This document shows positions 1 to 64,000 of a DNA stretch of 64,000 bases, one piece after another. The position numbers were made by a program, and so were the translations under genes. The first letter of the stretch is position 1. Each line of letters starts with the position of its first letter. This DNA comes from Hyphomonas chukchiensis. Lineage in GTDB: Bacteria > Pseudomonadota > Alphaproteobacteria > Caulobacterales > Hyphomonadaceae. The notes below the pieces were generated by a model. It worked only from the letters and a program-made list of their open reading frames with translations. It had not been told where the DNA came from and did not search any database. The DNA lies in assembly GCF_000682695.1 (NCBI RefSeq), contig NZ_AWFG01000010.1, positions 1 through 64,000 on the forward strand. The letters run 5' to 3'.

Positions 1-14
1 AATTGACAATACAA

Positions 15-113
15 GGGTGGGTTGAGCGGAGCGATACCCACCTACAGGCCTCTCCCTCACAACACACAATTCCCAATCCCGCGTCACCCCCGACCGCGTA
101 GCGGTCTGGGGGC
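15..113. repeat. Two GC-rich intergenic hairpins at the window start
   Basis: A stem GGTGGGT/ACCCACC (about 16-42) is followed by an imperfect stem around ACCGC-GTA-GCGGT flanked by C and G runs (about 86-113). No open reading frame covers them. They look like intergenic palindromes or terminators of a gene lying to the left of the window. Confidence 0.5.
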
Positions 114-140
114 CCAGCTCTAAACCTCTCCCCACATCCG

Positions 141-223
141 TGATCCCGGACTTGATCCGGGATCTCAGGCGAAGGCTTCCGGGCGCCGTCGCATGAGACC
201 CCGGCTTTCGCCGGGGATGCGGA
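141..223. repeat. Palindromic intergenic repeat, copy A
   Basis: About 80 bases with a left arm containing CCCGGACTTGATCCGGGATC and a right arm containing CCCCGGCTTTCGCCGGGG followed by ATGCGG. The same architecture recurs at 237-315, 638-718 and 1018-1096: left arm, a GCGAAGGCTTCCGGGCGCC-like centre, then right arm. The arms are roughly reverse complements of each other, and each also holds its own small hairpin, as in REP/BIME-type elements. Confidence 0.75.
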
Positions 224-236
224 GAGGTTTAAAATA

Positions 237-315
237 CCGGGCTTGACCCGTGATCTCTCACCGTGATTTTCTCGACCCTTCGCATGAGGCCCCGGCGCGC
301 GCCGGGAACACGGGG
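237..315. repeat. Palindromic intergenic repeat, copy B (diverged)
   Basis: A diverged copy of the same element, with GGGCTTGACCCGTGATCTC on the left and GCCCCGGCGCGCGCCGGG on the right. It runs up to the ribosome binding region of the GIY-YIG gene that starts at 331, so that gene has almost no upstream sequence outside the repeat. Confidence 0.6.
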
Positions 316-330
316 AGCGGGGGCAAGAAG

Positions 331-615
331 GTGGCTTTCTTCACCTATATCGTGACGAACAAGCCGCGCGGCTCGCTCTATTGTGGGCAAACGGACGATA
401 TCAACCGCCGCGCCTGGGAACATCGCAACCGCGTCCTCAAGGGCTATTCCCATCAATACAATTGCACCGCGCTCGTCTGGTTCGAGACATTCGAGTCCCG
501 TGAGAACGCCCTTGCCCGCGAACGCCAGATCAAGAACTGGAAACGCGACTGGAAGATCGAGCTGATCGAAGCCGCCAATCCCGACTGGCGCGATCTCGCC
601 GATACACTGATCTGA
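331..615 (+). CDS. Small GIY-YIG nuclease-superfamily protein
   Basis: This 94-residue protein is a single GIY-YIG domain of the UvrC/YhbQ type. The motif's first strand is TYIV, near the N terminus; the second is YCGQT, about ten residues on. Downstream is the usual helix with a conserved Arg (NRRAWEH) and a Glu in the ENALARERQIKNW segment. Small members of this family are common in bacterial genomes and are presumed DNA nucleases, but few have a known role. I chose the GTG at 331, after a purine-rich GGGGAGCGGGGG tract, because the longer reading frame starts inside repeat copy B and adds no conserved residues. Palindromic repeats lie directly on both sides. Confidence 0.8.
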   Translation: MAFFTYIVTNKPRGSLYCGQTDDINRRAWEHRNRVLKGYSHQYNCTALVWFETFESRENALARERQIKNWKRDWKIELIEAANPDWRDLADTLI

Positions 616-637
616 ACCCACTCTCCTCATCCGCCTT

Positions 638-718
638 CCCGGGCTTGACCCGGGATCTCGTGCGAGGGCTTCCCTGCGCCGCCGCGAGAGCCCCCGGGTC
701 GAGCCCGGGGATGCGGCG
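638..718. repeat. Palindromic intergenic repeat, copy C
   Basis: The best-preserved copy. The left arm is CCCGGGCTTGACCCGGGATC and the right arm contains CCCGGGTCGAGCCCGGGG followed by ATGCGG. It starts about 23 bases after the GIY-YIG stop codon and ends about 50 bases before the next gene. Confidence 0.8.
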
Positions 719-770
719 TGAGGGAAGCAAGTTCCTGATCCAATCCTTCCCCACACACGTAAGAATCCCC

Positions 771-989
771 ATGACCACACCTTACGAAACCGGCACACGC
801 GTCGAGTGGGACTGGGGCCGCGGCACGGCGCAGGGTTTCATCACCGAGACCTTCACGCAGCCCGTCGCGCGCACCCTCAAGGGCGCCCACGTCAAACGAA
901 ACGCCAGTGATGACAACCCCGCCTATCTCATCCGCCATGACAGCGGCTCGGACGTGCTGAAAAGCCATTCCGAACTGCGCGAGGCCTGA
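771..989 (+). CDS. Hva1/Tudor-like small protein (DUF2945 type)
   Basis: A 72-residue cytoplasmic protein matching my memory of the DUF2945/Hva1_TUDOR family. It has an N-terminal GTRVEWDWGRGTAQG strand pair, then VKRNASDDNPAYLIRHDSG and a terminal VLKSHSEL. Those are the family's conserved G-x-x-V-x-W, R-N-x-x-x-x-NPAY and VLKxxSEL elements. The fold is a small beta barrel; its function in bacteria is unknown. The ATG at 771 is used because the in-frame sequence upstream only translates repeat copy C. The gene sits between copies C and D and may stand alone. Confidence 0.8.
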   Translation: MTTPYETGTRVEWDWGRGTAQGFITETFTQPVARTLKGAHVKRNASDDNPAYLIRHDSGSDVLKSHSELREA

Positions 990-1017
990 GAGACCCCCAC
1001 CTCTCCACATCCGCTTT

Positions 1018-1096
1018 CCCGGGCTTGCCCCGGGATCTCATGCGAAGGCTTCCGGGCGCCGCCGCGGGAGACCCCGGATCAAGTCCGGGGATGCGG
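1018..1096. repeat. Palindromic intergenic repeat, copy D
   Basis: The fourth copy within 1.1 kb: left arm CCCGGGCTTGCCCCGGGATC, centre GCGAAGGCTTCCGGGCGCC, right arm ACCCCGGATCAAGTCCGGGG then ATGCGG. It lies between two convergent genes and may also act as a transcription barrier. Confidence 0.75.
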
Positions 1097-1116
1097 ATAT
1101 TTTGCAAATATCTGTC

Positions 1117-1833
1117 TCAAGCCAGCCGCATCTCCACGCCCGCCACGCGCACGCTGCGCCCGTCCACATCCAGCCCGGCCTCGCGTGCCCGCGCCAGCAC
1201 GGCCTCGCCATCCGGCAGCGACAGGTCAAACGCCACCAGCCGTTCCACGTCGCCCTGGCTGAACACGATATCCCCGTCATCCATCTTGAGTGCGTTGCCG
1301 CTGCCCTCCGCGCCGAGCGCGCTCGCCCAGCGCGCCATCAGGCGTATCGGGTCCGGGCTCGTCAGTTCCGCGCCGATCAGACGCCCCACCGTACTGCGTC
1401 GGCGCCAGTCCGGCCCGCCCCAGCGCCACTCGCCGGCCGGCTTTGGCTGGTCCACCGAGACAATCGCCCCGCCCAGGTCTGCCGGGTGCAGATGGCTCGC
1501 GGCAATGTCTTCAAGGTCAATATCCCACACCCGGCGAATGCCGAGCGTATCCACCCGCGCGCGCGTCGCGGCCAGGTCCTCCACCTCGAAGATCGCCATG
1601 TACCCGCCCGGCCCGCCGCGCGCCATGAACCGCGCCGCCGGCGCCGTCTCCACCGTCGGCACCACGACTTCCAGAAACTGGTCGCCAATCGCGAACACGC
1701 CATTCACCAGGCCAAACTCCGCCACGCCGGGGTCCGGGAATGGCGCGTCCAGCCCGAACACGGTTTTCAGCGTGTCGATCGTGTCAGTCGTCTCGCTGGC
1801 AATCACCAGCTGGCGCAGGCGCGGGAATGGCAT
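1117..1833 (-). CDS. VOC/glyoxalase-superfamily protein
   Basis: A 238-residue protein with two glyoxalase-like halves. The first has LRQLVIASETTDTIDTLKTVFGL, then GDQFLEVVVPT and GGPGGYMAIFEVEDL, typical of VOC beta-alpha-beta-beta-beta modules. The second half begins near IGAELTSPDPIRLMARWASAL. VOC proteins are metal-dependent lyases, dioxygenases or resistance proteins; the substrate cannot be read here. The ATG at 1833 is preceded by a good CTAGGAGGAG ribosome binding site, which rules out the longer frame. The gene is divergent from the cation exporter at 2045, and the shared 211-base gap carries a CGTGCA repeat array. Confidence 0.75.
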   Translation of the reverse strand: MPFPRLRQLVIASETTDTIDTLKTVFGLDAPFPDPGVAEFGLVNGVFAIGDQFLEVVVPTVETAPAARFMARGGPGGYMAIFEVEDLAATRARVDTLGIRRVWDIDLEDIAASHLHPADLGGAIVSVDQPKPAGEWRWGGPDWRRRSTVGRLIGAELTSPDPIRLMARWASALGAEGSGNALKMDDGDIVFSQGDVERLVAFDLSLPDGEAVLARAREAGLDVDGRSVRVAGVEMRLA

Positions 1834-1887
1834 GGGTGGGCTCCTCCTAGGCTTCATTTTTGCGGACATCAGCGCATGCACGGCACC

Positions 1888-1960
1888 TTCGTGCAAGGGG
1901 CCGCCCGTTCGTGCAGGCTCCGTGCACTTTCCGTGCTTTTTACGTGCAATCATTCGTGCA
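1888..1960. promoter_or_regulatory. Helically phased array of TTCGTGCA-like octamers
   Basis: Six direct octamers matching T(T/C/A)CGTGC(A/T) start at 1888, 1908, 1919, 1930, 1941 and 1953, with spacings of 20, 11, 11, 11 and 12 bases. A seventh, inverted, core lies at 1877-1882. The near-helical spacing on one face of the DNA suggests a cooperative regulator binding site in the divergent promoter of the VOC and CDF genes. This is inference; no known operator was recognised. Confidence 0.5.
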
Positions 1961-2044
1961 GGCCGGATGGGGGAAAGCTCCGCGCTTTTGCAACGCTATC
2001 ACACACGAATTGACCCCGGCCCCAAAGAACGCCACCTGAAGCCC

Positions 2045-2983
2045 ATGAGCAGTCATTCACACGACCACGATCACGACCACGCCGATCATCAGGGCCATGG
2101 CCACAGCCATGACCATTCCCATGCCGCAGACATGACCTCGGCCGACAGCCGCCGCCGTGTCGCGATCGCTGCCGTTCTGACGGGCGCCTTCATGTTCGCC
2201 GAAGTGGCGGGCGGCCTCCTCTCCGGCTCCCTCGCCCTGCTCGCCGATGCGGCCCACATGCTCACCGATTGCGGCTCGCTCGTGCTCGCCTGGGTCGGCT
2301 ACAAGCTGGCCGAGCGCCCGGCCGACCCGCAGCGCTCCTTCGGCTTTGCAAGGATGAAGATCCTCGCCGCCTTCACCAACGGCATCCTGTTGATTCTATT
2401 GGCCATCTGGATCGTCTGGGAAGCCATTCACCGCCTCATGGACCCGGTCGAGGTCATGGGCGGCATGCTCATGGCCGTCGCCGTGGGCGGGCTCGTGGTC
2501 AACATAATCGCCTTCTTCGTGCTGCATGGCGGCAGCAAGGAAGACCTCAACATGCAGGGCGCGCTCTGGCATGTCGCGGGCGATATGCTGGGCTCGGTCG
2601 CGGCCATTGCGGCCGCCGGCATCATCATGGCCACGGGCTGGATGGCGGCCGACCCGATCCTCTCCGTCCTTGTGGCCGGGCTCGTCCTCGTGGCGGGCAT
2701 CCGCATCGCGCGCCAGTCCGGCCATATCCTCCTCGAGGGCACGCCGGAAGGTCTCTCATCTGCAGATATCAGTGCAGATCTCATCATGAGCATCCCGGCC
2801 GTTTCCAGCGTCTCCCACGTCCACGCCTGGGCCCTGACGGAGACAAAGCGCCTGATCACGCTGGAAGTTACCGCTGAGCCCGGCGCGTGTATCGAGACCG
2901 TCCGGCGCGACGTGAAGGCCCGCCTGTCAGAAGCGTTCGACCTCAGCCACGCCACCGTGGAAGTGGTTTCCGAGCCGCTTTAG
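2045..2983 (+). CDS. CDF-family divalent cation exporter (CzcD/ZitB-like)
   Basis: This 312-residue inner-membrane protein should export Zn2+ or a related metal by proton antiport. The N terminus is a His/Asp-rich metal-binding tail (residues 3-29). The first membrane segment follows, then the LLADAAHMLTDCGSL motif, whose Asp/His residues form the transport site, and the paired HVAGDMLGSV motif. Six membrane segments and a C-terminal cytoplasmic domain with SVSHVHAWAL complete the CDF architecture. I chose the ATG at 2045 because it starts the His-rich leader; the much longer upstream frame is antisense to the VOC gene. Phased CGTGCA repeats upstream suggest metal-responsive control, which is inference. 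Confidence 0.9.
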   Translation: MSSHSHDHDHDHADHQGHGHSHDHSHAADMTSADSRRRVAIAAVLTGAFMFAEVAGGLLSGSLALLADAAHMLTDCGSLVLAWVGYKLAERPADPQRSFGFARMKILAAFTNGILLILLAIWIVWEAIHRLMDPVEVMGGMLMAVAVGGLVVNIIAFFVLHGGSKEDLNMQGALWHVAGDMLGSVAAIAAAGIIMATGWMAADPILSVLVAGLVLVAGIRIARQSGHILLEGTPEGLSSADISADLIMSIPAVSSVSHVHAWALTETKRLITLEVTAEPGACIETVRRDVKARLSEAFDLSHATVEVVSEPL

Positions 2984-3085
2984 CCCTGCTGAACGCGCAC
3001 ATGAGACACCCCGCCCCTTTTACTTTGGGCCGCGAGTCGCCATACCAGTCCTGAACAGTTTCCACGCCCCTTCAGGGAGGCCCCG

Positions 3086-4066
3086 ATGGCCGATACAGAC
3101 ACGAATACCCGCCACGCCGAAATCCTTATCATCGGCTCCGGCCCCGCTGGCTGGACCGCTGCCGTCTACGGCGCCCGCGCCCTGCGCGATGTCCTCGTCG
3201 TCACCGGCATCCAGCCGGGCGGCCAGCTCACCATCACGACAGAGGTCGAGAACTGGCCCGGCGAGACCCAGATCATGGGCCCTGCCCTGATGGAAAAAAT
3301 GCACGAACACGCCGTCGCCATGGGCGCCAAGGTCGCCGACGACCATATCTCCAGCGTCGATTTCGATTCGCGCCCCTTCCGCGCAATTGGCGAAAGCGGC
3401 ACGGTCTATACCGCCGATTCCGTCATCATCTCGACCGGTGCCCAGGCCAAATGGCTGGACCTTCCCTCCGAGCAGAAATTCAAGGGCTTCGGCGTCTCCG
3501 CCTGCGCCACATGCGACGGCTTCTTCTATCGCGGCCGTGAAGTCCTCGTCGTTGGCGGCGGCAACACAGCTGTTGAAGAGGCCCTGTTCCTCACGAACTT
3601 CGCTTCCAAGGTCACCGTCATCCACCGCCGCGACCATTTCCGCGCCGAGAAAATCCTGCAGGACCGCCTGTTAAAGAACCCCAAGGTCGACGTGCGCTGG
3701 AACACGACGCTCGAAGACGTTCTGGGTGACACCGATCCGCTCGGCGTCACGGCGGCGCGGCTGAAAAATGTCGAGACCGGCGAGATCGAAGACCTGCCGG
3801 TCCACGGCATCTTCATCGCCATCGGCCACGCCCCGTCCACAGAGCTCTTCACCGGCAAGCTGGCCATGAAGCCGAACGGCTATCTCATCACCGCGCCCGA
3901 TTCGACCGCGACCGACATTCCCGGCGTCTTCGCAGCGGGCGACGTCACCGACGAGAAATACCGTCAGGCCGTCACCGCCGCCGGCATGGGCTGCATGGCC
4001 GCGCTCGAAGCCGAACATTTCCTCTCCGAACAGGAAGCGCATGCAGAGGCCGTCGCGGCCGAATAG
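3086..4066 (+). CDS. trxB: Thioredoxin reductase
   Basis: This 326-residue flavoenzyme reduces thioredoxin with NADPH in the cytoplasm. The FAD-binding GSGPAGWTAAVYGAR is near the N terminus. The redox disulfide is CATC (Cys140 and Cys143) followed by DGFFYRG. The NADPH site is VVGGGNTAVEEA, and GVFAAGDV near the C terminus is the second FAD motif. Length matches bacterial low-molecular-weight TrxB. The ATG is preceded by AGGGAGG. It converges with the tetratricopeptide-like gene at 4070, with only three bases between stop codons. Confidence 0.97.
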   Translation: MADTDTNTRHAEILIIGSGPAGWTAAVYGARALRDVLVVTGIQPGGQLTITTEVENWPGETQIMGPALMEKMHEHAVAMGAKVADDHISSVDFDSRPFRAIGESGTVYTADSVIISTGAQAKWLDLPSEQKFKGFGVSACATCDGFFYRGREVLVVGGGNTAVEEALFLTNFASKVTVIHRRDHFRAEKILQDRLLKNPKVDVRWNTTLEDVLGDTDPLGVTAARLKNVETGEIEDLPVHGIFIAIGHAPSTELFTGKLAMKPNGYLITAPDSTATDIPGVFAAGDVTDEKYRQAVTAAGMGCMAALEAEHFLSEQEAHAEAVAAE

Positions 4067-4069
4067 GCC

Positions 4070-4837
4070 CTACAGCATCCCCTCTGCCAGGGCCTCGATA
4101 TCCCGGTTTTTCTGCGTCGCCATGGCCTGTGCCAGTATGCGGGCCCTGTCCTGCATGACGCGCTCAAGCTGATCGTCCACGGGCGCGGCCAAAGCCGCGT
4201 CCAGCGCCGCGGAAATCTCGTCGCGATACTTGCGGGCATTGAGCGTCGCCAGTGCCCTTGCGAACTGCCAGTTCAGGGCGGCGTCGCCCGGGGAGGCCGC
4301 CGCCGCAGCCTCGTAATGGGCCTCGGCCGCATCCAGGCTCGCGCCCATGATCATCGCGCCCAGCATGCCGCCGCGTCGCATCACTTCCAGGTTCCAGACG
4401 GCCAGAAAACCATGCGCATAAGCATTCTGCGGGTCGTCCCGCAGCACGCTCTCGGCCAGCTGGCGCGCCTCTTCGCCATAACCGGAATCGCGCGCTTCCC
4501 TGAGGCTCATCGGACGGGCCATCAGCGACAGGGCAATCGCCTTCTGCAGGCGCCCCTCGATATGGCCGGGATCAGCCGCCAGGGCGGCATTGGCCTCGTC
4601 CAGCGCGCCCTGCAGCAGGCCGGGCGCCGGCTGGGCCTCGCCGCTGATCGCCTTGGCCAGCAGGCTGCGCGCGCTGAAAGCACAGGCATCTGCCCCGCGA
4701 TCTGCAGCGACATCAGCGATTGCCGCATCATAATGGCCAGCCGTATAGGCCTCCATAGCCGACGGACTCTGGCCCCAGGCAGCCTGGAAAACCACAAAAA
4801 TCAGGAATGACATCACCGACAGCATGACGCGTATCAT
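4070..4837 (-). CDS. Exported tetratricopeptide-like protein of unknown function
   Basis: A 255-residue protein with a signal peptide (MIRVMLSVMSFLIFVVFQAAWG, cleaved before QSPS) and an all-helical, Ala-rich body. Segments such as DEANAALAADPGHIEGRLQKAIAL and AESVLRDDPQNAYAHGFLAVW have TPR spacing, so it is probably a periplasmic helical-repeat scaffold. No catalytic motif was seen. It lies between trxB, on the opposite strand, and the tRNA gene, with no evident operon partner. Confidence 0.65.
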   Translation of the reverse strand: MIRVMLSVMSFLIFVVFQAAWGQSPSAMEAYTAGHYDAAIADVAADRGADACAFSARSLLAKAISGEAQPAPGLLQGALDEANAALAADPGHIEGRLQKAIALSLMARPMSLREARDSGYGEEARQLAESVLRDDPQNAYAHGFLAVWNLEVMRRGGMLGAMIMGASLDAAEAHYEAAAAASPGDAALNWQFARALATLNARKYRDEISAALDAALAAPVDDQLERVMQDRARILAQAMATQKNRDIEALAEGML

Positions 4838-4964
4838 ATCGCCAATCTAGGGCGGTCGGAGAGGTTCGGCCAGCGTATTGTAAAATGCCGCGCAAAAGCA
4901 GCAGGAGACACGCTTGCGAGGCGGCTCACACCCGTGTAAGAGGCGCCCTCGCATCCAGCGAAAC

Positions 4965-5041
4965 GGTTCGGTAGCTCAGCTGGTTAGAGCGCGCGACTCA
5001 TAATCGCGAGGTCGGGAGTTCAAGTCTCCCCCGAACCACCA
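4965..5041 (+). tRNA. tRNA with CAU anticodon, probably tRNA-Ile2 or elongator Met
   Basis: The full cloverleaf is readable. Acceptor GGTTCGG pairs with CCGAACC; the D-arm is GCTC...GAGC; the anticodon stem CGCGA/TCGCG carries loop CTCATAA; the T-arm is GGGAG-TTCAAGT-CTCCC; discriminator A is followed by an encoded CCA, for 77 bases in all. The anticodon is CAT. A G1:C72 pair and the absence of three G:C pairs next to the loop exclude initiator tRNA. The CTCATAA loop within GACTCATAATC resembles lysidine-modified tRNA-Ile2 of E. coli more than elongator tRNA-Met, but the two need a covariance-model test. Confidence 0.93.
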
Positions 5042-5060
5042 CTTTTCCTTCCGCAATGGA

Positions 5061-6800
5061 TCAATTCGCCTGCAGGGCGATGTCGGCATACTGGATGTCG
5101 TGTCGGTCGTCGCCCACGGTCACGGGCACGACCAGTTGGCTGATGCGCGGCATGGGTTTGCGAAAGGCGACTTCGAAACTGGTCGTTACGCCAGCGGGAA
5201 TGCGGGCCTCCCTCTCACCGTTCATTTCCACCAGACTTGATGATGACTTTATCTCCTCCCCGGCTTCATCGGTCGCCCGGGCCCCGTCCACCCTGAACCG
5301 GACCGTCTCGTCGGTGGGATTGCGCACATCGAAAACGCATTTCGGATTGTCCGGGTTTGCGCAGCCCAGGAAAACGAATTCCATGTCCCCCAGCTCGAAA
5401 ATGCCGTCCGGCACATAGGCCGCGTCGCGCCTCAGCGCCTTGATGGCCGGCGGCTCCGCATCACTCAGGTTCAGGTTTGTGAATGCCCTGGGATAGGACT
5501 CGTATTCGATATTGAGATCGGGCCAGAAGGACTGAAAGAATTCGGCCGGCGTGCGGAACGTCACGTCCCAGCTGGTAACGATTCCCGGCGGCAGCTTGCC
5601 GTCCGACTTGCCCGTCAGGCTGAGGACTGATTGGGCCGCTTTCCGCTGCCGGCTCTGGCTGTTGACGGCCAGGCCGCCATAGGTGGAAATCATCCGGTCG
5701 CTGGTGCCGGTGTTCGTCAGGTCGAACCGGCAGATCGGCGCGTCGGGATTGGAACAGCCGAGGAAATGCACCGCCACATTGTCCACCTCATAAGCATATT
5801 CCGGGTGATCCGCAGGGACAGGGCGCATGGCCCGCACATCCACCTGCCGTCCGCCGCGAATGGCAATGTCCCGGAATTCCTTGTTGAATTCGACATTGTT
5901 CACATGCAGTTCGAAACGGACCAGCTGGAAGGTGTTGGCGGGGCGATTATAGGTCACCTCGATCTGCGAGGCCTCCAGCGAAGGGATGTTCCACGTATAG
6001 TGTGATGAGGCGACGATATTACGTCCCTTGTCGTCCAGCCACCGGCCCTGCTCATTGATGGCCGAGGATGACCCGATCCAGAAATTCACGGTGTCGGGCG
6101 TCGTGTTCATGACTGACAGGACGCATTTTGGCGCATCGGGGTTTTCACATCCCTGAAATTCGAATTGCAGGCCGGAGAGTTCGAACTTCGCCCGGGGGAT
6201 GGCCTTTACCGCATTCTTCTCGGCCGTTTCGGCCTTCAGTTTCTTCACCCGCGTTTGCAGGACCGGATTGTCCGGGTCGAGTTCCAGCGCCTTCTGATAG
6301 GCGGACAGCGCCTTGGCCGGGTCGGAGGGCACGAGAATATCGCCGGCATTGCGCAGCAGGTCGGCGCGGCCCTGCGCCGGGATCGCTTCGCTCGCGCCGG
6401 AGGTTTCGGCCGTCGTGACCAGCTTTTCGGCGGCCGCTTCGGCCTGCCCCGAAACCGCCAGGAACCGCGCATCGGTCAGCGTGGGGTCTTCGGAGGCCAG
6501 CAGGGATGTCAGCGCGGCCTCGTAATTGTCCTGTTGATCGGCAGACACATTCTCACCGCGCGCATCCGCGCCAGCCATGGCGGACGTGATGGAGGCCTGA
6601 ACGATCATCGCGATCCGTTCCTCGCTGAGCTGGAGCTGTTCCTTCACATCGGCGCGGGTCGCGGCGTTCTGGTCCGGAAAGAGGCGGCCCCGGACTTCGT
6701 CATTGACGAAGACATAGATGCCAAGAACCGCTGAAAGGACGCCGACGGTCCATGCAAAGCGCGACCAGAAATGTCCCCTGGATTGATTGTCGTCGGCCAT
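5061..6800 (-). CDS. Membrane-anchored protein with three 131-residue Cys-pair repeats
   Basis: A 579-residue protein of unknown function. Residues 11-32 form one membrane anchor, followed by an extended Ala/Glu-rich region and a TPR-like helix pair near 150-190 (DPAKALSAYQKALELDPDNP). The rest is three beta-rich repeats, each opening with a G-C-x-N-P-D-x-P-x-C motif. The cysteine pairs are 218/226, 349/357 and 480/488, exactly 131 residues apart, and they are the only cysteines. Each pair probably forms a disulfide in the periplasm. The ATG at 6800 opens a hydrophilic N terminus typical of a single-pass inner-membrane protein. Confidence 0.8.
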   Translation of the reverse strand: MADDNQSRGHFWSRFAWTVGVLSAVLGIYVFVNDEVRGRLFPDQNAATRADVKEQLQLSEERIAMIVQASITSAMAGADARGENVSADQQDNYEAALTSLLASEDPTLTDARFLAVSGQAEAAAEKLVTTAETSGASEAIPAQGRADLLRNAGDILVPSDPAKALSAYQKALELDPDNPVLQTRVKKLKAETAEKNAVKAIPRAKFELSGLQFEFQGCENPDAPKCVLSVMNTTPDTVNFWIGSSSAINEQGRWLDDKGRNIVASSHYTWNIPSLEASQIEVTYNRPANTFQLVRFELHVNNVEFNKEFRDIAIRGGRQVDVRAMRPVPADHPEYAYEVDNVAVHFLGCSNPDAPICRFDLTNTGTSDRMISTYGGLAVNSQSRQRKAAQSVLSLTGKSDGKLPPGIVTSWDVTFRTPAEFFQSFWPDLNIEYESYPRAFTNLNLSDAEPPAIKALRRDAAYVPDGIFELGDMEFVFLGCANPDNPKCVFDVRNPTDETVRFRVDGARATDEAGEEIKSSSSLVEMNGEREARIPAGVTTSFEVAFRKPMPRISQLVVPVTVGDDRHDIQYADIALQAN

Positions 6801-6955
6801 GCTGCCCTCCCCTGAATCTCCAAGGAGAAAAAGCTAACCAACGTGCCTCGCAAGGCCAGAATTTTCTGGATTTGCGCGGGTCTGCCTGAGGGAGTGTGAT
6901 GCATTTATGCAACATATCCTGCAGTGGCCCTTTCGCGGGCAGGCTGTCCTCTCAG

Positions 6956-6980
6956 GGAACCATTGCCTTCACGTTCCGTT
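6956..6980 (+). promoter_or_regulatory. EcfG-type general stress promoter
   Basis: GGAAC at 6956-6960 and CGTT at 6977-6980 are separated by 16 bases, a full match to the alphaproteobacterial EcfG consensus (GGAAC-N16/17-CGTT). The start codon of the small membrane protein lies 38 bases downstream. Confidence 0.7.
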
Positions 6981-7017
6981 GGTTTTTTTGACACAGCTCA
7001 CACAACAGGACATTCCC

Positions 7018-7191
7018 ATGATTAAATTAGCGCTCCTATTTCTGGTGATCGCAATAGTGGCCGGTATTCTTGGGTTCAGCGGCCTCGCCGGCGCGGCCGC
7101 AAATATCGCCATGTTTCTGTTCGGCTTGGCATTGATCATCTTTATCGTACTGCTGGTTCTAGGGCTGACCGTATACAAGAAAATCACGTGA
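7018..7191 (+). CDS. DUF1328 (YtjA-type) small membrane protein
   Basis: A 57-residue protein made of two hydrophobic segments around [15 protein letters not shown] and [19 protein letters not shown], ending in a short basic tail. The GxLGFxGLAGAAAxIA centre is the DUF1328 signature; 57 residues is the family's usual size. Such proteins are often induced in general stress responses of alphaproteobacteria, and the EcfG-like promoter at 6956 fits that. The longer in-frame ORF starts upstream of this promoter, so the ATG at 7018 is preferred. Its stop codon overlaps the GTG start of the next gene. Confidence 0.85.
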
Positions 7192-8246
7192 GCGGCGGCA
7201 GAGACCCGTCCACTTTATGGGGCTTCACGGCACGACTGTTATTGACGATTCTTCTGGTCGCCCTCGCGCTGTTCCTGTGGGTGGTGAAGGATGCCGTCCT
7301 TCTTGGATTTGCAGCGGTGCTGCTGGCCATTGCAGTGCACGGAGTCGCGGATGCCTTGATGAAGGTGGCGCCGCTCCCCCGTAGTGCTGCCTTGGGCCTC
7401 GGCGCGCTCCTGCTAATTGCCATCATCACAGGTATTCTCTGGCTTTTCGGCGCGCAGCTCAGCGCCGAGCTATCCGGCGTTTTTGATCGTCTTCCTTCGG
7501 CGTGGGAGCAGGCCAAGGAAACGCTGCAAGGCAACCCTGTTGGCGCTGCCATCGTCTCCGAAATTCAGCATCTTACATCAGGCGACAGCGGCGGCTCCGC
7601 GATTGACATGGTCTCCAGCGCAGGCGGCTTTGCCTTGCCCGCAGCGTCAGCCATGACAACGGCGCTCCTCGTTTTCTTTACTGCGGCATTTCTGACGAGC
7701 TCCGCGTCTGTTTATCGCCGGGGTGCGCTTCTCCTCATCCCCAAGGGTCCCGATGAAAAGGTGGCGGCAGCCCTCGACCATTCAGCGCTCGCGCTGAAAA
7801 AGTGGTTGCTGGGCATAACGGTGGACATGATGATCATCACCGTTCTTCTTGCCGTCGCACTATGGGCATTGGGTGTCCCGGCATTCATCGGGCTTGCATT
7901 GCTGGCGGGCTTTTCGCAATTCGTACCGACGGTCGGTCCGCTGATAGCGGCCATTCCCGGTATATTGCTGGCTTTCACCCTTGGTCCCATGACCGCCTTG
8001 TATACAGCAGCGGCCTATCTCGTCATTTCACAGCTTGAGGCCAATCTGATCTATCCAATCATCCAGAAACAGGCAGCGTCCATTCCCCCCGCCCTGAATC
8101 TCGTGGCCATACTTGCCTTTGGGATGCTCTTCGGGCCTCTCGGTGTGCTCCTCGCAACGCCCATCCTGATTGTCGTCACCGTGTGGATAACGAAGCTTTA
8201 CGTGCAGGACACGCTTGGCAAGGATGCTGCGATTCCCGGCGATTAG
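7188..8246 (+). CDS. AI-2E family transporter
   Basis: A 352-residue inner-membrane protein of the AI-2E exporter/permease family (PF01594 type). There are about eight membrane segments, with a soluble region near residues 90-140. The conserved C-terminal half has [30 protein letters not shown] and [14 protein letters not shown], both family hallmarks. Members transport diverse substrates or ions; autoinducer-2 is not implied. GTG at 7188 overlaps the preceding stop as GTGA, so the two genes are translationally coupled and probably share the stress promoter. Base composition looks less GC-rich than the flanking genes. Confidence 0.88.
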
Positions 8247-8279
8247 CGGCAGGACAGCCCGGCGGGATGGGGGTCGTGA

Positions 8280-9905
8280 TCACGCCCGTTTTGCGCTGAG
8301 TTCCCAGCCGGTGTCTTCATCCGCCATCAGCACGTCAGCGAGCGTTGCCACCAGCGCGCGCGGGCGGATGGGCTTCTCGATGAGCGCCGTAAAGCCGGCC
8401 GCCTCGCAGGCGGCGCGGCGCTCGGCGCTGAGGTCGGCAGTCACCGCCAGGATCGGGGTCAGCTGGTTCGGCCCGTCCGAGCGGCGCAGCGCCCGGACAA
8501 CCATTTCACCATTGGCGCCCGGCATGTGAATGTCGGTGAGGATCGCCTGATATCGCCCGGCCATGGCATTGGCGATCGCGGCTTCGCCATTCGCGACCGT
8601 GTCGACCTTCCAGCCCGCCGCAGTCAGGGCCCGCGACATGACCATCATGCTGACTTCATGGTCTTCGGCGATCAGGATATGGCCCAGCGTCAGGCTGCGC
8701 CTGCGCGGCTTGGGCGGCGTCTGTGCGGCGAGGCGCGGCCCGGCCCGCAGCACAGGCAGCGTGACCGTGAAGACCGAGCCACCGCCCGGATTGTCCGCCA
8801 GGGCGATCTTGCCCCCGAGGCGCGCCGTCAGCCCCTTGGCGATGGAGAGGCCGAGGCCCGAGCCGCCATGCGTCTGCGCCGTCGTGGCGCTCGCCTGCTC
8901 GAATGCCTCGAACATGCGAGCCTTGTCGCTGTCAGAAATGCCACAGCCCGTGTCGGAAACCGTCATGCGCAGCGACAGCTTGCCCGCCGTGTCGTCCGTT
9001 GCGAGCACGACGCTGACATGGCCCTGCTCGGTAAATTTCAGTGCATTGCTCATCAGGTTGAACAGGATCTGACGGATGCGCATGGCATCGGCCTCAATCC
9101 GCATCACGCTGCCGGACTCCACCTGGATGCGCAAGTCCAGCCGCTTGCCGGCAATGCGCGACTGCCAGAGGTCGCGCGCCTCGGCGGCAAATTCATGCAG
9201 GTCGAACGGCAATGGGTTGATGGGGAGCTTGCCGGCCTCAAGGCGCGACAGGTCCAGCAGGTCGCCCAGCAGGCGGTCGAGATGATTGCCGCTCTCGCTG
9301 ATCGTGCGCGCGAGCCGACGCGGTTCGGCGCCGGAGACGCTGTCCTGCAATATGTCGGCAACGCCAAGGATGCCGGTCAGCGGCGTGCGGATTTCGTGGC
9401 TGAGAACGGCGAGGAAGTGTGACTTGTCGCGCGCGACGTCCTGCGCGCTGGTGCGGGCCTGGGCGAGGCGCTTGCTGGCTGACTGCATGGCACGCGCCCG
9501 CTGGGCATTTTCCTGCGCCACGGCCGAGAGGATGGCGCCGGGACTGACCAGGCCGCTATAGCGCCCGTCCCGTATTACGATCACGCCGTCGGTCAGGGCA
9601 GACGTATTCCCGTCAGCGGCCAGCTTTGCGATCAGGGCAACGGATGTGCCCGTTTCGACCATCACCGGATGCGGCGTCATGAAATTGGTGATGCAGCGCG
9701 CGGCGTAGATATCCCGCCCGCCGGGCCCGGCCATGATTTCGGTGAGCCGCCCGCGCGTGACATGGCCAAGCGCGGCGCCATTGACCACGATCGGCAGGGC
9801 AAAAAGGGCAGAATCGGAGAGGAAGAGACCGAGCGCCGCAGAGGCGGAGGTTTCGGCATCGATGGGACGGATGGCGACCGCAATATCCTCTATACGCACC
9901 GGCAT
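8280..9905 (-). CDS. CBS-domain hybrid histidine kinase with C-terminal receiver
   Basis: A 541-residue cytoplasmic signalling protein without membrane segments. Residues 1-130 resemble a tandem CBS pair (ALPIVVNGAALGHVTRGRL, then MTPHPVMVETGTSV and DGVIVIRDGRYSGLVS). A short coiled linker leads to the HisKA dimerisation domain with His170 in LSHEIRTPL. The ATPase domain has the N box LFNLMSNALKF and G boxes DTGCGIS and GGSGLGLSIAKG. The receiver begins near 409 (ILIAEDHEVS), with phospho-acceptor Asp458 in LTDIHMPG and the conserved Lys in EKPIRP. CBS domains usually sense adenine nucleotides, so energy status is a possible input; this is inference. No partner response regulator is adjacent. 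Confidence 0.88.
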   Translation of the reverse strand: MPVRIEDIAVAIRPIDAETSASAALGLFLSDSALFALPIVVNGAALGHVTRGRLTEIMAGPGGRDIYAARCITNFMTPHPVMVETGTSVALIAKLAADGNTSALTDGVIVIRDGRYSGLVSPGAILSAVAQENAQRARAMQSASKRLAQARTSAQDVARDKSHFLAVLSHEIRTPLTGILGVADILQDSVSGAEPRRLARTISESGNHLDRLLGDLLDLSRLEAGKLPINPLPFDLHEFAAEARDLWQSRIAGKRLDLRIQVESGSVMRIEADAMRIRQILFNLMSNALKFTEQGHVSVVLATDDTAGKLSLRMTVSDTGCGISDSDKARMFEAFEQASATTAQTHGGSGLGLSIAKGLTARLGGKIALADNPGGGSVFTVTLPVLRAGPRLAAQTPPKPRRRSLTLGHILIAEDHEVSMMVMSRALTAAGWKVDTVANGEAAIANAMAGRYQAILTDIHMPGANGEMVVRALRRSDGPNQLTPILAVTADLSAERRAACEAAGFTALIEKPIRPRALVATLADVLMADEDTGWELSAKRA

Positions 9906-10012
9906 TGCTTAAGACGCATCCCTTACCCGTTAAGGATGTGACCTTCCGTCAAAATCGTTTACGCGCCGCAAACGTATCCCTAACGGAAAGTAAACCCGGC
10001 GCCGGATGCATG

Positions 10013-10043
10013 AACGCCCGGACGCGAGGGCCCGGGCGTTTTT
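10013..10043 (+). terminator. Intrinsic terminator on the plus strand with no annotated plus gene
   Basis: AACGCCCGG (10013-10021) pairs with CCGGGCGTT (10032-10040) around a ten-base loop and is followed by TTT. The U-tract is on the plus strand only. Both flanking genes are on the minus strand, so this may end a small RNA transcribed from the gap at 9906-10043, or it may help stop clpP readthrough. Confidence 0.5.
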
Positions 10044-10080
10044 AAGGTCTGCGGAAGGGGCGTTGCGGCCCGTTCGCTGC

Positions 10081-10683
10081 CTATTTGATCTCGCCGCGAT
10101 GGGTGACGATCTTGTTCACGAGGCCGTATTCCACGGCTTCCTCGGCGCTCATCCAGAAGTCACGGTCGGTGTCCTTCTTGATCTGGTCGAGGCTCTTGCC
10201 TGTGGCATCGGCGAAGATCTGGTTCAGGCGTTCGCGCATCTTGATGATCTCGCGGGCCTGGATTTCCACGTCCGTGGCCTGGCCGCCAACGCCGCCGCGG
10301 GGTTCATGAAGCAGGAAGCGGGTGTTCTTCAGGGCGAAACGGTTCTCTTTCTTGGCCGCCGAATAGATCAGCGCGCCAGCCGAAGCGACCCAGCCCGTGC
10401 CGAGGATTTTCACAGGTGCCCCGACAAACTTGATCATGTCATGGATCATGTCGCCGCTCTCGACGTGGCCGCCGGGCGAGGAAATCACGAGCAGGATCGG
10501 GTCGGTGCTCTCCGAGGACAGGGCCAGCAGGCGTTCGCACACGCGCTTGGCCTGTTTGAAGTCGATCCCGCCGGTCAGCAGGATGGTGCGGGCCTTGAAG
10601 AGGGCTTCTTCAAGGAACGCATTCGGCTCGCCCATTGGCGGGCTTTCGGCTTCTTCGTCGTCAAGGCGTGAATAAGGGGACAT
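10081..10683 (-). CDS. clpP: ClpP-like serine protease subunit
   Basis: A 200-residue ClpP-family peptidase. The catalytic Ser101 is in GWVASAGALIY, His126 is in FLLHEPRGG, and the Asp lies in KKDTDRDFWMSAEEAVEYGLVN near residues 171-175; the oxyanion-hole PGGHVESG is also present. The sequence departs from canonical ClpP1 (usual GMAASMGA and HQPLGG), so this is a second, divergent paralogue. No clpX or clpA gene is adjacent, so the unfoldase partner is unknown. The ATG at 10683 has GGAGA just upstream; the ATG at 10719 has none. Confidence 0.85.
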   Translation of the reverse strand: MSPYSRLDDEEAESPPMGEPNAFLEEALFKARTILLTGGIDFKQAKRVCERLLALSSESTDPILLVISSPGGHVESGDMIHDMIKFVGAPVKILGTGWVASAGALIYSAAKKENRFALKNTRFLLHEPRGGVGGQATDVEIQAREIIKMRERLNQIFADATGKSLDQIKKDTDRDFWMSAEEAVEYGLVNKIVTHRGEIK

Positions 10684-10806
10684 GTCATCTCCGGCAGAGG
10701 GATATTCGATTGGCACCATAGGTGAGGCGCCACGGCGCCCGGGTCAAGGCTGGAGAGGTTAAACCCGTGGAAAACGCTGTTTTTGCTGGATTGTGGGATT
10801 CAGCGC

Positions 10807-12645
10807 TTACGCCGCTTCCGCGATAATCCGGGCCACGTCTTCAGCGTAGCGCTGGGCCTTTTTCTCGCCGACGCCGCTGATCTGGCGCAGGGCATCGGGC
10901 GATCCGGGGCGTTCGCGGGCGATTTCGGCGAGGGTGCGGTCGTGGAAGATGACGTAAGGCGGCACGCCGCGCGCCTTGGCCGTATCGGTCCGCCAGGTTC
11001 GCAGGGCATCGAACAGGTCCTGGTCGCGGCCTGACAGGTCAGCGACGGCGGCCGCAGAGGCCACTGAGCGGCCCTTCGCGGGTTTCTTGCGGGCGGCGGC
11101 CACATCCTCGCGCAGCATCAGCGTCCGTTCGCCCCGGAACAGGGCGCGGGCCGCCTCGCCATCGGGCACGATGATGGAGGGCCGCATCAGGTCGCCGCCC
11201 TCGGCCAGCATCCCGTCAAACAGCAGCGCATCGAACACGCGGTCCCAGCCGGCCTTGGGCAGGTCCTTGCCGACGCCGAACGTGGACTGGGTGGAGAGCT
11301 GCTCGTCGAAGCCGTCTTTCGTGGTGCCCATCAGGTGCAGCACGAGCCGTCCCCGGCCCACTTTCTGACCGCATCGGATGACAGCCGAGACCGCCATCTG
11401 GGCCCAGCGGGTCGCATCATGCGCCTGCCCCGGCTCGGCCGTGCAGACATCGCAGACGCCGCAGGGCTCGACCTTTTCCTCGCCGAAATAGCGCCGCACC
11501 GCGCCGCGCCGGCATTCATCGCCATTGAAGAAAGCGAACAGTTGCCGCGTCTTGGTCAGCTGGACGCGTTTGACCTCTTCCGGCGCATCGCCCTGATGCG
11601 TCCACGAGAGGGACCGCGCCATGTCCGAGGGTCCGTAAAGCGCGATGCCTTCAGCCGGTTCACCGTCACGCCCTGCCCGGCCGACTTCCTGCCAATAGGC
11701 TTCCAGTGTCTTCGGCGGATCGGCATGGATCACAAAGCGCACATCCGGCTTGTCGACGCCCATGCCGAAGGCAACTGTGGCGCACATGACGAGGCCCTCT
11801 TCGAGCAGGAACCGGCGCTGGCGCTCGGAGCGCACTTCCGCGTCGAGACCGGCATGATAGGCGAGCGCGGGAATGCCTGCCCGTTCCAGCGCCTCGGCCA
11901 CGTCTTCGGTGCCCTTGCGCGTGGCGGCGTAGACGATGCCCGAGACCCCGCCGCGCGCCTTGACCAGCTGGACAACACGCGCCGTGCGGCCGCCGCCCTT
12001 CGGCTCAGCCGAGAGGGTGAGGTTCGGGCGGTCAAAGCTCGCCACGTGGAGAGCCGGATCGGTCAGCTGCAGCTGGGCGAGAATGTCGTCGCGGGTGCGT
12101 GTGTCGGCGGTGGCGGTCACGGCGAGGCGGGGCACGCCGGGGAAGAGTTCCCGCAGGCGGCCAAGGGCGCGATAGTCCGGCCGGAAGTCATGGCCCCACT
12201 GGCTGACGCAGTGCGCTTCATCGACGGCGATAAGCGACACGTCCATGCCCGCAAGGCGCTGGGCAAGGCCGGTGCCGAGGCCTTCCGGCGACACATAGAG
12301 CAGGTCCATCTCGCCGCGCTGGGCCGCATTCAGCGCCTCGGTGCGCGCATTGAAATCCATCGAGCTGTCCAGCCGCTCGGCCCGCACGCCGACCTGTTTC
12401 AGCGCGTCGACCTGGTCCGACATCAGCGCGATCAAAGGCGACACGACAATGGCGCAGCCGGGCCGGATCAGCGCCGGGATCTGGTAGCAGAGCGACTTGC
12501 CGCCACCGGTCGGCAGCACGGCGAGGGCGTCGCGGCCCTCAAGCACATCGCTGATCACGTCTTCCTGAAGGCCGCGAAAGGCCTTGAAGCCGTAAACGCG
12601 CTGCAGGATCGCACGGGCTTCATCGAGTTGGGGGCGGGTCGGCAT
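10807..12645 (-). CDS. recQ: ATP-dependent DNA helicase RecQ
   Basis: A 612-residue 3'-5' superfamily 2 helicase for recombination and stalled-fork repair. Motif I is LPTGGGKSLCYQIPAL; motif II is AVDEAHCVSQWGHDFRPDY with the aromatic-rich loop; the arginine-finger region is QEVGRAGRDG. The RecQ zinc module shows C-x-RGAVRRYFGE then CGVCDVC, followed by a winged-helix region and a C-terminal HRDC domain (LFDALRTWRTDTAKARGVPPYVIF). The full domain set is present. An ATG at 12645 begins the conserved region; a TTG at 12681 is a possible alternative. The unknown gene at 12700 lies just upstream and is probably co-transcribed. Confidence 0.96.
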   Translation of the reverse strand: MPTRPQLDEARAILQRVYGFKAFRGLQEDVISDVLEGRDALAVLPTGGGKSLCYQIPALIRPGCAIVVSPLIALMSDQVDALKQVGVRAERLDSSMDFNARTEALNAAQRGEMDLLYVSPEGLGTGLAQRLAGMDVSLIAVDEAHCVSQWGHDFRPDYRALGRLRELFPGVPRLAVTATADTRTRDDILAQLQLTDPALHVASFDRPNLTLSAEPKGGGRTARVVQLVKARGGVSGIVYAATRKGTEDVAEALERAGIPALAYHAGLDAEVRSERQRRFLLEEGLVMCATVAFGMGVDKPDVRFVIHADPPKTLEAYWQEVGRAGRDGEPAEGIALYGPSDMARSLSWTHQGDAPEEVKRVQLTKTRQLFAFFNGDECRRGAVRRYFGEEKVEPCGVCDVCTAEPGQAHDATRWAQMAVSAVIRCGQKVGRGRLVLHLMGTTKDGFDEQLSTQSTFGVGKDLPKAGWDRVFDALLFDGMLAEGGDLMRPSIIVPDGEAARALFRGERTLMLREDVAAARKKPAKGRSVASAAAVADLSGRDQDLFDALRTWRTDTAKARGVPPYVIFHDRTLAEIARERPGSPDALRQISGVGEKKAQRYAEDVARIIAEAA

Positions 12646-12699
12646 GGAATGTGTTGTGGCGGCTCGCGTGAGTCGGAGCAAGAGGCGGTGTGCGAACGG

Positions 12700-13458
12700 C
12701 TAGCTGACGAAATCGATACAGTCGTCATAAATCTCGAACGACCAGCTGCTGGCCTGCTGGCGCTGCGTTTCCTCGGCAACGAAGGCGATGATGGCCTCGC
12801 GCTCTGCGAGCGGACGGCCCGTCACGCTTTCCCACCGATCCGGTGATGGCAGGTCAATGCTGAAATGGACCCGGCCAGTACACATCTCGTGCGGGAAAGG
12901 GATACGGATATCGCCGTCGACATAGGTGATGGTTCCGGCGCGGGCATTGCCGTCGAACTCAAGATGCCGACCAAACTGCGAAACCATTCGCCCCAGCACG
13001 CGCGCACGCAGCGCAAGGTCCTCGTCCGGAAGGATATTTCCAAAGCCGTCGCGGTATACGATGGGTCCAGTCGAGGGCTCGGGCTCTGGCATGGGTTCAG
13101 GCGGAGGTGCGATGCCTGCTTCCAGCTTCTCGAGCGGCAGGACATGGCACCAGCCATCGGAATGGTGGATCTCGATACGGTAAGGGCCGGGCGGCCACGG
13201 GAAGGTATCAATCAGAATCTGGACCCGGCCATTCAGGCGCGCCGTGACGTCTGCCTCGTCGACGACACCCCCGCCGGGGCCAAGAATGCAGAACCTGCTA
13301 TAACCCGCATAGCCGTCCTGCGGCAGCCATAACGTGACCTGCTGACTGCCGGGATAGCGCACGAACCGGGATGCAAGATCACCGACACCCGCCACCGCTT
13401 CGGACAGCGTCGTATTGCCCAACACGATCGCGCCTTCAAACCCTTCGCCACCTGTCAT
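12700..13458 (-). CDS. Unknown two-domain protein upstream of recQ
   Basis: A 252-residue protein I do not recognise. The N-terminal part (about 1-115) is beta-rich, with QQVTLWLPQDGYAGYSRF and GPYRIEIHHSDGWCHVLPLE, reminiscent of an immunoglobulin-like or carbohydrate-binding fold. A Pro/Glu linker (PPPEPMPEPEP) separates it from a mixed C-terminal domain with HEMCTGRVHFSIDLPSPDRWESV. No signal peptide or membrane segment is visible. It ends 55 bases before the recQ start on the same strand, so co-expression is likely; whether it works with RecQ is unknown. Confidence 0.7.
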   Translation of the reverse strand: MTGGEGFEGAIVLGNTTLSEAVAGVGDLASRFVRYPGSQQVTLWLPQDGYAGYSRFCILGPGGGVVDEADVTARLNGRVQILIDTFPWPPGPYRIEIHHSDGWCHVLPLEKLEAGIAPPPEPMPEPEPSTGPIVYRDGFGNILPDEDLALRARVLGRMVSQFGRHLEFDGNARAGTITYVDGDIRIPFPHEMCTGRVHFSIDLPSPDRWESVTGRPLAEREAIIAFVAEETQRQQASSWSFEIYDDCIDFVS

Positions 13459-13521
13459 GGATGTCCCGCCTGATCGTCGCGGCGATCTAGGACCGGATGC
13501 CGCAGGTTGCCAAGGGCCATT

Positions 13522-13654
13522 CCCTCACCTCCCATCGCTGCGCGATGGGCCCCTCCTCTCCCAGAGGGAGAGGGGTTAAGTGGCTCTTCCGGTCAAACTC
13601 CTCTCCCTCTGGGAGAGGAGGGACCCGCGCCCGTTAGGGCGTGGGAGGTGAGGG
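13522..13654. repeat. 133-base inverted repeat with nested hairpins
   Basis: The left arm (CCCTCACCTCCCA... then CCTCCTCTCCCAGAGGGAG) is the reverse complement of the right arm (CTCCCTCTGGGAGAGGAGG... TGGGAGGTGAGGG). In each arm the middle is replaced by a different small hairpin: ATCGCTGCGCGAT on the left and CGCCCGTTAGGGCG on the right. It fills the gap between two minus-strand genes and ends beside the HDAC-like stop codon. It looks like a dispersed palindromic intergenic element. Confidence 0.7.
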
Positions 13655-13655
13655 C

Positions 13656-14492
13656 CTAGGCCAGCGCCGCCACCAAGCCGCAATGCCGCCGGGCGACAGC
13701 GCTGGCATCGAAGCTGTAGCCGCCGCCGAGGACGGCGCAGAGCGGCACGTCCGCTGAGGCGCAGGCCTCGGCCACAAAGCGGTCGCGGGCGGCGAGGCCT
13801 TCATCGCTCAGGCTGAGCAGGCCGAGGCGGTCGTCGGCATGGGGATCGACCCCCGCATTGTAGAAGACCAGGTCAGCCCCACTGGCGAGGGCTTCCGCGA
13901 CGAGCCTCTCCAGCGCTGCGAGATAGGCCGCGTCGCCCGTGCCTTTCGGCAGGCCGATATCAAGATCAGAGGGCGGCTTCTCGCGCGGCCAGTTCTGTTC
14001 GCAATGGAGCGAAGAGGTGAAAGCGCGCGGCTCTGATGCGAGGATCAAAGCCGTGCCGTCTCCATGGTGCACGTCGCAATCAATCACGGCCACGCGGCGC
14101 ACAGCGCCTTCTTCAAGGAGCAGCCTGGCCCCCACAGCGACATCATTGAATACGCAGAAACCCGCCGCGCCGTGGTCCAGCGCGAGGCGGGCCGCGAGGC
14201 AGGTGCCGCCGACAGCCGCGCGCGACCGCCGGGCAATCGCGGGCGTGATCTCGAATCCGATCCTGCGGGCGGCTTTGGCGTCCAGCGTCTGGCTGAGGAT
14301 GGCGCCGACATAGGCCGGGTCATGCGCCAGGTGCAGCCAGGCCTCCGGCGCCAGCAGCGGCTCGATGAAGTCATGGCCCGCCGCGCGGAGCATATCCGCC
14401 ACCAGCGCGTATTTGCGCATGGGGAAGCGATGGTCGTCCGGCACGGTGCGGGCGTCATAGTCAGGATGATGAACGAGCGGGAGCATGGGCAT
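13656..14492 (-). CDS. Histone-deacetylase-like protein lacking the tandem-His segment
   Basis: A 278-residue member of the arginase/deacetylase fold family (HDAC/AcuC type). The N-terminal VHHPDYDARTVPDDHRFPMRKY, the metal-binding DCDVHHGDGTA, FYNAGVDPHADDRLG and the terminal VLGGGYSFD are all conserved. The segment that normally holds two adjacent catalytic His residues, between the GGTCLAARLALDHG helix and GFCVFNDVAVGA, is missing: the sequence goes directly from HGAA to GFCVFND. Family members have about 16-20 more residues here. Without them, hydrolysis is doubtful. The ATG at 14492 (or 14486) gives the family-typical N terminus. It is divergent from the pirin gene. Confidence 0.85.
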   Translation of the reverse strand: MPMLPLVHHPDYDARTVPDDHRFPMRKYALVADMLRAAGHDFIEPLLAPEAWLHLAHDPAYVGAILSQTLDAKAARRIGFEITPAIARRSRAAVGGTCLAARLALDHGAAGFCVFNDVAVGARLLLEEGAVRRVAVIDCDVHHGDGTALILASEPRAFTSSLHCEQNWPREKPPSDLDIGLPKGTGDAAYLAALERLVAEALASGADLVFYNAGVDPHADDRLGLLSLSDEGLAARDRFVAEACASADVPLCAVLGGGYSFDASAVARRHCGLVAALA

Positions 14493-14626
14493 TGAGGTAG
14501 CGGATTTCGCAGCGGCGTCCAGCCATGCAGGAATCGCATAAATGTGATCCAGCCCCCGCCCTACACGAGATTTCCAGCCATGCCATATAGGTCTCAACAC
14601 CAACACATAGCTCATGGAGCACACCG

Positions 14627-15322
14627 ATGATTGACATTCGACGCTTTGAAAACCTGGGCCGCTTCAAGAATGAGTGGCTCAATGCCAACTACCACTTCTC
14701 CTTCTCGGGCTATCACGACCCGCGCCGCATGGGCGAAGGCGCCCTGCGCGTCTGGAACGATGACACGATCGAGCCGCATACCGGCTTCCCGCCGCATGGC
14801 CACCAGTCCATGGAGATCATCACCTATGTCCGCAAAGGCGCGATCACCCACAAGGACTCGATGGGCAATCATGGCCGCACAGAGGCCGGTGACGTTCAGG
14901 TGATGAGCGCGGGCAGCGGTATCCAGCATGCGGAATGGAACGAGGAAGACGAAAAGACGACCCTGTTCCAGATCTGGATCCAGCCACGCTCGGCCGGCGG
15001 CAAACCCAGCTGGGGCGCCCGCAAGTTTCCGAAAGGCGAACGGTCCGGCAGCTGGGCCCTTCTGGCCTCCGGTGACGGCGACAAGGACAGCCTTGTCATC
15101 AACCAGGACGCCAAGGTGCTCGGCGCAACCCTCAAGGCCGGCGAAAAGCTGACCTATGAAGTGACCGCAGGCCGCCACGGCTATCTCGTCCTCGCTGACG
15201 GATCGGTCACGCTGAACGGCGAAACGCTGAAAGCCCGCGACGGCGTTGCCGTGACCGGGGCCGAGACGCTGACGCTGGAAGGCGTTGAGGATGCCGAGAT
15301 CGTCTTTGTTGATACGATCTAA
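14627..15322 (+). CDS. Pirin family protein (quercetinase-like)
   Basis: A 231-residue bicupin resembling E. coli YhaK/YhhW. It opens with the pirin signature around FSFSGYHDPRRMGEGALRVWNDD. The metal site is formed by His residues in FPPHGHQSMEIITYV and by GSGIQHAEWNEE. The C-terminal cupin is degenerate, as usual. Some pirins cleave quercetin with iron or copper; others act as redox sensors. The physiological substrate is unknown. The ATG has GGAG seven bases upstream. Confidence 0.92.
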   Translation: MIDIRRFENLGRFKNEWLNANYHFSFSGYHDPRRMGEGALRVWNDDTIEPHTGFPPHGHQSMEIITYVRKGAITHKDSMGNHGRTEAGDVQVMSAGSGIQHAEWNEEDEKTTLFQIWIQPRSAGGKPSWGARKFPKGERSGSWALLASGDGDKDSLVINQDAKVLGATLKAGEKLTYEVTAGRHGYLVLADGSVTLNGETLKARDGVAVTGAETLTLEGVEDAEIVFVDTI

Positions 15323-15349
15323 CGGTAAGCTCACAGCCCCGTGACTTCA

Positions 15350-15374
15350 GGAACAGGCGGCAGCATGCTACGTT
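15350..15374 (+). promoter_or_regulatory. EcfG-type general stress promoter
   Basis: GGAAC (15350-15354), a 16-base spacer and CGTT (15371-15374) match the EcfG consensus exactly. The start codon of the secreted protein gene lies 32 bases after the -10 element. Confidence 0.7.
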
Positions 15375-15405
15375 GATCATGAGGACAATTCAGGAGAATG
15401 ATCCC

Positions 15406-15903
15406 ATGAAATACCTACTTGCTGCTGCCTCTTTCGCCCTCTTCGCCACGCCTGCTGCGCTGGCGACCGAAATCGATGTGGGCTATTCGCCGGACTTTCA
15501 GGAAAAGCTCCAGGATGATTATGGCGCACGCGAAGGCACCTATCTTGCCGACTCGATCAGGGAAGACCTCATGCGCGAATTCAAGGCCGCCGGCCTGAAT
15601 GTCGAGCGCGTCAGCGTCACCATCGAGAAAGCCACACCGAACAAGCCCACGTTCAAACAGCTCGGCGACAAGCCCGGCCTCGATTACGGCGCGTCCCGCA
15701 GCATTGGCGGCATGAAACTGTCCGCCACGGCGTTCGATGCGAGCGGCTCGGAAATGGGCACGATGACCTATGACTGGTTCGAGACGGACATCCGCTATTC
15801 CGGTATCGCCACATGGCAGGACGCCAAGCGCGCCTCTGACCGGTTTGCCCGCAAGTTTGCGAAACAGCTGGCCGGCGCGCCCGCTGACGACGTGGAATCC
15901 TGA
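15406..15903 (+). CDS. Secreted protein of unknown function, probably stress-induced
   Basis: A 165-residue protein with a clear signal peptide (MKYLLAAASFALFATPAALA, mature from TEIDVGYS). The mature part is mixed alpha/beta, with YGAREGTYLADSIREDLMREFKAAGLNVERVSVTIEKATPNKPTF and a C-terminal helix rich in Lys/Arg. No cysteines or catalytic motif were found. The ATG at 15406 follows CAGGAG and begins the signal peptide. An EcfG-like promoter lies just upstream, so it is a candidate periplasmic stress protein. Confidence 0.75.
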   Translation: MKYLLAAASFALFATPAALATEIDVGYSPDFQEKLQDDYGAREGTYLADSIREDLMREFKAAGLNVERVSVTIEKATPNKPTFKQLGDKPGLDYGASRSIGGMKLSATAFDASGSEMGTMTYDWFETDIRYSGIATWQDAKRASDRFARKFAKQLAGAPADDVES

Positions 15904-15921
15904 TCGCTTGCGCGAGCCGGT

Positions 15922-16341
15922 TTAAAGCACCAGTTCGCAGCGCTCATTGAGGCTTGGCCGGGCCACCGCAACGCGGGTGAGGCCCGGCAGGCCCGGCGCC
16001 AGGTCAGCCGCTGCCCAGAGGCAGATGCGCTCCAGCGTCGGCACGTCCAGCCCTTCAATCTCGTTCAGCAGCTTGTGGTCCAGCTTCGCAGCTGTCGCTT
16101 CGAGCGTCGCTGTGAGATGCGAGAAATCCTCGACCCACTGCTCCCCGGCCTTCACCGTTCCGGCCACCGTTGCTTCAAGACGGAAGGAATGCCCGTGGAC
16201 ATTGCGATAGGGATGGCCCTCGGGCTTGCCGCCCATGAAGTGTGCCGCCTCGAAGGTCACCGCTTTGGAGATTTCGAAGACACGGCCTTCCACGCTCAGG
16301 GAAGCCCGATCAGTTTGTGCGTTTGCAAGCTCAGTCGCCAT
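15922..16341 (-). CDS. queD: 6-carboxytetrahydropterin synthase (QueD)
   Basis: A 139-residue enzyme of the PTPS fold that converts dihydroneopterin triphosphate to 6-carboxytetrahydropterin in queuosine (preQ0) synthesis. Zinc ligands appear as His in FEAAHFM and in HGHSF. The VEDFSHL motif and the LDHKLLNEI-x-x-LDVPTLERICLW region hold the catalytic Asp/His/Glu. The chosen ATG at 16341 overlaps the queE 3' end by 46 bases; a GTG at 16293 just after the queE stop is an alternative. It is the last gene of a queC-queE-queD operon. Confidence 0.92.
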   Translation of the reverse strand: MATELANAQTDRASLSVEGRVFEISKAVTFEAAHFMGGKPEGHPYRNVHGHSFRLEATVAGTVKAGEQWVEDFSHLTATLEATAAKLDHKLLNEIEGLDVPTLERICLWAAADLAPGLPGLTRVAVARPSLNERCELVL

Positions 16342-16943
16342 TGGGGATTCTTCATACAATAGGTCGTTGCGGCCTGAATATTTCGGGCCTGATCGGGGTC
16401 GTCCTTCGGTTGCAGGAAAAAGTGCGAAAAGTCCAGTTTCGAGAACCGTTCGGGCTGCGCTTCGGCCTCGTCCTGCGGATAGACCAGTTTCAGCTCGCTG
16501 CCGCTTGTCTGCACCAGGGGCGCATTGGCCTTGGGGCTGACGCAGATCCAGTCGAGCCCATCAGGCGCCGCAATGGTGCCATTGGTCTCGACGCCGATCT
16601 CGAAGCCTTCGGCCTTGAGAGCGGCAATCAGAGGCGCGTCAAGCTGCAGCAGGGGCTCGCCGCCCGTGCAGACGACATAGCGCGGGCCTTCATCGCCCGC
16701 CTCGGCCTCCCAGATCGCTTTCACATGGGCCGCAAGATCTTCCGCCGCGCGGAACTTGCCGCCATTGACGCCATTTGTGCCGACAAAGTCTGTATCGCAA
16801 AAACGGCACACGGCCTTGTCACGATCGCGCTCAAGCCCCGACCACAAGTTGCATCCGGCAAAGCGCAGGAAAACCGCCGCCCGGCCGGTCTGCGCGCCTT
16901 CGCCCTGAAGCGTGTAATAGGCTTCCTTGACGGTCCAGGTCAT
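16296..16943 (-). CDS. queE: 7-carboxy-7-deazaguanine synthase (QueE), CX14CX2C variant
   Basis: A 215-residue radical SAM enzyme that contracts the 6-carboxytetrahydropterin ring to 7-carboxy-7-deazaguanine. The N-terminal [23 protein letters not shown] leads to a cluster motif in which the first Cys is 14 residues from the second ([20 protein letters not shown]). This is the CX14CX2C layout known from some QueE proteins such as that of Burkholderia multivorans, not the common CX3CX2[10 protein letters not shown] is the SAM-binding GGEP motif. The ATG overlaps the queC stop as ATGA, so translation is coupled. Confidence 0.93.
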
Positions 16944-17647
16944 GCGCCGGCTTTCCAGCGCTGCCAGCCACTGGAGCGCAATTCGCAGGCCGGGCATGTG
17001 CCGCAGCCATAGCCCCATTCATGCCTGTGGGTGCGGTCGCCGAGATAGCAGGTATGGGTCTCTTCCGTGACCAGATCGACCAGCGCCTGACCGCCGGTCG
17101 CTTCGGCGAGCGCCCATGTGCCCGCCTTGTCGACATACATCAGCGGCGTCTCGATCCGGACCGTGGAATCGAGCCCGAGCTGGAGCGTCTGCTCCTGCGC
17201 GGCGAGGGTGGCAGCGCGGCAGTCGGGATAGCCGGAATAGTCGGTTTCGCACATGCCGCCGACAAGGACGTCAATGCCCCGGCGATAGGCCAGAGCCCCG
17301 GCCAGCGTGAAGAAAAGCAGGTTGCGGCCGGGCACGAAAGTCGACGGCAGGCCCGCCTCTGTCATCTCGATGGCAACGTCGTCCGTCATGGCGCTTTCGC
17401 CCAGCGACTTCAGCACGCTCGCGTCCAGCATGTGGTCCACGCCGAGGCGCTCGCCCCATGCGGGAAACTGCGCGCGAAGCGAATCGATGAAACGCGTCCG
17501 GCATGCCAGTTCCACACGGTGGCGCTGGCCGTAATCGAAGCCCAAAGTCTCGACCCTTCCGTAACGAGATAACGCTACGGCAAGGCAGGTGGCCGAGTCC
17601 TGTCCCCCTGAGAAAAGCACGAGTGCGGATGTGTTCTTGTCTGTCAT
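16940..17647 (-). CDS. queC: 7-cyano-7-deazaguanine synthase (QueC)
   Basis: A 235-residue ATP-dependent enzyme that makes preQ0 from 7-carboxy-7-deazaguanine and ammonia. The PP-loop is [14 protein letters not shown]; the middle [21 protein letters not shown] is highly conserved; the C-terminal zinc site is formed by the Cys residues of HTCYLG and [13 protein letters not shown]. It is the first gene of the queCED operon. No folE or queF is visible in this window, so the first and later steps must be encoded elsewhere. No preQ1 riboswitch was recognised upstream. Confidence 0.96.
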
Positions 17648-17869
17648 GGATCGCCTGTAACAGCCTGTAGGTATTGGGCCAAGCGGCAGCGTTACATTTA
17701 TGACACCTGCGTCAAACCAAATGCATGGGGGCCATGCAAATCTGTTGACATTGGGGGCCCACTCAATTTCTGATGATCAATGAAGTCGTCCCGTCAATGA
17801 GGACACTCGTCAAAATCATATAAATCGCGGCCTGCCATCCCGACGGGCCCGAGGGGAGGAAAATTTAGA

Positions 17870-20863
17870 ATGACTCGGAAAACAGACTCGAAAACCGTCT
17901 TGTTTGCCGGCGCTTCGGTGCTCGCAATCGGACTGTTCGCCCAGGGTGCCTGGGCCCAGGAAGACGACGCGCCGGAATCGACCCGCACGCTCGCCACGGT
18001 CACGGTGACAACCCAGAAGACAGAACAATCCATCCAGGACGTCCCGATCGCCGTTTCGGCGTTCGATGAAGACGCCATCAACCGCCTGCAGCTGACTGGC
18101 GGCGCCGACCTCGTGAAAGCCGTTCCGAACGTCTCGTTCACCAAGGGCCAGTTCACGGGCGCCAATTTCAAGGTCCGCGGTATCGGCAACGACGCCGTGG
18201 CGCAGTCCTCCGATGCCGGTGTGGGTATCCACCAGAACGACGTGCCGCTTGGCGCCAACTTCCTTTTCGAACAGGAATATTTCGACATCGAACGCGTCGA
18301 AGTTCTGCGCGGACCACAGGGCACGCTGTACGGCCGTAACGCAACGGGCGGCGTTGTGAACGTCATCACGCGCAAGCCTGTGCTCGGCGAATTCCAGGCT
18401 GATGCCGAACTGACCTATGGCAACTATAACACGATCAAGGGCAAGGGCATGGTCAACATGCCCATCGGCGAGTTTGCCGCCCTGCGTGTTGCAGGCGCAC
18501 TCACGCAGCGCGACGGTTACACGAAAAACACCGTCGACGGGAACGATATTGACGGACGTGACATCTGGTCGATCCGTGCGACGCTCGGTTTCGAGCCGAC
18601 CGAGAATTTCCGCGGCTGGATTTCCTGGGAGCACTTCGAGGAAGACGACGATCGCCAGCGCTCAGGCAAACAGCTTTGCAAGAAAGACCCTCTGAAGACG
18701 AGCTTTGCCGGCATACCGATCACCGGCTCCGACCTGCTCGTCACCTCACTCGGCTGCCAGGATGCATCGCTTAACGACAGCTATGAAAAAACCAACTCCG
18801 TCGGCAACCTCGCAGGAGGTCTTGCCATTGCGGCCGGCCTTCTTAACGGCGACGTCTTTACCTCACCACTCGACAAGGACCTGCGCCACATCCAGTCGGC
18901 TTTCAAACCGATCTACAAGGCTGAACAGGATCTCTACACCCTGAAGCTGGAATATGATGTCACCGACGCCCTAAAGCTGACATCGATCACCAGCCAGAAC
19001 GAGACGAGCCAAGCCTCAGTCCAGGACGTCAACAGGCTGGTTCCGGACGTGTTGTTCAACGACCTGACGGGTGCAGGACCTGCAGCGGCGCTGTACAATT
19101 CCCTCTTCCCAGGTGGTTACGTTGCCGATCCGCAACTCGGTACGCTGAACACGTTGGTTTCAGCCGACCTCTCCGGCGGTGGGACGAAAACGTTCACGCA
19201 GGAAATCCGCCTGCAGTCTGATTTTGACGGCAAGCTGAACTTCAACCTGGGTGCGATCTATGTCGATGGCGAGGCCCTCGATCCGCAAGATCAGAACGCT
19301 AGCTATTACGTGTTCTCAAATGCTCTGACCGCCCTCACCCAGTTCAACAACGCACTGGTCGGACTCAACATCCCAACAGCCACCTCCACCTGTCCGGACC
19401 TGGGGGCCGGGAAACTGCCTGGCCTGTTCTGCGGTACTGTGCCGATTGCCACATCGGACGGAACAGCCAGCCTGTTCAATGGCCAGGTCGATGGCGACAG
19501 CGGCAACTATTTCCGCTCGATCTCACCCTACCGGCTGAAGTCCACAGCGTTCTTTGGCGAACTGTATTATGACGTCACCGACACGCTGAAATTCACGCTC
19601 GGCCTGCGCAACACGAAGGACGACAAGGAACAGGACGTCCTGCCGACCTTCCTGTTCACGCCGACTTTTGCCTATCCAGCCGTTCAGAATGGCGATCCTC
19701 TGACACCGACCGGCATGCTCAAGGCGAACTTCAAGGAAACGACCGGACGGATCGGTCTCGACTGGTCACCAGAAGTCAGCTTCACTGATGATACGCTGAT
19801 CTACGGCTTCTACTCCAAGGGCTACAAGGGTGGTGGCATCAACCCGCCGCAGCCGGTCGAAAATCCATCCGCGTTTCCATCAACCTTCGAGCCTGAATTC
19901 GTGAACGCTTACGAAATCGGTACAAAGAACACGTTCGCGAACAATACCCAGTCTCTGAACGCGACGGCGTTCTACTATGACTATGAAGGCTACCAGATCT
20001 CCCAGATCGTTAACCGGACAGCGGCAAACTTCAACGTGAATGCCGAGCTCACCGGCCTCGAACTGGAATACCTCTGGACCCCCGCCGACAACTGGCTGCT
20101 GACGGCAAATCTCGGCCTGCTCGATGCCAAGCTGGTAGATGTAGACAGTGTTGACGTGCTTGACCGGACGAATGGCAATCCGAACTTCGTTACCCTGAAG
20201 AATGCGTCGACCTATGCAAACTGTGTCGTGTCGGCCCAGGGTTACGCCACGCTTCTGGGGGCAATCGCCACCGCTCGGGCACCTAACGGGGCGACCCGCG
20301 GGATCTGTAGCGGCGCCTTCGCATCGGGCCTCTATGACCAGGTCAACGGCACCACCGGCGGCAGCGGCGACACGGCCACCAATATAGCGTTCGCAGAAGC
20401 GGCGCTCGGTCTCGGCACTGTCACCTATGTCGATGGCGCAGGTGTGACCCACACTGTTGGTGCCCTCACCCCGTTCGACGGCATCTCGAAAAATGTCGAC
20501 GGTAACAAGCTGCCAGGCGCGCCGGACATGACGCTGAACCTCGCTGCGGAATACACATTCCAGTCGGTACGGGATTCCAACTGGGATCTGACCATTCGCG
20601 GCGACTACTACTACCAGGCCGACAGCTACGCGCGGATCTTCAATACGGTCCATGACGAGCTCGACAGCTGGTCGAACGTCAACCTGTCCGTTATCCTCAC
20701 CAATTCGGACAATGGCTGGGGCGTTGAAGCCTTCGCCAAGAACCTGACCAATGAGGAAGTCATCACAGGCAGCTATGTCGGCGATGACAGCCAGGGTATT
20801 TTCACCAACGTCTTCCTGACCGAGCCAGCCCTTTACGGCATCACGCTCCGTAAATCCTGGTAG
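17870..20863 (+). CDS. TonB-dependent outer-membrane receptor
   Basis: A 997-residue outer-membrane transporter. A signal peptide ends at AWAQEDD. The TonB-box region is near TLATVTVTTQK. The plug domain is EQSIQDVPIAVSAFDEDAINRL through VEVLRGPQGTLYGRNATGGVVNVITRKP, the classic receptor signature. A long beta-barrel with large loops ends in YGITLRKSW, with terminal aromatic Trp. Its closest style is the Sphingomonad/Caulobacterales receptor class for plant-derived or aromatic compounds, but the ligand is unknown. GAGGAAAA lies upstream of the ATG. A strong terminator follows, and a sugar-dehydrogenase lipoprotein gene comes next. Confidence 0.95.
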   Translation: MTRKTDSKTVLFAGASVLAIGLFAQGAWAQEDDAPESTRTLATVTVTTQKTEQSIQDVPIAVSAFDEDAINRLQLTGGADLVKAVPNVSFTKGQFTGANFKVRGIGNDAVAQSSDAGVGIHQNDVPLGANFLFEQEYFDIERVEVLRGPQGTLYGRNATGGVVNVITRKPVLGEFQADAELTYGNYNTIKGKGMVNMPIGEFAALRVAGALTQRDGYTKNTVDGNDIDGRDIWSIRATLGFEPTENFRGWISWEHFEEDDDRQRSGKQLCKKDPLKTSFAGIPITGSDLLVTSLGCQDASLNDSYEKTNSVGNLAGGLAIAAGLLNGDVFTSPLDKDLRHIQSAFKPIYKAEQDLYTLKLEYDVTDALKLTSITSQNETSQASVQDVNRLVPDVLFNDLTGAGPAAALYNSLFPGGYVADPQLGTLNTLVSADLSGGGTKTFTQEIRLQSDFDGKLNFNLGAIYVDGEALDPQDQNASYYVFSNALTALTQFNNALVGLNIPTATSTCPDLGAGKLPGLFCGTVPIATSDGTASLFNGQVDGDSGNYFRSISPYRLKSTAFFGELYYDVTDTLKFTLGLRNTKDDKEQDVLPTFLFTPTFAYPAVQNGDPLTPTGMLKANFKETTGRIGLDWSPEVSFTDDTLIYGFYSKGYKGGGINPPQPVENPSAFPSTFEPEFVNAYEIGTKNTFANNTQSLNATAFYYDYEGYQISQIVNRTAANFNVNAELTGLELEYLWTPADNWLLTANLGLLDAKLVDVDSVDVLDRTNGNPNFVTLKNASTYANCVVSAQGYATLLGAIATARAPNGATRGICSGAFASGLYDQVNGTTGGSGDTATNIAFAEAALGLGTVTYVDGAGVTHTVGALTPFDGISKNVDGNKLPGAPDMTLNLAAEYTFQSVRDSNWDLTIRGDYYYQADSYARIFNTVHDELDSWSNVNLSVILTNSDNGWGVEAFAKNLTNEEVITGSYVGDDSQGIFTNVFLTEPALYGITLRKSW

Positions 20864-20912
20864 GACGCCACGAACTGCGCGGCAGGCCTCAAGACCCGCC
20901 GCGTCATAAACT

Positions 20913-20943
20913 GGGGCAGCTCTCGCGAGCTGCCCCTCTTTTT
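20913..20943 (+). terminator. Intrinsic terminator after the TonB-dependent receptor
   Basis: GGGGCAGCTC (20913-20922) and GAGCTGCCCC (20927-20936) form a perfect ten-base stem with loop TCGC, followed by TCTTTTT. Confidence 0.92.
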
Positions 20944-21008
20944 GTTTGGCCCCAAAGCCGCAGCAGACTATCCTCCGCGCACATTGCAGAACAAGGATAC
21001 GGGCTATC

Positions 21009-22139
21009 ATGCGCTTTTACCCAGCAGGCCTCGCCGCCGCCCTCATGCTCGCCGCCTGTGGCAGCGCCGCCGAAAACACACCGACCGTCAGCAGCGACGT
21101 CAAACTGAAGCTCACCCCGGTCGTCACCGAAGCCGAATTTCCCTGGGGCATGGCCTTCCTGCCGAATGGCGACCTGTTATTCACGGAAAAGGAAGGCGGC
21201 CTGAAATATGTCGCCGGCGGCGAAGGCACGCCGACGCCTGTCAGCGGCCTGCCGCCAGCCTATACGGAAGGCCAGGCCGGCTATCTCGGCATCGCGCTGG
21301 ACCCGGACTTTGCCACCAACCGGCAGGTCTATATTTCCTATTCCAAAGGCGATGACGCGGCCAATGGTGCGGCGATCATCCATGGCCGCCTCAGCGATGA
21401 TGGCAGCGCGCTGGAAGACGTGACTGAAATCTTCTGGGCCGATCGCCGCGATACGGCCTATCATTTCGGCTCGCGCCTTCAGTTCGCCAGCGACGGCACG
21501 CTCTATGCGACGCTGGGCGAGGGCTTCAAATACATGGAGCAGGCGCAGGACCCGAAGATCACGCATGGCTCCATCATCCGCATCAACAAGGATGGCAGCA
21601 TCCCGGCCGACAATCCGTTCGCCGATGGCGCGGTCGGCAATCCGGCGGTCTGGTCCTATGGCCACCGCAATGAGCAGGGCCTCTATTACGATGCCGATAC
21701 GGACACGCTCTACGAGACGGAACACGGGCCGAAGGGCGGCGACGAGTTCAACATCATCAAGAAGGGCGCCAATTATGGCTGGCCCAAAATCACCTATGGC
21801 GTCGACTATGACGGCACGATCATCACCGACCAGACCGAAGCCGAAGGCATGGAACAGCCGCTGACCTATTGGGTGCCATCCATCGCGCCGTCAGGCCTCA
21901 CCAAGCTGACCAGCGATGTCTATCCGGGCTGGAAAGGCGACATGTTCACGGGCGGCATGAACGGCCCGGCAGGCCTGAAACTGGTGCGCATCGACATGGA
22001 AGACGGCAAGGTTGCAGGGCGTGAAGACCTGCTGGTGGATGAATATCCGATCCGCGACGTGATCCAGGGGCCGGACGGCCACCTCTATGTCGCGACCAAG
22101 GACATGGACGGCATCTTCCGCGTGGACCTGGCGGAATAG
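21009..22139 (+). CDS. PQQ-dependent sugar dehydrogenase-like lipoprotein (Asd/YliI type)
   Basis: A 376-residue exported protein of the six-bladed soluble glucose/aldose dehydrogenase family. A lipoprotein signal with lipobox LAAC (Cys17) anchors it, probably to the outer membrane. The conserved FPWGMAFLPNGDLLFTEKEG and GYLGIALDPDF blades are seen, followed by YHFGSRLQFASDGTLYATLGEG, WSYGHRNEQGL and ETEHGPKGGDEFN, which supply the PQQ and Ca2+ ligands. It should oxidise sugar aldehydes in the periplasm. The ATG at 21009 follows AAGGA. It lies downstream of the receptor gene but has its own transcription unit because of the terminator between them. Confidence 0.9.
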   Translation: MRFYPAGLAAALMLAACGSAAENTPTVSSDVKLKLTPVVTEAEFPWGMAFLPNGDLLFTEKEGGLKYVAGGEGTPTPVSGLPPAYTEGQAGYLGIALDPDFATNRQVYISYSKGDDAANGAAIIHGRLSDDGSALEDVTEIFWADRRDTAYHFGSRLQFASDGTLYATLGEGFKYMEQAQDPKITHGSIIRINKDGSIPADNPFADGAVGNPAVWSYGHRNEQGLYYDADTDTLYETEHGPKGGDEFNIIKKGANYGWPKITYGVDYDGTIITDQTEAEGMEQPLTYWVPSIAPSGLTKLTSDVYPGWKGDMFTGGMNGPAGLKLVRIDMEDGKVAGREDLLVDEYPIRDVIQGPDGHLYVATKDMDGIFRVDLAE

Positions 22140-22142
22140 CGC

Positions 22143-22754
22143 CTAGCGCTTGACGTCCCGGCGCGACCTGAGGGCGGCGGCCAGCGTGCCGTCGTCCAGA
22201 TGGTCCAGCTCGCCGCCAACCGGCACGCCATGGGCAAGGCGCGTGACTTCCACGCCCGTTCCCTCCAGCATGTCGGCGACATAATGGGCCGTTGTCTGTC
22301 CGTCCACGGTGGCATTGAGGGCGAGAATGACTTCGCGAATGCCGCCCGCCTCGACGCGGCCGACCAGCGGTCCGATATGGAGGTCATCCGGGCCGATGCC
22401 GTCAATCGCCGAGAGGACACCACCGAGCACGTGATAGCGGCCGCGGAATGATCCGCCGCGCTCCAGCGCCCAGAGGTCCGGCACGTCTTCGACAACGCAG
22501 ATGACACCATCGTCGCGGCCATCGGCCTGGCAAACGGCGCAGGGCTGGACCGTGTCGAAGTTCCCGCAGATCTCGCAGCGATCGATCTTCTCGCCTGCGT
22601 CGCGCAGGGCATCGGCCAGCGGCAGCAGCATCTGGTCCTTGCGTTTCAAGAGGAACAGCACGGCGCGCCGGGCCGAGCGCGGGCCAAAGCCGGGCAAACG
22701 GGCCATCAGCTCGATCAGGCGAAGAAGTTCAGGACCAGCGGAGCGTTGGGACAT
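22143..22754 (-). CDS. recR: Recombination mediator protein RecR
   Basis: A 203-residue DNA-binding protein of the RecFOR pathway. The N-terminal helix-hairpin-helix is [22 protein letters not shown]; the four-cysteine zinc finger is [16 protein letters not shown]; the Toprim domain starts at [16 protein letters not shown] and continues with [17 protein letters not shown]. Length is normal. The ATG at 22754 gives the standard N terminus [22 protein letters not shown]-like. In most bacteria recR follows dnaX and ebfC; here a phosphotransferase-like gene separates it from ebfC. Confidence 0.97.
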
Positions 22755-22822
22755 GCGACCAGTCTCTGCCCGAGTCTGCCGTGACAAGGCAAGGCCGAAT
22801 GCGGGTTCAGCCCCGTCGGACG

Positions 22823-23692
22823 TCAGTCTTCGCGGTCCTTGTCAGCCAGAACCTGTTTGATCGTGTGACGCGAGCGCTCTGAAATATCGGGGTTGATATC
22901 CCGGTAGTAGGCCAGTGCCACCAGCGCGACGGAGAGGGCCCATCCGCGCCCGCGCGCCCATGTGGCTGCATCAACGGACAGGGCGGATCGGAAGACAGCA
23001 CGGGAGGATGGCGTCAGCAGGCTCCAGCCAACCATCAGATCGCAGGCCGGGTCGCCAATGCCCATCAGGCCGAAGTCGATCAGGGCGCAGAGCCTCCCCT
23101 CATGCGCGAGGAGGTTGCCGGAATGGATATCGCCATGAATCCAGACGGGTGCTGCGGTCCAGACGGGCGCCGCCAGGGCCGCATCCCACAGGGCGGTGAG
23201 CACCGGGAGGTCATATTCGTCTCTCAGCGTTTCCATCGCCTTGCGGGTCACGCCATCGCGCAAGGCAAGGGGCACGCCGCGATATTGATTATGGGCGCCA
23301 CTTGGCGGGCCGTCTGCGGCATCCACTTTCTGAAACGCGTTGAGCAATGCAGCTAGTGTTGCGGCGGCCTCATCCATATCGGCAATCTGGTCGGGCGTGG
23401 CGGGTGCGCCTTCAATCCAGCTATAGATCGACCAGCTCCAGGGATATGGGGCATCGGTCCATCCATGGCCGAGGGGCACCGGAATGGCGAGGGGCAGACC
23501 GCCGAGCCGGGGTAGCCAGACCTGTTCCTTGTCGACCTGCCCGGCCGCCCGGGCAACACGTGGCAGACGCACGCACATCTCTGTGCCCAGCCGGAACATG
23601 ACATTGTCCGTGCCATCGGAGGCGACAGGCGTCAGCGGCAGGTGAGCCCATTGCGGGAACTGCCTGTCCAGCAGATGGCGGACAAGCGGCAC
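22823..23692 (-). CDS. Aminoglycoside phosphotransferase-family (APH) kinase
   Basis: A 289-residue protein-kinase-like small-molecule kinase. The ATP-binding half has [22 protein letters not shown]; the catalytic loop is [16 protein letters not shown] with the HGDxxxxN motif; the metal-binding [15 protein letters not shown] follows. In environmental proteobacteria such proteins usually phosphorylate unknown small molecules rather than confer drug resistance. The start shown is a GTG; the frame is open for about 20 more residues upstream without an ATG, so the true N terminus may be longer. It sits inside the dnaX-ebfC-recR cluster. Confidence 0.88.
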
Positions 23693-23816
23693 ATCAATGG
23701 ACAGATCAGGTGGGAGAGCTTCGCTGATGTTCAGTCCTTCACGATCACTCTGTCAGGCAGCCCTCGGCACGGGGCCATAGTCGCAGGGCGGCGTGGCATG
23801 GAGCCATCGCATCGCC

Positions 23817-24143
23817 TCAGAATGGCAGCTTGAAGCCGGGGAGCATGCCGCCGCCGAGGCCCTGGGTTGCGGCTTTCATGGCCTCTTCCATCGCTTCGTC
23901 GAGGCGCTTGCGGGCATCGGAATGGGCGGCCTTGAGCAGGTCTTCGAGGATTTCCGGATCGTCACCCATCAGGGACGGATCGATCTGGACGGAGATCAGG
24001 TCGCCCTTGCCCTTGAGGCGGATGCGGACGAGGCCTGCGCCAGCGACGCCATCGGCCTCGGTGGCTTCGATCTTGGCTTGCGCTTCCTGCATCTTGCCCT
24101 GCATTTCCTGGGCCTGCTGCATGATCTTGGCGAGGTCTTTCAT
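23817..24143 (-). CDS. ebfC: Nucleoid-associated protein EbfC/YbaB
   Basis: A 108-residue DNA-binding dimer. It has the long N-terminal Gln/Met-rich helix (AKIMQQAQEMQGKMQEAQAKI), the central sheet VRIRLKGKGDLISVQIDPSL and the C-terminal helix LLKAAHSDARKRLDEAMEEAMK, with a Gly/Met tail. GAGGAAG precedes the ATG. It lies 20 bases downstream of dnaX in the conserved dnaX-ebfC order. Confidence 0.95.
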   Translation of the reverse strand: MKDLAKIMQQAQEMQGKMQEAQAKIEATEADGVAGAGLVRIRLKGKGDLISVQIDPSLMGDDPEILEDLLKAAHSDARKRLDEAMEEAMKAATQGLGGGMLPGFKLPF

Positions 24144-24163
24144 GGCGGTGCTTCCTCTTATTA

Positions 24164-25855
24164 TTAGCGCCGGGCGGCGAGCTGGATGACATTGTCACCC
24201 GCTGGCCCGGTTTCAAGCGGTTCGGGGTCGATCACATCCACAATCACTGCGCCCGGCAGGCTGGCCAGCGCCTCGGCGACGGCCGGATGGGCGGCGGCGG
24301 AGGCAAAGCGCTCCTCGCGGGTGCGGATCTCGGTCTGGCGCACGGTCTCGCCGCCGCCGGAGACGCGCTCGACCACCCAGTCCATGTCGGTTTCGTTCTC
24401 GAGGAATTTCTTCAGCCGGGCCAGCAGGTCTGCGGGGGCGCCGGGCTCCAGCTCGCACTGGAGCAGGCCGGGCGTGATCTTGCCGGGGCGGACGTATTTC
24501 TCGAGTTCGACCTGAAGGTTCACTTCGCGCAGTTCGTCGAGGCAGGCGATGATATCGGCAAAGCTTGTGATGCCGCCGGGATGGTGCGGCGCCTCAGGGG
24601 GGGCGTCAGACTTTCCCGGCGAATCTGTGCCTCCGCTGGCGAGGAGGCGCGCGGCCTCCTCGGGCGATGGCAGGCTGCAGGCGGCGGTCAGGCGCAGCAG
24701 CACCATGTTCAGCGCCGTCGCCGTGTCGGGCGCGGTCTGCAGATCATTGAAGCCGGAGAGCAGGATTTGCCAGCAGCGCGAGGCCTGCGCCGGTGTCAGC
24801 TTCTGCGCGAGGGCCTGCGTGCGGGCGGCCCAGTCGGCCGGGCCGCCCGGATCGTAGTCGCCGCCCGTGGCCTGCGCGACGGCGACGTCGGCGGCAATGT
24901 CCATCAGGTCCTTCAGGATGACCGAGGGGTCAGCCCCGGCATGGACCTGATCCTTGATCTCGGCGAGGGCGGCCTTGGCGTCGCCATTGATGGCAAAGCT
25001 GAACGCATCGAGCAGGCGGCCCCGGTCGCCGAGGCCGAGCATGTCGCGCACGGCGGGGCCGGTGACCTCGCCGCCATCCATGGTCTGGACGATGGCCTGA
25101 TCGAGAATGGAGAGCGCATCACGCACAGAGCCTTCGGCGGCGCGGGAAATGAGGGCGAGGCCTTCTTCTGACACCTTGGCGCCTTCGCGCTCGGCGATGC
25201 GCTTGAGGTGAGCGGCGAGTTCGACCGAGTCGAGCCGCTTCAGGTCAAACCGCTGGCAGCGCGACAGGACCGTGACCGGCACCTTGCGGATTTCCGTCGT
25301 GGCGAAGATGAATTTCACATGCGGCGGCGGCTCTTCCAGCGTCTTCAGCAGCGCGTTGAACGCGGCGGTCGACAGCATGTGAACTTCGTCGATGATGTAG
25401 ACTTTATAGCGGGCCGAGACGGGGGCGTAGCGGGCGCCGTCCAGCAGGTCGCGCATGTCGGCGACGCCTGTGCGGGAGGCGGCATCGAGTTCCAGCACGT
25501 CCGGGTGGCGGCTGGCCATGATGGCTTCGCAATGATCGCCCGGCGGGTCGAGATGGATGGAGGGCGCGTCGTGGCCCTCGCGTGTGTAGTTGAGGCCGCG
25601 GGCGAGCAGGCGCGCCGTGGTGGTCTTGCCGACGCCGCGCACGCCGGTGAGCATGAAGGCATGGGCGATGCGGCCCGTCTCGAAGGCGTTCGAGAGCGTG
25701 CGCACCATGGCCTCCTGACCGATCAGGTCGGTGAAGAGGCGCGGGCGATATTTACGGGCGAGGACCTGATAGGCCTTGGGCTTCGCGCCAGCCTCTTCCT
25801 CTCCGAACATGGAGAAGGTCTGGTCGTCGCGCTCGGGGGTATCAGATTCGCTCAT
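24164..25855 (-). CDS. dnaX: DNA polymerase III subunits gamma/tau
   Basis: A 563-residue clamp-loader ATPase. After an acidic leader (MSESDTPERDDQTFSMFGEEE), the core begins KAYQVLARKYRPRLFTDLIGQ. Walker A is GVRGVGKTTTARLLARGLN, Walker B is YIIDEVHML, and the sensor and arginine-finger region is TTEIRKVPVTVLSRCQRF. The four zinc-binding cysteines of the enterobacterial protein are reduced to a single Cys in GDHCEAIMASRHPD, as in other alphaproteobacteria. The C-terminal domain carries the tau-specific part. The ATG at 25855 is used; the frame is open for another 220 codons upstream but overlaps the divergent gene at 25995. Confidence 0.96.
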   Translation of the reverse strand: MSESDTPERDDQTFSMFGEEEAGAKPKAYQVLARKYRPRLFTDLIGQEAMVRTLSNAFETGRIAHAFMLTGVRGVGKTTTARLLARGLNYTREGHDAPSIHLDPPGDHCEAIMASRHPDVLELDAASRTGVADMRDLLDGARYAPVSARYKVYIIDEVHMLSTAAFNALLKTLEEPPPHVKFIFATTEIRKVPVTVLSRCQRFDLKRLDSVELAAHLKRIAEREGAKVSEEGLALISRAAEGSVRDALSILDQAIVQTMDGGEVTGPAVRDMLGLGDRGRLLDAFSFAINGDAKAALAEIKDQVHAGADPSVILKDLMDIAADVAVAQATGGDYDPGGPADWAARTQALAQKLTPAQASRCWQILLSGFNDLQTAPDTATALNMVLLRLTAACSLPSPEEAARLLASGGTDSPGKSDAPPEAPHHPGGITSFADIIACLDELREVNLQVELEKYVRPGKITPGLLQCELEPGAPADLLARLKKFLENETDMDWVVERVSGGGETVRQTEIRTREERFASAAAHPAVAEALASLPGAVIVDVIDPEPLETGPAGDNVIQLAARR

Positions 25856-25994
25856 CGCGGGGACATTAGCGGCTTCGCAGGCGCGGGGGCAATGGGGAGT
25901 CTCCCGCCACCTGCCATGAGACTGCGGCACTACCTCTCGAATTCGTAACTCAAGCTGTGATTGGCTTGCTGCTATGCCTGCAATCATGGGTGGG

Positions 25995-26756
25995 ATGAAA
26001 CATGCGCAGAGGCTGGCGAAGGCCATGGCAGGGTCGCGCTGGGCGAGAGCCTTGCTGTCGGTCGGGTTGCATGCGCTGGTGCTGGGCGCCGTGCTGCTGG
26101 TCAATCCGTGGCGCCCGCGCCCGCCGGTTGCGACTGCACCGCTGATTGTCGACCTGATCGTCGAGCCGCCTCCCGAGACACCCCCGCCGCCAGCCCCTGC
26201 CCCGCCCGCGCCCGTCGAGACAGTCCCTGCCCGCCGCGCCCTGCCGAAGCTGGAGACACAGGCGACGCGCGCACCGCCTGCCGCCGCGCCTGACGATGCG
26301 CCGGGCGAGACGCTGATCCTGCCGGAGGAGAGCGCCCCCGGCACACAGGAAACGGGCAATGTGCCCGAGGGGCCGGGCGTGGACCCTGCCGTGCAGACAG
26401 CTTTGGCGATGATGTTTTGCGGGCGCATGAGCCCGGAGGAACGCGAGGCCGCAGACTGCCCGCCGGAGCCCAAGCCTGATCCGTTTGACCGGGAGCCCTG
26501 GTTCAGGCTGGCCACGCCGGAAGAGAAACGCCTGCAGGCGCTGTATAGCGAAAAACTGGCGCGGACAGGTGGCTATGACAATCTGCTGGAATGGTATGTC
26601 GAACATGACAAGCCCATTCCCAAGGTCCTGCCGGGCGGGATCGACAATTCGATCTTCGTCGACCGCAAGAGCGAGGCGGATATCCAGCATGACCGTTTGA
26701 TGCGCGGCGGCACGATGGAGTGGGAAGACGATATCCGCCGGGCGCACGGCCAGTAG
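25995..26756 (+). CDS. TonB-like proline-rich membrane-anchored protein
   Basis: A 253-residue protein with one N-terminal membrane segment (ALLSVGLHALVLGAVLLV) and then a Pro-rich periplasmic stretch (VEPPPETPPPPAPAPPAPVE), the layout of TonB/TolA-type proteins. The C-terminal domain is not the usual TonB fold: it contains MSPEEREAADCPPEPKPDPFDREPWFRL and GGYDNLLEWYVEHDKPIPKVLPGGID, which I do not recognise. It is divergent from dnaX, and the 139-base gap contains both starts. Function unknown; an envelope-spanning role is plausible. Confidence 0.7.
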   Translation: MKHAQRLAKAMAGSRWARALLSVGLHALVLGAVLLVNPWRPRPPVATAPLIVDLIVEPPPETPPPPAPAPPAPVETVPARRALPKLETQATRAPPAAAPDDAPGETLILPEESAPGTQETGNVPEGPGVDPAVQTALAMMFCGRMSPEEREAADCPPEPKPDPFDREPWFRLATPEEKRLQALYSEKLARTGGYDNLLEWYVEHDKPIPKVLPGGIDNSIFVDRKSEADIQHDRLMRGGTMEWEDDIRRAHGQ

Positions 26757-26849
26757 GCGCCCGCTGAAGACCGGGCGACCGGCGCAAGGCAAACACGGTC
26801 AAATCGCAGGTTTGACCATTTCACACCGACCCATAAAGTGTGGAGCATA

Positions 26850-27356
26850 ATGCCGCGTATCGGTCTGCTTTTCATGATGGTCTTCCTGTCGGCGTGCGCA
26901 AAACAGCCGCCGCCGGTGGATGACGCCCTGTGCCAGGACGCTCCCGCCATAAAGAAAGCGATAAAGAGCGACCAATTGAATTATGCCCCCGATCACGTTC
27001 TGAACCCTGCCCTAAACGCCCGCGAGCCATCCCTCCTCGATCCCATCAAGATACGGCCGTGTGATGTGGTGGCGCTGGATATCCAGACGTGGGGCGAGCA
27101 CCCTAACGGAAGACTGTTTCATAACTCTTTTGACAAATTCGACGGTGAGGGACGTCTTGAGTTTGTATCCGAGACCTGGGAGCGCAGCTTTGTTCGAAAC
27201 ACGGACGACGACAGCTACCATGTTGCGGTGCAGACTCGAAAATTTTACCTCGTCACCTCGGCCAAGCCTGTGACATGGCAAATATACTATTCACATGAAT
27301 CAGACACCGTCTGGATGGCCCCGGACCTTCTGATGTCCGTTCAACTTGGGCCCTAG
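26850..27356 (+). CDS. Putative lipoprotein of unknown function
   Basis: A 168-residue exported protein with a lipobox LSAC after a short signal sequence (MPRIGLLFMMVFLSAC). The mature part is mixed, with ALDIQTWGEHPNGRLFHNSFDKFDGEGRLEF and a C-terminal WQIYYSHESDTVWMAPDLLMSV. GGAG precedes the ATG at 26850. Its base composition is visibly less GC-rich than its neighbours, a weak hint of separate origin. Its stop codon overlaps that of the phosphatase on the other strand (CTAG at 27353-27356). Confidence 0.7.
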   Translation: MPRIGLLFMMVFLSACAKQPPPVDDALCQDAPAIKKAIKSDQLNYAPDHVLNPALNAREPSLLDPIKIRPCDVVALDIQTWGEHPNGRLFHNSFDKFDGEGRLEFVSETWERSFVRNTDDDSYHVAVQTRKFYLVTSAKPVTWQIYYSHESDTVWMAPDLLMSVQLGP

Positions 27357-28132
27357 CGCTCGATCAACCGGTCGCGAATCGCCTGCTGCATGGCGTCGTC
27401 GACGCCGAGATGGTCGGTCAGGTAGGCGTCGATGGAGCCGGATTCGGCGTTCATCGTGGCGAAGGCGGTTTCGAGATAGCGCAGGCGCACGCCGAGGAAG
27501 GGCCGGTAGACTTCCGTGTCATGGTGCTTGCCCAGCATGTCGTTGAAATACTTCGCGGCGTCCGGGAGGAAGAGCGAAACATTCACCGCCTTGTTGGTCA
27601 GCTCGTAATCCTCGCGAATGTCGGCCTCGCTGACGCCCAGGACATGATGCGTGAGGGCGCAGAGGATGCCGGTGCGGTCCTTGCCGGCGGCGCAATTGAC
27701 GAGGCCCGCCTGATCGCCGTCCAGGGCGGCCAGTTGGCGGAACCAGTCACCAAACATCTCGGTATGGTGGGCCTTGTAGGGGGCCATCTGGTAATAGGTG
27801 TTCATCCAGCCATCGGCGGCCTCGGCATTGACCTCGACTTCCTGCAGGAAGCGGGTGTGCGGGGCCTCGGTCTCACGTCCGCCATCATGGGTGATCGTGG
27901 TGGGAGCCGACCAGCGGCCGGGCTGTTTCTCGCGCTCGTCAGGGCGGCGCAGATCTGCCTGCAGGGCGATGCCGAGCGCTTCGATTGCTGCGATATCGGC
28001 TGGGGAAGCCTCGCCATAATGGCCGGAGCGGAACAGGAGGCCGGGCTTCACCGCACCCCCGTAGCGGGAGGCGTAGCCGCCGAAATCACGGAAATTGCGG
28101 ACGCCTTCGAGCGGGTAGATGCGGGTTTTCAT
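27353..28132 (-). CDS. Tyrosine-protein phosphatase (IphP/DSP-like)
   Basis: A 259-residue cysteine phosphatase. The family's N-terminal YPLEGVRNFRDFGGYASRYGGAVKPGLLFRSG is present, with LQADLRRPDER further on and the catalytic P loop VNCAAGKDRTG (Cys-x5-Arg). No signal peptide is seen, so it is cytoplasmic. Such enzymes act on phosphotyrosine or phosphoinositide-like substrates; the target here is unknown. It overlaps the stop of the convergent lipoprotein gene by four bases. Confidence 0.92.
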   Translation of the reverse strand: MKTRIYPLEGVRNFRDFGGYASRYGGAVKPGLLFRSGHYGEASPADIAAIEALGIALQADLRRPDEREKQPGRWSAPTTITHDGGRETEAPHTRFLQEVEVNAEAADGWMNTYYQMAPYKAHHTEMFGDWFRQLAALDGDQAGLVNCAAGKDRTGILCALTHHVLGVSEADIREDYELTNKAVNVSLFLPDAAKYFNDMLGKHHDTEVYRPFLGVRLRYLETAFATMNAESGSIDAYLTDHLGVDDAMQQAIRDRLIER

Positions 28133-28199
28133 GCCTTACCAGCTAGCGCGCGATCTTTCCCCCGTCCAGACAGGACCTTGCGTCAGCTGTGAATGGCCG

Positions 28200-28224
28200 G
28201 GAACCAAGTCCGTTCTTCCGCGTA
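28200..28224 (+). promoter_or_regulatory. EcfG-like promoter upstream of the SYLF gene
   Basis: GGAAC (28200-28204), a 16-base spacer and CGTA (28221-28224) differ from the EcfG consensus only in the last base of CGTT. It lies 43 bases before the start codon. Confidence 0.5.
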
Positions 28225-28266
28225 GTGAGGGCCTACGGCATGTGTGCCGACAAAGGAGATACCTCT

Positions 28267-28833
28267 ATGTCAAAATTCCGTTCTGCCCTACTCGCTGCCT
28301 GCCTCGTGGTTGGCGCGCCCGTCCTGACGACTGCGTGCACAAGCATGCCGGACGAAGTCAGCCGCGCTGATATCGATTCCCAGAGCACGCAGGCCCTGAA
28401 CCGCCTGACCGCTGACAACTCGGCCGCAAAAGCGATCGCCTCGAAGGCGCGCGCGGTGTTGATCTTCCCGTCGATCGTCAAGGCCGGTCTCGGTGTTGGC
28501 GGCGCTTATGGTGAAGGCGAAATGCGCAAGGGCGGCGCCGTCCAGGACTATTACAGCACGTTCACCGGCTCGTGGGGCCTTCAGGCTGGCGCGCAGCAAT
28601 ATGGCTATGCCGTGTTCCTGATGAATGATGATGCCGTGAAATATGTTGAGGATTCCGATGGCTGGGAAATCGGCGTCGGCCCAACGGTCGTGCTGGTCAA
28701 TGCCGGCGTTGCCGAGAACCTTTCGACCTCGACCCTTCAGGAAGACGCCTACGCGTTCATCTTCGACCAGAAGGGCCTGATGGCCGGCCTGAGCATCGAA
28801 GGTACGAAAATCACGAAGCTTGATGCCAAATAG
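28267..28833 (+). CDS. SYLF-domain (Ysc84-like) lipoprotein
   Basis: A 188-residue lipid-binding-type protein. A signal peptide ends in the lipobox TTAC, giving an envelope lipoprotein. The SYLF domain shows AKAIASKARAVLIFPSIVKAGLGVGGAYGEGEM, then GSWGLQAGAQQYGYAVFLMN and a C-terminal DAYAFIFDQKGLMAGLSIEGTKIT. In eukaryotes this domain binds phosphoinositides; its bacterial role is unclear. AAGGAG precedes the ATG at 28267. An EcfG-like promoter upstream and a terminator downstream make it a single-gene unit. Confidence 0.9.
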   Translation: MSKFRSALLAACLVVGAPVLTTACTSMPDEVSRADIDSQSTQALNRLTADNSAAKAIASKARAVLIFPSIVKAGLGVGGAYGEGEMRKGGAVQDYYSTFTGSWGLQAGAQQYGYAVFLMNDDAVKYVEDSDGWEIGVGPTVVLVNAGVAENLSTSTLQEDAYAFIFDQKGLMAGLSIEGTKITKLDAK

Positions 28834-28857
28834 GCTTTGGGCTTTTGAACTGAATGG

Positions 28858-28884
28858 CGGGCGCTCCTTCGGGGGCGCCCGTTT
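28858..28884 (+). terminator. Terminator hairpin, copy 1 of a duplicated element
   Basis: CGGGCGCTCC and GGGGGCGCCCG pair around a short loop and are followed by TTTC. The 36 bases at 28849-28884 recur at 29849-29884 with a single difference. Confidence 0.75.
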
Positions 28885-28967
28885 CGATTCCGGGTTGTCT
28901 CCGGGAAATTTTCGTCTGAAACTTTGCCCTGTGGAAACGGGACGGAGACGGAAAAGGGGGGACCGAA

Positions 28968-29840
28968 ATGCCCGAATGGATTCTTCGCTGGATGGCCATC
29001 GGCCTTTTGGCGCTCATCACGTTCATATTCATCGTGCTGGGAGCAGCTGTACTCAGCGGCCTGACCAATGACCTGTTCCATGGCTTCCTGGAACTGACCT
29101 GGCCCGACAGGCGCGTGGCGGCCATGGCCTCGTTCGAACCGGATTCGCGCGAGCAGATTTCCTTCTCCATCCTGAATTATGGCATCACGGCGCTCGGCAC
29201 GGCCTGGGTCGCGTCCTTTGCCTATCTCGTCGTGATGCGGAACCAGCAGAAGCAGACCGAGCAGCAACTCTCCATGGCGCGCCTGCAGCTGACGACGGAC
29301 CTTGACGAGCAGATCCTCCAGGTACTGGAATCCGAAGGCGTCGTGGATTTCACCACTGACGGCAAGCCGACACGCGTGCGCCTGATCAGCGTGATGGACC
29401 GCAACACGCAATGGCGCACCGGATCGGACCGTGACTGGAAATACCGGGAGGGTGAACGCACGGTTGCCTTTGTCGACACCTCCACCGTGGTCAGCCAGAA
29501 GGCCGAGGTGAGCGTCTCGGCCCTGCAGCGCTATCTCGGCTGGATTCGGCGCATCATGCGGGCCATCGAGACGGGCGTGCTGCACGACCGCGACGTGCTG
29601 CTGTTCTGGCGATGGGTCGTGATCGGCTGCTACAAGGGACGATACCCCTTCATGCGCGACATCTTCTTCAAGGACGACCTGGATGATTTCGTGGCGCTGG
29701 TCGACCGGATCATCGTGACCGGCGCCCGGGAAGGCAGCGGCCGCGACTTTGTCGCCTACCTGCAGACTCTCGGCGAACCGGCGCTGATCGCCCTGCTGTC
29801 GGACGAGGCGAAGGCGATTGTGACGCCAGATGGGCCTTAG
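28968..29840 (+). CDS. Membrane protein of unknown function
   Basis: A 290-residue inner-membrane protein. Residues 9-31 form a first membrane segment and about 69-90 a second (YGITALGTAWVASFAYLVVM), separated by a loop with TWPDRRVAAMASF. The C-terminal two thirds are cytoplasmic and helical (EQQLSMARLQLTTDLDEQILQVLE, then RYLGWIRRIMRAIETGVLHDRDVLLFWRWVVIG). No known motif was recognised. A GGGGGGA tract precedes the ATG. Near-identical terminators flank the gene on both sides. Confidence 0.75.
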   Translation: MPEWILRWMAIGLLALITFIFIVLGAAVLSGLTNDLFHGFLELTWPDRRVAAMASFEPDSREQISFSILNYGITALGTAWVASFAYLVVMRNQQKQTEQQLSMARLQLTTDLDEQILQVLESEGVVDFTTDGKPTRVRLISVMDRNTQWRTGSDRDWKYREGERTVAFVDTSTVVSQKAEVSVSALQRYLGWIRRIMRAIETGVLHDRDVLLFWRWVVIGCYKGRYPFMRDIFFKDDLDDFVALVDRIIVTGAREGSGRDFVAYLQTLGEPALIALLSDEAKAIVTPDGP

Positions 29841-29857
29841 GTTTCCGGACTGAATGA

Positions 29858-29890
29858 CGGGCGCTCCTTCGGGGGCGCCCGTTTTCTTTT
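29858..29890 (+). terminator. Terminator hairpin, copy 2 of a duplicated element
   Basis: The same stem as at 28858, here followed by the better U-tract TTTTCTTTT. It should end the gene at 28968-29840. Confidence 0.85.
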
Positions 29891-29921
29891 GGGCGCGTGA
29901 AATAGCGTCACATGCCGACAA

Positions 29922-30590
29922 TCAGACTGACTGCACACGCGATACGTGGGTGGCTTCCAGGTAAATGGCCGCTCCCAAATATGTCGTTATGACCTGAGCA
30001 AATACTCCGACAATTGAGAGTATGACCAGGGTGCTCACTCCCAGTGACAAGCCTTGATCCGCAAGCAGTATCAAGCCTGCAAAGACCATGACGGGCACCG
30101 TCACGACAAGGTAACAAGCCGCAACTCTCCAGAACCGCGGCAGGACCAATCGGGCGCCCTCAATCAGTGCCCCCATGATGCCTGTGTCCTCCCGAAAGAG
30201 GACAGACGGTGCGCAGCTGACCAGGATTGCCAGTGCTATACCGGGAAGGACCATAAGTTTGAGCCCGAGATGAAGCAGCACGAAGGTTATAAAGAGCACG
30301 ACAACGAACTGGACATAAAGCAACCGGCCAGCCTTCAAGGCATTTGATAAAGTTGGCTGATTGGTTGAAAGCGCAGCCGCCGTAAATGCGGCAACGAAAA
30401 ATGGCCCGACAAGTTGATTTAATCCGACAAAGCCTTGCACTTCAGACGGAATGTATTCTGACAGCATAGAGGCGATGGCGGCCACCACGGCCCAGATCAC
30501 TCCTAGCTGGAGGATCAGGACGAGGTCCCGGGCGAGCAGCCAACGCAACCCCTTCAGCGCCCGCGCTATGTCAAAAGCCTCCCCGCCCAT
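29922..30590 (-). CDS. Polytopic membrane protein of unknown function
   Basis: A 222-residue integral membrane protein with about six hydrophobic segments (for example LILQLGVIWAVVAAIASML, FVVVLFITFVLLHLGL, ACYLVVTVPVMVFAGLILLA). The organisation and the helix containing PRFWRVAACYLV resemble DUF975 or glycerophosphodiesterase-type membrane domains, but the match is weak. It is the gene downstream of amn on the same strand, six bases after it. Its codon use looks less GC-rich than that of amn. Confidence 0.7.
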   Translation of the reverse strand: MGGEAFDIARALKGLRWLLARDLVLILQLGVIWAVVAAIASMLSEYIPSEVQGFVGLNQLVGPFFVAAFTAAALSTNQPTLSNALKAGRLLYVQFVVVLFITFVLLHLGLKLMVLPGIALAILVSCAPSVLFREDTGIMGALIEGARLVLPRFWRVAACYLVVTVPVMVFAGLILLADQGLSLGVSTLVILSIVGVFAQVITTYLGAAIYLEATHVSRVQSV

Positions 30591-30595
30591 CGTTC

Positions 30596-32047
30596 CTACC
30601 GGAACGGCGGTTCGTCGAAGGCGCGGAGTTTGCGCGAGTGCAGCTTGGCGCCCTTGTCGGCGGCGAGCATTTCGAGGGTTTCGATACCGATGCGGATGTG
30701 TTCGCCGATGGCGCGTTCGTAGAAGCGGTTGGCTGCGCCGGGGAGCTTGATCTCGCCGTGGAGCGGCTTGTCGGAGACGCAGAGCAGCACGCCATAGGGC
30801 ACGCGGAGGCGATAGCCGTTGGCGGCGATGGTGGCGCTTTCCATGTCGATGGCGATGGCGCGGGACTTGTTGAAGCGCCGGGCGCTGGCGGTGAAGCGCA
30901 GTTCCCAGTTGCGGTCATCGGTGGTGACAACCGTGCCGGTGCGCAGGCGCCGCTTCAGGGCATCGCCGGTTTCGCCGGTGACGCGGGCAGCCGCTTCCTG
31001 CAGGGCGACCTGGACTTCGGCGAGGGCCGGGACCGGGATTTCCGGTGGCAGGACGGAATCGAGGACATGGTCTTCGCGCAGGTAGGCGTGGGCAAGCACA
31101 TAGTCGCCGATGGACTGGCTGTGACGCAGGCCGCCGCAATGGCCGACCATGAGCCAGACCTGCGGACGCAGGACCGCGAGATGATCCGTGATCGTCTTGG
31201 CGTTCGACGGGCCGACGCCGATATTGACCAGCGTGATCCCTGCCCCGTTGGGCGCGCGCAGGTGATAGGCCGGCATCTGGAAACGGCGCCATGGGGCGGC
31301 GTCGATGTCAGCGCGCGAGGCTTCGGTGACGTCGGAGACTTCCAGCCCGCCGGGGACGGAGAGCGAGGTATAGTGGCTGTCGGTGCCGATCTGGGTCAGC
31401 GCCCAGTCGCAGAAGGCGTCGACATAGCGGTGATAGTTCGTGAAGAGAACATAGTGCTGGAAATGCTCGACCGGCGTACCGGTATAGTGCTGGAGCCGCT
31501 TCAGCGAGAGGTCCACTCGCGGGCCGTCGAACAGGGCGAGCGGGTGGGTCTCGTAGGGCTCGTAGAGTTCGCCATCGGCCACTTCGTCGCCAATGTCCGC
31601 CAGTTGCGGGCTGGGGAACCAGCGGGCGAGTTCGGCGGGCGAGATTTCCTCAAGGCCTTCGGCCTGGCCCTGTTCCCAGACATAGGCATAGGGAATTTCC
31701 TGCGACGAGCGCTCGACGACGACCTCGATGTCATAGTCGCGCATCAAAGGCGTCAGCTGTTCGATCAGGTAGGGACGGAAGAAATCCGGCCGGGTGAAGC
31801 TGGAAATATAGATGCCGGCTTCGGACATCTTGCCGAAGGCGCGGGAGATGGGCGGCGGCGGGCCGTCGGGATCATAGGTGAGCCGGATCTGCGGATAGCA
31901 GAAGGCGCCGCTGTCGCGCAGATTGGTGTCGGGCGGCGTGCCCTTGTGGAGGTAAAGGTCGAGCGCGCCGGAAAGGGCCTCGACGGCTTCGCTGTAAAGC
32001 TTGTCCAGCGCGTCAACGACCGCTGCAGGTGTGGTGAGTTTCGTCAT
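30596..32047 (-). CDS. amn: AMP nucleosidase
   Basis: A 483-residue purine-salvage enzyme that hydrolyses AMP to adenine and ribose 5-phosphate. The N-terminal domain has LDKLYSEAVEALSGALDLYL and FCYPQIRLTYDPDGPPPPISRAFGKMSEAGIY, an Amn hallmark. The C-terminal nucleoside phosphorylase-like domain has INIGVGPSNAKTITDHLAVLRPQ, WLMVGHCGGLRHSQ and AIDMESATIAANGYRLRVPYG. Length agrees with E. coli Amn. The start at 32047 is the ATG at the family N terminus. The following membrane-protein gene is very close and may be co-transcribed. Confidence 0.95.
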   Translation of the reverse strand: MTKLTTPAAVVDALDKLYSEAVEALSGALDLYLHKGTPPDTNLRDSGAFCYPQIRLTYDPDGPPPPISRAFGKMSEAGIYISSFTRPDFFRPYLIEQLTPLMRDYDIEVVVERSSQEIPYAYVWEQGQAEGLEEISPAELARWFPSPQLADIGDEVADGELYEPYETHPLALFDGPRVDLSLKRLQHYTGTPVEHFQHYVLFTNYHRYVDAFCDWALTQIGTDSHYTSLSVPGGLEVSDVTEASRADIDAAPWRRFQMPAYHLRAPNGAGITLVNIGVGPSNAKTITDHLAVLRPQVWLMVGHCGGLRHSQSIGDYVLAHAYLREDHVLDSVLPPEIPVPALAEVQVALQEAAARVTGETGDALKRRLRTGTVVTTDDRNWELRFTASARRFNKSRAIAIDMESATIAANGYRLRVPYGVLLCVSDKPLHGEIKLPGAANRFYERAIGEHIRIGIETLEMLAADKGAKLHSRKLRAFDEPPFR

Positions 32048-32192
32048 AGGCCCAGATGCCGGAAATGGACTGAGTCGTCAATTGCTGCTGCCAGCGAAGG
32101 CGATATCGCATGGCGCACTTCCCTCAGGAGTTGAGAGGGCTTGGCGCGCGCAAAAATCGGAATAGTTTCAGTCGCAACCTTGGGAGGGGATA

Positions 32193-32837
32193 ATGCGTGC
32201 ACGCCTGTTTGACGGCGCCGTGGCCCTGTCGGCCGCAGCGGGGGCCGGGCTGGAAATGATCCTGTCACTGGCTCCGCCCAATCCGCACGGGCTGGCGGGC
32301 ACGGTGATCGAGTATTTCAGCTATTTTACGCTGGATACGAATGTGCTGGTCGCTGTGGCCATGGGCTGGAGCGCGCTGGCGCCGGAGAGCGGGCCGGGAA
32401 AATTCTTTTCGAAACCCGGCCTGCGGGCCGCCATCACGCTCTACATCCTGCTGGTGGCGCTGGTGTATCACTTCATGCTGCGCGAGCTGTGGACGCCCCA
32501 TGGCTGGGAGAAGATCTCCAATTTCATCCTCCATTATGTGACGCCAGTCATGATGCTGAGCAACTGGCTGCTGATTTCGCGCAAGGACGGGCTGCGGCTG
32601 TCACAGGTTCCGGCCTGGATGGCGTTCCCGGCCGTCTATGCCACGCTGGTGCTGCTGCGCGGGCAACTGACCGGCATGTATCCCTATGGCTTCCTAAATG
32701 TCGCCGAGATCGGGTGGCGTGCTTCGCTGACCCATATTGTCGAACTGATCCTGGCCATGGGGCTGGCGGGATGCGTGATGGTCGTGGCGGCGCGCAGGCT
32801 GCCGCAAGCCCCGTTAAGCGTGATGCCCGCCAAATAG
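32193..32837 (+). CDS. Pr6Pr-type integral membrane protein
   Basis: A 214-residue six-helix membrane protein of the Pr6Pr (FAR-17a/AIG1-like) type. The hallmark LDTNVLVAVAMGW, the helix LYILLVALVYHFMLRELW, the loop HYVTPVMMLSNWLL and YPYGFLNV are all in family order. Function in bacteria is unknown. GGGAGGGG precedes the ATG. It is divergent from amn. Confidence 0.8.
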   Translation: MRARLFDGAVALSAAAGAGLEMILSLAPPNPHGLAGTVIEYFSYFTLDTNVLVAVAMGWSALAPESGPGKFFSKPGLRAAITLYILLVALVYHFMLRELWTPHGWEKISNFILHYVTPVMMLSNWLLISRKDGLRLSQVPAWMAFPAVYATLVLLRGQLTGMYPYGFLNVAEIGWRASLTHIVELILAMGLAGCVMVVAARRLPQAPLSVMPAK

Positions 32838-32849
32838 GCGCCCTGTCGA

Positions 32850-33638
32850 TTATTGCGGCGTGAGAGACAGGGATTTTCGACGGCTCTCGTACATCGTGTA
32901 GAGGATCAGGCCGACGAGAATGGCCAGGAGAACCGCGCTTGAGCCCGCCGTGCCAATGCCGAGGCCGCCCTTGTCCGGTGACTTTGTGAGCAGGTCTCCC
33001 ATCGTTGCGCCGAAGGGCCGCGTCAGCACGAAAGCCGCCCAGAACAGCGCCGTGCGGGAAATGGGCGTGAAGAAATAGCCGAGCACGCAGAGACCGATGG
33101 CGCCGGAGATTATGAGGTTCGACAGCCCGTAGCCAAGGCCCGAACTGTCAGCGAGATAGTCTCCCAGCGCCGTGCCCAGCGTGTTGGAGACGAGGATGGC
33201 CGCCCAATAGAACAGCTCGACCGGCGGGCGGTGGATATGGTCGACCCGGATGGAGCCCATGGCGAAGCGCCATGTCAGCAGCACGGCAACGAGGAGGCCG
33301 GCGAGAATGCCCGCGCCGGTGGCATAGCCAAGGCCGAGCGAGCGGTCCATGTAATCGGAAATCGTGGTGCCCGCCGTGGAGGTGGCCAGGATGACGGCCC
33401 AGTAGAGGAAGGGGTGAAAGCCTTTGGCGCGCATCTGCAGGGCCAGCGCGACGAGGAAGAAAGCGATGAGGATGAGCGAGCTGGCTGCGTAGCCGATGTT
33501 CAGTGTCATCGAGAGCAGGTCGCCGCCTGTCTCGCCGACCGTGGTGGCGCAGATCTTCATGATCCAGAAGATGAAGGTGACGTTTGCGACCTTGTTGGCA
33601 ATCTCGGTCGTGTCATTGGCGGGTGTGGGGAGGATCAT
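32850..33638 (-). CDS. Membrane protein with four TxxGxxxxDxxxxSxGLGY repeats (COG4705 type)
   Basis: A 262-residue inner-membrane protein with about eight helices. Four related motifs appear: TTVGETGGDLLSMTLNIGY, TSTAGTTISDYMDRSLGLGY, SNTLGTALGDYLADSSGLGY and TRPFGATMGDLLTKSPDKGG. Their Asp residues lie at about 40, 95, 160 and 215, so intervals are 55, 65 and 55. This points to two rounds of duplication, with buried carboxylates suitable for cation binding or transport. I remember similar proteins only as uncharacterised COG4705 membrane proteins. The ATG at 33638 follows AAAGGA; the longer frame adds a non-conserved leader. Confidence 0.8.
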   Translation of the reverse strand: MILPTPANDTTEIANKVANVTFIFWIMKICATTVGETGGDLLSMTLNIGYAASSLILIAFFLVALALQMRAKGFHPFLYWAVILATSTAGTTISDYMDRSLGLGYATGAGILAGLLVAVLLTWRFAMGSIRVDHIHRPPVELFYWAAILVSNTLGTALGDYLADSSGLGYGLSNLIISGAIGLCVLGYFFTPISRTALFWAAFVLTRPFGATMGDLLTKSPDKGGLGIGTAGSSAVLLAILVGLILYTMYESRRKSLSLTPQ

Positions 33639-33818
33639 GCTGGCGCGTTCCTTTTGGGCAAGGCAGCCTGTGGTCTTGCGGACAGGTTCGGGGCTACACC
33701 CAATGACCACGGATGTAATCATATCTTTTTGTAATATTCCGAAGGCACTGCAGCACGGGCGACCGGTGCAGGTGGTCCCTGCCCGGCCGATCTTGCGTTG
33801 CGGTTGGCGCCTGCGGGG

Positions 33819-34541
33819 TCAGGACGTGTCGGCGTGCGCGAGGGCTTTCAGCGCGACAGCGTGAATGTCCTGCATGGCTTCGCGTTCGTCCCTGTCCTGA
33901 CGGCGACTGCGCACGATTGGCGGCAGCTCTTCGGCGAGGAGCGGCGCAGGCTCGGGCGCGCCGAGGTCTTGCGCGAGGCGCTTTGCCATGCGGGCAATGT
34001 GGCGGGCCGGGTCGGCATAGACATCGCGCAGGGCGACGGCGCGGCGCACGAGCGCCTGGGCGGGAATGAGATCGTCCGGACGGGGCGGATATTCGCCGGG
34101 CTCCGGTGGCGGCAGGGGCTGGTCGAGATACAGCAGGCGCGGGCGCGGGGCCGCGGCGCGCCTCGGCGGCCTGGGCGCGATGGCACCGGGGCGCGGCCGG
34201 GGATCGGAGAGGCGGAAGACGGGACGCGTGAAGAGCGGGCGGCGCGCAGGGCGGGCTGGCCTGGGGCCGGGCTCTCTGGCCTGATCGCGGCTGCGCACGG
34301 GGAGAACCGGCAGAGGCTGTTCCAGAACCATCAGCACGAGCAGGCGGCGCGTGAGCATTTCCAGCCGGACAAGGCGCGCCTTCAGGAGGGCGCATTCGGC
34401 CCGCTTGAGGAAGGGCCGGCAGAGCGTGAGACCGAGGCGCAGGCTGCCCGCCAATTCATGGGCGTGATAGTCCGCCCGCCGCCAGGAGACGATGACAAGG
34501 CTGCGCAGGGAATCGGAAAGGCTGAACATGGGATTGATCAT
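33819..34541 (-). CDS. Hypothetical Arg/Pro-rich protein
   Basis: A 240-residue frame. The N-terminal half has helical segments (FSLSDSLRSLVIVSWRRADYHAHELAGSL, RLEMLTRRLLVLMVLEQ). A Pro/Arg-rich linker follows, and then a C-terminal helix with DPARHIARMAKRLAQDLGAPEP. It could be a genuine lineage-specific gene, since the helices are amphipathic and the frame is long. However, GC-rich frames on the other strand are also open, and no homologue is recognised. The ATG at 34541 is the likely start. Confidence 0.5.
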   Translation of the reverse strand: MINPMFSLSDSLRSLVIVSWRRADYHAHELAGSLRLGLTLCRPFLKRAECALLKARLVRLEMLTRRLLVLMVLEQPLPVLPVRSRDQAREPGPRPARPARRPLFTRPVFRLSDPRPRPGAIAPRPPRRAAAPRPRLLYLDQPLPPPEPGEYPPRPDDLIPAQALVRRAVALRDVYADPARHIARMAKRLAQDLGAPEPAPLLAEELPPIVRSRRQDRDEREAMQDIHAVALKALAHADTS

Positions 34542-35245
34542 GCCACGGGTCCGGGAGGGGGCGGAAAGCGGAGGGGCAAAAGGGCCGGAATCGCCGATGC
34601 CTGCTGGAGTGTCGGCATGTACAGGTGTGGGACAGACTGGCGCCTGCGTGCGAATCAGCCGCCGGGACCACCGCAGGGTCTCGCGGGCGGTGCCGGGCGC
34701 ACGATCCACCCACGATGGCGCTGGGGATCGTGTCCGGCCCCTGTAGAAGGCCTTGCAGATTGCGGCGCTGGCTGGCGGTTTGGCCCTGCCCTGTTATGCC
34801 GGGCCATGACAGGGCGCAGGGGCGGCGCGAGCCTGCGGAATTTTGGACCAAATCGACTCGAATCCCCACATGTATTGTTTTTATGATATTTATGGCCAAA
34901 TATTCCGCTACGGAAGGCTGCGAAATGAGCCACTTATCATGCAAATATGCATGCCAGACCTCCAGATTTCGGGATTCTTAGCGCCATTTCAGATGAAGGT
35001 TTGGGCAACCGCGCCCGCTAAACAGGCGATGACAGAACAGACGCAGCGTTTGACATAAAATTCGCGTTTCAATCGTTGCGTTGCTGCGCCTGCGAGAACA
35101 TTATTGCAGTGCAGCATGAGTTGGCTGTTCCCGGTTGGCCAGTGCGCGGATGAGCGCATTACGGGGAGCAGCGGTCATAAGGCTCAGTTGCGGGGGGAGT
35201 TTCCTGTCGGATTTTCCGGCGCTAACTTCTTGAAGGGCTAAACCC
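34542..35245. other. No convincing gene; includes an AT-rich island
   Basis: No frame here shows family motifs or a good ribosome binding site. The first 300 bases are GC-rich; about 34840-34985 is distinctly AT-rich (ATGTATTGTTTTTATG, CAAATATGCATGC) and could hold promoter or binding sites. The last 150 bases form the leader of the UrcA-family gene. Confidence 0.5.
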
Positions 35246-35596
35246 ATGTTGAAACCAATTGCATCGATCATGGCCGCTGCCGTGATCCTCTCTCCAGTCG
35301 CTTTTGCGGAAGCGCAAACCCCCATCACTGTCGAAATCGAATACGACAAGGACCTGGTGGCGCTCGATTCCGGCGCACCTGTCGTGATGGCTTCCATCGA
35401 ATCCCAGGCCAAGAAAGCCTGCACGAGCTATGTTCCCGTCTTCGGCGGCTATTACACAGACCGCAGCTGTGTCGACGATATCGTGTCGGCCGCCATCTCC
35501 AAGATCAACGAACAGCAGGCAAGCGAAGGTCGTAAAACGGCTGACAAATTCGCTCAGCAGGCCGTGATGATCCTCGCCGACGCGGAACAACGCTAG
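35246..35596 (+). CDS. UrcA family secreted protein
   Basis: A 116-residue protein with a signal peptide (MLKPIASIMAAAVILSPVAFA). The mature part fits the UrcA family of alphaproteobacteria, with VEIEYDKDLVALDSGAPVVMASIESQAKKAC, then a second Cys in YYTDRSCVDDIVSAAISKINEQ. The two cysteines probably pair in the periplasm. Function is unknown. A weak GAAGG lies upstream of the ATG. Confidence 0.85.
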   Translation: MLKPIASIMAAAVILSPVAFAEAQTPITVEIEYDKDLVALDSGAPVVMASIESQAKKACTSYVPVFGGYYTDRSCVDDIVSAAISKINEQQASEGRKTADKFAQQAVMILADAEQR

Positions 35597-35623
35597 GCCA
35601 TTTCCTCCCGGTCTTGTGCGTTG

Positions 35624-35655
35624 GAGGGGTCGCCCACGGCCACGGGCGGCCCCTC
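35624..35655 (+). terminator. Hairpin after the UrcA-family gene
   Basis: GAGGGGTCGCCC and GGGCGGCCCCTC form a twelve-base stem with one G:U pair and an eight-base loop. There is no long U-tract, so termination efficiency is uncertain. Confidence 0.45.
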
Positions 35656-35791
35656 ACTTCACCTATTGAGGGAAATCTGTATCCTGTTCTAGAATCTGAA
35701 GGACAAAGTGATCGAACCATGTATGTTCGTGCTTTGAACAGGGCGGCGTGAGAGCGCCGCCTTGTCTGCTTTGGTGACTGGACCGGCCATT

Positions 35792-37237
35792 ATGGCCGAT
35801 GATGGATACGGGATGATTTTCAAGCACGGAAACGGCGCGTTTCCTTCCAGTCCGACTGACCCGCGGATGCTGCAGCTCGCGATGAATGCGGCTGGCATCG
35901 GCGTATTCCTGTATGACGTCGCCAATGACCGGCTGAGCTGGGATGCCCGCACCCGCGAATTGTTCGGCGTGCCGCATTTCGACAGCGTGCAGCCCATCGA
36001 CATCATGATCCAGCTGACCCATGAGGACGACCGGGCCTGGGTGGCGCGGGCGGCCAGTGATGCCCTGAACCCGAAGGGGAGCGGCACCTATACGGTCGAG
36101 CATCGCACCCTGATGCAGGACGGTAGCGTGCGCTGGGTGGCCGTGAACGGACGCACCGATTTCGAAACCGTGGGCGATAAGCGCCGCGCGGTGATGACCT
36201 GCGGTGTCGTGCGCGACATTACCGAGGAACGCGCCATCATGGACGAGCTGATGGTGACGCAGACGAACCTGACCACCGCGGTCGAGGCGGCCAATCTCGG
36301 CATATTCCAGTCCGACTTCATCAATAATACATCGCGCTGGGACCGGCGCGCCGTGATGCTGTTCGGGGCTGACGCCGAGGGCGCGCAGCTGGGCGAGCGG
36401 GAAATCTTCGAGTCGATCCATCCCGATGACTATGAAGAGGTGATGGCGGCGATCCAGCGCTCGATGGACCCTGATGGCGATGGCGAATACAAGGCCGACC
36501 ACCGCATCAAGGGCCCCGACGGCGCGTTCCGCTGGATCGGCGTGCGCGGCAAGACCGAGTTCGGAATCCACAAGGGCCAGCGGGCGCCCCTCTTCCAGCG
36601 CGGCGTCGTGTTCGACCGGACCGAGGACAAGCTGCGCGAGGAACTCTCGGCGCTGCATGTGCGCGAGATGAACCACCGCGTGAAGAACACGCTGTCGCTG
36701 GTCACGTCGATCATGAACCAGACGCTGCGCTCGTCGGAAGACCTCGACGATTTCCGCGAGAAGTTTTCCGGACGGGTCGGGGCGATTTCATCGGTGCACT
36801 CGATCATCGTGGATGGCACCAGCACGCCGGCGCGCCTGCGTGACCTGATCGAAAGCCAGGTGCAGCCCTATGTGCCGGACACGGGCGACTGCCTGGAAGT
36901 CGAGGGCGAGCCGGTGCTGCTGACCGCGGAGCGGGCGCGGGCGCTCGGCCTCGTGCTGCACGAACTGGTGACGAATGCCAGCAAGTATGGCGCGCTGAGC
37001 GTGGCCGAGGGCAAGGTGCGGATTGGCTGGACGCGCGTGAGCGAAGACGGCCACGACTTTGTCGACATCCGCTGGGAAGAGACGGGCGGGCCAGCCGTCT
37101 CGCCGCCGGAGCGCACGGGCTTTGGCAGCAAGCTGATCCAGAGCCTGCTTGGCAAGGGTGACGGATCTTTCGCCAACATGGATTACCTGCCCGGCGGCGT
37201 GCAGGTTCACATGCGGGTCGGCCTCGAAGCGGACTGA
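35792..37237 (+). CDS. PAS-domain HWE-family sensor histidine kinase
   Basis: A 481-residue cytoplasmic kinase. It has two PAS/PAC domains: residues about 25-150 (AAGIGVFLYDVANDRLSWDARTRELFGV) and about 155-280 (ANLGIFQSDFINNTSRWDRRAVMLFGAD). The phospho-acceptor His295 lies in EMNHRVKNTLSLV. The ATPase domain has LHELVTNASKYGALS and the HWE-type WEE (DIRWEETGGPAV), ending GFGSKLIQSLL. HWE kinases often feed the general stress or light-response pathways of alphaproteobacteria. The ATG at 35792 is preferred over the TTG at 35762. No response regulator is adjacent. Confidence 0.9.
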   Translation: MADDGYGMIFKHGNGAFPSSPTDPRMLQLAMNAAGIGVFLYDVANDRLSWDARTRELFGVPHFDSVQPIDIMIQLTHEDDRAWVARAASDALNPKGSGTYTVEHRTLMQDGSVRWVAVNGRTDFETVGDKRRAVMTCGVVRDITEERAIMDELMVTQTNLTTAVEAANLGIFQSDFINNTSRWDRRAVMLFGADAEGAQLGEREIFESIHPDDYEEVMAAIQRSMDPDGDGEYKADHRIKGPDGAFRWIGVRGKTEFGIHKGQRAPLFQRGVVFDRTEDKLREELSALHVREMNHRVKNTLSLVTSIMNQTLRSSEDLDDFREKFSGRVGAISSVHSIIVDGTSTPARLRDLIESQVQPYVPDTGDCLEVEGEPVLLTAERARALGLVLHELVTNASKYGALSVAEGKVRIGWTRVSEDGHDFVDIRWEETGGPAVSPPERTGFGSKLIQSLLGKGDGSFANMDYLPGGVQVHMRVGLEAD

Positions 37238-37260
37238 TCCGGCCGCCGGGCCATTCCTCC

Positions 37261-37313
37261 ATTTCGATTGAAGCGAGGCCCCCTTCCGGCGGCCCTGCCC
37301 AGATTTCGATTGA
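37261..37313 (+). promoter_or_regulatory. Two direct ATTTCGATTGA repeats upstream of tonB
   Basis: ATTTCGATTGA occurs at 37261-37271 and 37303-37313, 42 bases (four helical turns) apart. The second copy overlaps a possible -35 element TTGACG (37310-37315). A regulator binding site controlling the TonB gene is plausible; the regulator is unknown. Confidence 0.4.
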
Positions 37314-37398
37314 CGCGCGCCGTATTTGTAACAGTATTACATTACATTAATTGACACGGGACCGGATGACCGGCCCGGCAAAACCGGAGGAAACACGC

Positions 37399-38022
37399 AT
37401 GCTGAACTCAACTGCAACTCGCACACCGGCCGCCGCACTGATGGCCCTGCCCGTCGCTTATGGCCTGTTCCTGCTGATGAATTCGCTGATCGACGTGAAA
37501 GAGATCACGCTGGAGCCGGTCGCCTCGCGTATCCTGGATGTGATCACGCCGCAGCGGCCGGACCCGGATGCGCCGGTGACAAAGCGCACAAAGCCCACTC
37601 CGCTGGAATCGGCCACACAGCCGCCCCCGCCGCCACGCGCCTCAGCCACGCATACGGACATTATCCTGCCGACGCCGTTCATACACGGCGCCGTGCCGAC
37701 CGGCGTGCCGACCCATGTGAAGATGCCGACCATCGGCCCGGTGATGATTTCCTCGCGCGACTATCAGGTCGTGCGCCCGCCTTTGCCCACCTATCCGCGC
37801 CGGGCCGCCGAGCGGGGCATTTCGGGAACCTGCAACGTGGCCTTCAGCATCGACCCGCGCGGCAAGCCGTTCCGCGTCTCGGCGGTGTGTTCGGACCCGA
37901 TCTTTGTGAGCGAAGCGGAAGGCTCTGTCGCGAAAGCCGAGTTCGCCCCGCAACTCGTCGACGGCCAGTTCGTGACCGTGACGGGGCTGGAATACCCGCT
38001 GGAGTTCAAGTTGGGGGAGTGA
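37399..38022 (+). CDS. tonB: Energy transducer TonB
   Basis: A 207-residue inner-membrane protein. The N-terminal segment AALMALPVAYGLFLLMNSLI spans the membrane. A Pro/Lys-rich periplasmic linker follows (TKPTPLESATQPPPPPRA). The C-terminal TonB domain has YQVVRPPLPTYPRRAAERGISGTCNVAFSIDPRGKP and ends FVTVTGLEYPLEFKLGE. No exbB/exbD is adjacent. It could energise receptors such as the one at 17870-20863. CCGGAGGAAA precedes the ATG at 37399. A strong two-way hairpin separates it from convergent nrdB. Confidence 0.88.
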   Translation: MLNSTATRTPAAALMALPVAYGLFLLMNSLIDVKEITLEPVASRILDVITPQRPDPDAPVTKRTKPTPLESATQPPPPPRASATHTDIILPTPFIHGAVPTGVPTHVKMPTIGPVMISSRDYQVVRPPLPTYPRRAAERGISGTCNVAFSIDPRGKPFRVSAVCSDPIFVSEAEGSVAKAEFAPQLVDGQFVTVTGLEYPLEFKLGE

Positions 38023-38033
38023 ACGTCTCCGCC

Positions 38034-38063
38034 TCAACCTCCCCCGCGTGCGGGGGAGGTTGA
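38034..38063. terminator. Bidirectional hairpin between tonB and nrdB
   Basis: TCAACCTCCCCCG and CGGGGGAGGTTGA form a perfect thirteen-base stem with loop CGTG between convergent genes. It has no clear U-tract. Confidence 0.7.
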
Positions 38064-38069
38064 ACGGGA

Positions 38070-39098
38070 CTACTCCGCCGGAACGGAGGCGGATTTGCGT
38101 TTGTCGAAATTGGTCCAGACGCCGTCTTCGCCGTGCCAGTCGCCGCGGGTTGCGCCCTTGGAATATTCGGTGGCGCGCTGTTCGAAGAAGTTGGCGTGCT
38201 CGACCCCGTTGAGGATTTCCGAGAGCCAGGGCAGCGGGTGCTTTTCGAGGCCGTAGATCGGCTCGAGCTTCAGCTGGCCGAGGCGCCAGTCGGCGATATA
38301 GCGGATGTATTGCTTGATATCGTCGGGTGTCATGCCTTCGATCTCGCCGGCTTCGAAGGCCAGTTCGATGAACTTGTCTTCAAGGGCAACCACGGTGCGG
38401 CAGCATTCGCGGATCTTCTCGCGCAGGGCGTCGGTCATCACGCCGGTTTCCGCGCAGAAAGCGTGGAAGAGCTTGATCATGCCTTCGCAGTGGAGCGACT
38501 CGTCCCGGATCGACCAGGTGACGATCTGGCCCATGCCCTTCATCTTGTTGAAGCGCGGGAAGTTCATCAGCATGGCGAAGCTGGCAAAGAGCTGGAGGCC
38601 CTCGGTGAAGGCGCCGAAGACGGCCATGGAGACGGCGATGTCTTCATTGGTCTCGCAGCCGAACTGGCCGAGATAGTCGTGCTTGGCCGACATCTCCTGG
38701 TATTCCATGAAGGCGGAGAATTCCGAATCGGGCATGCCGATGGTTTCCAGCAGCAGCGCATAGGCCGCGATGTGGATCGTCTCCATGTTGGAGAAGGAGG
38801 CCAGCATCATCGACACTTCGGTCGGCTTGAAGAGCGGCATGTAATTGGTCATGTAGTTCGCGCCGACTTCGACGTCGGACTGCGTGAAGAAACGGAAGAT
38901 CTGCGTCAGCAGGTTCCGCTCGCCGTCAGACAGCTTGACCGCCCAGTCCTTGCAGTCCTCACCCAATGGCACCTCTTCGGGCATCCAGTGGACCTGCTGC
39001 TGCTTCTTCCAGAACTCATAGGCCCACGGGTAGCGAAACGGCTTGTAGGCAAAGCTGGGGGTCAGCAGTCCTGGCAAATTCTGGTGTCCGTCAGCCAT
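38070..39098 (-). CDS. nrdB: Ribonucleotide reductase beta subunit (class Ia)
   Basis: A 342-residue diiron-tyrosyl radical subunit. Iron ligands appear in SMMLASFSNMETIHIAAYALLLETIG, EYQEMSAKHDYLGQFG, FGAFTEGLQLFASFAML and WSIRDESLHCEGM. The N terminus starts directly with the core, without an ATP-cone. The subunit provides the stable radical for NrdA. CCAAGGAGG precedes the ATG. The divergent gap towards 39503 holds an NrdR box. Its partner nrdA is about 10 kb away on the same strand. Confidence 0.96.
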   Translation of the reverse strand: MADGHQNLPGLLTPSFAYKPFRYPWAYEFWKKQQQVHWMPEEVPLGEDCKDWAVKLSDGERNLLTQIFRFFTQSDVEVGANYMTNYMPLFKPTEVSMMLASFSNMETIHIAAYALLLETIGMPDSEFSAFMEYQEMSAKHDYLGQFGCETNEDIAVSMAVFGAFTEGLQLFASFAMLMNFPRFNKMKGMGQIVTWSIRDESLHCEGMIKLFHAFCAETGVMTDALREKIRECCRTVVALEDKFIELAFEAGEIEGMTPDDIKQYIRYIADWRLGQLKLEPIYGLEKHPLPWLSEILNGVEHANFFEQRATEYSKGATRGDWHGEDGVWTNFDKRKSASVPAE

Positions 39099-39140
39099 GG
39101 GGGCCTCCTTGGGTGTTCATGTCGATATGTGGAGCAATAT

Positions 39141-39156
39141 ACACCACATATAGTGC
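39141..39156. promoter_or_regulatory. NrdR box upstream of nrdB
   Basis: ACACCACATATAGTGC is a near-palindromic match to the NrdR consensus ACACwATATATwGTGT. It lies 43 bases upstream of the nrdB start codon, where NrdR-ATP binding would repress transcription. Confidence 0.75.
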
Positions 39157-39502
39157 TTCAATCAGGTTAATGCCGCAAGATGTTCCGGTAACGATTGCGA
39201 CACTTGTCCACAGGCCTGCACACAGGAAATGCGCTGGCGACGGCTTTGCGGGCAGCTGCGCGCCCCTCATCCTTATACGCCGAAACCGGGCATGAGTCCC
39301 TCCCGGGCTGATAAGGGGTGTGGCGGCAGAAACGCGGACAGCCTGAAAGCGCATTATCGCATCGGATTTGCACGTCACATTAGCTTATTGTTTATCACAT
39401 AGAATATATGGTCGTGATGTGTGCAGTTGATAGCCCTTCCTCCGACCCTGAATGGCCTGCGCTCTGGCTAGCGCATCCATAGGCTCAGTAGAGACACTCC
39501 CG
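39157..39502. other. Divergent promoter region between nrdB and the GGDEF-EAL gene
   Basis: About 346 bases without a convincing gene. It is GC-rich in the middle and AT-rich near 39378-39420 (TTAGCTTATTGTTTATCAC, ATAGAATATATGG), which probably holds the promoter of the c-di-GMP gene. An alternative ATG for that gene occurs at 39452. Confidence 0.5.
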
Positions 39503-41290
39503 ATGATCGTCGCACTTGAACACCTTCGACAGGTTTTTGATGCCCTGCCTTATCCGATCTTCGCCAAGAACGCGAAGCATCAATGGATCTATGGCAACAC
39601 CGCCTTCGAGCATCTCATTGGCACCAAAGACTATATCGGAAAGGATGATACTGCCTACTTTCCGATGGAGCAGGTCAAGGTGTTCCGCACCCAGGACCGC
39701 CGCGTCTTTGGTAGCGAAGAGAGCCTCAACGAGGAAGAGATCGGCGAGGGCCTTTTTGCGCTGACCCGCAAGATGCCCCTGACACTGCCGGACGGCTCGG
39801 TCGGCCTGGTCGCCATCATTCTCGCAACGCTCAAATCCGATAAAAACCGCACGGATAGATCATGGATATCCGAAGCCCTGAAACGTGAGCCGGCAGCCCA
39901 GGCCGAGCATCTTGAATCGACCTGGTCGCAGCGGACCGAAGAGCTGCAGAAGCGCCTGAACGCCGTCGAGAGTATGCACTCCAGTACACTGCAGATTGCA
40001 CGGACGGATACGGCGACAGGCCTGATGAACCGTCTCGGGTTTGATGCCGAACTGGAAAAAGCCATTCATGCCGCCAAGGAGACCGGCAAGCCTTTCGGCG
40101 TCGCGTTCATCGATGTCGACCGGTTCAAGCAGATCAATGACCGGTTTGGCCATGCCGCCGGCGACAAGGTGCTGACCGCAGTGGGAAGGCGTCTGAACGA
40201 GTTGCCTGATGTCTTTGCGGTGGCGCGCTGGGGCGGCGATGAATTCGCGCTTCTGACCGAACTGCCAAATATCGGCCAGGAAGCCTTGAGGCAGGGATTT
40301 GAAGAGGCGCGCCAATACGCCTTCCGCCCAGTCAAGGACCATAATCGCAGGATCAATATTTCCGGTTCTGCCGGAATGTCTGTCTATCCTGATGATGCGA
40401 CCGATCCCGAAGAGCTGATGCGTTATGCAGACATCGCCCTGATCCAGGCCAAGCAGTCCGGTCGCGGGCGCGTGGTGCTTTTTGACCACAAGCTCAACGA
40501 GGCCGAAAAGCGCCGCACACAGATCATGCGTGACTTGCCGGAAGCCATCACAAATGGTGAAATCGTTCCCTATTATCAGCCCATCATCTGCACGTCGAAG
40601 CGTCTTGTACGCGGCGTGGAAGCGCTGGCGCGCTGGACGCACAAGGATTTTGGTCCCATCGATCCGGCTGAATTGTTTGAACTTGCCCATATGTGCACAA
40701 TGGCCGGTGATCTCGACAAGCATCTGCGCGGGAAGGCCTTTGAGCAGGTCAAGCCATGGCTGGACAATGGCCTGATCAATTACCTGTCCCTCAACATTTC
40801 GCCGCAGGACATCGCCTGTGAGGATTTCGCGACGAAATTGCTCGGCAGGCTCGCCGCTATGGCAATCAGTCCCGAGCAGATATGCGTTGAGATTCTGGAA
40901 TCTGCCATTGTCGGCGATCTTGAGTCAGCGCAGGCCAATCTTGAGCAACTCAGTTCAGCCGGCGTGCAGATTGCGCTGGACGATTACGGCACGGGATTTT
41001 CAAACCTGCGGGCGCTGCTGGACCTGCCGCTGGACAAGCTGAAACTGGACCAGTCCCTGGTGCGCGCGCTTGGCGCGAACAACAAGGTGGCCAACCTGCT
41101 GACCTCGATCATGGAACTGGCAAAGGCGATGAATGTGCGCGTGGTGGCCGAGGGTATCGAAACGCGGCTTCAATCCACCTTTGTCACCTCCATCGGATGT
41201 GACCTGATGCAGGGCTATCTGTTTTCACAGCCCCTGCCCTACGCCCAGATGGATGCGTGGCTGTTTGAATATCGCGAGAAAGTCGCCTGA
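39503..41290 (+). CDS. PAS-GGDEF-EAL cyclic-di-GMP protein
   Basis: A 595-residue cytoplasmic protein. The N-terminal PAS domain (about 1-125) has FDALPYPIFAKNAKHQWIYGN. A coiled-coil linker leads to a GGDEF domain with intact GGDEF at residues 244-248 (ARWGGDEFALL), preceded by FIDVDRFKQINDRFGHAAGD. The EAL domain has EAL at 373-375 (VEALARW), then DDYGTGFSN, LKLDQSLV and EGIET. Both active-site sets look complete, so it may both make and degrade c-di-GMP. The ATG at 39503 is used; 39452 is possible. No ribosome binding site is obvious at either. Confidence 0.92.
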   Translation: MIVALEHLRQVFDALPYPIFAKNAKHQWIYGNTAFEHLIGTKDYIGKDDTAYFPMEQVKVFRTQDRRVFGSEESLNEEEIGEGLFALTRKMPLTLPDGSVGLVAIILATLKSDKNRTDRSWISEALKREPAAQAEHLESTWSQRTEELQKRLNAVESMHSSTLQIARTDTATGLMNRLGFDAELEKAIHAAKETGKPFGVAFIDVDRFKQINDRFGHAAGDKVLTAVGRRLNELPDVFAVARWGGDEFALLTELPNIGQEALRQGFEEARQYAFRPVKDHNRRINISGSAGMSVYPDDATDPEELMRYADIALIQAKQSGRGRVVLFDHKLNEAEKRRTQIMRDLPEAITNGEIVPYYQPIICTSKRLVRGVEALARWTHKDFGPIDPAELFELAHMCTMAGDLDKHLRGKAFEQVKPWLDNGLINYLSLNISPQDIACEDFATKLLGRLAAMAISPEQICVEILESAIVGDLESAQANLEQLSSAGVQIALDDYGTGFSNLRALLDLPLDKLKLDQSLVRALGANNKVANLLTSIMELAKAMNVRVVAEGIETRLQSTFVTSIGCDLMQGYLFSQPLPYAQMDAWLFEYREKVA

Positions 41291-41375
41291 GACCCGACAG
41301 CTGAAAGCGCCGGCGACGGATTTGCTGACTGACGCCGTTGAATGATATCCTGAGCCAAAGCGAGGATCGCGTGGA

Positions 41376-42227
41376 ATGCGGATATGGATCTGTCTGGCGG
41401 CCGTCATGGCCTTTTGGCTCGCGCCCGTGCCCTCCGCGCAGGCGGAAACCTATCTCGATGTGCCCTATGCAAGCCTGCCGGGCGTCGATCCCGAAAGCCT
41501 CAGTCTCGACATTTATACGCCGGAAGGGGCGAAGGATGCGCCGGTCCTGGTGATGGTGCATGGGGGCGGATGGCGACGTGGCAGCAAGACCAATGCGGTC
41601 GGCGACAGCCATGTGCCCTATTTCACCGGGCAGGGATTTGTCTACGTCTCGATCAATTACCGGCTGGCGCCGGATGACCCTTTCCCGGCCTTCATGGAAG
41701 ATGCCGCTGCAGCGGTCGCCTTCGTGCACCGCGAGATTGGACGCTATGGCGGCGACCCGGACAATATTTTCCTGATGGGGCATTCGGCGGGGGCGCATAT
41801 TGCGGCGCTGCTGTCGGTGGATGGGCAATACCTTGCGGCGCAGGGCCTGACGCCGGCGGTGCTGAAGGGCACCGTGCTGCTGGATGGGGCGGCCTATGAC
41901 ATTCCGGACCTTGCCCGCTTTGGCGGACGGCGCCTGCCTCGGCTTTACCGCCAGCCCTTTGGCGACGACCCGGCCGTGTGGCGGGCAGCATCGCCGACGC
42001 TGCAGGTGAAGGCCGGAACACCGACGCCGCCCATGCTGATCTTCCATGTCGACCGGCCCGGCGCTGGCGAGGCCTCGAACGCGCTGGCAGATGCGCTGCG
42101 CGGCGCGGGCCATTCAGCACGCGTGGTGGAGGCGGCGGACCGCTCGCACCGTACGCTCAATCGCAGCCTTGGCGAGGCTGACGATGCCTACGCCCCGATG
42201 ATCGCGGAATTCATCCGGCAGGAATAG
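41376..42227 (+). CDS. Secreted alpha/beta hydrolase (esterase, BD-FAE-like)
   Basis: A 283-residue protein with a signal peptide (MRIWICLAAVMAFWLAPVPSAQA). The oxyanion hole motif is VMVHGGGWRRGS; the nucleophile Ser is in FLMGHSAGAHIAALL. The Asp is probably in FHVDRPGAGEASN and the His in DRSHRTLNRSLG. The layout matches carboxylesterases of the arylformamidase/BD-FAE type. It should act in the periplasm or outside the cell on small esters; the substrate is unknown. Confidence 0.9.
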   Translation: MRIWICLAAVMAFWLAPVPSAQAETYLDVPYASLPGVDPESLSLDIYTPEGAKDAPVLVMVHGGGWRRGSKTNAVGDSHVPYFTGQGFVYVSINYRLAPDDPFPAFMEDAAAAVAFVHREIGRYGGDPDNIFLMGHSAGAHIAALLSVDGQYLAAQGLTPAVLKGTVLLDGAAYDIPDLARFGGRRLPRLYRQPFGDDPAVWRAASPTLQVKAGTPTPPMLIFHVDRPGAGEASNALADALRGAGHSARVVEAADRSHRTLNRSLGEADDAYAPMIAEFIRQE

Positions 42228-42231
42228 CGCT

Positions 42232-42579
42232 TCAGCGCGCGTGGCGCGGACGGGGCGACGCGGGCGGTGGCGGGAGGATGGAACGCGCCGCGGTCGGACC
42301 CACGGCGTTTATGCCAGCGCCGATGGCTGGCATCGTCGGCATGTCGAGTGGGACGACCTCCGTTTCGGACTCCAGCCGGTGCTCGGCGCGTATTGCGCGG
42401 CGATAGACCACGAAAGCCAGAACGGCGAGGCCGACAACCGAGATGGCCAGCGCGATGTTCACGATTGTCTGAGGGGTGTGGAGTTCCGCGAGGAGGGTCC
42501 AGACGGCGGTGAGGTCGACTATGGCCGTGATCTCCATGATGAGGAGCGTCATGACCAGGGCTTTCAGGAAGCGGCCCAT
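42232..42579 (-). CDS. Small two-helix membrane protein of unknown function
   Basis: A 115-residue protein with two membrane segments (LKALVMTLLIMEITAIVDLTAVWTLL and TIVNIALAISVVGLAVLAFVVY) and a cytoplasmic tail rich in Pro and Arg. No family is recognised. The ATG at 42579 is chosen because the longer frame begins with TTG. It converges with the esterase gene, four bases apart. Confidence 0.65.
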   Translation of the reverse strand: MGRFLKALVMTLLIMEITAIVDLTAVWTLLAELHTPQTIVNIALAISVVGLAVLAFVVYRRAIRAEHRLESETEVVPLDMPTMPAIGAGINAVGPTAARSILPPPPASPRPRHAR

Positions 42580-42673
42580 GAGATGTGTTGTCCATGAAAA
42601 CACCAGCAAGCGCTGGCACAGATGACATTATCTGCTTCTGCCGAATGGCCCGCAAGATGGATTTCTCAGATGC

Positions 42674-43366
42674 CTAGTGAATCGCCGCGCAGGCCGCCGG
42701 GACATGCGCGCCGAGCATGGGGAGGCCCTCGGTGCAAAGCTCAAGCCCGCCCTGCCACATCATGTGCAGCGCGACATAGACGATGATGCCAAGGCCGACA
42801 AAGGCGATCCAGCGATGCTTGCCGAGTATGCGCGCGATGAATGATGAGGCGAGCCCCATCAGCAGGATCGACAGCGTGAGGCCGAAGACCAGCACCCAGG
42901 GGTGTTCGCGCGCGGCACCGGCGACGCCAAGCACATTGTCGAGCGACATGGACACGTCGGCGAGAATGATCTGCATGACGGCGGCGCGCAGGGACTTGGC
43001 AGGCTTTTGCCCGGCAATGGTGCCATCGCCGTCAAGGTCTTGCCCCGCAAGGGCTTCGGCCGCGTCATGGGCGGCGTGTTCCTGCAGCTCGCGCCACATC
43101 TTCCACGCGACCCAGAGGAGCAGGACACCGCCGGCAAAGAGGAGGCCAACGATCAGCAGCAGCTCGGCCGCGATCAGCGCGAACAGGATGCGCAGCACGG
43201 TGGCGGCGATGATGCCGATGAGGATGGCCTTGGCGCGCTGGTGCTTTGGCAGGCCAGCTGCCGCCATGCCGATGACCACGGCATTGTCGCCCGCCAGGAC
43301 GAGGTCAATTGCGATAACGGCGAAGAACGCCTGAATGAGTTCCGGCGTCAGGAAATCTGGCGTCAT
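42674..43366 (-). CDS. TerC/YjbE-family membrane protein
   Basis: A 230-residue inner-membrane protein of the TerC family. The paired acidic motifs are IDLVLAGDNAVVIGMAAAGLP in the first helix and ILADVSMSLDNVLGVAGAAREHP in the second half, which form the proposed metal site. A hydrophilic loop (AAHDAAEALAGQDLDGDGTIAGQKP) joins the halves. TerC proteins are linked to manganese export and metal loading of exoenzymes. No manganese riboswitch was found upstream. Confidence 0.92.
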   Translation of the reverse strand: MTPDFLTPELIQAFFAVIAIDLVLAGDNAVVIGMAAAGLPKHQRAKAILIGIIAATVLRILFALIAAELLLIVGLLFAGGVLLLWVAWKMWRELQEHAAHDAAEALAGQDLDGDGTIAGQKPAKSLRAAVMQIILADVSMSLDNVLGVAGAAREHPWVLVFGLTLSILLMGLASSFIARILGKHRWIAFVGLGIIVYVALHMMWQGGLELCTEGLPMLGAHVPAACAAIH

Positions 43367-43557
43367 GGGGGACCCTTATCCCCGGAACGGGCCGGAGGAT
43401 TGCTGCACCTTCAATATGGGAGGCGTCGCGCGGCGGGGCAATGGCACAGGTTCAGGCGCAGGTGTGGAGAATGCAGTTCGTGCAGGGGCAGCATGTATCG
43501 GAATGCGGGCGCGCGTCGGCAGGCGTAAACCCCATCCATGCCAATATGGAGACGGAC

Positions 43558-44067
43558 ATGAAAGACCTTGAGAGACTGGTTTACGGATTTGGCGACACAC
43601 CGCACGGGCGGATCGTGGTGGCCCGGAGTGAGAGCGGCATCCGCGCGGTGCTGTTCGGCGCGGATAATGCGGCGCTGGCGGAAGACTTGGCGGCGCGCTT
43701 CCCGGACGCCGACCTTGTGCCGGCCGGGATGGGGATGGACCGGGCGATTGCGCAGGTCGTTGATGTCATGCTGGGCGAGGCGCCGGTGGGCGAGTTGGTG
43801 CTGGACCTTAAGGGCACCGCGTTTCAGCTGGCGGTGTGGGATGCCCTGCGCGCGATACAACCCGGCGACACGGCCTCCTACGCGGAAGTGGCGGCGGCCA
43901 TCGGCAAGCCGGGCGCGGTGCGAGCGGTTGCGGCCGCCTGTGCAGCCAATCCGGTGGCGGTGATTGTGCCGTGCCACCGCGTGGTGCGGAGCGATGGGAG
44001 CCTGAGCGGCTATCGCTGGGGCGTCGAGCGCAAGCGGGCGCTGCTTGCCTGGGAGACGGCTGCGTGA
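43558..44067 (+). CDS. ogt: Methylated-DNA-protein-cysteine methyltransferase (Ogt/Ada C-terminal type)
   Basis: A 169-residue suicide repair protein that takes methyl groups from O6-methylguanine. The active-site IVPCHRVVRSDGSLSGYRWGVERKRALL is intact. A DNA-binding FQLAVWDALRAIQPGDTASYAEVAAAIGKPGAVRAV precedes it. No Ada N-terminal methyl-phosphotriester domain is present. The ATG at 43558 follows GGAGA and fits family length. Its TGA overlaps the GTG of the next gene, opening an alkylation-repair operon. Confidence 0.95.
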   Translation: MKDLERLVYGFGDTPHGRIVVARSESGIRAVLFGADNAALAEDLAARFPDADLVPAGMGMDRAIAQVVDVMLGEAPVGELVLDLKGTAFQLAVWDALRAIQPGDTASYAEVAAAIGKPGAVRAVAAACAANPVAVIVPCHRVVRSDGSLSGYRWGVERKRALLAWETAA

Positions 44068-44756
44068 ATGTTGCGGCGATTGACTGGACCTCTGTTGAGG
44101 CAGGGCTGGATGCGACCGGCTTTGCCTCGCTGGGCGTATTGATCGAGGCGGATGCGCGGGCGGGCCTGATCGGTGCCTATGGTGAGAGCGACCTCTACCG
44201 GAGCCATGTGCATATGGCGCGGCACGGGTTTGGGCGGGGCGAGTACAAGTATTTCCGCTATCCCCTGCCCGGCCCGATCGCAGCGCTGCGCGAGGCGCTC
44301 TATCCCGCCTGCGCAGACATCGCCAATCGCTGGGCCGAGCGGATGCGGACGGAGATGCGCTACCCACCAGATCATGCTGAGTTTATCGCGACATGCCATG
44401 CAGCGGGACAGACGCGGCCGACGCCGCTGATGCTCTCCTATAAGTCCGGGGACTATAATTGCCTGCATCAGGACCTGTATGGCGGGATCGTTTTTCCGCT
44501 CCAGGTCGTTATCCTGTTGAGTGAAGCAGATGATTTTGACGGCGGTGAATTCGTGATGACCGAGCAGAGACCGAGGATGCAGTCGCGGCCGCACGTGGTG
44601 CCGCTGCGCGCTGGCGAAGCGGTCGTGTTTGCGGTCAACGAACGGCCCGTGAAAGGCGCGCGCGGCGAGTACCGCGTGAAGATGCGGCACGGTGTCAGCA
44701 CGCTGACGCGGGGCGCGCGGTTTGCGACGGGCATTATCTTCCATGAGGCGACGTGA
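44064..44756 (+). CDS. 2OG-Fe(II) dioxygenase in the alkylation-repair operon
   Basis: A 230-residue double-stranded beta-helix dioxygenase. The iron motif H-x-D lies in NCLHQDLYGGIVFPLQVVILLSE, the distal His in MRHGVST, and a 2OG-binding Arg is probable in SRPHVVPLRAGEAVVF or RTARF-like sequence at the C terminus. It resembles prolyl-hydroxylase-like or PKHD-type enzymes rather than AlkB. The GTG at 44064 overlaps the ogt stop, and its own stop overlaps the alkB start. The operon position suggests a DNA or RNA repair or protein-modification role in alkylation stress; this is inference. Confidence 0.85.
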   Translation: MNVAAIDWTSVEAGLDATGFASLGVLIEADARAGLIGAYGESDLYRSHVHMARHGFGRGEYKYFRYPLPGPIAALREALYPACADIANRWAERMRTEMRYPPDHAEFIATCHAAGQTRPTPLMLSYKSGDYNCLHQDLYGGIVFPLQVVILLSEADDFDGGEFVMTEQRPRMQSRPHVVPLRAGEAVVFAVNERPVKGARGEYRVKMRHGVSTLTRGARFATGIIFHEAT

Positions 44757-45391
44757 TGGCTGACCTGTTGAGCGATCTGAGGCCGGGCGAGGCGTGGCAT
44801 GGCGAGGGCGTGCTGCACCTGCCGGGCTTTGCCGATGCGGCGGCGATGTGGGCCGCGCTGCAGCCTGTGCTGGCGGCGGCGCCGTTCCGCCACCTCGTGA
44901 CGCCGGGGGGCAAGACCATGTCGGTGTCGATGACGAATTGCGGACGGGTCGGCTGGGTGTCTGACAGGGCGGGTTATCGTTATCAGGCGGTTGACCCGCT
45001 GAGCGGGCGGCCCTGGCCGGACATGCCGGAGGCTTTGCGCGCTGTCGCGGTGCGGGCGGCGACGGCGTTCGGAGCGGCAGGTTTTGACCCGGATGCCTGC
45101 CTGATCAATTGCTATGAGGTGGGCGCGCGCCTCACGCCACATCAGGACCGGGACGAGCAGGACCTTGGCGAGCCGGTCGTGTCCGTATCGCTCGGCCTGC
45201 CGGGGCGATTCGTGATTGGCGGGACGGAACGGTCAGGGCCGAAGCAGACAGTGCTGCTGGAGCATGGCGATACGCTCGTATTCGGGCGCAGTGCGCGCCT
45301 TGCCTATCATGGCGTGCTGCCGGTGAAGGCCGGTGATCACCCGATGATGGGCGCAAGGCGCATCAGCCTGACGTTTCGCAAGGCGGGGTGA
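44756..45391 (+). CDS. alkB: Alpha-ketoglutarate-dependent DNA dealkylase AlkB
   Basis: A 211-residue iron/2-oxoglutarate enzyme that oxidatively removes methyl groups from 1-methyladenine and 3-methylcytosine. The nucleotide-recognition lid is around GGKTMSVSMTNCGRVGWVSDRAGYRY. The iron motif is PHQDRDE and the distal His is in LAYHGVLPV. The 2OG-binding Arg pair is in RRISLTFRKAG, matching the family C terminus. The ATG at 44756 is the second of GTG-ATG and overlaps the upstream stop (TGATG). It is the last gene of the operon. Confidence 0.95.
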   Translation: MADLLSDLRPGEAWHGEGVLHLPGFADAAAMWAALQPVLAAAPFRHLVTPGGKTMSVSMTNCGRVGWVSDRAGYRYQAVDPLSGRPWPDMPEALRAVAVRAATAFGAAGFDPDACLINCYEVGARLTPHQDRDEQDLGEPVVSVSLGLPGRFVIGGTERSGPKQTVLLEHGDTLVFGRSARLAYHGVLPVKAGDHPMMGARRISLTFRKAG

Positions 45392-45449
45392 TTGCCTCGA
45401 CAAAGCCCCTGCCCGCGTGTCACGCTGCAAAAAAACGAGGGAGAAGACG

Positions 45450-46490
45450 ATGCAAGTTGCCGCCTATGCCGCCAAGAGCCCGGAATCGCCGGTTGAGCCA
45501 CTCGAGATCACCCGGCGCGACCTGCAGCCGAATGATGTGCTGATCGACATTACCTGGTGCGGGGTGTGCCACAGCGACATTCATACGGCACGCAATGAAT
45601 GGGGCCGGACGAAGTATCCCATCGTGCCCGGACACGAGATTATCGGAAAGGTCAGCGCGGTTGGCGCGGATGTGACCAAGCACAAGGTGGGCGACACGGT
45701 TGGCGTGGGCTGCCTTGTCGATGCCTGCCTCTCGTGTGGCGCCTGTCATGATGGCGACGAGCAATATTGCGAGAAAGGTTCGGTCGGCACATATGGCGGC
45801 ACCGAGCCGGTGATCGGCGGCGTGACGCAGGGCGGCTACTCGAAACAGATCCTCGTGCGCGACGAATTCGTGCTGAAGGTTTCAGACAAGCTCAATCCGG
45901 CGGAAGTGGCGCCCCTGCTGTGCGCAGGCATCACCAGCTGGTCGCCACTGAAACACTGGAACGTCAAAAAAGGCGACAAGGTCGGCGTGATCGGGCTGGG
46001 CGGGCTTGGCCATATGGGCGTGAAGTTTGCCGTGGCGATGGGCTGCGAAGTGGTGATGATCACGACGTCGGAAGAGAAAGGCGCCGATGCCAAGCGGCTG
46101 GGCGCGCATGATGTTCTGGTGTCGACCGACCGGGAGGCGATGAAGGCGCAGCGGGGCAGTTTCGACTTCCTGCTGAACACCGTGCCGGTGAAGCACGACC
46201 TGAACCCCTACCTGATGCTGCTGGCGCGCAATGGCACGATGGTGATTGTCGGTGCGATCGAACCGCTGGAGCCGATGCATGGCGGCCTGCTGCTGAGCGG
46301 GCGCAAGCGCGTGGCGGGATCAGGCATTGGCGGCATCGCGGAGACGCAGGAGATGCTGGACTTCTGCGCCGAGCATGGCGTGACCAGCGACGTGGAAGTG
46401 ATCGCGATGAAGGATATCAACGCCGCCTATGACCGCGTGGTCAAAGGCGACGTGAAATACCGGTTCGTGATCGATATGGCGACGCTCTAG
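45450..46490 (+). CDS. Zinc-dependent NAD(P) alcohol dehydrogenase (YahK/CAD-like)
   Basis: A 346-residue medium-chain dehydrogenase/reductase. The catalytic zinc site is WCGVCHSDIHTARNEWG with GHEIIG; the structural zinc site is the four-Cys loop CLVDACLSCGACHDGDEQYC; the nucleotide fold is GVIGLGGLGHMGVKFA. It belongs to the cinnamyl-alcohol/aldehyde reductase group that includes YahK, which reduce broad aldehydes with NADPH. GAGGGAGAAG precedes the ATG at 45450. It ends in a CTAG overlap with the LpxR-like gene. Confidence 0.94.
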   Translation: MQVAAYAAKSPESPVEPLEITRRDLQPNDVLIDITWCGVCHSDIHTARNEWGRTKYPIVPGHEIIGKVSAVGADVTKHKVGDTVGVGCLVDACLSCGACHDGDEQYCEKGSVGTYGGTEPVIGGVTQGGYSKQILVRDEFVLKVSDKLNPAEVAPLLCAGITSWSPLKHWNVKKGDKVGVIGLGGLGHMGVKFAVAMGCEVVMITTSEEKGADAKRLGAHDVLVSTDREAMKAQRGSFDFLLNTVPVKHDLNPYLMLLARNGTMVIVGAIEPLEPMHGGLLLSGRKRVAGSGIGGIAETQEMLDFCAEHGVTSDVEVIAMKDINAAYDRVVKGDVKYRFVIDMATL

Positions 46491-47500
46491 CGGGCGACCG
46501 AGATGGAGAAGGCGCCAAAGCGCTGCGGCGTGATCTGGGCGTCGAATTCCTCGGTGCGGTTCACATAGGTGAAGGCGAACTGGACTTCGCGATAGTGTAT
46601 TGCGAGGCCGGCCTGCAGGTCGCCGACATAGGTCTTGCGATCATCGACGCGGGGGCTGTCGCGCCAGAGGTTGCCATCGAGGAACATGTCGCGGCCGACG
46701 GCGCGGCCAGCGACGCCCATGAAGAAATAGCCGCCCATCGGATTCTCGTCGGTGCCGGGGATGAATTCGCCCGCGCCTGACAGGGCGGGACGGATGCGCG
46801 GCGGGCCGAAACTGGAATCGAGATCCCAGCCGATCCGCGCGGTCAGGCCGGAGGAGGCATAGGTGCGCACATTGCCGAGCGCACCGCCAAGGTCGAAGCC
46901 GAGATCGGTCTCGACGCCGAGCGGCAGCGTTGGCCCCGGAAGGCGGTAAAGGCGCTGGGCGATGATCTCGACGCCGGGCTCATCCTTCAGCTGGCTGGTC
47001 CAGCCCTGTGCCTCGGCAACGCCGATGATCCGGTGGAAATTGTTCTGGACGAACTCGCCGCCGGCCGAGGGACCGACAATGCCGAGATTGACCTGCAGCG
47101 TGTCCTGCGTGTTGCCATTCGTGCCGACAATCGTGCCTGAAGCATAGAGCCAGCCGGCATAGGGCCGGTCTGTCGGGTCGGGCACGGCCAGCGTCTTGTC
47201 CTCGGGCGTGAAGATGACGTGGCTGAGGGCAAAGCCCTGGCGCAGCTCCTGGCGCTTCAGATCAAGGAAGGGAATGCGGTCGGCAACCCATTCGAGCGCC
47301 GGAAAGATCTCGTCGGCACCGGATACGCGTTCGATGCGCAAACCGTTGGAATAGTTGCGATCGGTGCCGCCGCCGAACTTGTCATTCTCGACGGTGAGCG
47401 AGACCACAGCGGGCTTCTTCACCTCCTGGGCATGAGCCAGAGGCGCAACAAAAAGGGCCGCGACAAGCGCGACCCGTGAACATGTGTGGGTCAACTTCAT
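46487..47500 (-). CDS. LpxR-family lipid A deacylase (DUF2219)
   Basis: A 337-residue outer-membrane beta-barrel with a signal peptide cleaved after LAHA. The family signature is SLTVENDKFGGGTDRNYSNGLRIE, containing the Asn-Asp pair and Thr/Tyr positions of LpxR active sites. RPYAGWLYASG and GIVGPSAGGEFVQNNFHRIIG follow. It should remove the 3'-acyloxyacyl chain of lipid A, or a related ester, in the outer leaflet. It lies 17 bases downstream of a lipoprotein that resembles its C-terminal half. Confidence 0.88.
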   Translation of the reverse strand: MKLTHTCSRVALVAALFVAPLAHAQEVKKPAVVSLTVENDKFGGGTDRNYSNGLRIERVSGADEIFPALEWVADRIPFLDLKRQELRQGFALSHVIFTPEDKTLAVPDPTDRPYAGWLYASGTIVGTNGNTQDTLQVNLGIVGPSAGGEFVQNNFHRIIGVAEAQGWTSQLKDEPGVEIIAQRLYRLPGPTLPLGVETDLGFDLGGALGNVRTYASSGLTARIGWDLDSSFGPPRIRPALSGAGEFIPGTDENPMGGYFFMGVAGRAVGRDMFLDGNLWRDSPRVDDRKTYVGDLQAGLAIHYREVQFAFTYVNRTEEFDAQITPQRFGAFSISVAR

Positions 47501-47517
47501 GACCGGTGAAATAGCAC

Positions 47518-48384
47518 CTATCGGCGCATCGTGAAACTTACACCTGCGAAATCTTCAGTGTTGCTGAAGCTGCCATTGCGATCGGAATATTTCACTTCGC
47601 GGCGGATATAGCTGAGCGAAAGCTCGCCCCCTGCCCGCTGGATCGATACGCCGGCCTGCATGTCGCCCACAGTGATCTGGTCTGTCAGGGACATGTCGTT
47701 GAGATTGGGCGCGAAACTGGTCTTGCCGGCATCCCAGACGAGGGCTTCACCATCGGCCCCGGCGAAGATGTACCATCCCTGTGGCTGGCCGTTCTTGTCG
47801 AGGATGTTGAGGTCCCGACCGATCCGGACTTCACCACCGACGCGCTGGCTGAGCAGTTCGCCATCGTCGCGCACGGCAATACGCGGGGCCACGCCCACGT
47901 CGAACTTGAGGCCTGTGACCGCGCTCGGCGCCGCGAAAGCGACTTCGGCGGCAATGTCTTTTTCAATCTGGGTTGGCGCGCCCATGCGAAGCTTGCTGCG
48001 CTCGGCCGCGAGGGCGACCAGCGCAGGGCTGCCTGTCCACGAAAGTTCCGGCAGGTCCGACGGGACAATGCCCGAAATCGAACCGAAGCTGGCGGCCGTC
48101 TGATTATTGAAATCTGCCACCGGGGCTGGCAGCGCGCCGAGGACTGTGCCCGAAAAATGCGCAGGCGCGCCATCGACGACATGAACCGACACATCTGCGG
48201 CCGGATCGGCTTGAATATTCTGGGTTCCAAGCGCCGAAGGCACCGCCATGCTCATGCCAAGGCTTGGCGGCACGACCGGTTCGCTCCGGACAAAATCATG
48301 CGGAGATGTAGACACACAGCCCTGGCAGGCCATCGTCATGACTGTTGATGCTATTGCGAATACCATACGCCTGACACCCTTCAT
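47518..48384 (-). CDS. Lipoprotein related to the LpxR C-terminal barrel half
   Basis: A 288-residue exported protein. The signal ends in a Cys-containing lipobox-like QGC (VMTMACQGCVSTSPH). The N-terminal part is low in structure (DPAADVSVHVVDGAPAHF). The C-terminal half shows DLNILDKNGQPQGWYIFAGADGEALVWD and TVGDMQAGVSIQRAGGELSLSYIRREVKYSD. These resemble the YFFMGVAGRAVGRDMFLDG and VGDLQAGLAIHYREVQFAFTYVNRTEEF parts of the LpxR-like protein, while the catalytic N-terminal motif is absent. It could be a non-catalytic partner or a diverged paralogue. GAGGATT precedes the ATG. Confidence 0.7.
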   Translation of the reverse strand: MKGVRRMVFAIASTVMTMACQGCVSTSPHDFVRSEPVVPPSLGMSMAVPSALGTQNIQADPAADVSVHVVDGAPAHFSGTVLGALPAPVADFNNQTAASFGSISGIVPSDLPELSWTGSPALVALAAERSKLRMGAPTQIEKDIAAEVAFAAPSAVTGLKFDVGVAPRIAVRDDGELLSQRVGGEVRIGRDLNILDKNGQPQGWYIFAGADGEALVWDAGKTSFAPNLNDMSLTDQITVGDMQAGVSIQRAGGELSLSYIRREVKYSDRNGSFSNTEDFAGVSFTMRR

Positions 48385-48671
48385 GGCTAATCCTCGTACG
48401 CTTGCGCTTGTAGAGAATTACACCTCACCTGACTTAATGTAGCATAAAGGACACAGGACCCCCAAATGCCTTTCGCCCGTAAAAGATTAATTCTGTCCGA
48501 TTGTACGCCTTCCTGCAGTTACGGTTCCACAACCCGCAATCTTTTCGTTTTTTCCCGCAAGAACCGCGCCATTTGGCCGGTTTATCTTCTTAATGCGTGT
48601 GAATTTTTGTGCGAATTGTGGCAACCTGGGAAGCAACTGCACGCATTTCAGCCAGCCAGACCGTCAACCGG
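48385..48671. other. Intergenic region without a convincing gene
   Basis: This AT-richer stretch holds the promoter of the lipoprotein-LpxR operon. A short frame at 48466-48717 has no ribosome binding site and no recognised motif. I see no RNA gene here. Confidence 0.5.
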
Positions 48672-48708
48672 AAAGCGAAAGGCGACCAGCCCGATTGGAC
48701 TGACCGCC
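48672..48708 (-). terminator. Intrinsic terminator after nrdA
   Basis: On the minus strand GGCGGTCAG pairs with CTGGTCGCC (two G:U pairs) around a ten-base loop and is followed by TTTCGCTTT. It lies 29 bases after the nrdA stop codon. Confidence 0.65.
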
Positions 48709-48736
48709 TTGCTGTGAGTGAATTGTATGGCCCGGC

Positions 48737-50605
48737 CTACTGGCAGGCGAGGCACTCGTCATAATCGGTATTCGGCGTGTCGAGCGTCTGGCCTTCGACA
48801 CGGTCGGAACCGGCAAAGGCGGCGCGCTGCACCGATTTGGAACGGCAGTAGTAAAGCGACTTCAGGCCGCGTTCCCATGCCGTCCAGTGGAGCATGTGCA
48901 GGTCCCACTTGGAGACGTCACCCTTGAGGAACAGGTTCAGCGACTGCGACTGGCAGATATAGGGCGTGCGGTCGGCCGCCAGCTCGATGATCCAGCGCTG
49001 GTCGAGTTCGAAGGCCGTCTTGAAGACGTTCTTCTCGTGCTCGTCGAGGCATTCAAGGTGCTGGACCGAGCCCTCATGCTCGAGGATGGACGTCCAGATC
49101 TCGTCACTGTTGAGCCCCTTTTGCTCGAGCAGGGTTTCGAGCTGCTGGTTCTTCACCGTGAACGAGCCCGACAGGGTCTTGTGCGTGTAGACGTTGGCCG
49201 GGATCGGCTCGATGCCTGCGGATGTGCCGCCGCAGATGATCGAGATCGACGCGGTTGGCGCCACGGCGAGCTTGTGGCTGAAGCGGGCCATCATGCCGAC
49301 ATCGCGGGCATCCTCGCAGGGACCACGTTCCTTGGCGAGCTTGACCGAGGCGGCATCGGCGCCCTGGCGGATGTGCTTGAACATCTTCTCGTTCCACACC
49401 TTGGCCATCGCGCCTTCCATCGACACGTTCATTGACTGGAGGAAGGAGTGGAAGCCCATGAGGCCGAGGCCGACCGAGCGTTCGCGCTTGGCGGAATAGA
49501 CGGCGCGGGCCATTTCCGGCGGGGCGCGCTCGATGAAGTCTTCGAGCACGTTGTCGAGGAAGCGGAAGATGTCTTCGAGGAAGCGCTCTTCCTTCGACCA
49601 TTCCATGAACTTCTCGGCATTGACCGAGGAGAGGCAGCAGACCGCCGTACGGTCCTGTCCGCGATGGTCGACGCCGGTTGGCAACGTGATCTCGGAGCAG
49701 AGATTCGACTGGGTGACCTTGAGGCCGAGCTTGCGCTGGTGGGCAGGCATCGAGTTGTTCACGGTATCGGTGAACAGGAGGTAGGGCTCGCCGGTCTGCA
49801 TGCGCAGCTCGAGGATTTTCTGCCAGAGCTTGCGGGCATTGATCGTGCGCAGGACTTCGCCCGATTTCGGGCTGACCAGACCATAGTCCTCATCATTGCG
49901 GACGGCTTCCATGAAGTCGTCGGTGATATTGATCCCGTGGTGCAGGTTGAGGCTCTTGCGGTTGAAGTCGCCGGACGCCTTGCGGATTTCGAGGAATTCC
50001 TCGATTTCCGGGTGGTGCACGTCGATATAGCAGGCAGCCGAGCCGCGGCGCAGGGAGCCCTGGCTGATCGCGAGCGTCAGCGAATCCATCACGCGGATGA
50101 AGGGAATGATGCCGGACGTCTGACCGTTCTGGCCGACCTTTTCACCGATGGAGCGGACATTGCCCCAATAGGTGCCGATGCCGCCGCCATTGGAGGCGAG
50201 CCAGACATTCTCGGTCCAGGTCTCGACGATATCGTCAAGCGAATCGCCGACCTGGTTGAGGAAGCAGGAAATCGGCAGGCCGCGCGCAGCGCCGCCATTC
50301 GAGAGAACCGGCGTCGACGGCATGAACCAGAGCTTGGACATGTAGTCGTAAAGGCGCTGGGCGTGCTCGGCATCGTCGGCGAAGGCCAGCGACACGCGGG
50401 CGAACATGTCTTGATACGACTCACCGGGCAGCAGGTAGCGGTCGCGCAGGGTCGTCTTGCCGAACTCGGTCAGCAGGGCGTCGCGCGACGGATCCGTCTG
50501 CACGGGCGCGCCTTCGACCACGCGCAAAACCGCCTCGGCACCGGCTTTCGGCTTGCCTTTACGGGGCGAATTTTTGGTCACAGACTTGGCCTCGGATGCA
50601 GACAT
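48737..50605 (-). CDS. nrdA: Ribonucleotide reductase alpha subunit (class Ia) without ATP-cone
   Basis: A 622-residue catalytic subunit that reduces NDPs to dNDPs. Key parts are STPVLSNGG-x-RGLPISCFLNQVGDS, the loop motif GNVRSIGEKVGQ, ACYIDVHHPEIEEFLEIRK, and the radical-site MNQ/LCSEITLPTG region. The C-terminal redox Cys pair is CLACQ. The N-terminal regulatory ATP-cone of E. coli NrdA (about 90 residues) is missing, which explains the shorter length. dATP overall inhibition is therefore probably lost or works differently. GGAGGG precedes the ATG. NrdR boxes and a CtrA-type motif lie upstream. Confidence 0.95.
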   Translation of the reverse strand: MSASEAKSVTKNSPRKGKPKAGAEAVLRVVEGAPVQTDPSRDALLTEFGKTTLRDRYLLPGESYQDMFARVSLAFADDAEHAQRLYDYMSKLWFMPSTPVLSNGGAARGLPISCFLNQVGDSLDDIVETWTENVWLASNGGGIGTYWGNVRSIGEKVGQNGQTSGIIPFIRVMDSLTLAISQGSLRRGSAACYIDVHHPEIEEFLEIRKASGDFNRKSLNLHHGINITDDFMEAVRNDEDYGLVSPKSGEVLRTINARKLWQKILELRMQTGEPYLLFTDTVNNSMPAHQRKLGLKVTQSNLCSEITLPTGVDHRGQDRTAVCCLSSVNAEKFMEWSKEERFLEDIFRFLDNVLEDFIERAPPEMARAVYSAKRERSVGLGLMGFHSFLQSMNVSMEGAMAKVWNEKMFKHIRQGADAASVKLAKERGPCEDARDVGMMARFSHKLAVAPTASISIICGGTSAGIEPIPANVYTHKTLSGSFTVKNQQLETLLEQKGLNSDEIWTSILEHEGSVQHLECLDEHEKNVFKTAFELDQRWIIELAADRTPYICQSQSLNLFLKGDVSKWDLHMLHWTAWERGLKSLYYCRSKSVQRAAFAGSDRVEGQTLDTPNTDYDECLACQ

Positions 50606-50653
50606 GTGCAGCCCTCCAGTTTCGTTGTTAAATATAGGAACTGAAGCCCCCGG

Positions 50654-50700
50654 TTGCCAGATATGGCGCCCAACTTCTCTCCTGACACTACATATAGTGT
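50654..50700. promoter_or_regulatory. NrdR box pair upstream of nrdA
   Basis: ACACTACATATAGTGT (50685-50700) is a perfect palindromic match to the NrdR consensus. A weaker site, TTGCCAGATATGGCGC (50654-50669), lies exactly 31 bases away centre to centre, the usual three-turn spacing of NrdR box pairs. The start codon is about 50-80 bases downstream. Confidence 0.85.
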
Positions 50701-50765
50701 CCGAAGGTTAACGGTCGGTCAACGGGACAATTCTCAAAAGTGTCAAATTTGGCGTGGAATTCGGG

Positions 50766-50780
50766 TTAATCAAACGTTAA
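50766..50780. promoter_or_regulatory. CtrA-type TTAA-N7-TTAA motif upstream of nrdA
   Basis: TTAA at 50766-50769 and at 50777-50780, seven bases apart, form the CtrA full-site pattern. It lies about 160 bases from the nrdA start, which suggests cell-cycle control of dNTP synthesis; this is inference. The remaining gap to 51027 shows no gene. Confidence 0.4.
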
Positions 50781-51027
50781 CGCGGGGCCGGATCACCCGT
50801 CCCAAAAGGCGAATTGCGCCACTGCTTATTCGTGCAGCAGGCGACCCTCTGGGTCAATCCGGAAATCGGGGAAAAAGGCGGAGACAGGCGAACGACCCGG
50901 GCGGAACTCGTTGGGGCTGCTTCGTTCCCGATCTGACCCGATTGGCGAATGGCCCGTCCGCCACCTGCCTCCTCCGGGCTATATGCGCGGAGAGACAGCG
51001 AATCGCAAGGGCGGGGATGAGTCGGTT

Positions 51028-51405
51028 TCAGGTATCCCCAAGAATCGCGCGCTCTTCGGGAGAGAATGTGCGGGCCCGCGAGAGGAAGCGCTGCTCGCGG
51101 CCATTGTCGAGCGAAAACATGCCGCCACGGCCCGGCACGACATCCAGGATGAGCTGGGTATGCCGCCAGGCGTCGAACTGGCTGGACGATATATAGACGG
51201 GCACACCGTCGACGGTGCTGAGGCAGATGTCGACGTCGCCAAGATGGAACTCGCCCGCCGGGTAGCACATGGGGCTCGACCCGTCGCAGCAGCCGCCCGA
51301 CTGATGGAAGATGATGTCGGGATGATCCTTGCGAATCTCCGCAATGAGCCGCAGCGCCGCCGGGGTGGCGGTGACGCGTGGCGGGATGGTCTGGGCGTCG
51401 GTCAT
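51028..51405 (-). CDS. DUF779 protein, aldehyde-dehydrogenase partner
   Basis: A 125-residue cytoplasmic protein with the DUF779 signature: ITAEIRK-like helix, then DIIFHQSGGCCDGSSPMCYPAGEF with conserved Cys residues, and VPVYISSSQFDAWRHTQLILDVVPGRGGMFSLDNG. The family is regularly encoded beside aldehyde dehydrogenases of acetaldehyde or ethanol metabolism, as here. Its biochemical role is unknown, but the Cys cluster suggests a metal or redox function. GGAGG precedes the ATG. Two hairpins separate it from the dehydrogenase gene upstream. Confidence 0.88.
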   Translation of the reverse strand: MTDAQTIPPRVTATPAALRLIAEIRKDHPDIIFHQSGGCCDGSSPMCYPAGEFHLGDVDICLSTVDGVPVYISSSQFDAWRHTQLILDVVPGRGGMFSLDNGREQRFLSRARTFSPEERAILGDT

Positions 51406-51444
51406 GCGACCTCCGGTTTCCGGCACCTGGTAAAGCCTGGGCGT

Positions 51445-51512
51445 GTTCCGGCGCGCGACAGGGAGGCATGCGCGCCGGAACCGCTTATCGGCCTGAAGGG
51501 GCGCCTTCAGGC
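51445..51512 (-). other. Two strong hairpins between the aldehyde dehydrogenase and DUF779 genes
   Basis: GCCTGAAGG/CCTTCAGGC (51491-51512, loop of four) follows the dehydrogenase stop at once. A perfect twelve-base stem GTTCCGGCGCGC/GCGCGCCGGAAC (51445-51481, loop of thirteen) comes next. Neither has a U-tract, so they more likely set mRNA processing or stability than full termination. Confidence 0.65.
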
Positions 51513-51514
51513 GA

Positions 51515-53038
51515 TCAAAAGAAGCCGAGCTTTTGCGGGGCATAGCTGACCAGCATGTTCTTGGTCTGCTGGTAGTGATCCAGCATCTTCGAATGATTCT
51601 CGCGGCCGATGCCCGACTGCTTGTACCCGCCAAAGGCCGCATGGGCCGGATAGGCGTGGTAGCAATTGGTCCACACGCGGCCCGCCTGAATGGCACGGCC
51701 GAAGCGGTAACAAGTGTTCGCGTCGCGGCTCCAGACACCGGCGCCGAGGCCGTAGAGCGTGTCATTGGCGATGGCGAGGGCTTCGGCGTCATCTTTGAAC
51801 GTGGTGACCGAGACGACCGGGCCGAAGATCTCTTCCTGGAAGACGCGCATCTTGTTGTGGCCTTTGAGGACCGTCGGCTGGACGTAGTAGCCGCCTGCAA
51901 GGTCGCCGCCATGGTCGACAGCGGCGCCGCCGATAAGGACTTCAGCGCCCTCCTGACGGCCAATGTCGAAATAGGAGAGGATCTTCTCTTTCTGCTCGGA
52001 GGAGGCCTGCGCGCCGACCATGGTGGACGGATCGAGCGGGTTGCCGAGCTTGATGGCCGCGACGCGCTTCAGGGCCCGTTCCATGAAGCGGTCATAGATA
52101 GACTCGTGGATCAGGGCGCGCGACGGACAGGTGCAGACCTCGCCCTGGTTCAAGGCGAACATGACGAAGCCTTCGATGGCCTTGTCGAGATAGTCGTCAT
52201 CCTCGCGCATGACGTCAGCGAAGAAGATGTTCGGCGACTTGCCGCCGAGTTCAAGCGTGACCGGGATGATGTTCTCGGAGGCGTATTGCATGATCAGGCG
52301 CCCGGTCGTTGTCTCGCCGGTGAAGGCGATCTTGGCGATGCGCTTGCTGGAGGCGAGCGGCTTGCCGGCCTCGAGGCCAAAGCCGTTGACGATGTTCAGC
52401 ACCCCGGGCGGCAGGATGTCCGCGATCAGCTCGGCAAAGACGAGAATCGAGGCGGGCGTCTGTTCGGCGGGCTTCAGCACGACGCAGTTACCGGCAGCGA
52501 GCGCCGGGGCGAGTTTCCACACAGCCATCAGCAGGGGGAAGTTCCACGGGATGATCTGGCCCACGACGCCGAGTGGCTCATGGAAGTGATAGGCGACCGT
52601 GTCATGATCGATCTCGCTGATGCCGCCTTCCTGCGCGCGGATGCAGCCGGCGAAATAGCGGAAGTGATCGACTGCGAGTGGCATGTCGGCGGCCATGGTT
52701 TCGCGGATGGGCTTGCCATTGTCCCAGGTCTCGCAGGTGGCGAGGAGTTCGAGGTTTTCCTCCATGCGGTCCGCGATACGGTTGAGCATCAGGGCGCGTT
52801 CGGCAACCGAGGTCTTGCCCCAGGCGTCTTTCGCGGCATGGGCAGCGTCGAGAGCGAGTTCGATGTCTGACGCATCCGACCGCGCGATGGCGCAGATCGT
52901 CTGGCCCGTGATGGGCGACGGATTGTCGAAATAGCGCCCGGCCCTGGGGGCGACAAACTTGCCGCCGATGAAATTGTCGTAACGCTCCTTGAACGGAGAC
53001 GTCATTGTCGTGGAATCGAGAAACTGGGTGTCGGCCAT
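51515..53038 (-). CDS. NAD-dependent aldehyde dehydrogenase (acetaldehyde type)
   Basis: A 507-residue enzyme of the aldehyde dehydrogenase superfamily. [37 protein letters not shown] is the NAD-binding part. The catalytic Glu is in [13 protein letters not shown] and the catalytic Cys in [13 protein letters not shown]. The C terminus [37 protein letters not shown] is typical of the AldB/ExaC group. It oxidises acetaldehyde or similar to the acid. GAGGAAA precedes the ATG at 53038. The gene is flanked by DUF779 downstream and an AcoR-like regulator upstream. Confidence 0.96.
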
Positions 53039-53181
53039 GCTGATATTTCCTCCATTGGCTTCTTCGTCGTGATGCGAAGACTGGAGGCAAACATTGTCCC
53101 GAACGGACGTGCTGTCAGGTGGGGCGAAACGGGGAGCGGTGGCCAAGTGTCTCAGAACTGAGACAGGTTGCGCCAGAAACG

Positions 53182-54171
53182 TCAATCCGTGCTGAGGCCC
53201 AGCCGGTCCATGCGGCGATAGAGCGTGGCGCGGCTGATGCCGAGGGCGCGCGCGGCGGCGGCCATGTTGCCGTCTGCGCGGGCAATGGCGCGCTTCAGCT
53301 CGCGCCGTTCAGCGCTGTCGAGACCCACGCCGCGCTGGTCGGAATCGCCGAAAATGTCGCCGGCGGGGCGCGGGGTGGCGAAGGCGCCCTGGCCAAGATT
53401 ATAGGCCTGCCGGGCCGCGCGGGTGGCACCGATGACGAGGTCGTCGCCATTGACGGCGAAGAGGACGGCGCCGCGCTGGCCATCGCCCTGCCCGCGCACG
53501 ATGCGCTGGCCGGCAAAGGCGCTCTGGAAATGATCCGCTTCGATCTGGCGTGCGGCGTCGGCCACGGTCTGCGCGATCAGTGTGGCAAAGGGCTGGGTCA
53601 GGTCTGAGCGGCAGGAGGAGACATCAAGCACGGCGGCGAGTTCGCCATGCTCGTCGAACACGGGCGCACCCATGCAGGTCATCACCGTGTTGCTGTCGTG
53701 GAAGTGCTGGTCGCGATAGATGGTGACAACCCGTTCCTCGGCAATGCAGGTGCCGATGCCGTTTGTGCCCTGCGTGGCTTCGGACCAGTCGGCGCCCTGC
53801 CAGAGCCCGGCGGAGCGGAACATCTTTTCATCCGAGCCGGGTGCGCGCTGGTCAAGCACGATGCCGCCGGTGTCGCAGAGAAGGATGCTGCAGCCCGCAA
53901 GGCCGAGACTGGCATGGAGACGGTCCATGACCGGATTGGAAATGGCAAGCATGCGGCCGAGGACGTCGCGGCGCTCTGCGAGGGCCGCTTCGTCAATTCG
54001 GACATCCCTGTGCGGGGCATCGGGCGCGAGGCCGTGCGTGGTGAGGGAGCGGGCCCAAGAGGCGGCAATGGCGGACTTGGCTGCGGCACTTCTTGAGAGC
54101 GCGATCTGGCGCACATGGTCCGCATGCGCCCCGGTGGGCACGGTTGCGGACGGATCAGGCTTGCTCTCCAT
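53182..54171 (-). CDS. AcoR-like regulator: GAF plus Fis-type HTH, no AAA+ domain
   Basis: A 329-residue transcription regulator. The N-terminal part has [31 protein letters not shown] as in AcoR, followed by a GAF domain with [44 protein letters not shown] and [21 protein letters not shown]. The C-terminal Fis-like helix-turn-helix is [36 protein letters not shown]. The sigma-54-interacting AAA+ module (GAFTGA, Walker motifs) of true AcoR is absent. It probably acts as a sigma-70-type regulator of the aldehyde dehydrogenase operon in response to the aldehyde or acetoin. Confidence 0.9.
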
Positions 54172-54294
54172 GGGCAGAGCCTAGCACGCGGCATCGCGGC
54201 CTCAAAGTGGGCAAGACATGCCCCGTTTTTGAGTTGTCCGGGGCAAAGCCTGCTGGTAGGTCTCGCTCTCGCGAAAAACCAGAAGGGGGAAGCG

Positions 54295-56382
54295 ATGACA
54301 TTCCGACACATCTTGTTGGCAGGCGTCTCTGTCATGTTGGCGGCAGGCAGCGCCGTGGCGAAAGAGGACGAGGCCCCATCCCGGCGCTTCACCGCAGACC
54401 GCGTGTTCGACATGGAATACGCGACCGACCCGCAGGTCTCCCCCGATGGCAAGAGCATTGTCTATGTGCGCCATTCGATGGACCGGATGACCGACAAGGA
54501 CACTGGCCAGATCTGGATGATCGACCTTGCGACAGGTTCCAACCGTCCTCTGGTAAATGGCGGCACGGGCGCATCGTCGCCGCGCTGGTCGCCGGACGGC
54601 ACACGCCTCATCTATGCGACCGCAACCGACGGCAAGCCGGAAGTGCGCCTGCTTTATCTCGACAGCGGACGGAGCTTCCCGCTGGCCCAGTTCCTGGAAG
54701 GCCCGTCAGAGGCGGTGTGGTCGCCAGACGGCAAGCATGTGGCGTTCAGCATGTTCGTGAAGGGCGAGGCGCCGAGCTTCGCCAAGGCGCCAACGCCGCC
54801 GGAAGGCGCGACATGGAATGACGGCGTCAAGGTGATCGACAAGCTGACGTTCCGTTTCGATGGCGCAGGCTATCTGGAAGACGGCGCGACGCAGGTGTTC
54901 GTATTGCCGGTCGATGGCGGGACGCCGCGTCAGGTGACGTTTGGCGACGCTGACATGCAGAGCCCGGAATGGCTGGACAATGACACGCTGCTCGTTTCGG
55001 GCAACACGGCCGACGACCGCGATCTCGACCCCGTCGAAAGCGAGATTTATGCGGTGGAGCTGTCTGACCTGTCGATCAAGCCGCTGACGACGCGTGACGG
55101 GCCGGACATGTCGCCCGTTGTTTCGCCAGACGGCAATACGATTGCCTATCGCGGATTTGACGACAAGACGCTCTCCTACCAGCAGGCCGACCTTTACCTG
55201 ATGAATGCGGACGGCTCGAACCAGCGTCCGCTGGCGGCAGACTTTGCCGGCGAATTTGGCGAGACGGTCTGGGCGCCTGACGGCAAGAGCCTTTACAGCC
55301 TGTCGGAAGACCATGGCGTGCTGTCGGTATATCAGATCGACCTCAAGGGCAACGTATCTCAAGTGGTAACGGGGCTTGGCGGCGCGTCAATCGGGCGCCC
55401 CTATGCCGAAGGGAGCTTCTCGGTGAGCGGCGGCAAGAAACCTGTGATCGCCTATACGGCCGGCTTCATGGACAAGCCTTCGGAAATCGGGGTGATCGGC
55501 GCAAATGGCAAGGATGCCAAAGTGCTGACCGATCTCAATGCGGATGTTCTGCCCTATCTCGACATGGCGAAAATCGAGGAAGTGAAGGTCAGCTCGAAAC
55601 ATGACGGCAAGGAGATCGAGGCATGGGTTGCCCTGCCGCCGGACTTCAAGGCCGATGGCAGCTTCCCGCTGATCCTGGAAATCCATGGCGGGCCCTATTC
55701 GATGTACGGGCCGTTCTTCGCAAGCGAGATCCAGCGCTATGCGGCGGAAGGCTATGTCACGATCTGGTCGAACCCGCGCGGGTCGACAGGCTATGGCGAG
55801 GATTTCGCGCTGGAGATCGACCAGGCCTATCCGGGCCATGACTATGATGACCTGATGACGGTCGTCGACGAGATGGTGGCGCGCAAATATGCCGACCCGG
55901 ACCGCCTGTTCGTGACGGGCGGATCAGGGGGCGGTATCCTGACGGCGTGGATCGTGACGCAGACGGATAGGTTCAAGGCGGCCGCGTCGGTCAAGCCGGT
56001 GATCAACTGGATGACGATGGCACTTGCCGGCGATATCGCTCAGGTCGTGCGGCGCCACTGGATACGTGCCGAGCCATGGTCTGACCCGGAAGCCTTCCTG
56101 AAGCATTCGCCGATCCGTTTCGTCGACAAGGTGGTGACACCGACGATGATCATGGTGGGGGAAGAGGATTACCGCACGCCTGCCTGGGAAGCAGAGCAGT
56201 TCTATACGGCGCTGAAGATGCGCGGTGTGGATACGGTTTATGTAAGAGTGCCGGGATCACCGCACTATATTGCTTCGCGCCCGAGCCGCCTGATTGCCAA
56301 GACGGATAATATCATGGGCTGGTTTGCGAAATATGATCCTGCGAAGAAGGACGAGGCTGACGAAAAAGCCGGGGACGAATAA
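54295..56382 (+). CDS. Secreted S9-family prolyl oligopeptidase-like peptidase
   Basis: A 695-residue serine peptidase with a signal peptide (MTFRHILLAGVSVMLAAGSAVA). A seven-bladed beta-propeller with repeated PQVSPDGKSIVYV-type blades (SPRWSPDGTRLIYA, AVWSPDGKHVAFSMF) precedes the hydrolase domain. The nucleophile is in FVTGGSGGGILTAWIV, the Asp in MVGEEDYRTPAW and the His in GSPHYIASRP. The class is the S9 acylaminoacyl/alanyl dipeptidyl peptidase type, acting in the periplasm. AGAAGGGGGA precedes the ATG at 54295. It is divergent from the AcoR-like gene. Confidence 0.94.
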   Translation: MTFRHILLAGVSVMLAAGSAVAKEDEAPSRRFTADRVFDMEYATDPQVSPDGKSIVYVRHSMDRMTDKDTGQIWMIDLATGSNRPLVNGGTGASSPRWSPDGTRLIYATATDGKPEVRLLYLDSGRSFPLAQFLEGPSEAVWSPDGKHVAFSMFVKGEAPSFAKAPTPPEGATWNDGVKVIDKLTFRFDGAGYLEDGATQVFVLPVDGGTPRQVTFGDADMQSPEWLDNDTLLVSGNTADDRDLDPVESEIYAVELSDLSIKPLTTRDGPDMSPVVSPDGNTIAYRGFDDKTLSYQQADLYLMNADGSNQRPLAADFAGEFGETVWAPDGKSLYSLSEDHGVLSVYQIDLKGNVSQVVTGLGGASIGRPYAEGSFSVSGGKKPVIAYTAGFMDKPSEIGVIGANGKDAKVLTDLNADVLPYLDMAKIEEVKVSSKHDGKEIEAWVALPPDFKADGSFPLILEIHGGPYSMYGPFFASEIQRYAAEGYVTIWSNPRGSTGYGEDFALEIDQAYPGHDYDDLMTVVDEMVARKYADPDRLFVTGGSGGGILTAWIVTQTDRFKAAASVKPVINWMTMALAGDIAQVVRRHWIRAEPWSDPEAFLKHSPIRFVDKVVTPTMIMVGEEDYRTPAWEAEQFYTALKMRGVDTVYVRVPGSPHYIASRPSRLIAKTDNIMGWFAKYDPAKKDEADEKAGDE

Positions 56383-56390
56383 TCCCCGGC
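56363..56390 (-). terminator. Intrinsic terminator of the small minus-strand operon
   Basis: On the minus strand GCCGGGGA (56390-56383) pairs with TCCCCGGC (56375-56368) around a seven-base loop and is followed by TTTTT. The stem covers the stop codon of the convergent S9 peptidase gene. Confidence 0.8.
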
Positions 56391-56394
56391 TGGA

Positions 56395-56619
56395 TCAGCG
56401 GCCGGTCTTGCGACGGGTGCGGGCGGGAACTAGGGCACGTTCCTGCTTGCGCGCGATGAGGGCTGCAAAAAGGCCCATGACGGCTTCCTGCATGATCTCA
56501 TCGGTCATCGTCTTGAGACGCAGATCGATATGATTGGTCAGGCGCTGGACACCGTTACGGGCCAGAAGGTCGACGCCGCGCTTGCGCTTGGGGCTGGATT
56601 TAGTCGGCTGGCGATTCAT
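56395..56619 (-). CDS. Small basic protein of unknown function
   Basis: A 74-residue protein with a Lys/Arg-rich N terminus (PTKSSPKRKRG), a helical centre (RLTNHIDLRLKTMTDEIMQEAVMGLFAALIARKQE) and a basic tail ending RTRRKTGR. The charge suggests nucleic-acid binding, but no family is recognised. GAGG precedes the ATG. Its start overlaps the end of the small membrane-protein gene by 20 bases, and a terminator follows immediately, which supports it as a real operon member. Confidence 0.65.
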   Translation of the reverse strand: MNRQPTKSSPKRKRGVDLLARNGVQRLTNHIDLRLKTMTDEIMQEAVMGLFAALIARKQERALVPARTRRKTGR

Positions 56620-56782
56620 CTTTGGTCCTCGTCTTTGCGACCCCGGTAATTATGCCGAGGCCAATGAGAATAACGGAACAGATACCGATCCAGATAAGCG
56701 CCACGCCGAGCATGAATGCGCCATAGGCCAGGCCAGCGATAAGTATGATGAAGCCGATGAGATAGAGCGCAAAAGAGGACAT
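56600..56782 (-). CDS. Small two-helix membrane protein
   Basis: A 60-residue protein with two hydrophobic segments (FALYLIGFIILIAGLAYGAFMLGV and LIWIGICSVILIGLGIITGV) and a charged tail. The GLAYGAF-like turn and the size resemble small stress-induced membrane proteins, but no specific family is claimed. The ATG at 56782 follows GAAGGTA. An EcfG-like promoter lies 37 bases upstream. It overlaps the basic-protein gene at 56619. Confidence 0.7.
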   Translation of the reverse strand: MSSFALYLIGFIILIAGLAYGAFMLGVALIWIGICSVILIGLGIITGVAKTRTKDESPAD

Positions 56783-56818
56783 GGGGAATACCTTCGGGTC
56801 TGACTGTACTGATGGCAT

Positions 56819-56843
56819 AACTCCAGTCAGACGCCCCGGTTCC
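56819..56843 (-). promoter_or_regulatory. EcfG-like promoter of the small membrane-protein operon
   Basis: On the minus strand GGAAC (56843-56839), a 16-base spacer and AGTT (56822-56819) fit the EcfG pattern except for C to A in the first -10 base. The start codon lies 36 bases downstream. Confidence 0.5.
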
Positions 56844-56863
56844 CCGCCTGCACGGATATCCTC

Positions 56864-57487
56864 CTAGTGCGCCCCTAACCCGCCGGAAGTCATGATGGGC
56901 CATAGGGTGGCGAGTAGCAGCAGCGCGGCGGTGATATTGAAGGCGCGCAGCCGCGCCGGCCGGTTGAGGAAGCGGCGCACCTGCGTTCCCAGGACGGCCC
57001 AGGTGGACGTGCTGACAAGGCCGACCATGGCGAACACTGTCACCATGATGCCGAGGCTGACCAACGGGTGGTCTGGCAGGGTGTAGGCGCTGATCGCTGT
57101 GAGAACCATGGCCCAGGCCTTTGGATTGACCCATTGAAACGCAGCCGCCTGAAGGAAGCTGAACGGCTTGCCGGTCGCTTCGCCCTGCCCGGCTTCCGGC
57201 GGCGGCGCGGCATTTGCGATCTTCCAGGCCAGATAGAGAAGATAGACGGCACTGACTGTCTTCAGGACGACGAGCGCAAAGGGAAAGGCTTCGAACACCC
57301 GCGCGAGCCCAAGGCCGACCAGAACGATCATGATGGCAAGGCCGACAATGATGCCGCTCATGTGTGGCAGGGTGCGCTTCAGCCCGAAATTCGTGCCGGA
57401 CGCCATGAGCAATAGATTGTTCGGCCCCGGTGTGATCGAGGTGATGAACGCGAAGGCCATAAGGGCGAGAAGGAGCTGTATGGGCAT
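56864..57487 (-). CDS. LysE-family amino-acid exporter
   Basis: A 207-residue six-helix exporter of the LysE/RhtB superfamily. The signature is AFAFITSITPGPNNLLLMASGTNFGLKRTLPHMSGI, with FLQAAAFQWVNPKAWAMVLTAISAY in the middle. It should expel an amino acid or related metabolite. The ATG at 57487 begins the conserved N terminus. It is divergent from an Lrp/AsnC regulator, the usual arrangement when the regulator controls the exporter. Confidence 0.94.
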   Translation of the reverse strand: MPIQLLLALMAFAFITSITPGPNNLLLMASGTNFGLKRTLPHMSGIIVGLAIMIVLVGLGLARVFEAFPFALVVLKTVSAVYLLYLAWKIANAAPPPEAGQGEATGKPFSFLQAAAFQWVNPKAWAMVLTAISAYTLPDHPLVSLGIMVTVFAMVGLVSTSTWAVLGTQVRRFLNRPARLRAFNITAALLLLATLWPIMTSGGLGAH

Positions 57488-57492
57488 GATGC

Positions 57493-57600
57493 CGCAATAA
57501 TATGCGATATACGGCGCAATGTGCTTGTGTTTTGGGGCGCGTAAACAGTATTTATGCAATCCATGAGCGATATGGACACCATAAACCGCAATATATTGCG
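57493..57600. promoter_or_regulatory. Two CGCAAT-type palindromes in the LysE-Lrp divergent region
   Basis: CGCAATAATATGCG (57493-57506) and the perfect palindrome CGCAATATATTGCG (57587-57600) are 94 bases apart, about nine helical turns. The first lies just outside the exporter start and the second inside the regulator's coding start. They are candidate Lrp-type operators for wrapping or autoregulation. Confidence 0.55.
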
Positions 57601-58015
57601 TGAACTTCAGGCCAATGGCCGGATCAGCAATCTTGAGCTGGCCGAAAAGGTGGGGCTGTCGCCATCGGCTTGCCTGCGCCGTGTGCAGGAGCTGGAGCGC
57701 ACAGGCGTGATCCAGGGATACCGCGCTTTGGTCGACAGGAACGCCATTGGCGGCGGCTTCCTCGCCTATATTACCGTCGGGCTGTCACAGCACACGAAAG
57801 CGCACCAGATGGCCTTCGAGAAGGCCATGCAGCGGGCGCCGGAAGTGCGCGAGTGCCATAACGTGACGGGCACGATCGAATACCTGCTTCGCGTGGAGGT
57901 GGCCGACCTTGCGGCCTACAAGCATTTCCACACGGAAGTTCTCGGCACCGTGCCACAAGTCAGCTCGATCACGTCCTATATCGTGATGGGCTCGCCCAAG
58001 GACCAGCGGGCCTGA
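57554..58015 (+). CDS. Lrp/AsnC-family transcriptional regulator
   Basis: A 153-residue regulator. The N-terminal helix-turn-helix is NRNILRELQANGRISNLELAEKVGLSPSACLRRVQELE; the C-terminal RAM ligand-binding domain has GFLAYITVGLSQHTKAHQMAFEKAMQ and VTGTIEYLLRVEVADLAAYKHF. Three in-frame ATGs (57554, 57563, 57572) are possible; the family N terminus best fits 57572. It is divergent from the LysE exporter and probably senses its substrate. A palindromic site overlaps its coding start. Confidence 0.93.
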   Translation: MQSMSDMDTINRNILRELQANGRISNLELAEKVGLSPSACLRRVQELERTGVIQGYRALVDRNAIGGGFLAYITVGLSQHTKAHQMAFEKAMQRAPEVRECHNVTGTIEYLLRVEVADLAAYKHFHTEVLGTVPQVSSITSYIVMGSPKDQRA

Positions 58016-58024
58016 CAGGCCGGC

Positions 58025-58426
58025 CTAGCGCGGGCGGTGCTCTGTTCCCTCGCCAGCCGTGATGAAGACCGCTGTGGCGCTTTCAGGAACGTCAGCGATG
58101 TGCCAGACGCCGGGCGGGTTGATCGCATACTCACCAGCCGACAGCGTGACGCTCTGCTTGCTGCCGTCCGGATACTCCTGGTGCAGGGTCATGCTGCCGG
58201 CTGTGCAGAGCACAAGCTCTGATCCATGAGGATGAACCTCCCAACCGGACCAGTCTTCGGTGAACGTGTGCATCGAAACCAGCCGCCCTTCGATGCCGTC
58301 ATTCGGATGGAGCCTTCCATAGGCTTCGTACCATTCCATTCCGCCCGTCATTTCCGGCAGCACATGCGCCGTGGCGCCGAGGCCGAGATGGACGGGAAAC
58401 TGCGTGAGCGTCATGGGTTTGGTCAT
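58025..58426 (-). CDS. Small cupin-domain protein
   Basis: A 133-residue single-cupin protein. The metal-binding motif lies in SGWEVHPHGSELVLCTAGSMTLHQE, and the second motif in LSAGEYAINPPGVWHIADVPES. It is probably a small metal-dependent isomerase or dioxygenase, or a ligand-binding protein; the substrate is unknown. A strong CAGGAGG precedes the ATG. It converges with the Lrp gene, nine bases apart. Confidence 0.88.
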   Translation of the reverse strand: MTKPMTLTQFPVHLGLGATAHVLPEMTGGMEWYEAYGRLHPNDGIEGRLVSMHTFTEDWSGWEVHPHGSELVLCTAGSMTLHQEYPDGSKQSVTLSAGEYAINPPGVWHIADVPESATAVFITAGEGTEHRPR

Positions 58427-58545
58427 GAGAGCCTCCTGTACTTCAGGAGTCTAACATCCCTTGCCGGACGATCAAAATCTTCCAGCCAGACTTGTAAGGC
58501 CCAGCGAGCGGGCGCAAAATCAGGTCAGGATCGCGGGAGAGCGCA

Positions 58546-59169
58546 ATGATTCTGATCGGCATGTATGACAGCCCCTTTGTTCGGCGCGTCGCCATTGCGA
58601 TGAAACTCTACAAGATGGAATTCGAGCACAAGTCCTGGTCGACCTTCGGCGATGCCGAGAAGATCGTGGCGTACAATCCGCTCATTCGCGTGCCGACACT
58701 GATGCTGGACGGCGGAGAGGTGCTGATCGAAAGCGCGGCCATCCTGGATGCGCTGGACGACATGGTGGGCCCTCAGCGGGCGATGACGCCCACCAATGGT
58801 GCTGCGCGACGTTCGGCGCTCAAACTGTGCGCGCTGGCCTCAGGCATGGCCGACAAGGCCGTGTCGCTTGTTTACGAGCGTCACGTGCATGAACGTCCGA
58901 ACCCGAAATGGATCAAGCGATGCACGGGGCAGATTTCCCGTGTGTTGAACGTGCTGGAAGTCGAGCGCGCCGGCCAGCACACACCCTACTGGTTTGGCGA
59001 GCACATGGCGCATGGCGATATCATGGTGAGCTGCGCAGTGAACTTCATGCGAGATGCCCTGGCCGACGATATCGACCTTTCACCCTGGAAAGCCCTGAGC
59101 GAACATACCGACAAATGCGAAAGCCTCCCGGAATTCCGGGAGGCCTTCATGAAGTTCAAGATCGGATAG
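58546..59169 (+). CDS. Glutathione S-transferase-like protein
   Basis: A 207-residue GST-fold protein. The thioredoxin-like N-terminal domain has LIGMYDSPFVRRVAIAMKLY, the cis-Pro RVPTLMLDGGEVLIESAAILDAL, and Glu-Ser of the glutathione site. The C-terminal helical domain has HTPYWFGEHMAHGDIMVSCAVNF. It is likely a detoxification or redox enzyme; the substrate is unknown. Its last codons contain a long perfect palindrome that may serve the convergent typA gene as a terminator. Confidence 0.9.
   Translation: MILIGMYDSPFVRRVAIAMKLYKMEFEHKSWSTFGDAEKIVAYNPLIRVPTLMLDGGEVLIESAAILDALDDMVGPQRAMTPTNGAARRSALKLCALASGMADKAVSLVYERHVHERPNPKWIKRCTGQISRVLNVLEVERAGQHTPYWFGEHMAHGDIMVSCAVNFMRDALADDIDLSPWKALSEHTDKCESLPEFREAFMKFKIG
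59123..59144 (-). terminator. Perfect 22-base palindrome at the typA/GST junction
   Basis: GCCTCCCGGAA and TTCCGGGAGGC are exact inverse copies with no loop bases. On the minus strand TTTCG follows, 35 bases after the typA stop. It could end typA transcription although it lies in the GST coding sequence. Confidence 0.45.
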
Positions 59170-59178
59170 AGGTCTGGC

Positions 59179-61011
59179 CTAGTAGTCGTGGTTCGACTTG
59201 GCGTGGCGCTTGCGCTCATGCGGGTCGAGATAGATCTTGCGCAGGCGAATGTTCTGCGGCGTGACTTCGACCAGCTCATCGTCGGCAATATAGGCCAGCG
59301 ACTTCTCAAGCGTCATCTGGAGCGGCGGCGTGAGGCGGACGGCCTCGTCCGTGCCCGACGCGCGCATGTTGGTGAGCTTCTTGCCCTTGAGCACGTTCAC
59401 TTCGAGATCGTTGTCGCGCGTATGCTCGCCAATGATCATGCCGGCATAGACCTTGTCACCCGGATGGATGATCATCGGGCCACGGTCTTCGAGGTTCCAG
59501 AGCGCGAAGGCCACGGCCTCGCCCTGTTCCATTGCGATCAGCACGCCCGTGTGGCGACCCTGGATACGGCCCTTGTGCGGGGCGTATTCATGGAAGATGC
59601 GGTTCATGATGGCTGTGCCGCGCGTGTCGGACATCAGCTCGCCCTGGTAGCCGATCAAGCCGCGTGTCGGCGCGTGGAAGACCATGCGCGTGCGGCCGAT
59701 GCCGGAGGGACGCATGTCCAGCATGTCGGCCTTCCGCTCGGAAAGCTTCTGGACGATGATGCCGGTATGGTCGTCATCGACGTCGATGATGACTTCCTCG
59801 ATCGGCTCAAGCTTCTCGCCGTTCTCGCCTTCCTGCATGACGACCTGCGGACGCGAGACGCCGAGTTCGAAGCCTTCGCGGCGCATGGTTTCGATCAGCA
59901 CGGCGAGCTGGAGTTCGCCGCGGCCTGAGACGGTGAAAGCTTCAGCGTCGGTGGCGCGCTCAACCTTGAGGGCGACGTTGCCTTCGGCTTCCTTCACGAG
60001 ACGGTCCCAGATGATGCGGGACGTGACCTTGGTGCCTTCGGTGCCCGCGTAAGGGGAGTCGTTGACGCGGAACGTCATCGAGATGGTTGGCGGGTCGATC
60101 GGCTGGGCTTCGATCGGCGTATTGACCGACGGGTCGCAGAACGTGTCGGCGACGTTGGCCTTGGTCATGCCGGCGAGCGAGACGATGTCGCCTGCCATGC
60201 CTTCGTCGACCGGGATGCGCTCAAGGCCGCGGAAAGCGAGCACCTTGGACACGCGACCCTGCTCGACGAGCGAGCCATCACGGGCGAGGACCTTGATCGA
60301 CTGGTTCGGCTTGATCGTGCCGGACGAGATGCGACCGGTCAGAATACGCCCGAGGAAGGGGTCGGACGAGATTGTCGTGGCGAGGAGGCGGAACGGACCC
60401 TCTTCGACTTTCGGGGTCGGCACGTGGTCGACAACCATCTGGAACAGCGCGTCCATGTCGGTGGTCGGGTTCTCGTATTCGGTGTTCATCCAGCCCTGCT
60501 TGGCCGACCCGTAAAGGATCGGGAAGTCGAGCTGCTCGTCAGTCGCATCAAGGTTGGCGAAGAGGTCGAACACTTCATTGATGACTTCGTCAGGACGGCG
60601 CTCGGGCTTGTCGATCTTGTTGACGGCCACGATGGGGCGCAGGCCGACTTTCAGGGCCTTGGACACAACGAACTTGGTTTGCGGCATCGGGCCTTCCGAT
60701 GCGTCAACCAGCACGATGGCACCGTCAACCATCTGGAGGATGCGTTCCACCTCACCGCCGAAATCGGCGTGGCCTGGCGTATCGACGATATTGATACGGT
60801 AGCCATTCCATTCGACCGAGGTCGTCTTGGCGAGGATGGTGATGCCGCGCTCGCGCTCGATATCATTGGAATCCATCGCGCGTTCGACGGTTTTCTCGTT
60901 TTCGCGGTATGTGCCGGACTGTTTGAGCAGTTCGTCGACCAGCGTTGTCTTGCCGTGGTCAACGTGGGCGATGATCGCGATATTGCGCATTTTCTCGATA
61001 GACTGGGACAT
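59179..61011 (-). CDS. typA: Translational GTPase TypA/BipA
   Basis: A 610-residue ribosome-binding GTPase. G1 is [20 protein letters not shown]2 is in [12 protein letters not shown]3 is [15 protein letters not shown]4 is VAVNKIDKP. Domains II and III and the typical C-terminal [24 protein letters not shown] and [27 protein letters not shown] follow. Length is standard. It supports ribosome assembly and growth under stress or cold. The ATG at 61011 is used; the frame is open for 330 codons further but overlaps nudC antisense. Confidence 0.97.
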
Positions 61012-61159
61012 AGGGATATAAAGGCTTTCGGGAGGAGGAATCGGGTGTCTGGCGCGCCCACTAGCCGAACATGGAGCTTTTGGCCATGGGGGATGGGCAG
61101 GATTGCCGACGCCGGGTAAGGAATTCCCTTCTTTTGGCAAACCGGTAGTGTCCCATTCC

Positions 61160-62074
61160 ATGACAAACTCCAATGACATGCCGCTGGCGGCAAAACCCCT
61201 TGATCGCGCTGCCCACAGGCGCACAGACGAAGCCTGGCTGGAAAAAGCCATGCAGGATGATGCGTCCCTTTTCTTCCTGATGCGGGCCGGTGAACCCTTC
61301 GTGGAAAAGCGCGGCCTGTTCTGGATGGGCCCCGAAGCCCGCAAACTGTCTCCCGGATCGCCGGTCTTGTTCATGGGAGAGGACAAGACCGGCGCGCCCG
61401 TGTTCGCGATGAACCTGCCGGAGCGTTTTGACGTCGCTGCATCGCTGATTGCCGGAACAGGCGAGTTCATGGATTTTCGCGGGGCGGTCGGCGCCATGGC
61501 AGAGATGGAAGCCAACCTTGCCTCGACCGCGCGCAGCCTGTTCGCCTGGCATTCGAGCCACGGGTTTTGCGCCAAGTGTGGCGGCGTGGTCGGGATTGTC
61601 GACGCAGGCTGGAAGAGCCAGTGCCAGGCCTGTGGCGCCGAGCATTTTCCGCGCACGGACCCGGTCGCCATCATGCTGGCCGTGAAGGACGGGAAATGCC
61701 TGATCGGACGCCAGGCGATGTGGCCGGCGGGTTTCATGTCGTGCCTAGCGGGCTTCTGCGAACCGGGCGAGACGATCGAGCAGGCCGCCGCTCGAGAACT
61801 GTTCGAGGAGGCAGGCATAAAATGTGATCCGGCGAGCGCCGAATACGTCGCCTGCCAACCCTGGCCCTTCGCCTCGTCGCTCATGGTGGGACTCATTCTG
61901 GAAGCGGAAACGACGGAAATTACGGTCGACAAAACAGAGCTCGATGAAGCCCGATGGATCACACGCGCCGAAGCACGCGAAATTCTTTCCGGCAAACATT
62001 CTGAACTTTACGCGCCGCCGCCGATGGCAATTGCGCATCATATATTGAAGACCTGGGCCCTTCGCGACGAATAG
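61160..62074 (+). CDS. nudC: NAD(H) pyrophosphatase NudC
   Basis: A 304-residue Nudix hydrolase that cleaves NADH and NAD-capped RNA 5' ends. A four-Cys zinc site (GFCAKCGG...CQACGAEHFPR) joins the N-terminal domain to the Nudix domain. The Nudix box is GFCEPGETIEQAAARELFEEAGI, and the NudC-specific QPWPFASSLM is present. It is divergent from typA. The ATG at 61160 is chosen on family length; no strong ribosome binding site is seen. Confidence 0.95.
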   Translation: MTNSNDMPLAAKPLDRAAHRRTDEAWLEKAMQDDASLFFLMRAGEPFVEKRGLFWMGPEARKLSPGSPVLFMGEDKTGAPVFAMNLPERFDVAASLIAGTGEFMDFRGAVGAMAEMEANLASTARSLFAWHSSHGFCAKCGGVVGIVDAGWKSQCQACGAEHFPRTDPVAIMLAVKDGKCLIGRQAMWPAGFMSCLAGFCEPGETIEQAAARELFEEAGIKCDPASAEYVACQPWPFASSLMVGLILEAETTEITVDKTELDEARWITRAEAREILSGKHSELYAPPPMAIAHHILKTWALRDE

Positions 62075-62178
62075 ACGTGTACGGATATTCGGTTGCTGCT
62101 CGCGCCTCAGGTGAAAATCAAGAGTTGATTTCCCGCGAATCACAATATTATTGGCTCGCCACTGACAGGAGATTGGAA

Positions 62179-62445
62179 ATGGCGACTGCAACGAAAAAAC
62201 CGGCCGCAAAAAAACCGGCCGCAAAACCAGCAGCAAAAAAGCCGGCCGCTAAGCCAGCCGTAAAAGCTGCGACCAAGACTGCTGCTAAACCAGCTGCGAA
62301 AAAACCAGCTGCGAAGCCTGCTGTGAAAAAACCGGCCGCTAAGCCTGCTGCGAAAGCCGCTGCCAAGCCAGCCGTGAAAAAAGCTGCTGCGAAACCAGCC
62401 GCGAAAAAGCCAGCCGCAAAAAAGCCGGCCGCAAAAAAGAAATAA
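62179..62445 (+). CDS. Histone H1-like Ala/Lys/Pro-rich protein
   Basis: An 88-residue low-complexity protein made of short KPAAK/KPAVK units (about 14-16 copies). It has no other conserved domain. Strong positive charge suggests DNA or RNA binding, as in bacterial H1-like and AlgP-type proteins. The repeats are also visible in the DNA (GCNAAA-CCNGCN units). CAGGAGA precedes the ATG at 62179, and a good terminator follows the stop. Copy number of the repeat may vary between strains. Confidence 0.85.
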   Translation: MATATKKPAAKKPAAKPAAKKPAAKPAVKAATKTAAKPAAKKPAAKPAVKKPAAKPAAKAAAKPAVKKAAAKPAAKKPAAKKPAAKKK

Positions 62446-62465
62446 GTCTACGGACGATAATTCGA

Positions 62466-62497
62466 AAAACGGGCGAGCATGTCTCGCCCGTTTTTTT
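62466..62497 (+). terminator. Intrinsic terminator after the H1-like gene
   Basis: ACGGGCGAG and CTCGCCCGT flank a five-base loop and are followed by seven T residues, with five A residues on the other side. Confidence 0.93.
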
Positions 62498-62525
62498 ATT
62501 TGTTTTCAGATATTTATGCAGGTTT

Positions 62526-62565
62526 CCAAAAAGAAGCCCCCGCACTCGCTCGGAGCACGGGGGCT
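62526..62565 (-). terminator. Intrinsic terminator of the outer-membrane barrel gene
   Basis: On the minus strand AGCCCCCGTGCTC pairs with GAGTGCGGGGGCT, then TCTTTTTGG. It lies about 58 bases after the stop codon at 62623. Confidence 0.88.
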
Positions 62566-62622
62566 GTCCTGCCTTGCGGTCAATTCAAGGGCTGCCCGCT
62601 TGGTCGGACCTTCAGAAGCGGC

Positions 62623-63135
62623 CTAGAACTTCAGGACATAGGCAATGTCGATCACGTCGACGGAGTCGTCATAGTCCAGATAGGTATAGCCGAGACGCAC
62701 GCCCTGGTTCGGGGCGAAGTAATAGTCGCCGCCAATGCCGAGGGCCGCTGCATCATCATCCGCAGAAGCCGAGAAGCCGCTGGCGGATGCCTTGATTTCC
62801 GTGCTCACGTAACCGACGCGGCCGAACACGTCAGCCTTCTCGGAAAACGGGATCCGGCCCACGGCATAGGCGCCGTAGGAATTTTCCAGTTCAACGTCCA
62901 CGTCGACGCCAGCGATCGAGGTGGACTCGTCGGCAACGCCGATCGCGCCCTCGATTTCGGCACCCAGGAATTCGTTGAAGTTGTAGCCTCCACGCAGCTG
63001 GATGGCGCCAAGGTCGGCATCATCGGCACTGTAGTTTCCGTAACCGAACGTGCCGTAAAAACCCTTCTCCTGCGCGAGGGCGGGAGTAGCGGCGAGGGCA
63101 GCGATCGTCAGGGCCGTGGTGAGTGCAAGTTTCAT
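62623..63135 (-). CDS. Small outer-membrane beta-barrel protein (OmpA/porin-like)
   Basis: A 170-residue outer-membrane protein. A signal peptide ends at ALAQEKG. The mature sequence is alternating strands (YGTFGYGNYSADDADLGAIQLRGGYNFNEFLGAEIEGAIG, GAYAVGRIPF, KADVFGRVGYVSTEIKASASG) and ends VIDIAYVLKF with the terminal Phe of barrel proteins. It is probably an eight-stranded barrel of the OmpX/OmpW/Opa-like kind. AAGGAAA precedes the ATG. It has its own terminator. Confidence 0.9.
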   Translation of the reverse strand: MKLALTTALTIAALAATPALAQEKGFYGTFGYGNYSADDADLGAIQLRGGYNFNEFLGAEIEGAIGVADESTSIAGVDVDVELENSYGAYAVGRIPFSEKADVFGRVGYVSTEIKASASGFSASADDDAAALGIGGDYYFAPNQGVRLGYTYLDYDDSVDVIDIAYVLKF

Positions 63136-63365
63136 GGGAGGTATTTCCTTATGTTGTTCCCGTCTCCGGGAAACCGGAATCTAGCGACGGATTGTGGCAA
63201 GGTGTGTGAATTCGGATTCATGTTTGCATACGGCCAAACTGTGTGGCCGGCGCGCAACGCCTGTGATTCCGTGCCTTGAGAATACATGGAAAAACATGCG
63301 GTCCGCCGTCGAAATGAGGGCGGGCCGAGGTAAAAATGCGATTCAGATATGTGGCAAAACCTGCC

Positions 63366-63824
63366 TTAATGGTTAAGCGCGGACCATTCAGTATCGGCTT
63401 TGGAAACGAAGCCCGGAATGTCCGCATTCCATTTACCCTGGATGTCGGAATTGTAATTCAGGTAGAGCTTTCCATCGACGATCTTCCAGTAGCGCGCATC
63501 GCCCTTGGCGTACTTCCCATCCGCCATCGCCCATGCGCAGTAGCCGCCATATTGCGGGGCGTAAGCCTCAGGGTCTGCGATGAAGGCGTCGCGATGCTCG
63601 GCGCTGGTGAACAGGAATGTCGCGCCCTTGTATTCGGTCGAGATGTCCTTCGATCCCTTGGCGGGCGCACCGGTCTCGAAATAGGCGACAGGGTCGTATC
63701 CCTGCAGCGCCGTGGTCGAGAAGCGACCGGTATAGATCGCGGGTTCGGCAGCAGCCGCGGGAGCATAGGCCATGGCTGGCGCGAGGAGCAGCGCGGCGAC
63801 GAAGAGCGTGGAACGGATTTTCAT
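63366..63824 (-). CDS. Secreted YHS-domain protein
   Basis: A 152-residue protein with a signal peptide (MKIRSTLFVAALLLAPAMAYA). The YHS domain shows TTALQGYDPVAYFETGAPAKGSKDISTEYKGATFLFTSAEHRDAFIADPEAYAPQYGGYCAWAMADGKYAKGD, the usual pattern. The domain is thought to bind metals or small ligands in the periplasm. The stop codon coincides with TTAACCATTAAG. A structured leader lies 31-97 bases upstream of the ATG at 63824. Confidence 0.9.
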   Translation of the reverse strand: MKIRSTLFVAALLLAPAMAYAPAAAAEPAIYTGRFSTTALQGYDPVAYFETGAPAKGSKDISTEYKGATFLFTSAEHRDAFIADPEAYAPQYGGYCAWAMADGKYAKGDARYWKIVDGKLYLNYNSDIQGKWNADIPGFVSKADTEWSALNH

Positions 63825-63854
63825 GATGGCACCCATGGTATGGATTGAAAAAAG

Positions 63855-63921
63855 GGTCGCCGGGGCGGAGAGCGAACGAGGCAGGAAGGGGCAATGCCTC
63901 GCCAACAAATCCCCGGCGACC
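63855..63921 (-). promoter_or_regulatory. Nested stem-loop with U-tract in the leader of the YHS gene
   Basis: An outer perfect stem GGTCGCCGGGG/CCCCGGCGACC (63921-63911 with 63865-63855) encloses an inner stem CGAGGCA/TGCCTCG (63901-63895 with 63883-63877). On the minus strand the outer stem is followed by CTTTTTTC. It could terminate the upstream partial gene or act as an attenuator in the leader, about 31 bases before the start codon. Confidence 0.6.
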
Positions 63922-63931
63922 AGACAGGAAC

Positions 63932-64000
63932 TCAGACAGCTTTCGCCTGCGTTCCTGTGACGGTTGACGACGGGGCGCGATCCACCCCGGGAAGAATGGC
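63932..64000 (-). CDS. C-terminal end of a gene that continues beyond the window
   Basis: The last 22 codons before a TGA at 63932-63934 read AILPGVDRAPSSTVTGTQAKAV on the minus strand. The frame is open to the window edge. Too little is visible to identify the protein. A hairpin with a U-tract follows 11 bases after the stop. Confidence 0.4.
   Translation of the reverse strand, partial: AILPGVDRAPSSTVTGTQAKAV

Follow-up and report, generated by a model that had tools for sequence, protein, structure and literature searches.

A 48-bp in-frame deletion that removes the catalytic histidines probably makes an HDAC11-like deacylase gene of Hyphomonas a recent loss-of-function allele

Can a zinc-dependent deacylase that keeps its metal ligands, and lacks the tandem histidines of its catalytic centre, be a protein retained for another role, or is its gene in decay? 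The question is raised by an open reading frame in the window, the 64,000-nucleotide stretch of Hyphomonas chukchiensis DNA analysed here. The frame runs on the minus strand from an ATG at 14492 to a stop at 13656 and encodes 278 aa. Upstream of the ATG it stays open as far as a GTG at 14624, and its start, MPMLPLVHH, is common to both nearest sister species (G002 and G028). The product matches Pfam PF00850 with 150 bits against a cut-off of 27.9, covering profile positions 118-290 compared with 4-289 in an intact relative, and NCBIfam gives no family for either the intact or the deleted protein. The best PDB matches, by sequence and by fold, are entries of VcHdaH and HDAC11, which assigns this Hyphomonas gene to the class IV (HDAC11/VcHdaH-like) zinc deacylases; the AcuC family, with which the initial annotation had proposed comparison, is not its nearest relative. 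The features discussed below are as follows.

13656 to 14492, minus strand: HDAC11-like (class IV / cluster 5) deacylase gene of 278 aa with a 48-bp in-frame deletion (ORF list, Pfam PF00850, PDB sequence and fold matches, sister alignment)
14162 to 14169, minus strand: deletion junction, where 48 bp of the sister species are missing and the edges slide over GCGG (alignment with G002 and G028)
14142 to 14165, minus strand: AGFCVFND, a conserved segment that now abuts LALDHGA (sequence and sister alignment)
14058 to 14081, minus strand: DCDVHHGD, with zinc ligands D140 and H142 and the orphaned His-partner aspartates D138 and D145, roles assigned by analogy (PMC11532494)
13830 to 13850, minus strand: VDPHADD, with the third zinc ligand, D216 (sister alignment)
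13716 to 13727, minus strand: GGGY, with the catalytic tyrosine Y259 (sister alignment)

All three zinc ligands of the Asp-x-His ... Asp pattern (D140, H142 and D216) and the catalytic tyrosine that follows the glycine pair (Y259 of GGGY) are present in the window protein. The tandem histidine of classical zinc-dependent deacylases is deleted: the chain reads LALDHGA-AGFCVFND, with no His pair ahead of the conserved segment. DVHHGDG, GVDPHADD and GGGYS are kept and no HH stands before AGFCVFND. The initial annotation had described this combination and had put the gap at 16-20 codons. Its reading is borne out, as alignment with the two sister species, which have the gene at 92-93% identity, places a single in-frame gap of 16 residues (48 bp) at about position 14165. 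The residues present in G028 and G002 and missing here are AVNLAGGSHHAGPDGG. They hold both catalytic histidines, the end of a core beta-strand and the GG-x-HH foot-pocket motif that class IV / cluster 5 enzymes carry in place of RPP, which reads AGGSHH in the sisters. Both sisters possess the segment, and this deletion is confined to the window genome. Alignment with homologues does not place the His pair elsewhere: a scan of genome contigs kept 80 homologous loci, mostly from several alphaproteobacterial groups with a few others, and His-His is found at this segment in 80/80, as it is in all intact Hyphomonas homologues that we read. Neither chance nor the choice of alignment could account for such a gap.

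Work on characterised bacterial deacylases indicates what such a loss would mean. One histidine of the double-His motif serves as general base/acid, and the two are linked to acidic partners in charge relays; in cluster 5 enzymes, the segment that carries them also lines the foot pocket, where the long acyl product is held (PMC11532494). With this segment deleted, the window protein has neither the base/acid nor the foot-pocket motif. By analogy with these enzymes, catalysis should be abolished, a conclusion in which we have high confidence.

On the gene strand, the junction reads GGCGCGGCGGGTTTC, and relative to both sisters the deletion is edged by a 4-bp exact GCGG microhomology. Outside the 48-bp gap, divergence from the sisters is smooth along the whole gene. 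Replication slippage or microhomology-mediated joining at GCGG may have generated the deletion, in one event that would have taken out catalytic histidines, foot pocket and strand end together; the frame would have been kept by chance, as in one deletion in three. Two other routes fit the DNA poorly. A 7-bp GGCGCGG repeat is found in sister G002, and its exact use as a recombination site would remove 51 bp, not 48; the folds of the intact segment vary among species, with no strong hairpin in common that could mark a hotspot. The earlier suggestion of a recent deletion between short GC-rich repeats is therefore supported, given an in-frame loss of 48 bp at a 4-bp GCGG, its absence from every relative and the unrelaxed selection described below.

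To what extent the gene has since evolved without constraint can be read from its substitutions. By the Nei-Gojobori method, dN/dS between the window gene and the two sisters is 0.09-0.12, compared with 0.11 between the intact sisters themselves. The window branch carries 16 synonymous and 2 nonsynonymous private changes, where about 45 nonsynonymous changes would be expected had the whole branch been neutral. No relaxed selection is visible, and neutrality can be allowed for at most approximately 2-13% of the branch, depending on the constraint assumed. Therefore, either the deletion is young, falling within at most about that last 2-13%, or constraint persists on the shortened protein. The dN/dS test fits both equally and does not separate them.

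The distribution of the gene in the genus bears on this choice. A DNA match to the deacylase gene is found in 12 of 42 Hyphomonas genomes, G011 among the carriers; the gene is accessory, and most members of the genus lack it. The carriers form one weakly supported clade (82/78) in a tree built on the pirin region, a single locus. Both sisters retain the flanking genes, pirin (upstream and divergent) and recQ (downstream). Two genomes interleaved with the carriers, G014 and G033, have lost the deacylase from this locus, where pirin is followed either by a DUF gene and recQ or directly by recQ, and the gene was not found elsewhere in either genome. The absence from G014 is less firm, as that assembly is 93% complete with 9% contamination, though its pirin-recQ locus lies on one contig. 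In G003 (L009), an independent deletion of 19 bp overlaps the corresponding part of the orthologue and shifts its frame directly behind GGSHHAGP. Within this one clade, separate losses or lesions appear to number at least four, and the deacylase is dispensable in Hyphomonas. No second HDAC able to compensate was found in the window genome.

The surroundings of the gene hold two further elements. An uncharacterised gene of 252 aa (window 12700-13458) lies between recQ and the deacylase; G002 and G014 have it at the same locus, G034 and G015 have it next to pirin, and none was found at this locus in G028 or in G011, the pattern of a patchy accessory gene. Directly after the deacylase stop lies a palindromic intergenic repeat of approximately 135 bp (window 13522-13654), with similar copies at about seven other places in the window genome at 77-87% identity. 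As the element is a palindrome, most copies match either way round, and it looks like a dispersed non-coding palindromic element.

AlphaFold2 models, built with 45-46 sequences, give a mean pLDDT of 96.5 for the intact H. johnsonii protein versus 90.9 for the window protein. Confidence in the window model drops to 73 at residues 111-120 and to 74 at residues 141-150, which include the zinc loop; the equivalent stretches of the intact model score 94-99. The short core strand that runs into the catalytic loop is formed over AAIN in the intact protein, and its counterpart in the window model takes up AAGF, pulling in the start of GFCVFND. A Foldseek search places both models nearest to VcHdaH, with an rmsd of 2.3 Å for the window protein versus 1.5 Å for the intact one. 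AlphaFold2 still closes the overall fold of the window protein with good global confidence. Because AlphaFold2 tends to retain a family fold despite damage, however, that global score is no evidence of stability, and the known HDAC mechanism together with the predicted model suggests that the product is probably destabilised.

The open frame, the conserved start and the unrelaxed purifying selection are equally what a retained pseudoenzyme would show, and they count against reading the gene as dead. Might the shortened protein, then, fold, bind zinc, perhaps along with some partner or ligand, and be kept by selection for a non-catalytic role? All other conserved catalytic residues persist, only two private nonsynonymous changes have accrued at a dN/dS of 0.09-0.12 and the predicted model keeps the overall fold. 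Yet a young deletion would leave dN/dS just as low. The deletion occurs in a single genome and took away the foot pocket and the last part of the core strand, model confidence falls precisely around the junction and in the zinc loop, and close relatives repeatedly lose or break the gene. We regard such a selected role as quite unlikely. The more specific notion, that one 48-bp step produced a stable bacterial HDAC11 pseudoenzyme which selection maintains and which binds zinc and a partner without catalysis, seems to us very unlikely. A literature search on bacterial HDAC pseudoenzymes returned nothing relevant. The initial annotation had offered a pseudoenzyme in which binding of metal, and perhaps of acyl-lysine, persists. 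Its zinc ligands are indeed kept, but as an evolved state it finds no support, given the lost acyl foot pocket and strand end, the weakened zinc-ligand loop and the repeated losses in the genus.

An unlikely alternative of another kind is that the 48 bp belong to the normal allele of the species and are missing through an assembly error or a mutation confined to the sequenced culture. The analysis covered one draft genome of the species, in 106 contigs, the junction lies among GC-rich quasi-repeats and the window branch has no trace of decay beyond the deletion itself. Nevertheless, an exact microhomology of 4 bp is too short for assembly collapse, so that collapse on long repeats is unlikely; the deletion is clean, in frame and set within otherwise smooth sequence, and genome completeness is 99.96% with 0.08% contamination. 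Between a retained protein and decay, the record of the clade tips the balance toward a young dead allele, as repeated loss and lesion mark an easily decaying accessory gene. We consider it likely that a recent, microhomology-edged in-frame deletion turned this HDAC11-like zinc deacylase gene into a loss-of-function allele. Relative to its near relatives it has lost a universally conserved functional segment, a criterion by which pseudogenes are recognised, and it very probably represents a dispensable gene that has died, not a new kind of protein. The deletion would postdate the separation from the nearest sister species and affects an accessory gene lost repeatedly in the genus; the gene may stand at an early stage of pseudogenisation, with other lesions still to build up.

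The locus is a clean natural case in which one small in-frame deletion inactivates an enzyme and leaves an open frame and most motifs behind. Genes of this type are likely to be annotated as active deacetylases because the Pfam match stays far above its cut-off. Beyond this annotation trap and the dispensability of the enzyme, what we describe is ordinary gene decay.

Comparison with intact systems defines what has been lost. The orthologues of Hyphomonas johnsonii MHS-2 (L034), G002 and G028, which occupy the same place beside pirin and are 80-93% identical over their full length, keep the 16-residue catalytic segment that the window protein lacks. The nearest solved structure by fold is VcHdaH of Vibrio cholerae (cluster 5b, PDB 9gkv/9gky), a lysine de-decanoylase with 38% identity to the window model and 40% to an intact Hyphomonas relative. 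Its fold and order of motifs are the same, and it shares the zinc ligands and GGGY; at its foot pocket and catalytic centre, however, it has 132-SGGYHH-137, equivalent to 138-GGGFHH-143 in human HDAC11 (PMC11532494), of which the window protein has none. By sequence, the best PDB matches are 9rje, 9gkv and 9gz5, from the class IV HDAC11 family with its clades A and B (C. reinhardtii, L. interrogans and human HDAC11, an enzyme that removes fatty acyl groups); the class IV paper cites 9RJE and 9RJD. In both clades the catalytic machinery is complete, with the two histidines in place (PMC13325672), in contrast to the window protein, from which the His pair is gone.
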